Assembly: GCA_003563985.1 (NCBI GenBank)
Contig: PWSR01000105.1
Coordinates: 1-32,119 of the forward strand
Origin: Clostridia bacterium
GTDB lineage: Bacteria; Bacillota; Sulfobacillia; SLMV01
Direction of reading: 5' to 3'
DNA length: 32,119 nucleotides
Below the pieces are notes generated by a model. It worked only from the letters and a program-made list of their open reading frames with translations. It did not search any database and was not told the origin of the DNA. The stretch's first letter is position 1; every line of letters starts with the position of its first letter. Of this stretch, positions 1-32,119 are shown piece by piece. Made by a program: the position numbers and the translations under genes.

Positions 1-1
1 G

Positions 2-1531
<1,530 letters not shown>

Positions 1532-1703
1532 AAGAACTGGCTGCACCCCCACCCGACGGATCCGCGGGTGATCGAGAAGTCGCTTCCCGGGGTTTCGGCC
1601 TTCTACGATCGGGGCGCTTCCCCGGGGGCATCGCATTCCCTGGAGGATACCCGGAGCCCACCGGGGAAGATAGTAGGTCTACGGGGAGTCCCGGAGGAGG
1701 AAT

Positions 1704-3059
1704 ATGATGTCGCAAATAACGGAAGAATACGTGCGGAGACATCCAACCAGCGAAGAGCTCTATGCCAGGGCGTGTGAAGCCCTCCCGTCCGGCCTGACCC
1801 ACGACAACCGGCGCATGACACCGTTTCCCATTTACGTAGATCGGGCCCAGGAGGCGCGAAAATGGGATGTGGACGACAATGAGTTGATCGACTTCGTACT
1901 GGGGCACGGGGCCTTGATCCTGGGCCACCTGGACCACGATGTCATCGCTTCCGTCAAAGAGCAGTTGGATCTCGGGACCCACTACGGGGCGAGCCATGAA
2001 CTCGAGATCCGGTGGGCGGAGAAGGTCAAGGAACTGGTCCCGGGGGCCGACAAGGTTCGATTTACCTCCTCGGGGACCGAGGCCACCATGTTGGCGCTTC
2101 GGTTGGCCCGCACCTACACGGGATGCGAGAAGGTCATTCGATTTCACGGGCACTTCCACGGATGGCACGACTACATGATGTCCGGCAACAAGCCTCCCTT
2201 CTCCCTGCCGACATCTACCGGGATGCCCGCGGATCTGCAATCCCTGGCCGTGGCAATGCGGGCGGGCGAGATCGAAGCGGTGCGGGCCGTGCTGGATCGC
2301 GAGGATATTGCCGCGGTGATCATGGAACCCACGGGTGGTACCCAGGGCAAGGCGCCCATGGATCCCGAATTCGTGCGGCAGGTCCGGGATCTCACCGCGC
2401 AGCGGGGTGTCTTACTGATCTTTGACGAGGTCGTGACGGGATTCCGGGTGTCCCCCGGGGGAGCGGCACGCGCCCTGGGCGTCACCGCGGACATCACCGC
2501 CCTGGGAAAGATCGTCGCGGGAGGCCTGCCGGGCGGGGCGGTGGTGGCGCGGCGTAACGTCATGAACCCCCTGGAATTCAGCGGGGATCCCAGCCGCGAC
2601 CGGTATTCCCGGGTGGCGCACCCGGGGACGTTCAACGCGAACCCGGTGAGTGCCGCCGCCGGTTTAAATTGCCTGGAGCGCATCGAGGACGGGTCGGTCG
2701 GGCAATACTGCGATGCGCTGGCCCACCGCTTTCGCGAGGGCATGAACGACATATTGGAGAAGCGCGGCATACCGGGGTGCGTGTACGGAGGATCTTCCAT
2801 CCTGCACATCGCCGCCGGGGTGGATATACCCAGGGTGTCAGATCCCTCGGAATTGGTGGGATACGATCCCACGCGGCTCATCGGGGGTATGGGTCCGGCC
2901 CTGGTCCCCTTCCGTCGGGCAACGATTAATCGGGGTATCGATTTCATGGGGCCCACGGGCTTCGTCTCCGCCGCGCATACCGAGGCGGATATCGAGACGG
3001 CCCTAGAGGCCTTCGATGCCGCCATGGCGGACCTGGCGGACGAGGGCGTTTTCGAGTAG
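1704..3059 (+). CDS. Class III PLP-dependent aminotransferase, glutamate-1-semialdehyde aminomutase-like
   Basis: RFTSSGTEATMLALRLAR, FHGHFHGWHD, LIFDEVVTGFR, TALGKIVAGGLPGG (PLP Lys), HPGTFNANPVSAAAGL; RBS GGAGGAGG upstream. Confidence 0.9.
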   Translation: MMSQITEEYVRRHPTSEELYARACEALPSGLTHDNRRMTPFPIYVDRAQEARKWDVDDNELIDFVLGHGALILGHLDHDVIASVKEQLDLGTHYGASHELEIRWAEKVKELVPGADKVRFTSSGTEATMLALRLARTYTGCEKVIRFHGHFHGWHDYMMSGNKPPFSLPTSTGMPADLQSLAVAMRAGEIEAVRAVLDREDIAAVIMEPTGGTQGKAPMDPEFVRQVRDLTAQRGVLLIFDEVVTGFRVSPGGAARALGVTADITALGKIVAGGLPGGAVVARRNVMNPLEFSGDPSRDRYSRVAHPGTFNANPVSAAAGLNCLERIEDGSVGQYCDALAHRFREGMNDILEKRGIPGCVYGGSSILHIAAGVDIPRVSDPSELVGYDPTRLIGGMGPALVPFRRATINRGIDFMGPTGFVSAAHTEADIETALEAFDAAMADLADEGVFE

Positions 3060-3151
3060 GGAATCATCGATGCGGGCGAGGATTGTGCTTCGCGGGGATG
3101 TCGGTGCGGGTGCGGCCGGCATCCCCCGTTTGTGTCCGGGGATTCCCGGGA

Positions 3152-4459
3152 TCAGTCTCTATCCCGTAGTGGCGAGTCCTCCGAAAAACCATATTTCTCC
3201 AGGATCTCCACCATGCGGTGGTACCCGTCGGTCAGTTTGGTTACCGTGGCGGCGTCCAAATCGTACACCGCCGGGTCACCGTCCAGGGCCTCCGACAGGG
3301 GTATGATGCGGTGGCGGTGGCTTCGCTGGACCCAGGTGATCTCGTAGTCCACGTCGCTGATCCAGGTCTTCCCCTCATCCATGTCCTTGGTGATCTCGAC
3401 GTAAAGCAGCACACCGTACTCCACCAGGTCCGTGGGGTTGGCGGGGTAATGCTGATTCGAGAGGAAGTTGCCCATGGAATAGATGACCAGGGAGGGACGT
3501 TGGTTCCCCGCTTCGTCTTCGTTGAAAAACCACTCCATGGGCTGTATGGCGTGGGGGTGGCCCCCCAGGATGAGGTCGGCCCCGGCGGCGGCCAGCTCCT
3601 CGGCGACCTGTCGAGTGTGGGGTTGCGGTTCACTGACGTACATGTTGCCCCAGTGCATGGATATAGCCACGAGGTCGGCCCCGGCCTCCCGGGCCCGATC
3701 CATCTCCTCGATGATGGGCTCCACGGTATGAAAATTCTCGATGTAGTTCACCGCGTATTCGTGGCCCTCGGGCACGGGAATGGCGTTGGTGCTGAAAGTC
3801 CAGGAGAGGAAGGCAATGTTCACCCCGTCCACCTCGACGATGATGGGTTCATCCTTCTCCTCTTCGTCCATGTGGGCGCCGAAGGGAATGAGCCCCGTGG
3901 CGCGGAGATTTTCCAGGGTATTCTTCAAGCCCGAAAGGCCGCGATCCAGGGAGTGGTTGTGGGCGAAGGATACCAGGTCGATTCCGGCTCCCGCGACGGC
4001 TTCACCCAGTTCGACCGGGGCATTGAAACAGGGGTACCCGGTGTAGCCCTGGTAGCCGAGGAAACGGATCTCCGGTCCCGCCTGGCAGGTCTCGAAGTTG
4101 CCCACGGCGAGATCGGCGCGACGGAGATGCGGCGCGATGGCCTCGAAACTCGGGTGGAAGTCATACTGTCCGTCGCCCACGTGGGCCTGGCCGATCTGCG
4201 TGAGATGAGCGGTGATGTCCCCGGCCGATGCCAGGAGTACCGTGCGCAGGTCCGGTTCCGGTTCTGGTTCCGGCTCGGGCTCGGGTTCCGGCTCCGGTTC
4301 CTCTTCGACCTCCGGCTCGGGCTCCGGTAGAGCTTCCTCCTCGGGCTCTTCGACCTCCGGTGTGCCGGCGAAGAGGCTGTGTAGTCCCGTTCCGCCGAAG
4401 ACGAAGACGGCCAGGGCCAACAAAACGATCAATGAGACCGCGATGGCGAACCGTTGCAT
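3152..4459 (-). CDS. CapA/PgsA-family metallophosphatase-like protein with N-terminal TM and Pro-Glu linker
   Basis: N-terminal hydrophobic segment, PEPEPE linker, then ASAGDI, DLAVGNFE, FAHNHSLDRG, SMHWGNMY, GGHPHAIQPMEW, YSMGNFLSNQ. Confidence 0.9.
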   Translation of the reverse strand: MQRFAIAVSLIVLLALAVFVFGGTGLHSLFAGTPEVEEPEEEALPEPEPEVEEEPEPEPEPEPEPEPEPDLRTVLLASAGDITAHLTQIGQAHVGDGQYDFHPSFEAIAPHLRRADLAVGNFETCQAGPEIRFLGYQGYTGYPCFNAPVELGEAVAGAGIDLVSFAHNHSLDRGLSGLKNTLENLRATGLIPFGAHMDEEEKDEPIIVEVDGVNIAFLSWTFSTNAIPVPEGHEYAVNYIENFHTVEPIIEEMDRAREAGADLVAISMHWGNMYVSEPQPHTRQVAEELAAAGADLILGGHPHAIQPMEWFFNEDEAGNQRPSLVIYSMGNFLSNQHYPANPTDLVEYGVLLYVEITKDMDEGKTWISDVDYEITWVQRSHRHRIIPLSEALDGDPAVYDLDAATVTKLTDGYHRMVEILEKYGFSEDSPLRDRD

Positions 4460-4625
4460 CCAATCCCTCCAGTGCGTTCAGCGTTCTCGACGAGAAGCCG
4501 TAGACAGTTGGTTTCCCATCGCCCTCTACTATATACCCGGGACGCAGAATTGGTAACGGGGTTCCATCACTCTACCCATTTGGCAGCCGCCCGATGGATT
4601 TACCCCTCTTCGTCATCCCCCTTGA

Positions 4626-5948
4626 TCACCCGCCCGCGGAGATGCTTACCCCCTCCAGGAGCACGTGGGGGAATAGGGTCGAGTGCCGCCGCTCCCTTTC
4701 CCGGGATAGAGCTACCAGCCGATCCTTCAGGCCCTCGAAGACGTCCACGTAGATCATGCAGTCCTTCACGCGCCCCAGTATCTCTCCCCGGGATACGCGG
4801 AAGCCCAGGTTTACGTTGCCGCTGACGCGGCCGCCGTAGGGGTTGGCGCCCCAGGCGCCCATCAGGGATAGCACGAGGAGACCATCGTCCATCGAGCGCA
4901 CCATGTCCTCGAGGGGCGTGTCCCCGGCTTCGACGACCAGGTTGCTGGACGATATGCTCGGGGCCGCACCGCTGCCCCCGCGGAATCCGTTCCCCGTGGG
5001 GCACCGTCCGAGCCTCGCGGCCGACTTGAGATCCAGGAGGTAGTTCCGTAGCGTTCCCTCCTCCAATATGGGCGTGCGCTGGGAGGGTGTGCCTTCATCA
5101 TCCCAGGGCGCGGTGCTGGCTCCCTCGGGGAGCAACCCGTCGTCGATGAGGGAGAACCGCGGATCCACCAGGTCCTCGCCCATCCGATCCCGCCAGGGGG
5201 ATATGCCCCGGGATACCGCATCGCCGTCGGCGCACGCCAGGAACGGACGGAGTACATCGCCGAGGCTGGTGGGGGCAAAGAGCACGGGGTACGTCCCGTC
5301 GGGCATTTCGGCGATCCGGGAGGCGGCCTCCAGCTGCCACAGTACGGAATCGAGGATACCCTCGACGTCCTCGACCATGTGGTGCCCGCCGGCGAATTCG
5401 CCGGTGTGCAGGAGTCCCTCTTCCCCGACGACGGTTGCCTGGCATCCGACCCCGTGTCCCGTACCGGAGTGCAGGAGGTCCAGTCCCCGGGTGTTCAGGA
5501 TGCGCACCGTCCCTACGCTCCGGGATACCGTCGCCCCGACCTGGGCGTCCGGTTCGAAGGCAAGGATGTCGTCCACCAGCCGCTGACCGGTTTCCAACAT
5601 GTCGCCGGCGGCCAGCTTCTCGATTCTCGGATCGAAGGTATCCACCTCGGGATATTCATTCGGCCCGGGGAGTTCGTAATCGGCTGCAGATCCGAAGCGG
5701 GCGACAGCCCGGGCCTTCTCCACCAGGTCGGCGGAGCCCCCCCCCGTCGCCGCGGCGAAGCCGATGCGCCCCTCTTCGAACAGGCGGAGGCCGAACCCCG
5801 TCCGCGTCGAGGACTCCATCATCTTCAGCTCGTTGTCCTCGAATCGCACCGGCTCCCGCTCGGACCCGAGGCAGTAGACTTCGCCTTGCAGTCCCCGGGC
5901 CACCAACGCGTCGATGATTCTCTCTCCCTCATCGTGCCAGCGGTTCAA
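4626..5948 (-). CDS. pmbA: TldE/PmbA-family metalloprotease-related protein
   Basis: TldD/PmbA-type sequence (RGLDLLHSGTGHGVGCQATVVGE...FRGGSGAAPSISSSNLVVEAGDTPLEDMV...GAWGANPYGGRVSGNVNLGFRVSRGEILGRVKD); likely TTG start with GGAGG RBS, overlapping the tldD stop. Confidence 0.88.
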   Translation of the reverse strand: MNRWHDEGERIIDALVARGLQGEVYCLGSEREPVRFEDNELKMMESSTRTGFGLRLFEEGRIGFAAATGGGSADLVEKARAVARFGSAADYELPGPNEYPEVDTFDPRIEKLAAGDMLETGQRLVDDILAFEPDAQVGATVSRSVGTVRILNTRGLDLLHSGTGHGVGCQATVVGEEGLLHTGEFAGGHHMVEDVEGILDSVLWQLEAASRIAEMPDGTYPVLFAPTSLGDVLRPFLACADGDAVSRGISPWRDRMGEDLVDPRFSLIDDGLLPEGASTAPWDDEGTPSQRTPILEEGTLRNYLLDLKSAARLGRCPTGNGFRGGSGAAPSISSSNLVVEAGDTPLEDMVRSMDDGLLVLSLMGAWGANPYGGRVSGNVNLGFRVSRGEILGRVKDCMIYVDVFEGLKDRLVALSRERERRHSTLFPHVLLEGVSISAGG

Positions 5949-7339
5949 CCGGCACCACCTCCAACGGTTACATTTTGAATGCGTATGTGCGGGGACCAGT
6001 GCCCCACCGGGAGCGGGGATTGCTCGCCCTTCCCGCATCCACCGGGGCTCTCGTGGCGCCCGACTTCGCGCCCGATCCTATCGATGTTGGCCAGGGTGTG
6101 GAAGACGTTGCCGGTCAGGGTTACGTCCCGGACCAGCTGGGTCGCGCGCCCGTCCTCGACGAGATACGCCTTCCCGGCCATGAAGGTGAACATCTCATCA
6201 TCGGTCTGCCCGCCGTAGGGACTGACCACGTACAGTCCTCGCTTTACGCCTTCGAAGAGATCCTCCGTGCTCGCCTCTCCCGGACCGATCTGCGTATTGC
6301 GCATCCGGCAGATGGGGGCGTGGCGGTAGTCGAGGGCCCGCGCGCTTCCCGTGGGCGCCTCGCCCATGGTCGCCGCCGACTGCCGGGAGTGCAGGCGTCC
6401 CACCAGCACGCCCTCGCGAATGAGATCGGCGCGCCCGGCCGCTACACCCTCATCGTCGTAGCGGAGGAAACCCCGGGATCCCGGGGTATCGCCGGTATCG
6501 AAGATATTCAGGTGCGCGGGGCCGAAGCGGCGACCGAGTTTCATCATTTCCCGCATCCGTTCGTTGTCCATCAGGTCGTCGGCTTCGCTGAGGTGTCCGA
6601 AGGCTTCGTGGGCGAAGACCCCGGCCATGGGGGGCGCGGCGATGACGGTGTAGCGGCCGCCGGGGACTCCGGGCGCGTCCAGGAGGGCCGTCGCGGTCCG
6701 GACGGCCTCGTCGATCTCTTCTTCCAATCCGCGGGTCACGCCGTAGTCCGAGGAACTGCCGAAGTAGGCGCTACCCATTTGGGTATCCGAACCCCGGGTC
6801 GCGATGGCGACCAACGCACCCTGGATGTCCAGCTTGGTTTGATCGATGCAGCTTCCCTCGCTGTTGACGAAGAGCAGGCGAGCCTTGCGATCCCCGTAGG
6901 CGACCTGGGAGCTGGCGATCTCGCCCGAGGACTCCAGCATGCGCCGGTTGTAGTCCGAGAAGCGGCGAATCTTCTCCTCCAGGGGTACGTCCCGGGGGTC
7001 CTCCGCGATCTCGGGAACGAAACGATCGCGAACCCGGGGTACGGGGGCCAGGTCGACCGGGCGCGTCCTGCGCTCCGAGGCCAGGGCGGCCAGGGCCGAA
7101 GCGCGTTCGAGCCGGTCTTCCAGTTCCTCGAGGGAGTTAAAGGACGCGAATCCCCAGCCCCGCCCCGCCAGGACCCGGATGGCGCCGCCGAAGCTGGCGT
7201 TCTCCTGGACGGATTCCAGCGTGGGTCCGCGGAACCGAAAGGCCGTGACCTCGGATTCCTCCAGGCGAACCTCGGCGTAATCGGCGGGCGTGCGCCGGAT
7301 CAGTTCTTCGATGTGTGATGCTGCGCGATCCCAATCCAC
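5945..7339 (-). CDS. tldD: TldD-family metalloprotease
   Basis: Contains HEAFGH metal-binding motif, VIAAPPMAGVFAHEAFGHLSEAD, RNTQIGPGEAS; GTG start after GAGGAGGAA. Confidence 0.93.
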   Translation of the reverse strand: MDWDRAASHIEELIRRTPADYAEVRLEESEVTAFRFRGPTLESVQENASFGGAIRVLAGRGWGFASFNSLEELEDRLERASALAALASERRTRPVDLAPVPRVRDRFVPEIAEDPRDVPLEEKIRRFSDYNRRMLESSGEIASSQVAYGDRKARLLFVNSEGSCIDQTKLDIQGALVAIATRGSDTQMGSAYFGSSSDYGVTRGLEEEIDEAVRTATALLDAPGVPGGRYTVIAAPPMAGVFAHEAFGHLSEADDLMDNERMREMMKLGRRFGPAHLNIFDTGDTPGSRGFLRYDDEGVAAGRADLIREGVLVGRLHSRQSAATMGEAPTGSARALDYRHAPICRMRNTQIGPGEASTEDLFEGVKRGLYVVSPYGGQTDDEMFTFMAGKAYLVEDGRATQLVRDVTLTGNVFHTLANIDRIGREVGRHESPGGCGKGEQSPLPVGHWSPHIRIQNVTVGGGAG

Positions 7340-7526
7340 TCGTATTCCTCCTCGCTTCGAGTTGCCCGGGATCCGATCGTTCCCCGGGCGATGCGACGAT
7401 GCAATTCTTCCGCAAGAATATCCCGATATTCCCGGTTCACGGGGACGCTTCCTGCCCGAAGAACGGGGTCGGTCCCAACTCCGCCGGGGATCCTTGCCGC
7501 GGGCGCAGCACCTCCGGTGATCGTTC

Positions 7527-8165
7527 CTATGCGTCGGATTCCGGGGTGGAATCGGGAAGGGGTATGTTCCATAGGTCCAACAGGGTGGGTTTTTCCCGTC
7601 GCATCCGCTCCGCTTCGACCACGGCCTCGGCGCGGCACAGTGCGTCCTCGAGGCAGTCGTTTACCAGCAGGTAATCGTATTCGGCGGCCCGGTCGATCTG
7701 TTCCCGGGCGTTGGCTAAGCGCGACTCCATGTTGTTTTCCGGGGAGCGAAGTTGGATTCGTTCCGCCAACGCTTCCATGGAAGGGGGCAGGAGGAAGATG
7801 GAGACGACGTTCGGGTAATGGGCACGATACTTCCGGTGGCCCTTGTAGTCCAGCTCGATGATGCGATCCGCACCGCCCTCGAGTACCCGTGCGGGGGAGG
7901 CATAATAGTAGTCATCGTACACCCGCTCGTACTCGAAGATGTCGCCGGAATCCCGGAGGTCGTCGAATTTCTCCTGCGAGATGAAACGATAGTGGATGCC
8001 GTCGATTTCGCCCTCCCGGGGTTCCCGGGTGGTATAGGTTACGATCCGTTGCAAACCGGGAAAGGTGTCCAATAGATGAGCGATTACGGTGCCCTTGCCG
8101 CTGCCCGAGGGCCCGGTGATGACGAACAGGATGGGCGATCTGTCGATGGCTGCCAGGGTGATCAT
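7527..8165 (-). CDS. gmk: Guanylate kinase
   Basis: ITGPSGSGKGTV P-loop, VTYTTREPREGEIDGIHYRF, ELDYKGHRKYR..VVSIFLLPPS. Confidence 0.95.
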   Translation of the reverse strand: MITLAAIDRSPILFVITGPSGSGKGTVIAHLLDTFPGLQRIVTYTTREPREGEIDGIHYRFISQEKFDDLRDSGDIFEYERVYDDYYYASPARVLEGGADRIIELDYKGHRKYRAHYPNVVSIFLLPPSMEALAERIQLRSPENNMESRLANAREQIDRAAEYDYLLVNDCLEDALCRAEAVVEAERMRREKPTLLDLWNIPLPDSTPESDA

Positions 8166-8305
8166 CCTCTCGACGCCGTTCCGAGTGAGTCCGCACCACC
8201 GGTCTCGCGGATCGCTGGTGTGGTGGGCCGTATCGGCCCACCACAAGTCTATTTCACCTCGAGCCCGCGGGCAATGAGGCCGCGGTGCAAATGGAGGATC
8301 GCGAT

Positions 8306-8965
8306 ATGGAGCTACACGCCATTGATCTGGGTAAAACCATCGTGTACCTGCTGGGGGATCGCCGGGGGCGGGTACTGATAGACGCGGGTAGCGGCGAACG
8401 GACGGCCCGTTTGTCCAATTACCTGGCCCGCTCCCACATCGAACCCGGGGAGATCGGGCTGATCGTCCTGACCCACTCCCACGCCGACCACCTGGGTAGC
8501 CTCGAGGGTCTGCTGGATCTGACCGGGGCCCGGGTGGCCATACATCCCCTGGAGAGGGATCGCTTCCTGCACGAGATGCGCTCGATGACCGGCATTGCGT
8601 ACGATGGGCCCGTCCTCGATCCCCCTTGGGCCCATCCCCTCTTGGTCGATGACGACTTCGACCTACAGCGTTACGGTGTGAAGGCGAGGGTGTGGCATAC
8701 GCCGGGGCACACCGAAGGGTCGATCTCGGTGATTTGGGAGGATCGCGCCGCGGTGGGCGATACCGTCATGAATCTATATCCGTTCAACCTGGGGCCGGTA
8801 TATCCGCCCTTCGCCGAGGATCCCCGGGGATTGCTGCGGAGCTGGCGCCGGATGCTGGACGCCGGCGTGATGCTCTTCTATCCCGGTCACGGGACCCCCG
8901 TCAGCGCCGAGCGCCTGGAGGTCGTCTACGGGGATCGGGTGGAGGCCCAAAATCGCTCCGAATAG
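8306..8965 (+). CDS. MBL-fold metallo-hydrolase
   Basis: LIDAGSG, VLTHSHADHLGS (HxHxDH), HTPGHTEGSISV, YPGHGTPV; RBS GGAGG upstream of ATG 8306. Confidence 0.93.
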   Translation: MELHAIDLGKTIVYLLGDRRGRVLIDAGSGERTARLSNYLARSHIEPGEIGLIVLTHSHADHLGSLEGLLDLTGARVAIHPLERDRFLHEMRSMTGIAYDGPVLDPPWAHPLLVDDDFDLQRYGVKARVWHTPGHTEGSISVIWEDRAAVGDTVMNLYPFNLGPVYPPFAEDPRGLLRSWRRMLDAGVMLFYPGHGTPVSAERLEVVYGDRVEAQNRSE

Positions 8966-9105
8966 AGAGGCTTTTCGGGCGGGATGAATGGGCTACGAAG
9001 GATCGGCGGATCCGCCGGGTCCGGGGGAGTGGATGACGGTCCGCGGGACGTGACGGACCGCCATCGTTGCAACGAGATTCGTCCTTCTTCCTTTCAGTCT
9101 TCGGA

Positions 9106-9843
9106 TTAGGAAATCCAGCTGCGCTTGGCATTCCGTATGCTCATGGCGAATAGCAGGGCCGTGAACAACGCCAACATGACCCAGCTGACGGCCGGGTTCA
9201 GGACGCCGGCGCCGAGGAATGCGTGCCGCAACAGGTCGTTTCCGTACGTCAGCGGGAGGACGTAGGAGAGGGGCCGGATGACTGCCGGCAGATCCCCCAG
9301 CGGGAGGAATAGCCCGCAAAGGAAGACCATGGGGAAACGGAAGAAGTTGGAAAACGTCTGGGCTTCGAACACCTCGGATACGGAGACCGCGATGAACAGT
9401 CCCAGGAAGGTCGAGCTCATGGCTATGAACAGCACCGCGGGCAGGACGGTGAGCCACGTCGTGCCGGATAGATCCACCAGGAAACTGGCCAGGACGATGG
9501 GTACGGCGGAATTGATCACGCCGAAGGTGATGGCTCCCGAGGTCTTGGCCAACATGAGCAGGTTCAGGCCGATGGGCGCCAGCAGCAGGCGCTCGAAGGA
9601 ACGGTGCCGCTTCTCGAACGTGATGGTTACCGCCAGCATCGAAGTGGTCCCGAACAACACCGACATCGCCATCACGCCGGGCAGGAGATCCTTGATGTCC
9701 ATGGGCGCTCCCCGGGACCGCAGGAAGAACATCAGGGTCCAGGAGACCGGGAAGATGATGCCCCAGCTGATGTTGGGCGGCTTCAGGTAGTAATTGCGCA
9801 TATCCTTGGCCAGTATGGCCCAAAAGGCGATGGCAGCTTTCAT
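9106..9843 (-). CDS. ABC-2 type transporter permease
   Basis: Hydrophobic multi-TM protein; ATGA overlap with the upstream ABC ATPase; PMVFLCGLFLPLGDLPAVIRPLSYVLPLTYGNDLLRHA typical of ABC-2 permeases. Confidence 0.9.
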   Translation of the reverse strand: MKAAIAFWAILAKDMRNYYLKPPNISWGIIFPVSWTLMFFLRSRGAPMDIKDLLPGVMAMSVLFGTTSMLAVTITFEKRHRSFERLLLAPIGLNLLMLAKTSGAITFGVINSAVPIVLASFLVDLSGTTWLTVLPAVLFIAMSSTFLGLFIAVSVSEVFEAQTFSNFFRFPMVFLCGLFLPLGDLPAVIRPLSYVLPLTYGNDLLRHAFLGAGVLNPAVSWVMLALFTALLFAMSIRNAKRSWIS

Positions 9844-10811
9844 CCTCGTCCCCTTCCCTCGGCGGCCTTCATTTCCCGGGCCTCGATACCCGTCACCCGC
9901 ACGAAAACGTCTTCCAGGCTGGGCCGGGCGATCCGGGCTTCGTATACTTTTACGCCACCTTCGTTCAGCCGTTGCAGGAGGGGCAGGAGTTCCAGTTCAT
10001 CGGCGGCGGTCAACAGGAGGTTACCCTCCGGATTCCGAGCGATGGCAATGTCCGGGAAGGATTCTCCCAGCAGCCGCGCGCCCTCCTCGAGGTTCCCGTC
10101 CAATGCCAGGAGAAGGGAACTGGATCCGTCGGCCTCGGCGAGCAGGCTCTCCTTGGTATCGATCCGGACGATGCGCCCCGCGACGATGAAAGCGATCCGG
10201 TGGCAAAGTCGTTCCGCCTCTTCTATGTAGTGGGTGGTCAGGAAGATCGTCACGCCGTCGGCATTGAGATCTCCCAGCAGGCGCCGGATCTGTCGGGCGC
10301 TGGCCACATCGATTCCCGTGGTGGGTTCGTCCAGGAAGAGGATCTGCGGCCGATGGATCAGGGCCGCGGCGATGGTGAGTTTGCGCTTCATGCCCCGGGA
10401 GTAGGCGGCGAAGGGGCGCCGACCCACCTCCGCCAGGTCGAATCGATCCAGCAGTTCCCGGGCGCGGGGCTCGCGCACCCGCCGGGGTAGCCCGTACAAT
10501 GCGGCACAGAAGCAGAGGTTGCCGAAGCCGTCCATCTCCCCATAGAGGTTGCTTTCGTCGGGGACGACGCCGATGTGGCCCTGGGCCTCCGAGATGTGCC
10601 CGGGATAGGCGAGACCCAACACCGAGATCTCGCCCCCGGTGGGATCCACCAGGCCCGTGAGGGCGTTGATGGTGGTCGTCTTCCCGGCGCCGTTTGGCCC
10701 CAGGAAGCCGAAGATCTCACCGGCACCGACCCGAAAACTGACGCCGTCCACTGCGACCACGTCCCCGTAGTGCTTGGTGAGATCCCGGACATCCAGTACT
10801 GCGCTCGTCAT
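9840..10811 (-). CDS. ABC transporter ATP-binding protein
   Basis: Walker A GPNGAGKTTT, YSRGMKRKLTIAAALIHRPQILFLDEPTTGID, H-loop TTHYIEEAERL. Confidence 0.96.
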   Translation of the reverse strand: MTSAVLDVRDLTKHYGDVVAVDGVSFRVGAGEIFGFLGPNGAGKTTTINALTGLVDPTGGEISVLGLAYPGHISEAQGHIGVVPDESNLYGEMDGFGNLCFCAALYGLPRRVREPRARELLDRFDLAEVGRRPFAAYSRGMKRKLTIAAALIHRPQILFLDEPTTGIDVASARQIRRLLGDLNADGVTIFLTTHYIEEAERLCHRIAFIVAGRIVRIDTKESLLAEADGSSSLLLALDGNLEEGARLLGESFPDIAIARNPEGNLLLTAADELELLPLLQRLNEGGVKVYEARIARPSLEDVFVRVTGIEAREMKAAEGRGRG

Positions 10812-10812
10812 C

Positions 10813-11154
10813 CTAGCTAGTCCGCCCACAGGTGCGGGAGGGATGACATTCCGAGGAATCCCTTTGGCAGGCCCCATCGGGTTCATCGAGTAGTTCCGCC
10901 AGTCCCTCCAGGCGGGCGGCAATCTCCCGAATGGTGGCAGTATCCGCCCGGTAATGCGTCCAGTAGCTGCGTTTTTCCCCCGTTACCAATCCCGCCCTAC
11001 GCAGGATGCCCAGGTGTTGGGATACCGTGGCTTCCGAGACGCCGGCGCGCTTGGCAACTTCCCCGACGCAGAGGTCGGCGCGCAGCGAGGTGAGGATGCC
11101 CAGGCGAGTCGGGTCCGACAGTGCCCGCAAGATTTCCGTGAGTTCCATCTCCAT
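10813..11154 (-). CDS. ArsR-family HTH transcriptional regulator
   Basis: LRALSDPTRLGILTSLRADLCVGEVAKRAGVSEATVSQHLGILRRAGLVTGEKRSYWTHYR. Confidence 0.95.
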   Translation of the reverse strand: MEMELTEILRALSDPTRLGILTSLRADLCVGEVAKRAGVSEATVSQHLGILRRAGLVTGEKRSYWTHYRADTATIREIAARLEGLAELLDEPDGACQRDSSECHPSRTCGRTS

Positions 11155-11177
11155 TTGATTAACCTCCCAGCGTAATG

Positions 11178-11195
11178 ATTAGGTGATTACCTAAT
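11178..11195. promoter_or_regulatory. Candidate ArsR operator (inverted repeat ATTAGGT-GATT-ACCTAAT)
   Basis: 7-4-7 perfect inverted repeat in an AT-rich island about 23 bp upstream of the arsR ATG. Confidence 0.6.
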
Positions 11196-11399
11196 TAGTA
11201 TGCCGTTCTCGCTCCGGCTCCGTCAAGGGATTACGACGGATTCTCCGTCCTTTCCCTGGACGAAGGGACCGTTGGGATGCACCCGGTGACCCATATGCGG
11301 GGAAGATTGCGGCGGAAGGCCGTTTGCATTCGCTCCATCGTGGCCGTGACGCTAGCGATCCTTGGGATGCGGCGGACCATATCACGAGGACATGCGTTC

Positions 11400-11690
11400 T
11401 CTCTCCTTTTCCGACAAAAGAAATTCAGATGCGCCCGGGATTCCCTATGCTCGTGGCGAGAGCAGGTTGCGAAGGGCGCTAGCATGCTCCATGGGATGGT
11501 CGGATGCGGGACCCGGCGCTCCGGAAGGCGTTGACAGTAGATCATTTTCGCGCCCGACCGAGGGTTCGGGCTTCGAACACCTTCGCGCCGCCCTCGCGCC
11601 GTGAAGCGGTGGACCCGGATCCGAAAGTGCACGCACAATTTCTGCGAGTTCGATCTCCATGACGGCCAGATTCTCAGCGCAATGATTTCG
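11400..11690 (-). pseudogene. Decayed remnant of a second arsR-ABC ATPase-permease operon with internal deletions
   Basis: Minus strand contains, in order, MEIELAEIVRALSDP (ArsR N-terminus), a segment reading EGGAKVFEAR (ATPase C-terminus EGGVKVYEAR), and CGCCACGAGCATAGGGAATCCCGGGCGCATCTGAATTTC (permease 3' end CGCCATGAGCATACGGAATGCCAAGCGCAGCTGGATTTC). Confidence 0.8.
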
Positions 11691-11737
11691 CGGGGATCCG
11701 CACTGATCGGGGTGTATTGCTTCGCGCAATCGGGGAA

Positions 11738-12259
11738 TCATCCCGTCGCGACGTACGTTGCGGTGGTCACGCTGGCGACCAGGAATGCTACCGTTATCCA
11801 GCGCCCCAGGGGTGAAAAGCGCAGTTGGAATTCTTCGTAGGTGGAGGACACCGTGGCCGTACGATATCGCGTGTACTCCCACGCGAAGAGGAAGGCCAGG
11901 GTCCAAAGAAGCCAGGTCGCTGCGACGATGGGGGAGATGCCGATGGGAAGGATGCGCGTCGGCATGGTGGCCGCCCGCGACATCCAAAGGACGCCCCAAA
12001 GGGCGAGGATTGCGCGCGTGGGATTGCGGTAACGCTCCTCCATCCTGGAGCGGGTACGCAATGGGAACTTCTCCATGTATGTGGGCACCCATCGCTCCCC
12101 GGTGCGATACAGGGGATCGAAATAGACGGTGGCGAGGGCGAGGAGCAAGCCTCCGGCGACCAGCTGCCCGATGCGGCCACCGGCGAACGCGGCGACCGGG
12201 GCCGCCGAGGCGATCACCAGGATTCCGTAGGCCTTCACAAGCCACTTGTAGTCCATCAA
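11738..12259 (-). CDS. Uncharacterised integral membrane protein (about 4-5 predicted TM segments)
   Basis: 173-aa hydrophobic ORF with alternating TM-like stretches; no family confidently recognised. Confidence 0.7.
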   Translation of the reverse strand: MMDYKWLVKAYGILVIASAAPVAAFAGGRIGQLVAGGLLLALATVYFDPLYRTGERWVPTYMEKFPLRTRSRMEERYRNPTRAILALWGVLWMSRAATMPTRILPIGISPIVAATWLLWTLAFLFAWEYTRYRTATVSSTYEEFQLRFSPLGRWITVAFLVASVTTATYVATG

Positions 12260-12420
12260 CTACCCCCCCAGTGCAAGTCTGCTTCCATCGACACTATACA
12301 CCGACGGGGCAAGGCGAGAAATGTGCCCCGCGGATGGAATTTGCCATGGGGGATCGGCTCAGGGTGCGCCCGCGCTATCTTCGGATTTGGGGTAGGGCGA
12401 TTCGGTTAGAAGAGGTGGGA

Positions 12421-12458
12421 ACGATGCCCGGGCAGTTACACTCAATCCCGGGCATCGT
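12421..12458 (-). terminator. Hairpin downstream of the desulforedoxin gene, possible terminator
   Basis: Perfect 12-bp inverted repeat ACGATGCCCGGG..CCCGGGCATCGT, 14-nt loop; weak U-tract. Confidence 0.45.
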
Positions 12459-12476
12459 AGGATAAATTGTGGGTCG

Positions 12477-12599
12477 CTACTCGTCGCGCATATCCATGTT
12501 TTGACCACAACATACCAAGTCGCCGTAAGATCCTTCCAGGACCTTCACGACATTACCGCATACTGCGCATTCGTACACCTTGCCGGTTTCGGCTGGCAT
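12477..12599 (-). CDS. Stand-alone desulforedoxin-like protein (40 aa)
   Basis: Translated by hand: MPAETGKVYECAVCGNVVKVLEGSYGDLVCCGQNMDMRDE; CxxC...CC iron-site pattern; GGAGG RBS; follows the peroxiredoxin stop. Confidence 0.9.
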   Translation of the reverse strand: MPAETGKVYECAVCGNVVKVLEGSYGDLVCCGQNMDMRDE

Positions 12600-12603
12600 C
12601 GCA

Positions 12604-13062
12604 TTACCTCCTTTCCGGTTCTTCGTCGAGGAACGCCAGTATCTCGCCCATGTCGGGTACCTCGGACATGGGATAGATCTTCTTGAAGATGATTTCGGAG
12701 TCTTGGTTCAAGATGACGTTGGCGCGTTCGGAGGTGCCCCCTTCGGCGAGGAACAGTTCCAACGATTGCGCGAGTTCGCCGTGGGGCCAGAAATCACAGA
12801 GCAGCGGGGTTTGTTCGATCCCGAGGCTCTCGGCCCAGGCTTTCTTGCAGGGAACCGAGTCCACGCTCACGCCCAGCGCAACCGTATCCCGCTTCGCCAG
12901 GGCCTCGTAGTTTGCTTCCAAGGACAGCATGTGGTCGGCGCACACCTTCGTCCAGGCCAGAGGGTGGAAGGATAGGAGCACCCGCTTCCCCCGGAGTCCA
13001 TCCCGGGTGTGCGTTGTGCCCGTGTGATCCTTCAATTCAAAGTCCATCGAGTTCTCAGTCAA
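12604..13062 (-). CDS. Peroxiredoxin (AhpC/TSA family)
   Basis: MDFELKDHTG, SFHPLAWTKVCADHM (peroxidatic Cys PxxxTxxC), GVSVDSVPCKKAWAESLGI. Confidence 0.93.
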   Translation of the reverse strand: MTENSMDFELKDHTGTTHTRDGLRGKRVLLSFHPLAWTKVCADHMLSLEANYEALAKRDTVALGVSVDSVPCKKAWAESLGIEQTPLLCDFWPHGELAQSLELFLAEGGTSERANVILNQDSEIIFKKIYPMSEVPDMGEILAFLDEEPERR

Positions 13063-13246
13063 GGAAATCCCTCCTGCGCGTAGTATGTTGCGTCACGCTT
13101 CATCACTATGGATACCTTTCCACCGATGCTCCGAGACCAAACTACCGATGCCCCGGTCCGCAGGATGTTGGTGGCGTCCCGGAGAAGTCTGTCGAGACGA
13201 CTTCGACAAGACGGCGAAGTGTGAGCAACAGTGAGAGTGAGGAGGT

Positions 13247-14416
13247 ATGCGAATGCTGGCGATCATAAACGCAGAAATCGTTCCCGTGTCCGGGGACCCC
13301 ATTTCCGGGGGCACCGTCCTCGTGGAGGATGGCAGGATTGTCGCCCTGGGGACCGATGTGGATATCCCCGATGGGACGCGAATCATCGATGCCGCGGGGA
13401 GAACGGTGACGCCCGGGATCGTGGAGGCCCATGCCCACGTGGGGATCAGCGAACAGGGTCTCGGTGCCGAGGGTTCCGACCACAACGAGACCACCGATCC
13501 CGTCACCCCGCATATGCGGGCCATCGACGGTATCAATCCGCGCGATGACGCCTTCCGGGAATTCCGCGAGGCGGGCATCACGTCGGCCCTGGTTCCGCCG
13601 GGAAGCGCGAACCTGTTGGGTGGTAGCGCCGTGGTGATCAAGTGCGCGGGGGACATCGTCGATGACATGGTGATGAAGGATCCCGCGGGCATGAAGGCCG
13701 CCCTGGGCGAGAACCCCAAGGGTGCCTACGGCAAACGCCAGGGAAAGGCGCCCGCCACCCGGATGGGTTCGGCGGCCCTTCTGCGCGAGGCATTGACGGC
13801 GGCGGCCGAGTACCTGGAGAAGAAGGAGAAAGTCGAAGGGGGCGGCGATCCCCCCTCCTATAACGCCAAGCACGAAGCCATGATCCCGGTGCTCCGGGGG
13901 GAGATGCCCCTGCGGATTCACTGCCACCGCGCCGACGACATCGTCACCGCGGTCCGCATATCCGAGGAGTTCGGGCTGAAGTACACCCTGGAACACGTCA
14001 CCGAGGGGCAATACGTAGCCGAGCTGCTGGCCAAGCACCAGGTGCCCTGCGCCGTGGGTCCCACCCTCCAGCACGGATCCAAGGTGGAAAACCGGGAGCG
14101 CGATTTCCGGGCGCCCATCGCCCTGATCCGGGCCGGCGTCCCCATGTGCTTTACCACCGACCACCCGGTTGTTGCGGGGCAGTTCCTACCCCTGACGGCG
14201 GGCATCGCCGTCTCCTGGGGCATGGACTACGATGTGGCCCTCCGCTGCATCACCCTGGCCTCCGCGGAACACGCGGGCGTCGCGGATCGCGTGGGTTCCC
14301 TGGAGGCCGGCAAGGACGCGGACATCGTGATCTGGTCCGGGGATCCCCTGGATTACGGCACCTTCGCCGACGTGACCATCATAGACGGTGAGATCGTCTA
14401 CGAGAGAGAGGTGTGA
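13247..14416 (+). CDS. Amidohydrolase-superfamily protein, imidazolonepropionase/prolidase-like (array member 1)
   Basis: HxH (EAHAHVG), GMKAALGENPK, PLRIHCHRADD, LEHVTEG, TTDHPVV, GSLEAGKDADIVIWSGDPLD. Confidence 0.92.
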   Translation: MRMLAIINAEIVPVSGDPISGGTVLVEDGRIVALGTDVDIPDGTRIIDAAGRTVTPGIVEAHAHVGISEQGLGAEGSDHNETTDPVTPHMRAIDGINPRDDAFREFREAGITSALVPPGSANLLGGSAVVIKCAGDIVDDMVMKDPAGMKAALGENPKGAYGKRQGKAPATRMGSAALLREALTAAAEYLEKKEKVEGGGDPPSYNAKHEAMIPVLRGEMPLRIHCHRADDIVTAVRISEEFGLKYTLEHVTEGQYVAELLAKHQVPCAVGPTLQHGSKVENRERDFRAPIALIRAGVPMCFTTDHPVVAGQFLPLTAGIAVSWGMDYDVALRCITLASAEHAGVADRVGSLEAGKDADIVIWSGDPLDYGTFADVTIIDGEIVYEREV

Positions 14417-15564
14417 CCATGCACGCTTACATAGGAGCCAAGATCTATCCCGTGGACGGTCCCCCCATCGATGATGGCGTGATTCTGGTCGAGGACGGCA
14501 AGATCGCCGGCATCGGGGGTGACCTGCCGATCCCCGACGGGGTCGAGGTCGTGGACCTCTCGGGCAAGGTCATCATCCCCGGGCTCGTGGATGCCCACAG
14601 CCACGCGGGCATGTGGGGTGACGGGGAAGGTGAGGCGTCCCAGGACGGCAACGAGCGCCCCGGGCCCATAACCGCCGACGTGGATGCCATCGATTCGGTG
14701 AACCCCCATCACACCAGTTTCGCCAGCTGCCGCGAGGGAGGCGTGACAACGGTCCAGATCCACCCGGGTTCGGGGAACGCCATCGGCGGACTGTGCTTCG
14801 CCGCCAAGACGGCGGGCGAGGTGGTCGACGACATGGTGCTCAAGGCGCCGACGGGCCTCAAGGGCGCCCTGGGTGAGAACCCCAAGCGCGGTGCGGGCAA
14901 GGATTCCCCCAAGACGCGGATGGGGACCGCGGCCCTCATACGCGACTACTTCGCCCGGGCCCGGGAGTACGGCCGGAAACGAGATGAGGGCAAGTCTCCG
15001 GATCCCGATCGCGGCCTGGAGAACGTCCTCAGGGTGTTGGAGGGCGAGATTCCCTTCCGCGTCCACGCTCACCGCTCCGACGACATCGTGACGGCGGTCC
15101 GCCTCTGTGAAGAACTGGGCATCGCCTACAATATCGAGCACTGCACCGACGGGTATCTCATCGCCGGCTTCCTGGGTGAGCGGGGTATCGCCGCCCACGT
15201 GGGTCCGGGGCTCTCCAGCCGGGGCAAGGTGGAGACCGCCAACCGCCACGAGGGGAACGCGGCGATCCTGGCGGCGGCGGGCGTGAAGGTTTGCCTGGTC
15301 ACCGACCATCCCTTCCTGGATGCCCGCTACCTCATGGCCTACGGGGGGGTTGCGCAGAAGTACGGTCTGTCCTTCGAGGATACCCTGCGGGCGCTGACCA
15401 TCTGTCCCGCGGAATCCATCGGGGTCGACGATCGCGTGGGATCTCTATCCCAGGGCAAGGATGCGGACTTTCTGGTGCTGGCCGGGGAACCATTCAGTTT
15501 CAAGTCCCCCGTACTCGCCACATTCATCGAGGGCGTCGAAGTGTACACGAGGCCGACCCTGTAG
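14413..15564 (+). CDS. Amidohydrolase-superfamily protein (array member 2, most divergent)
   Basis: DAHSHAGMWGD, GLKGALGENPKR, PFRVHAHRSDD, IEHCTDG, VTDHPF; start GTG overlaps previous stop (GTGTGACC) or ATG 14419. Confidence 0.9.
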   Translation: MTMHAYIGAKIYPVDGPPIDDGVILVEDGKIAGIGGDLPIPDGVEVVDLSGKVIIPGLVDAHSHAGMWGDGEGEASQDGNERPGPITADVDAIDSVNPHHTSFASCREGGVTTVQIHPGSGNAIGGLCFAAKTAGEVVDDMVLKAPTGLKGALGENPKRGAGKDSPKTRMGTAALIRDYFARAREYGRKRDEGKSPDPDRGLENVLRVLEGEIPFRVHAHRSDDIVTAVRLCEELGIAYNIEHCTDGYLIAGFLGERGIAAHVGPGLSSRGKVETANRHEGNAAILAAAGVKVCLVTDHPFLDARYLMAYGGVAQKYGLSFEDTLRALTICPAESIGVDDRVGSLSQGKDADFLVLAGEPFSFKSPVLATFIEGVEVYTRPTL

Positions 15565-15577
15565 GAGGGAGAGGAAT

Positions 15578-16732
15578 ATGCTAGCCGTAATCAATGCGAG
15601 ACTGCACCCGGTATCCTCCTCCCCCGGACGGGGTGGGCTATTGATCCGGGAGGGCAAGATCCTGGAGGCAGGAGACATCCGGGTGCCCGAGGACACCCCG
15701 ACCATCGATGCCCGGGAACGAATCGTCACCCCGGGGATCATCGAGGCCCATTGTCACGCCGGCCTGTCCGAGGAGGGCATCGGTTGGGAGGGGAATGACG
15801 GTAACGAGCGCAGCGACCCCATTACACCCCACGTCCGGGCGATCGACGGTGCGAACCCCGAGGACAAGGCCTTTCGGTTCTTCCGGGAGGCGGGCATCAC
15901 GGCATCCCAGCTGACCCCCGGCAGTGCGAACATCATCGGCGGGGAGCAGCTGGTGGCCAAGTCCCGGGAGACCGTGTTCATCGACGAGATGATCGTCCTC
16001 CGCCCCTCGGGTATGAAGGCCGCCCTGGGGGAGAATCCGAAGCGCGTGTACGGTCCCAAGAAGAGCCCCGCGACCCGCATGGGGAACGCTGCGGTGATGC
16101 GGAAATGGCTCGACCGTGCGTTGGCCTACGCGGACAAGAAGGATGCCGGGGACTCGCCGGACTTTGACATGATCCTCGAATCCCTGATCCCGGTGGTCCG
16201 GGGCGATCTTCCCCTGCGCATTCACTGCCACCGGGCCGACGACATATCAACCGCACTGCGTCTCGCCGAGGAGTTTTCCCTGAGATTCTCGCTGGAGCAC
16301 GTGACCCAGGGCCACCTGGTGGCCGATACTCTCGCCGAGCGGGATGTATTCTGCGCCGTCGGGCCCAGCATGGTCCACGAGGCGAAGGTGGAGATGCGGG
16401 GCAACGGGTTCGAGAACGCGGCGAAGATGGTCCGGGCCGGCGTGCGATTCTGTCTCACCAACGACCACCCGGTGGTCCACGGGCGCAACCTGCCCGCCGC
16501 CGCCGGTTTGCTCCAGGCGGCGGGAGTTCCCGCGGCCCAGGCCCTCAAGAGCATCACGTTGGCGGCCGCGGAGCACATCGGCCTCGGGGACCGCATGGGA
16601 TCCCTGGACGTCGGCAAGGATGCCGACGTCGTCATCTGGTCCGGGGATCCCCTGGATGCCCGCAGCTTCGCCGACGTCACCATCATCGACGGCGAGATCG
16701 CCCACTGCAGGGGAGGGGATAGTGGATGCTAG
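15578..16732 (+). CDS. Amidohydrolase-superfamily protein (array member 3)
   Basis: EAHCHAGLSEEGIGWEG, GMKAALGENPKR, PLRIHCHRADD, LEHVTQG, LTNDHPVV, GKDADVVIWSGDPLD; RBS GGAGGGAGAGG. Confidence 0.92.
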   Translation: MLAVINARLHPVSSSPGRGGLLIREGKILEAGDIRVPEDTPTIDARERIVTPGIIEAHCHAGLSEEGIGWEGNDGNERSDPITPHVRAIDGANPEDKAFRFFREAGITASQLTPGSANIIGGEQLVAKSRETVFIDEMIVLRPSGMKAALGENPKRVYGPKKSPATRMGNAAVMRKWLDRALAYADKKDAGDSPDFDMILESLIPVVRGDLPLRIHCHRADDISTALRLAEEFSLRFSLEHVTQGHLVADTLAERDVFCAVGPSMVHEAKVEMRGNGFENAAKMVRAGVRFCLTNDHPVVHGRNLPAAAGLLQAAGVPAAQALKSITLAAAEHIGLGDRMGSLDVGKDADVVIWSGDPLDARSFADVTIIDGEIAHCRGGDSGC

Positions 16733-17880
16733 CCATAACGAACGCGCGGATCCACACGGGTACCGGGGAGACCATCGAGGAGGGTACCATTCTCCTCCGG
16801 AACGGCAAGATCGAGGCCCTCGGGAAGGATATCGACGTGCCCGCCGGGGCGGAGATCTTCGATGCCGGGGGTCGCCCGGTGACGCCGGGCCTCGTGGAGG
16901 CGCACGGCCACGTGGGCCTCGCCAACGAAGGCGTCGGCTGGGAGGGTGATGACGTCAACGAGACCATCGATCCCGTCACCCCCCACATAAGCGCCCTGGA
17001 CGGCATCAATGCCCGGGACCGGGTCTTCGACGACTTCCTGCGCGGCGGTATCACCTCGGTGCAGATCAAGCCGGGTAGCGCCAATATCCTGGGTGGCTCT
17101 GCCGTTGCCGTGAAGACCGGGCCAAACAATGCGGCCGACGACATGATCATCAAGGCCAACACTGGGATGAAGGCGGCGTTGGGTGAGAATCCCAAGCGGG
17201 CCCACGGCGCCGACAAGGATCGTGCTCCCTATACGCGGATGGGTTCCGCAGCGATCATGCGCGATTGGCTCTTCCGGGCCCGGGAGTACGTCGAAAAGCG
17301 TACCGCATCGGATTCCAAGACGGGTTACGATGCCAAGTTGGAGGCCCTGGCCCCGGTGATCCGGGGCGAGATCCCGCTGCGCATTCACTGCCATCGGGCC
17401 GACGATATGCTGACGGCGATCCGAATCGCCGAGGAGTTCGACGTGCCCTACACGCTGGAGCACGCCACCCAGGGATTCAAGATCCCGGAGTACCTGGCGG
17501 AGCGCCGGGTATCCTGTGCCGTGGGTCCGTCGATGTCGCGGGAGGCGAAGGTGGAACTGGAAGGCGTGGGATTCGAGACGGCGGTGGCCTTCCAGAGGGC
17601 GGGCGTTCCCTTTTGCCTGACCACGGACCACCCCGTGATCCGCGCCCTGTACCTGCACATGATCGCGGGCAAGGCCTCGGCGGCGGGGATTGGGCCGGAT
17701 GCGGCCCTGGCCGCCGTGACTGCCTCGGCGGCGGAACACATCGGCATCGCCGACCGGGTGGGTTCCCTGGAGACGGGCAAGGATGCCGATGTGGTGGTCT
17801 GGAGCGATGACCCGCTGGATGGGCGAAGCCATCCCGTGCGGGTCATCATCGATGGTGAGATCGTCTACGAACGGGAGTAA
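16726..17880 (+). CDS. Amidohydrolase-superfamily protein (array member 4)
   Basis: EAHGHVGLANEGVGWEG, GMKAALGENPKR, PLRIHCHRADD, LEHATQG, TTDHPVI; start overlaps previous stop (ATGCTAG). Confidence 0.92.
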   Translation: MLAITNARIHTGTGETIEEGTILLRNGKIEALGKDIDVPAGAEIFDAGGRPVTPGLVEAHGHVGLANEGVGWEGDDVNETIDPVTPHISALDGINARDRVFDDFLRGGITSVQIKPGSANILGGSAVAVKTGPNNAADDMIIKANTGMKAALGENPKRAHGADKDRAPYTRMGSAAIMRDWLFRAREYVEKRTASDSKTGYDAKLEALAPVIRGEIPLRIHCHRADDMLTAIRIAEEFDVPYTLEHATQGFKIPEYLAERRVSCAVGPSMSREAKVELEGVGFETAVAFQRAGVPFCLTTDHPVIRALYLHMIAGKASAAGIGPDAALAAVTASAAEHIGIADRVGSLETGKDADVVVWSDDPLDGRSHPVRVIIDGEIVYERE

Positions 17881-17890
17881 CTCGCAGATC

Positions 17891-17918
17891 GAGGGGCCCG
17901 ATGGGAAGCCGGCCCCTC
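17891..17918 (+). terminator. Intra-operon hairpin, possible attenuator or terminator
   Basis: GAGGGGCC-(12 nt)-GGCCCCTC followed by TCCTTTC. Confidence 0.4.
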
Positions 17919-17959
17919 TCCTTTCGATCCCGCGGGATCGGAGACCGGGAGGTGCGGAA

Positions 17960-19402
17960 ATGCGTCGAGTGGACCTGGCCGTAGTGGGTGGAACCGTGAT
18001 TACCATGGACCCCGACCGAAGGATCGTAGAGGATGGTCTAATCCTGGCGGAAAACGGCAATATCTCCTACGTGGGAAGCCGCGAGGGAGCCGGAGAATTC
18101 GAGGCCCAGAAGACCCTGGATGCCCGCGGTCACCTGGTGCTGCCGGGACTGATCGATGCCCACGGACACGCCGGGCACTCCCTGGTGAAGGCCATGGGCG
18201 ACCGGCCCGACGGGAACTGGTTGCGGGTCGCCGAGGAAGTGTACTTTCGTAATTCCACCGAGGATTTTTGGTGGGCGGAAGCCCGTGTCGCCGGCCTGGA
18301 ACGGCTGCGATTCGGTGTGACCACCGGGTACTCGATGATGGGCAATATCCCGCGGGTGGATGACCTGTGGCCCACCTTGAATCACGCCCGCGGCATGGGC
18401 GAGATCGGTATACGGGACGTCATGGGAGTGGGCCCGGGATTGCCCCCCTGGCCCAAGACCGTCGCCAACTGGGATTCCTCCGGCAATCGAACGCTGCGGG
18501 AAACCGACGCCGATGAGGCCATGGAGATGACCCGGGAGATCTGCCGGCGGGCGGCCCGGGGTGAGTTCGGTGAACGCGTCACTGCCCACGTGAGCCCCTC
18601 GCGCATCGGCGATCCGGACGGATTGGGTGCGGGAGAACTGCGGCGGCAGACGGAGGCCTTTGTCGCCCTCGCCCGGGAGCTCGGCATGATGATCAATGCC
18701 CATGCCTATAAGAACAATATTTCCTACGCGTATGAGCATCACCGCGACGCCCTCGGACCGGGCACGGTGCTGGCGCACTGCACCGGGATTACCCCCGAAG
18801 AGGTTCAATTGCTGGCCGAAACGGACACCCGCGTCGCACATTGCCCCAGCGCCCGGTCGGTCGTACGCGGCTGGTGTCCGACGGTAGACCTCATCGAGGC
18901 GGGGGTGACGGTTGCCCTGGCCACGGACGGTACCGGGCCGGATCGCACCTTCGATGTGATCAAGGAAATGCGGGTCGCCGCCATCATCCACCGGATTCAC
19001 GAGGGGGATGACCGCGTGATGCCCCCGGGCAAGCTGCTGGAAATGATCACCATCGATGCTGCGCGTGCCATGGGGCTGGAAGATAGGCGCGGTTCGCTGG
19101 AAGAGGGCAAGGATGCGGACATCACCCTGGTCAACGCGCGCCAGGCGCACCAGTATCCCCAGGCCATGCCCGTCCACCGCATGGCCTATACAGCCTCGGG
19201 CCAGGATGTCTCCGGGGTGGTCGTGGGCGGTCGCGTGCTGATGGAAGGCGGAAAGCTGCTGGAAATCGACGAGGCGGACATCCTGGACACCGCCCAGTCG
19301 GAGTTCGAGGCAATGGTCGCCCGCTCGGGTCTCGGCAAGGAGCTGGAGATTCCCCCGCAGTTCTGGGGGCGGGCCCGTTTCCGGGAGGAGGAATCCCTGT
19401 GA
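17960..19402 (+). CDS. Amidohydrolase, AtzA/TrzA/SAH-deaminase-like
   Basis: LVLPGLIDAHGHAGHSLVKAMGD, NAHAYKNN, VLAHCTGITPEEVQLLAETDTRVAHCPSARS, ALATDGTG; RBS GGGAGG. Confidence 0.9.
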   Translation: MRRVDLAVVGGTVITMDPDRRIVEDGLILAENGNISYVGSREGAGEFEAQKTLDARGHLVLPGLIDAHGHAGHSLVKAMGDRPDGNWLRVAEEVYFRNSTEDFWWAEARVAGLERLRFGVTTGYSMMGNIPRVDDLWPTLNHARGMGEIGIRDVMGVGPGLPPWPKTVANWDSSGNRTLRETDADEAMEMTREICRRAARGEFGERVTAHVSPSRIGDPDGLGAGELRRQTEAFVALARELGMMINAHAYKNNISYAYEHHRDALGPGTVLAHCTGITPEEVQLLAETDTRVAHCPSARSVVRGWCPTVDLIEAGVTVALATDGTGPDRTFDVIKEMRVAAIIHRIHEGDDRVMPPGKLLEMITIDAARAMGLEDRRGSLEEGKDADITLVNARQAHQYPQAMPVHRMAYTASGQDVSGVVVGGRVLMEGGKLLEIDEADILDTAQSEFEAMVARSGLGKELEIPPQFWGRARFREEESL

Positions 19403-20832
19403 GCCCCTCTGCACCGGGGACCCTCTACCGGGCGCGGTACGTGGTCGGAAACTCCGGAGAAGGTCACCGGATCATCCGCGACGGGGCGGTACTGGTGGTT
19501 GGAAACTCCATCGGGTACGTCGGTCGGGCCGCGGACTTCGACGGGGAGTACGATGAAATCATAGACCTGGGAAATCACATGATCATGCCCGGCCTGGTGA
19601 ACCTCCATTGCCACACCACCGGTGCGCCCCTTTCCCGCAGCCTCCTGGAGGACGCGGGAAACCCGGCCTTCTTCATGTCGGGCCTGTACGACTACGGCAA
19701 GTTCCGGGAGATCTCTCCGGGGGATACCCGGGAGGTTACCCGCTATTCCATCGCGGAACTCCTGAAATCCGGTACGACGACCTTCGTACAGGTGGGTGGT
19801 GCCGATTACGTCGATGTCTTCGAAGAGGCGGGCGTTCGAGCCTATATCGTTCCCTCCTACCGATCGGCCTCCTGGGAAACCCCGGACGGAAGGAAGTTGG
19901 AGTACGCCTGGGACGAGGAAGCGGGCTACCGGGGCCTGGAGCGTGCGGTGGAGTTCGTCGCCGATCATCCGGTCGATGACGGCCTGATCGCCTCCATGTT
20001 GGGTCCCGCCCAGGTGGATACGTGTACACCGGATCTCCTGCGCGAGACCCGTCGGGCTGCGGAGGAATTGGGTTGCAAGATCCACATTCACACCTCCCAG
20101 GCGCACACCGAGGTGGGCGTGATGCTATCCCGGCACGGGACCAGTTCCCTGGAGTTCCTGGAGAGCCTCGGGATGCTCGGCCCGGACGTGATCTTGGCCC
20201 ACGCCATCCTCACCGCCAATCATCCCGACTCCAATATCCCCTGGTGCCGCGACGAGGAAATCCTCCGGGAATCCGGGGCTCACATCGCACACTGCCCCTG
20301 GGTATTCGGCCGGCGCGGCACGACGATGCATTCGTTCGGGCGCTACCGGAAGATGGGAGTGAATCTCGGCATCGGCACGGATACCTTTCCCCAGGACATG
20401 CTCGGGGAGATGAAGTGGGCGGCCATTCTCTCCAAGGTGGCCGACAATAATCCCCTCAGCACCACGGCCGCGGCGGTCTTCGATGCGGCGACCCTGGGCG
20501 GCGCACGGGCCCTGGATCGTCCCGATCTCGGCCGGCTTCATCCGGGGGCCAAGGCCGATATGGTCTTCGTCGATTGCGGGGCCTTCGAGATGGTTCCCGT
20601 CCGCGATCCCATCCGCAACCTCGTGTACAGTGCCGGGAAGTCCGCCGTGGACGGCGTCATGATCGACGGGAAGATGCTGGTGGAAGGTGGCAGGGTGACG
20701 GGGTGGGACGAGGAACGGCTGGCCGCCCGGGTCCAGGATATTGCGGACGATATGTGGGCACAGGCGGCGTACCGGGATCCCCTGGGGCGGAGCCCGGAGG
20801 ACCTATCACCCCCCTCCTACCCCTTTGGTTGA
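19399..20832 (+). CDS. Amidohydrolase, AtzA/TrzA-like, second copy
   Basis: MPGLVNLHCHTTGAPLSRSLLEDAG, KIHIHTSQAHTE, ILAHAILTAN, IAHCPWVFGRRG, GIGTDTFPQDM; GTG start overlapping preceding stop. Confidence 0.9.
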   Translation: MSPSAPGTLYRARYVVGNSGEGHRIIRDGAVLVVGNSIGYVGRAADFDGEYDEIIDLGNHMIMPGLVNLHCHTTGAPLSRSLLEDAGNPAFFMSGLYDYGKFREISPGDTREVTRYSIAELLKSGTTTFVQVGGADYVDVFEEAGVRAYIVPSYRSASWETPDGRKLEYAWDEEAGYRGLERAVEFVADHPVDDGLIASMLGPAQVDTCTPDLLRETRRAAEELGCKIHIHTSQAHTEVGVMLSRHGTSSLEFLESLGMLGPDVILAHAILTANHPDSNIPWCRDEEILRESGAHIAHCPWVFGRRGTTMHSFGRYRKMGVNLGIGTDTFPQDMLGEMKWAAILSKVADNNPLSTTAAAVFDAATLGGARALDRPDLGRLHPGAKADMVFVDCGAFEMVPVRDPIRNLVYSAGKSAVDGVMIDGKMLVEGGRVTGWDEERLAARVQDIADDMWAQAAYRDPLGRSPEDLSPPSYPFG

Positions 20833-20859
20833 GACGCCGGAAGGGAGGATCGAATCGTA

Positions 20860-21663
20860 GTGGCCGATCTGGTGGAAATGCATCCGCGGCAGCTGCGCGA
20901 GCACATTCGCCGCGGCGAATACAACGGGCCCACGGCGGGTCTGGCCCGGGGCTATGCCCAGGCCAACCTGGTCGTCTTGCACCGGGATTTCCTGGAGGAT
21001 TTCCTGGTGTACGCGGCGCGAAATCCCGTGCCGTGCCCGGTTATCGATGTTACGGATGTCGGGGACCCCGAGCCGCGGATCGCCGGGCCGGGGTCGGATC
21101 TGCGCACGGACCGCGGCAGCTACAACGTATATCGTGGGGGTCGATTGGCCGAAGTCATTCCCCGTATGGACGGGCTGTGGGGTCCCGACATGGTGGGGAT
21201 ACTGCTGGGCTGCAGTTATACCTTCGAGGGAGCCCTGGTCCGCGCGGGGATCCCCATGCGCCACGTCGAGGCGGAACGCATCATACCGATGTACGCGACC
21301 GACATTCCGACCCGCGCCGCCGGCCCCTTCTCGGGGCCCGTCGTAGTCACCATGCGTCCGATCCCCGCCCACCAGGTGGCCCGGGCCGCCGCCGTGAGTG
21401 CCCGTTATGCCTTTGCCCACGGCGGTCCCATACACGTGGGAGACCCGGGTCGCATCGGCATACCGGATCTCGGGCGGACGGATTACGGTGATCCCCCCGC
21501 GATGGTCGAGGGCGACGTTCCCGTATTTTGGGCCTGTGGTGTTACCACCCAGAGGGCGATCCAGGCGGCACAGCCGGAGTTGGCCGTGGCCCATACGCCC
21601 GCCTACATGTTCGTCACGGACCTCCTGGATGAAGATCTGAGCGGCACGCGCACCGTGCTATAG
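20860..21663 (+). CDS. DUF1445 / D-glutamate cyclase-like family protein
   Basis: GPTAGLARGYAQANLVVL, PVPCPVIDVTDVG, LLGCSYTFEGALVRAGIPMRHV, HGGPIHVGDPGRIGIPDLGRTDYGD, VPVFWACGVTTQRAI, HTPAYMFVTDLLD. Confidence 0.92.
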   Translation: MADLVEMHPRQLREHIRRGEYNGPTAGLARGYAQANLVVLHRDFLEDFLVYAARNPVPCPVIDVTDVGDPEPRIAGPGSDLRTDRGSYNVYRGGRLAEVIPRMDGLWGPDMVGILLGCSYTFEGALVRAGIPMRHVEAERIIPMYATDIPTRAAGPFSGPVVVTMRPIPAHQVARAAAVSARYAFAHGGPIHVGDPGRIGIPDLGRTDYGDPPAMVEGDVPVFWACGVTTQRAIQAAQPELAVAHTPAYMFVTDLLDEDLSGTRTVL

Positions 21664-21757
21664 GCCGGAGATCGCGCGGAGAACTCGGGTACGGAGATGC
21701 ACCAAAGAGCGGTGCAGCTGAAAGGTGAGAATGGGCCCCAATGAATGGGAGGCAGAG

Positions 21758-22558
21758 ATGGACATGCAAGCAATGTACGAAATGTTGATCGCCTACGGGA
21801 TACGAATTGCCGGGGCGGTACTCGCCCTCGTAATCGGTTTGAGCGTAATCGGGTGGATCGCCCGGCACGTCGAACGACGGCTGGAGAACACCGGCGTGGA
21901 TCGTTCCCTGCACGCCTTTCTCACGTCCATCGTGAGAATCGGTCTGCAGATTCTGCTCCTCATCTCCCTGGCCTCGGTGCTGGGTATGGAGATGGCCTCG
22001 TTTATCGCCGTGATGGCCGCCGCGAGTTTTGCCGTAGGCCTGGCGCTGCAGGGCAGTTTGGCAAACTTCGCCGGCGGTGTACTGATCCTCATACTCAAGC
22101 CCTTCGGTGTCGGTGATTACATAGAGGCCGCCGGAGTCGCGGGGACCGTCCAGGAGATACAGGTGTTCCATACCATCCTGAACACCCCGGATAACCGGCG
22201 CATCGTGGTGCCCAACGCGAACCTGTCCAACAGCGTTACCGTGAACTACTCCATCAATCCGACTCGCCGGGTGGACTTCAAGTTCGGCGTCGGTTACGAC
22301 GATGATCTGGAACTGGTCAAGGAAACGTTGATGGAGATGATCTCAGAACACGAACTGGTCTTCGAGGATCCGGCCCCCCAGGTCCTACTGACGGACTACG
22401 GGGACAGCGCCATCACCTTCAGCGTTCGCGGATGGTGCCGCCGCGACGATTACTGGACGATTTACTGGCAGATCATGGACGCGGCGAAGCGGGTCTTTGA
22501 CGCCAAGGACATCAGCATCCCGTACCCGCAGATGGATGTACACCTGGACAAGGAGTAA
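21758..22558 (+). CDS. mscS: MscS-family small-conductance mechanosensitive channel
   Basis: AAASFAVGLALQGSLANFAGGVLILILKPFGVGDYIE, VPNANLSNSVTVNYS. Confidence 0.95.
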   Translation: MDMQAMYEMLIAYGIRIAGAVLALVIGLSVIGWIARHVERRLENTGVDRSLHAFLTSIVRIGLQILLLISLASVLGMEMASFIAVMAAASFAVGLALQGSLANFAGGVLILILKPFGVGDYIEAAGVAGTVQEIQVFHTILNTPDNRRIVVPNANLSNSVTVNYSINPTRRVDFKFGVGYDDDLELVKETLMEMISEHELVFEDPAPQVLLTDYGDSAITFSVRGWCRRDDYWTIYWQIMDAAKRVFDAKDISIPYPQMDVHLDKE

Positions 22559-22580
22559 TAGCAGGCGCCAGACGCCCCGA

Positions 22581-22622
22581 CCCCGGGCGGTATCGGCCCG
22601 GGGCCCTTCGATTCGTTTTCGT
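22581..22622 (+). terminator. Rho-independent terminator downstream of mscS
   Basis: CCCCGGGC-GGTATCG-GCCCGGGG followed by CCCTTCGATTCGTTTTCGTTTT. Confidence 0.65.
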
Positions 22623-22664
22623 TTTGCAGCATCGTCGGGGATGAGCAGCGTTTGCACTGGAGAT

Positions 22665-22706
22665 GAGAATGGGGAGGGGTCCGGTTTGGATCCCCTCCCC
22701 ATTCTC
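22665..22706. terminator. Long perfect stem between convergent mscS and pcp (possible bidirectional terminator)
   Basis: GAGAATGGGGAGGGG / CCCCTCCCCATTCTC, 15-bp perfect stem, 12-nt loop. Confidence 0.55.
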
Positions 22707-22736
22707 TTGTGTGCGTATCCGTTGCAATCGCAGGAC

Positions 22737-23354
22737 CTAGGCCTCGGCGATTGCTTCGACGGCAACCTCCAGCGCCCGGGCGATGGTCTCCTCGGACATG
22801 CTGGGCACCGGATAGGGTTTCTTGTCCACGACCTGCTCCGGCAGGAAGGGAACGTGGATGAACCCGACCTGAATCGGCAGGTCGTTCTCCTTCACGTAAT
22901 GCGTCGTGGCGTAGAACACGTGGTTGCACACGAAGGTGCCCGCGGTGTAGGAGACGAAGGCGGGTATGCCCTTGTCTTCGAGCCGCGCCACGATGTCTTT
23001 GACCAGAATGGTGGCCCAGTACGCCAACGGTCCGCCGGGGGCGATGGGTTCGTCGGAGGGTTGGTTACCCTCGTTATCCTTGATACGGGCGTCGTCGATA
23101 TTGACGGCCAGTCTCTCGATGCGCATGGCGTGAATCCCGCCGGATTGCCCGACGTTGATCACGATATCCGGTTCTACTCGATCGATCTCCTCGCGGGTAA
23201 CCTCGGCGGCCTTGCCGAAGACCGTGGGGATCTCCTTGGTGATGATTTCGATGTCGCCGATCTTCTTGCCCTCGAGCCGTTCCACGGCGCGGGAAGCGGG
23301 ATTCACCGATTCCCCGCCGAAGGCGTCGAAGCCGGTCATTAGTAGTTTACGCAT
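22737..23354 (-). CDS. pcp: Pyrrolidone-carboxylate (pyroglutamyl) peptidase
   Basis: LLMTGFDAFGGESVNPA, NVGQSGG, ERLAVNIDDARIKDNEG, SYTAGTFVCNHVFY. Confidence 0.95.
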   Translation of the reverse strand: MRKLLMTGFDAFGGESVNPASRAVERLEGKKIGDIEIITKEIPTVFGKAAEVTREEIDRVEPDIVINVGQSGGIHAMRIERLAVNIDDARIKDNEGNQPSDEPIAPGGPLAYWATILVKDIVARLEDKGIPAFVSYTAGTFVCNHVFYATTHYVKENDLPIQVGFIHVPFLPEQVVDKKPYPVPSMSEETIARALEVAVEAIAEA

Positions 23355-23387
23355 GTTCTATACCTCCTCTTGTTCAAATGACGACGT

Positions 23388-24305
23388 CTAAAATGCGAAG
23401 AAGTACATCAACGCGATGTGGACGACGAACAGGGGGACCGCGACCTGGATCTGTTCCTTGATGACCCGCCACTTATCCGTTAGCTCCAGGAGCGCTGCCG
23501 GTACGACGTTGAAGTTGGCCGCCATGATCGTACACAGGGTGCCGCAGTAGCCCGCGGTCATGGCCATGGGCGCTATGATGTTGGGATCCGCGCCGTGGGC
23601 GACGATGACCAGCGGGATGCCGATACCGGTGGTGATGACTGCAAAGGCGGCAAAGGCGTTACCCATGATAATGGTGAATACCGCCATACCCAGCGCGTAG
23701 GCGAATATCGCCCCGAGGATGTGGTCCACCGGGAGTACCATGGAGACCAATTCCGCGATCACCGGTCCTACCCCGGCGGCGTCGAAGATGGCGCCCAGGG
23801 CCGCCAGGAAGGGCGGCAAAATCATGGCCCAGCCGACGGAGTCGTTGATGCGGCGGCCTTCACCCAGGAGGCTGCCGAAGTTGTCGTTGGTCATGATGAT
23901 CGAAGCGATGCCGGCCAGTATGGCGCCGACACCCAGGCCGACCAGCGGGGCGCGGGGAATGTCCAGGAAGGTGAAGCCGAAGGCGAAGATCGGGATGATC
24001 AACACCGCCAGCAGGGGACGCGAGCCGAGCCGTTCCACTTCCTTCTCCCGGTATTCCACGGGCACTTCCTTGGCCGTTCCCGGGCCGATGGCGTGGAAGC
24101 CGCAGATGACGGCCATCAAGACGACCAGCAGCCCACCGAATACCGGTGGTATGAACTCGCCGAAGGCGAGCAGGAGACCGAGGGCCAGCCAGAAGAGGGC
24201 AGATGTGATTCTCTTCGGGTGCTCGGTGTCGCGGTAGTTTGCATAGGCCACGTAGAGGATGAATAGACCGATTACCAGGTAGATATATTCCAATGGTGCG
24301 GTCAT
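23388..24305 (-). CDS. DUF979-family membrane protein (putative 5-oxoproline transporter subunit)
   Basis: Polytopic, GNAFAAFAVITTGIGIPLVIVAHGADPNIIAPMAMTAGYCGTLCTIMAANFNVVPAALLEL; TAATG overlap with DUF969 partner; upstream of pcp. Confidence 0.88.
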   Translation of the reverse strand: MTAPLEYIYLVIGLFILYVAYANYRDTEHPKRITSALFWLALGLLLAFGEFIPPVFGGLLVVLMAVICGFHAIGPGTAKEVPVEYREKEVERLGSRPLLAVLIIPIFAFGFTFLDIPRAPLVGLGVGAILAGIASIIMTNDNFGSLLGEGRRINDSVGWAMILPPFLAALGAIFDAAGVGPVIAELVSMVLPVDHILGAIFAYALGMAVFTIIMGNAFAAFAVITTGIGIPLVIVAHGADPNIIAPMAMTAGYCGTLCTIMAANFNVVPAALLELTDKWRVIKEQIQVAVPLFVVHIALMYFFAF

Positions 24306-24994
24306 TATGCCTCACCACCCTTATCGCGCTGGCGTCTCAGCCAGCCGTCGAAGATGTTGAACTGAATGAATGCCAGGATCAGTAGCGATATCCCGGCGGG
24401 TACCGAATACAGCGCCATGGTGGCCAACTCGACCTCGTATCCCGCGGCATCCATTACCCCTTGGATCAGGATCAGGCCGGCTGCGGCCACGAAGATGTTC
24501 TGGCCGAAGAAGTTGCCGTAGTTCTCCGCGGCGGCGGTCAGGGCGCGTACGCGCTCCATGGTCACCGGGTCGGCGGCGTTTAGTTCTTCCCGCTCCGGAA
24601 TCGTACCCTCGGCCATGGGGGATACGATGGGGCGGACGAATACGGGATGTCCGCCCAGGCGAAGTCCCAGTACCGATGCCAACCAGCGGAACAGGAGATA
24701 GACGTAGGAAACGCGACCGGCTGTCGCGGCGCGAATGCGGAGGATGAGCTCCGCGGCGTATTCCTTGAGGCCGTGCTTTTCCAGCATGCCGATGGCCGGC
24801 AGGGTGAGTACGAAGACCAACATCGTTCGGTTGGCCACGAAACTGTTGCCGATGGTCTCCAGCAGTTCAATGATGGGGATTCCGACCACGAGGCCCGAAG
24901 CGAGACCCGCGATCAGTACCGTCGCCACCGGGTGGAAGCCGGCCGCCAGGCCGACGACCACGATGAGTACACCGATGAGACTGATCCATTCCAT
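24305..24994 (-). CDS. DUF969-family membrane protein (putative 5-oxoproline transporter subunit)
   Basis: FVANRTMLVFVLTLPAIGMLEKHGLKEYA, LGLRLGGHPVFVRPIVSPMAEG, AENYGNFFGQNIFVAAAGLILIQGV. Confidence 0.88.
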   Translation of the reverse strand: MEWISLIGVLIVVVGLAAGFHPVATVLIAGLASGLVVGIPIIELLETIGNSFVANRTMLVFVLTLPAIGMLEKHGLKEYAAELILRIRAATAGRVSYVYLLFRWLASVLGLRLGGHPVFVRPIVSPMAEGTIPEREELNAADPVTMERVRALTAAAENYGNFFGQNIFVAAAGLILIQGVMDAAGYEVELATMALYSVPAGISLLILAFIQFNIFDGWLRRQRDKGGEA

Positions 24995-25458
24995 GGCAGA
25001 TGAAACCTCCCTCATAGAGTATCCTCGTCAGAGTCGGTTGTATTGTCGCTTATGTTCGATAGTGGATGTCCTTCGCACGCACCCCCGCGTTCGCGCGATT
25101 CGGCTTGCGGGCGGCGCCGAGCCATTCTTCGACATGAGATCGCGGATCGCACCCGCTGTGGCTCATATCGTGGTGACGGCGTTGTGCGTCTCATGTAATA
25201 CGTATCCGTAGACTGTCGAGGGACTGCAATCCGGTCGCGCAGCTGGACGGGTCGCAGCGTTTGATGCGGCATTTGGGCGTCACATTGGAAACGAATTCGA
25301 CCTCCCGGGTTTATTATCGTCCGACTTGGCGGCGACTACCGATTCGATCCATCCTTTTCCAGGTAGATGGTTTCACGCACCTGCAAGACAATTGTAGTAT
25401 CTTTGGCGCGGGATGACAAATATGTCCAAGATTCGAGGGGCGCATCTTCGTTCGGGAA

Positions 25459-25932
25459 TTACTCTTCCGGCAGAGTATCGATGAGCTCCGCGGGATCGAT
25501 CTGCCAGTCCTCGGCTCCGCGAATGCACAGGGCCAGGTAGTCGTTCGATGGGCGTTTTTCATGACCACCGTTCATCCGGTAGGCGAAGGCCGATACGGTC
25601 TCCGCCTCGCCGCGGGCATCTTCGATCTGAACCCGCAAGTCGATCTTACTGTAGCTGTCGGGATATCCCTCGAAGCGGTCCAATATCCTCTCGCACCCGG
25701 GTGTTACTTGGTAGAGTGCCCCGGTCAGGGAGCGACCCGCGGCGGGTACGATGGTCAGGGGACCTCGCCATTGCCGGGTATAGTCCTGTAGCACGGCGCG
25801 GGCATAGGGCTCCGCATCGGAACAAAGGTGCAACATGGTATCCTTGCTCAGCAAGCTTCCGTAGGCGAAATAGAGCCGTCCCGGCTGCTCCCGCTCTCTT
25901 GCGGGTGTCTCTTCGTCGTTGTGAATCCTCAT
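25459..25932 (-). CDS. Gamma-glutamylcyclotransferase (GGCT/AIG2-like) family protein
   Basis: LYFAYGSLLSKDTMLHLC, ALYQVTPGCERILDRFEGYPDSYSKIDLRV. Confidence 0.85.
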   Translation of the reverse strand: MRIHNDEETPAREREQPGRLYFAYGSLLSKDTMLHLCSDAEPYARAVLQDYTRQWRGPLTIVPAAGRSLTGALYQVTPGCERILDRFEGYPDSYSKIDLRVQIEDARGEAETVSAFAYRMNGGHEKRPSNDYLALCIRGAEDWQIDPAELIDTLPEE

Positions 25933-26113
25933 AGGTGCACAACTCCCCATCCGTTGGCAGCGCATTGTATGCAAACGCCCCGTTTCTTCGTCGGAGCGAA
26001 CGCCCGGGGCATGATACGTAGCCCCCGCTCCCTTTCGGTGGTCATTGTAGCGTGTAGATAGGGGAGATGTGCAAAGTCCCCGGGCGATCCTGGCGACCGC
26101 CGGGGTGGAAATC

Positions 26114-27718
26114 CTACCGGCCAATGGTTTCGGCTTCCGCCCGGGAGATCAGCTGGAACCGCACGCGGTCGCCGGGTTGCGCCTGGCCCAGGCGCGCCAG
26201 ATCATTGCGAATGACGACGCCGATCTTCGCATAACCCCCGGTCGTTTGGGCGTTGCTACCCATGACGATGGGGTTTCCGTCTCCGGGTACCTGGATGGAT
26301 CCGGGGGCGATGCCCTCGGAAATCACCTCGGGCCCCAGTTGATTGTGGGGGATCGTGCGTTCTCCGGACAGGCGGAGTCCCATCCGGTTGGAATCCCCGG
26401 AGACGATGAAGGTATCCTCCTCCAAGATTCTCCGGGAACGCTCCGGGAAATGATCGGACTGCGGTCCGGGCACCGCCCGAACCCGGAAAATCCCCTGCGC
26501 CGGTTCATCGGCACAAGGCACGGATCCGTCGCCCGCAGGTGGAGGCGATGTTGCCCGCCCCAGCACGGTGCCCGGTTTCAACGGCGCGCCGAGCAGACCG
26601 CCGAAGCCGGCTACGGTGTCGGTGGAGCGGCTGCCCATGATGACCGGGGCATCGAATCCGCCGGCCACGGCCAGGTACGCCCGGAGTCCGGAATGAAACG
26701 CTCCGAAGGAAAGGTGCTGGCCGGCTTCGATTGCCACCGGGTGGCGCGGATCCACCGGGCGCCCGTCGACCAGGGGTTGCGCCTCGGCGCCGGCCAGGGC
26801 GATGAGCGCGTCGGCCAAGAATTCCACCTGCGCCCCCAGGGCGGTCATCTCCAGGGCCGCGGCCCCGGGGGAATTCCCCAGCATGGCGTTGGCGCGATGG
26901 AGGGAGTGGGGGTCGGCGGCCCCGGCGCGTCCCACCCCCAGGTGCATGTAGCCGATGCGTCCGCGGTCCTGGATCGTGGTGTACAGGCCCGGCATGAGGA
27001 CGCGGCAGAGCGGATGGTGCGGCTGGAAGTCGGGTTGGGGTAGGGGCTTCGGAGCGACGGGCCCGGGTACCCGGTAAAACTGCACTTCATCCCCCGGCAA
27101 GAGGAAGGTCGGTTCCGCCGCCAGGGGGTTGAAGAGGCTCACCGGGGTCCGCCCGATCACCGACCAGCCCCCGGGGGATTCCATCGGGTACAGGCCGGTT
27201 TGCAGGCCCGCGATGGCCACCGAGCCGGCGGGAACGCGGACCCGGGGCGTGCGGAGCCGGGGAACGCGGATCCGGGGATCCAGGCCCGACAGGTACGGGT
27301 AGCCCGGGGTGAAACCCAGGAAGCACACGCGGTAGGGCGTTTCGGTGTGGATCCGCACCACCTCGTCGGGCGCCAGCCCGGTCTCCGATGCAATACGCTC
27401 GAGGTCGGGACCGTCGGAGCCTCCGTACGCCACGGGAAGCATGCGCACATCGCGTGTCGAGGGGGATTCGGGCGCGGGATCGATGGCCCCGCGGTGGCCC
27501 TCTACGAAAGTCTTCAGGTCCCCATACGAGAGTTGGCGCCGATCGAACAGTACCAGTACCGTCGTATAGGCGGGCACGATATCCTCGATGCCCGCGGGGC
27601 CCTGCCGCCGAATGTAGCGGGCGGCGGCCAGGACCCTCCGGCTCGTATCCCGGGAGATCGCATCTCCGTATTCGATGAGTAGACCGGCCTCGCCGGCCGG
27701 TGTTACCGTGGCGCGCAA
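26114..27718 (-). CDS. pxpBC: 5-oxoprolinase subunits B and C fused (KipI-KipA type)
   Basis: PxpB: PVAYGGSDGPDLERIA, VCFLGFTPGYPYLSGL, VPAGSVAIAGLQTGLYPMESPGGWSVIGRTP; PxpC: PGLYTTIQDRGRIGYMHLGVGRAGAADPHSLHRANAMLGN, AYLAVAGGFDAPVIMGSRSTD. Confidence 0.95.
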   Translation of the reverse strand: MRATVTPAGEAGLLIEYGDAISRDTSRRVLAAARYIRRQGPAGIEDIVPAYTTVLVLFDRRQLSYGDLKTFVEGHRGAIDPAPESPSTRDVRMLPVAYGGSDGPDLERIASETGLAPDEVVRIHTETPYRVCFLGFTPGYPYLSGLDPRIRVPRLRTPRVRVPAGSVAIAGLQTGLYPMESPGGWSVIGRTPVSLFNPLAAEPTFLLPGDEVQFYRVPGPVAPKPLPQPDFQPHHPLCRVLMPGLYTTIQDRGRIGYMHLGVGRAGAADPHSLHRANAMLGNSPGAAALEMTALGAQVEFLADALIALAGAEAQPLVDGRPVDPRHPVAIEAGQHLSFGAFHSGLRAYLAVAGGFDAPVIMGSRSTDTVAGFGGLLGAPLKPGTVLGRATSPPPAGDGSVPCADEPAQGIFRVRAVPGPQSDHFPERSRRILEEDTFIVSGDSNRMGLRLSGERTIPHNQLGPEVISEGIAPGSIQVPGDGNPIVMGSNAQTTGGYAKIGVVIRNDLARLGQAQPGDRVRFQLISRAEAETIGR

Positions 27719-27721
27719 TGC

Positions 27722-28495
27722 CTAGCGCCCCGGGGCGCGGACGTCGACTCCGGCGCGAAGGAGGCTCCGGTGGACGGCCCGCGAAATTCCCAGTGCCTCC
27801 AGGCTGTCCCCGTGAACGCAGATGCTTTCAGCTTCCATGGGGATAACCTTCCCGCTCTGCGTCGTCACCTGTCCCCGCATTGCGATGTCCTCGGCCTGGG
27901 CGGCCGCGCGTTCCGGGTCGTCAAATACGCTCCCGGGAACCCGCCGCGAAACCAGGTTGCCCGCGTCATCGTACAGCCGATCCGCGAAGGCCTCGGCGAC
28001 GACCTTGAGTCCCGCCTCTCGCGCCCGCTCCAGGAAAGTCGTTCCCGCCGGGAGGTAGAAGTACAAGTCCATATCCAGGGTTTTCATTCCCTCGATGAGC
28101 CCCCGGGCCGTGGGTTCGTGGTTCACCGCCGTGTTGTAAATGGCGCCGTGGGCCTTCACGTGGTTGAGTTCGACGCCTTCTACCCGGCAGAACATGTCCA
28201 GCGCACCCACCTGGTAGATGAGATCGTTTACGATTTCCTCGGGTGTCAAATCCATGCTGCGGCGCCCGAACCCAACCAGATCCGGGTAGCTGGTGTGCGC
28301 GCCTACGCTGACTCCCATCTCCGCCGCCGCCGCCACCGTCCGCCGCATGACCATGGGATCCGAGGCGTGGAAACCACACGCAACGTTGGCAGAGCTGATG
28401 ACCTCCATGATCTCGTCGTCGTGACCCATCCGATAATTGCCGAAACTCTCGCCCAGGTCGCTGTTGAGGTCCAACGTTCGATCCAAACCGGACAC
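27722..28495 (-). CDS. pxpA: 5-oxoprolinase subunit A (LamB/YcsF family)
   Basis: LDLNSDLGESFGNYRMGHDDEIMEVISSANVACGFHASDP, VGAHTSYPDLVGFGRR, VKAHGAIYN, CVHGDS; start GTG 28495 or TTG 28486. Confidence 0.95.
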   Translation of the reverse strand: MSGLDRTLDLNSDLGESFGNYRMGHDDEIMEVISSANVACGFHASDPMVMRRTVAAAAEMGVSVGAHTSYPDLVGFGRRSMDLTPEEIVNDLIYQVGALDMFCRVEGVELNHVKAHGAIYNTAVNHEPTARGLIEGMKTLDMDLYFYLPAGTTFLERAREAGLKVVAEAFADRLYDDAGNLVSRRVPGSVFDDPERAAAQAEDIAMRGQVTTQSGKVIPMEAESICVHGDSLEALGISRAVHRSLLRAGVDVRAPGR

Positions 28496-28546
28496 CCCCT
28501 GAACGAAATTTCTCCGCCAAGCCCCGCGATCCTCCCCGGGGAGTGC

Positions 28547-28575
28547 TTGCATAAACATTCTTTTATCGGTATACT
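28547..28575 (+). promoter_or_regulatory. Sigma70-like promoter of argGH
   Basis: TTGCAT - 17 bp - TATACT, about 42 bp upstream of the argG ATG, in a local AT-rich patch. Confidence 0.6.
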
Positions 28576-28616
28576 CATACGAGTTTCGGCGCGCGAAGCG
28601 CGAGAGAGGGGTCGCT

Positions 28617-29843
28617 ATGGATAAGGTAGTACTGGCATATTCCGGCGGATTGGACACCTCCGTGGCCATCAAATGGCTCGAGGAGAAATACGGGTTTGGC
28701 GTGATCGCCCTGGCCGCCGACGTAGGCGAGGGTAAGGATCTCGATGCCGTGAAGAAGAAGGCCCTGGACATCGGGGCCCTGGATTGCCACGTGGTGGATG
28801 TGCGAGAGGAGTTTGCGCGGGAGTACGCCTTCCCGGCGATGAAGGCCAACGCTCTCTACGAGGGACGCTATCCGTTATCCTCGGCGCTCTCCCGGCCCCT
28901 GATATCGAAGTTGCTGGTGGACTGCGCGGAGGCGGAAGGGGCCGTGGCCGTCGCCCACGGTTGTACCGGCAAGGGCAACGACCAGGTCCGTTTCGACGTT
29001 TCGGTCAAAGCCCTGAATCCCGGGATCGACGTGGTGGCCCCGGTTCGGGAGTGCCCCATGTCCCGTGAAGACGCCATCGCCTACGCGGCCAAGTGGAACA
29101 TCCCGGTCCCCGTGGGCAAGGAAAACCCCTTCAGCATCGATGAAAACCTCTGGGGGCGCAGCATCGAGTGCGGCGTCCTGGAGGATCCGTGGGTCGAGGC
29201 CCCCGCCGAGGCCTACGCCTGGACGCAGGATCCCGGGGAGACCCCCGCGGATGCCCAGTACGTGGAGATCGAATTCGTAAGCGGGCTTCCCGTGTCCGTG
29301 GACGGGGTGTCCATGTCCCCGGCCCACTTGATATCCCACCTCAATCACCTGGGTGGGCTGCACGGCGTAGGACGGATCGACCACGTGGAAAACCGCCTGG
29401 TCGGAATCAAGTCCCGGGAAATCTACGAGGCACCGGGCGCGGTGATGCTCCTGGAGGCACATCGCGACCTGGAGGACCTGACGCTGCCCCGGGAGCTCGG
29501 CCATTTTAAGAAGACCATCGAACCCAAGTACGCGGAACTGGTCTATTTCGGTCTTTGGTTCTCGCCGCTTCGGGACGCCCTGGATGCTTTCATCGATAGC
29601 TCGCAGCAACGGGTTTCGGGTACGGTACGGCTGAAGTTGCACCGGGGAACCTGTACGGCCGTCGGCCGGAAATCCGCCAATTCCCTCTACGATCTTTCCC
29701 TGGCCACCTACGGCGGGGACGATGCCTTTGACCACCGCGCCGCCGAGGGTTTCATCTCGGTTTGGGGACTTCCCACCGCGGTACACGCGGCCGTCGGCAA
29801 GAACAAGAAGAATCCCGCGGGTTACGAGAAGGCGGTGGACTGA
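28617..29843 (+). CDS. argG: Argininosuccinate synthase
   Basis: [45 protein letters not shown]. Confidence 0.97.
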
Positions 29844-29846
29844 TCG

Positions 29847-31247
29847 GTGTGCCCCGGGGATGGAGGACCCCTCTGGGGTGGTCGTTTCGGTGCCGGTGCC
29901 GGCGGGGATTCCCGGGATTTCACCGCGTCCATTTCCTTTGATGCCCGGCTATACCGGCAGGATATCCGGGGAAGCCGTGCCCACGCCCGGACCCTGGCCC
30001 GGGCCGGGGTACTCTCCGGCGAGGAGTTGGAGCGAATCCTGGCGGGCTTGGACGAGGTGGAGGCGGCACTCTCCGCCGGGGAAGCGGTCCTTGATTCGGC
30101 GCACGAAGACATTCACACCAACATCGAGGTGCTCCTATCCCGGCGGATCGGCCCCCTGGCGGGGAAACTGCACACGGGGCGCAGTCGCAACGACCAGGTG
30201 GCCACGGACATGCACCTGTTCGTCCGGGAAGAGATCGATGACGTACTCGGGGGGATCCGCCGCCTGCAGGCCGCCCTGGTGGACCTCGCATGCGACAACG
30301 TCGCCACGCTCCTTCCCGGGTATACGCATATGCAGCGGGCCCAACCGGTGTCCCTGGCGCATCACCTCATGGCGTACTTTTTCATGCTCCAACGGGACGT
30401 CGGTCGGTTCGTCGATTGCCGGTCCCGCGCCGACGTCAGCCCCCTGGGTGCCGCGGCCCTGGCGGGCTCGGGCTATCCACTGGATCGGGCGTTCGCCGCC
30501 GAGCAATTGGATTTTTCCGGGATCTACGAAAACGCCATGGATGCCGTCTCCGATCGGGATTTCGTGCTGGAGTTTCTCGCTGCCGCCTCCGTCGCGATGA
30601 TGCATCTCAGCCGGCTGGCGGAGGAACTGGTCCTCTGGTCGACCTCCGAGTTCGGGTTCCTGCGCCTGGGCGAGGGGTATTCTACCGGATCCAGCATCAT
30701 GCCCCAGAAGCGCAACCCGGACTCCGCGGAGTTGATCCGCGGGAAGACGGGTCGCGTCTACGGCGACTTGATGGGACTGCTCGCGGTAATGAAGGGCCTA
30801 CCCCTGGCCTACAACAGCGACATGCAGGAGGACAAGGAATACCTCTTCGATGCCACGGATACCCTAAAGGCCTGCCTGGATATCGCCGCCGGCATCGTCG
30901 CCTCCTTGGAGGTCCGTTCACAACGCATGGTGGCGGCCACCGCCGAGGGGTTCCTCGGGGCGACGGATGCCGCCGACTACCTGGTGAGGAAGGGTCTTCC
31001 ATTCCGGGAGGCGCACCGCATCGTGGGCGAGATCGTGGGGCACTGCGAGGGGGAGGGGAAGGACCTCTCGGATTTGTCGGCCGGGGACTGGAGTGCCTTC
31101 TCGGGGCATTTCGACCCGGATGTGACCGAGGCGGTTACGCCCTCGGGTAGCGTGTCCGCTCGAGACGTGCCCGGTGGAACCGCCCCCGATCGGGTCATCG
31201 CACAATTGGCCGAGGCCCGGGGGATCCTGCAGGATGTCCCGTATTGA
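29847..31247 (+). CDS. argH: Argininosuccinate lyase
   Basis: LWGGRF, LHTGRSRNDQVATD, GYTHMQRAQPVSLAHH, GSSIMPQKRNPDSAELIRGKTGRV. Confidence 0.96.
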   Translation: MCPGDGGPLWGGRFGAGAGGDSRDFTASISFDARLYRQDIRGSRAHARTLARAGVLSGEELERILAGLDEVEAALSAGEAVLDSAHEDIHTNIEVLLSRRIGPLAGKLHTGRSRNDQVATDMHLFVREEIDDVLGGIRRLQAALVDLACDNVATLLPGYTHMQRAQPVSLAHHLMAYFFMLQRDVGRFVDCRSRADVSPLGAAALAGSGYPLDRAFAAEQLDFSGIYENAMDAVSDRDFVLEFLAAASVAMMHLSRLAEELVLWSTSEFGFLRLGEGYSTGSSIMPQKRNPDSAELIRGKTGRVYGDLMGLLAVMKGLPLAYNSDMQEDKEYLFDATDTLKACLDIAAGIVASLEVRSQRMVAATAEGFLGATDAADYLVRKGLPFREAHRIVGEIVGHCEGEGKDLSDLSAGDWSAFSGHFDPDVTEAVTPSGSVSARDVPGGTAPDRVIAQLAEARGILQDVPY

Positions 31248-31283
31248 TCCTTTCGTCGTCGCAGCGATGGAATGACGGGAACG

Positions 31284-31313
31284 AGGGGCGATCTCCGGAT
31301 CGCCCCTTTTTTC
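31284..31313 (+). terminator. Rho-independent terminator of argGH
   Basis: AGGGGCGATC-TCCG-GATCGCCCCT then T-run. Confidence 0.9.
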
Positions 31314-31382
31314 TTGCGGTCTACCCTGCAGGTGTTTCCCGGTTCGCAGATGGGCAAGGTAGTAATAGAGAGGGATGGAGGG

Positions 31383-32119
31383 ATGAGCTTGGAAGCCAAG
31401 TCTCTGGAAGAAGGTCTCAGGGAACGCGTTGACCCGGGTTTTTGCCTGGTCGACAATCGTCAACTGCCCGTACCCTTTAGCCAACCTCGCGTCCCCACGT
31501 CGGACGCCCGGATCGCGCTGATCTCCTCCGGTGGGTTTCATCACCGAGAAGATCCCCCCTTCGATACCGAGGATCCCCTGGGGGACCCCAGCTACCGGGT
31601 GATCCCCCGGGGATCGACGCGGGAGGACCTGGGTATCGCCCACACCCACTACGACCACAGTTACGTGGATGCCGATCTCAATTGCGCCCTTCCCCTGGAG
31701 CATATCGAGACCCTGGTCGAGCGGGGTGCCATCGGGGAGAGTGCACCTCGCCACCTGAGCTTTATGGGATACTGCCTCAGGACGGCGGAACTGGCGGAGG
31801 AGAATGCCCGCGAGGCCGGTGAATTGCTCGCCGCCGACGCGGTGGACGCGGCGATCCTCGCCCCCACCTGACCGCTGTGCAATCAATCCGTGGGATTGAT
31901 CGCACGCGTACTGGAAGACCTCGGTATACCGACCGTAACCATCAGTCTATTCCCCGAGGTGACGGCGAGGGCAGCACCGCCCCGGACCGTAGAGGTTGCC
32001 TTCCCCTTCGGCGCTCCCTTCGGGGACCCCGGGAATTCCGACCTGCAAGTGGCGGTCCTCCGCTCCTGCCTTGAGTTGTTGGACGAGGCGAAAGAAGGGG
32101 GAACCGTGAAGCGTCCGGA
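31383..32119 (+). CDS. Glycine/sarcosine/betaine/D-proline reductase selenoprotein B family (GrdB/PrdB-like), TGA 31869-31871 read as selenocysteine; 3' end outside window
   Basis: Upstream: ISSGGFHHREDPPF, GDPSYRVIPRG, AHTHYDHSYVDADLNCALPLEHIETLVERGAIG, SFMGYC, VDAAILAPT; then U-PLCNQSVGLIARVLEDLGIPTVTISLFPEVTARAAPPRTVEVAFPFGAPFGDPGNSDLQVAVLRSCLELLDEAKEGGTVKRP in the same frame to the window end. Confidence 0.85.
31877..31905 (+). promoter_or_regulatory. Candidate bacterial SECIS hairpin
   Basis: GTGCAATCAATCC-GTG-GGATTGATCGCAC, 12 of 13 pairs (one A.C mismatch), starting 5 nt after the TGA, apical loop GTG 18 nt after the TGA. Confidence 0.65.

Follow-up and report, generated by a model that had tools for sequence, protein, structure and literature searches.

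A tandem array of four amidohydrolase paralogs in a Clostridia genome, built around an old two-gene unit

Genes at the locus

The window, a stretch of 32,119 nucleotides, exhibits four intact and tightly packed amidohydrolase paralogs (383-389 aa) arranged head to tail on the + strand at positions 13247-17880 (Table 1). Relative to member 1, member 2 is 44% identical, and members 3 and 4 are both 56% identical. A sequence-only reading of this DNA had proposed four tandem paralogs with a common set of motifs and overlapping or near-overlapping junctions. The open frames bear this out: the motifs that it quoted are found in the four members, and the successive junctions are a 4-base overlap with a GTG start of member 2 (or a 2-base gap with the better-spaced ATG), a 13-base gap, and a 7-base overlap (ATGCTAG). 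The ATG codons at 13253 (member 1) and 14419 (member 2) probably have better Shine-Dalgarno spacing than the starts at 13247 and 14413. No sigma-70-like promoter was found in 12900-23400, where 2.2 would be expected by chance, so that this result is uninformative.

The window is one contig (PWSR01000105.1) of a 1.88 Mb draft genome (GCA_003563985.1). Its named close relatives are Clostridia MAGs labelled B1Sed10, CSSed, T1Sed10 and T3Sed10. The labels B1Sed10, T1Sed, CSSed10 and T3Sed10 are names of datasets from sediments of hypersaline soda lakes in the Kulunda Steppe (PMC6146748), and the genome of the window presumably has the same soda-lake origin as these relatives.

Table 1. Features of the window, with supporting evidence
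Feature	Position	Strand	Evidence
Member 1, type A amidohydrolase	13247..14416	+	likely real start ATG 13253; fold TM 0.93-0.94 to 3OOQ
Member 2, type B amidohydrolase	14413..15564	+	likely real start ATG 14419; B clade 100/99; TM 0.92-0.94 to 3OOQ
Member 3, probably A-derived, family-restricted	15578..16732	+	own clade 100/99, 8 rows; Thr304 -> Asn throughout clade
Member 4, probably A-derived, family-restricted	16726..17880	+	own clade 100/99, 6 rows; sister of member 3, 96/89
AH5, TRZ/ATZ-type amidohydrolase	17960..19402	+	PF01979 131.6 bits; below all NCBIfam cut-offs
AH6, TRZ/ATZ-type amidohydrolase	19399..20832	+	PRK06151 415.8 bits (cut-off 416)
D-glutamate cyclase family protein	20860..21663	+	PF07286 E 3e-57; NF003969 343.9 bits (above cut-off 324)
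Apparent 5-oxoproline island	20860-28849		D-glutamate cyclase, DUF979/DUF969, GGACT-family protein, fused PxpB/C, PxpA
PrdB/GrdB-like gene, likely selenoprotein	31272-32117	+	in-frame TGA 31869-31871, motif PTUPLC; read through TGA, TIGR04483 E 3e-39, 135 bits (below cut-off 300)

Two further amidohydrolase genes, AH5 and AH6, belong to another subfamily of the superfamily and extend the row to six genes. AH5 comes after the array both in the genus and in a related incomplete draft (G007), and AH6 is conserved downstream of AH5. In the genus, the D-glutamate cyclase gene, co-directional with the array, comes next, with 5-oxoprolinase genes (PxpA and PxpB/C in the window) and arginine genes after it; in the window, DUF969, DUF979 and GGACT-family genes lie in between. 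This stretch appears to be a 5-oxoproline island partly retained in another genome (G001), where the D-glutamate cyclase gene is also present; G007 retains AH5, AH6, DUF969 and DUF979. At the end of the window, a PrdB/GrdB-like gene with an in-frame TGA likely encodes a selenoprotein, since a tRNA-Sec scoring 68.8, above the gathering score of 47, is found in the same genome.

Subfamily, fold and predicted active site

All four frames score above the curated cut-offs of PF01979 (48-59 bits, cut-off 25) and PF07969 (53-67 bits, cut-off 29.7). Members 2 and 4 match 3OOQ, an amidohydrolase of Thermotoga maritima, at E-values of 2e-90 to 2e-91 with about 41% identity. Together with a gene order (1-2-3-4) that each of the genus's three genomes preserves, these matches indicate that the array is not a product of chance. 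Structure models of members 1 and 2 (pLDDT 87.5 and 89.5) both retrieve 3OOQ first in Foldseek (TM 0.92-0.94), followed at TM about 0.6 by COG1228-type prolidases/carboxypeptidases and isoaspartyl dipeptidase. The homology to 3OOQ is full-length, with a shared fold over 383-387 columns. Within the amidohydrolase superfamily, members 1-4 thus fall into a single uncharacterised subfamily, of which 3OOQ is the sole close solved relative.

No NCBIfam equivalog cut-off was approached by any of the four members. Xaa-Pro dipeptidase (NF051886; 45-66 bits, cut-off 500) and imidazolonepropionase HutI (TIGR01224; 42-68 bits, cut-off 298) were rejected as identities, as were dihydropyrimidinase, allantoinase and deaminases, which all score far under their cut-offs.

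All 141 aligned rows of the subfamily have H62, H64, H225, H227, H250 and D305 (numbered as in member 1), and 140 of them have the lysine K150. In the models of members 1 and 2, these residues lie at or near strand ends, in agreement with the superfamily's HxH, Lys, His, His, Asp set at the strand ends of a barrel. Each member carries a complete site of the binuclear type, composed of HxH after strand 1 (H62, H64), a presumably carboxylated lysine that closes strand 4 (K150), and the histidines of strand 5 (H225/H227) and strand 6 (H250) and the aspartate of strand 8 (D305). By analogy with the superfamily, the lysine may be carboxylated and two metals bound.

The complete set is present in all four members, as the sequence-only reading had noticed for the apparent metal ligands; with every ligand kept, pseudogenes or an inactive partner were rejected. 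Between orthologs of the genus, members 1-3 have dN/dS values of 0.08-0.11 and member 4 has values of 0.12-0.21, all of them rough because dS is near or above 1. These values point to purifying selection on all four members and, with the ligands, uphold the view that the copies reflect functional diversification rather than decay.

Differences between types A and B tend to fall near the ligands. In the branch of the window, 10 positions are fixed differently between A and B and 73 are fixed alike; taking distance along the chain as a proxy for spatial distance, 4 of the 10 distinguishing positions are no more than three residues away from a ligand, compared with 7 of the 73 alike (p 0.024). 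The four ligand-proximal differences are M149/L, L222/F, V251/C and V308/F. In member 3, an asparagine replaces Thr304, which adjoins the ligand Asp305. Such differences would fit altered pockets with a shared chemistry.

Phylogeny and linkage of A and B

In a tree of 91 rows, member 2 falls within clade B (28 rows, support 100/99), and member 1 joins type A genes from other families (100/99). Members 3 and 4 each have a clade of their own (100/99 in both cases), and the two clades are sisters (96/89). Neither was seen outside the family of the window, a group of soda-lake Clostridia MAGs; their position in the tree marks them as probable later duplicates on the A side. The support for A as a single clade (72/88) is not firm, and the test of duplication of A inside the window's family versus earlier gave p-AU 0.139.

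A recent lineage-specific amplification of one gene, with no lasting function, would account for the single subfamily and the tandem layout. It is scarcely credible: the tree contradicts it, a forced grouping of the four genes of the genus is rejected (p-AU 3e-14), identity across the genus is 73-86% for orthologs against 44-56% for paralogs, and dN/dS is well under 1. The side-by-side copies of one hydrolase described by the sequence-only reading are indeed of one subfamily, but they are not equivalent: member 2 represents an ancient separate clade, and members 3 and 4 are probably A-derived. On its question of a lineage-specific or an ancient array, an expansion at the level of the genus is rejected, the A-B pair is ancient, and members 3 and 4 were seen in the window's family only. 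Neither scattering of the paralogs nor ligand loss, which it had named as grounds for refuting a conserved array, was observed.

Tandem pairs of A followed by B occur in many families of Bacillota, including Fermentithermobacillaceae; they were also seen in a MAG labelled Halothermothrix and in several further Bacillota. In the class and phylum samples, every one of the 33 type B genes (counted by profile at 566 bits or more) has an A-like gene directly upstream. Constant co-occurrence in a fixed order, one of the features looked for in a heteromer, is thus seen at the level of genomic linkage for 33/33 B genes. The distances among A genes are correlated with those among B genes (r 0.85, 0 of 2000 permutations), a value from which shared species history is not removed. 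Together the two genes make up an old unit of fixed order.

Outside the window's family, no flanking gene is common to all pairs; a wider shared operon pointing to the substrate was rejected accordingly, as no gene beyond the pair is conserved across families. As separate observations, three pairs in other families of the phylum have the more B-like gene first (G356:C2:14101-16408, G332:C12:129893-132209 and G449:C1:13688-16007), and at one locus (L077/L196; L077 4033-5288) a type-B gene is split into two frames beside an intact A, either a broken pair or an assembly error.

The subfamily was found in 214 of the 399 genomes of the phylum sample, 178 of them with a single copy. Groups of three or four tandem members are found separately in G182, G495, G223, G454 and G005. 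The array of G182 (L189, G182:C32:16297-20970), in another family of the phylum, comprises four more distant subfamily members; three-gene groups are found at L191, L190, L192 and L155. These tandem groups, including the four-gene array of G182, arose separately from that of the window. Within the family of the window, the 1-2 and 3-4 modules are separable: G007 exhibits 3-4 without 1-2, and G006 exhibits 1-2-3 without 4, both being incomplete drafts.

These observations bear on the possibility that the array expands a substrate range and nothing else. The four genes would then encode independent homomeric hydrolases, expressed from a single transcript and each acting on its own substrate within a family of substrates, and their adjacency would be a remnant of tandem duplication and of common regulation. 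The complete sites of all four members, the many single-copy genomes, the separate tandem groups, which imply that tandem duplication is common in the subfamily, and the persistence of 3-4 without 1-2 in G007 all agree with such an explanation. It leaves unexplained why the strongly diverged and old A and B stay together in 33 of 33 cases while their flanks change, and we regard it as a serious possibility that nevertheless falls clearly on the improbable side.

Peptide-related genes recur around the pairs. An M20 peptidase gene lies directly downstream of the pair in three lineages (L053, L056/L057 and L078/L079), and the G006, G003 and G004 arrays are bordered by genes for M17, prolyl oligopeptidase or Opp permease. 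In the window, the D-glutamate cyclase and 5-oxoprolinase genes downstream add to this peptide-related context. Since the four genomes counted have just 7-13 M20 genes each, three separate direct M20 neighbours are more than expected, on a post hoc comparison.

A and B could alternatively hydrolyse one after the other within a single pathway, for example by opening the ring of a cyclic dipeptide, hydantoin or lactam and then cleaving the amide; AH5, AH6 and the 5-oxoproline enzymes would act further along the same route. The co-directional run 1-2-3-4-AH5-AH6-D-glutamate cyclase in the genus is in line with this scheme, and so are the A/B differences close to the ligands. Outside the window's family, however, AH5, AH6 and the 5-oxoproline genes do not adjoin the pair, and we consider this full route distinctly unlikely.

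Interpretation and comparison with known enzymes

Our preferred reading, held tentatively and with a little less than even confidence, is that A and B constitute a two-gene hydrolase unit, a mixed oligomer or consecutive steps, in the catabolism of peptides or amino-acid derivatives, to which members 3 and 4 add specificities or partners. All four members would be metallohydrolases of the 3OOQ subfamily, presumably cytosolic. Members 1 and 2 would act together, either as subunits of one mixed oligomer or at successive steps, on amide bonds of peptides or of N-acyl or cyclic amino-acid derivatives, and the products may be fermented. Members 3 and 4, as A-side duplicates, would contribute additional specificities or alternative partners. 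The sequence-only reading had suggested a family of related substrates or a hetero-oligomer; the unbroken adjacency of A and B speaks for members 1 and 2 acting jointly, which this genomic linkage makes likely, and the separable 3-4 module speaks for added specificities. Against this reading, co-transcription or sequential steps would leave the same genomics as a physical association, and the peptide-related neighbours vary and were chosen post hoc from the pair loci. Since most genomes bearing the subfamily are single-copy, a mixed oligomer is not required by the fold.

A narrower form, in which A and B make an obligate mixed-subunit amidohydrolase with two different competent sites, and members 3 and 4 serve as alternative subunits in soda-lake Clostridia, appears rather unlikely. 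To our knowledge, a heteromeric assembly of this kind would be unusual for the amidohydrolase superfamily.

Around half of the sampled genomes of the phylum carry the subfamily, yet our literature search found no described function for 3OOQ and no substrate for any close relative. The conserved A-B pair provides a concrete handle on whether the unit is heteromeric and on what it hydrolyses. The A/B split also provides a clear example of paralogous genes that have diverged close to the metal site during a long period of linkage.

Among known systems, 3OOQ is the closest to the array, sharing the metal ligands and the GENPK, HRADD and DHP motifs, and it is known from its structure only. The COG1228 prolidases and Xaa-Arg carboxypeptidases (3N2C, 3FEQ, 3MKV, 3MTW) share the fold of the superfamily and its HxH, Lys, His, His, Asp arrangement with the members, but only 16-19% identity, at TM about 0.6. 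HutI shares the superfamily, with profile matches at both ends. The metal-dependent bile salt hydrolases of Bilophila are much larger (945 aa) and secreted, and are likened here by description rather than by sequence relation; like the members of the array, they belong to the amidohydrolase superfamily, exhibit the same type of ligand set and occur in tandem copies (PMC13081902).
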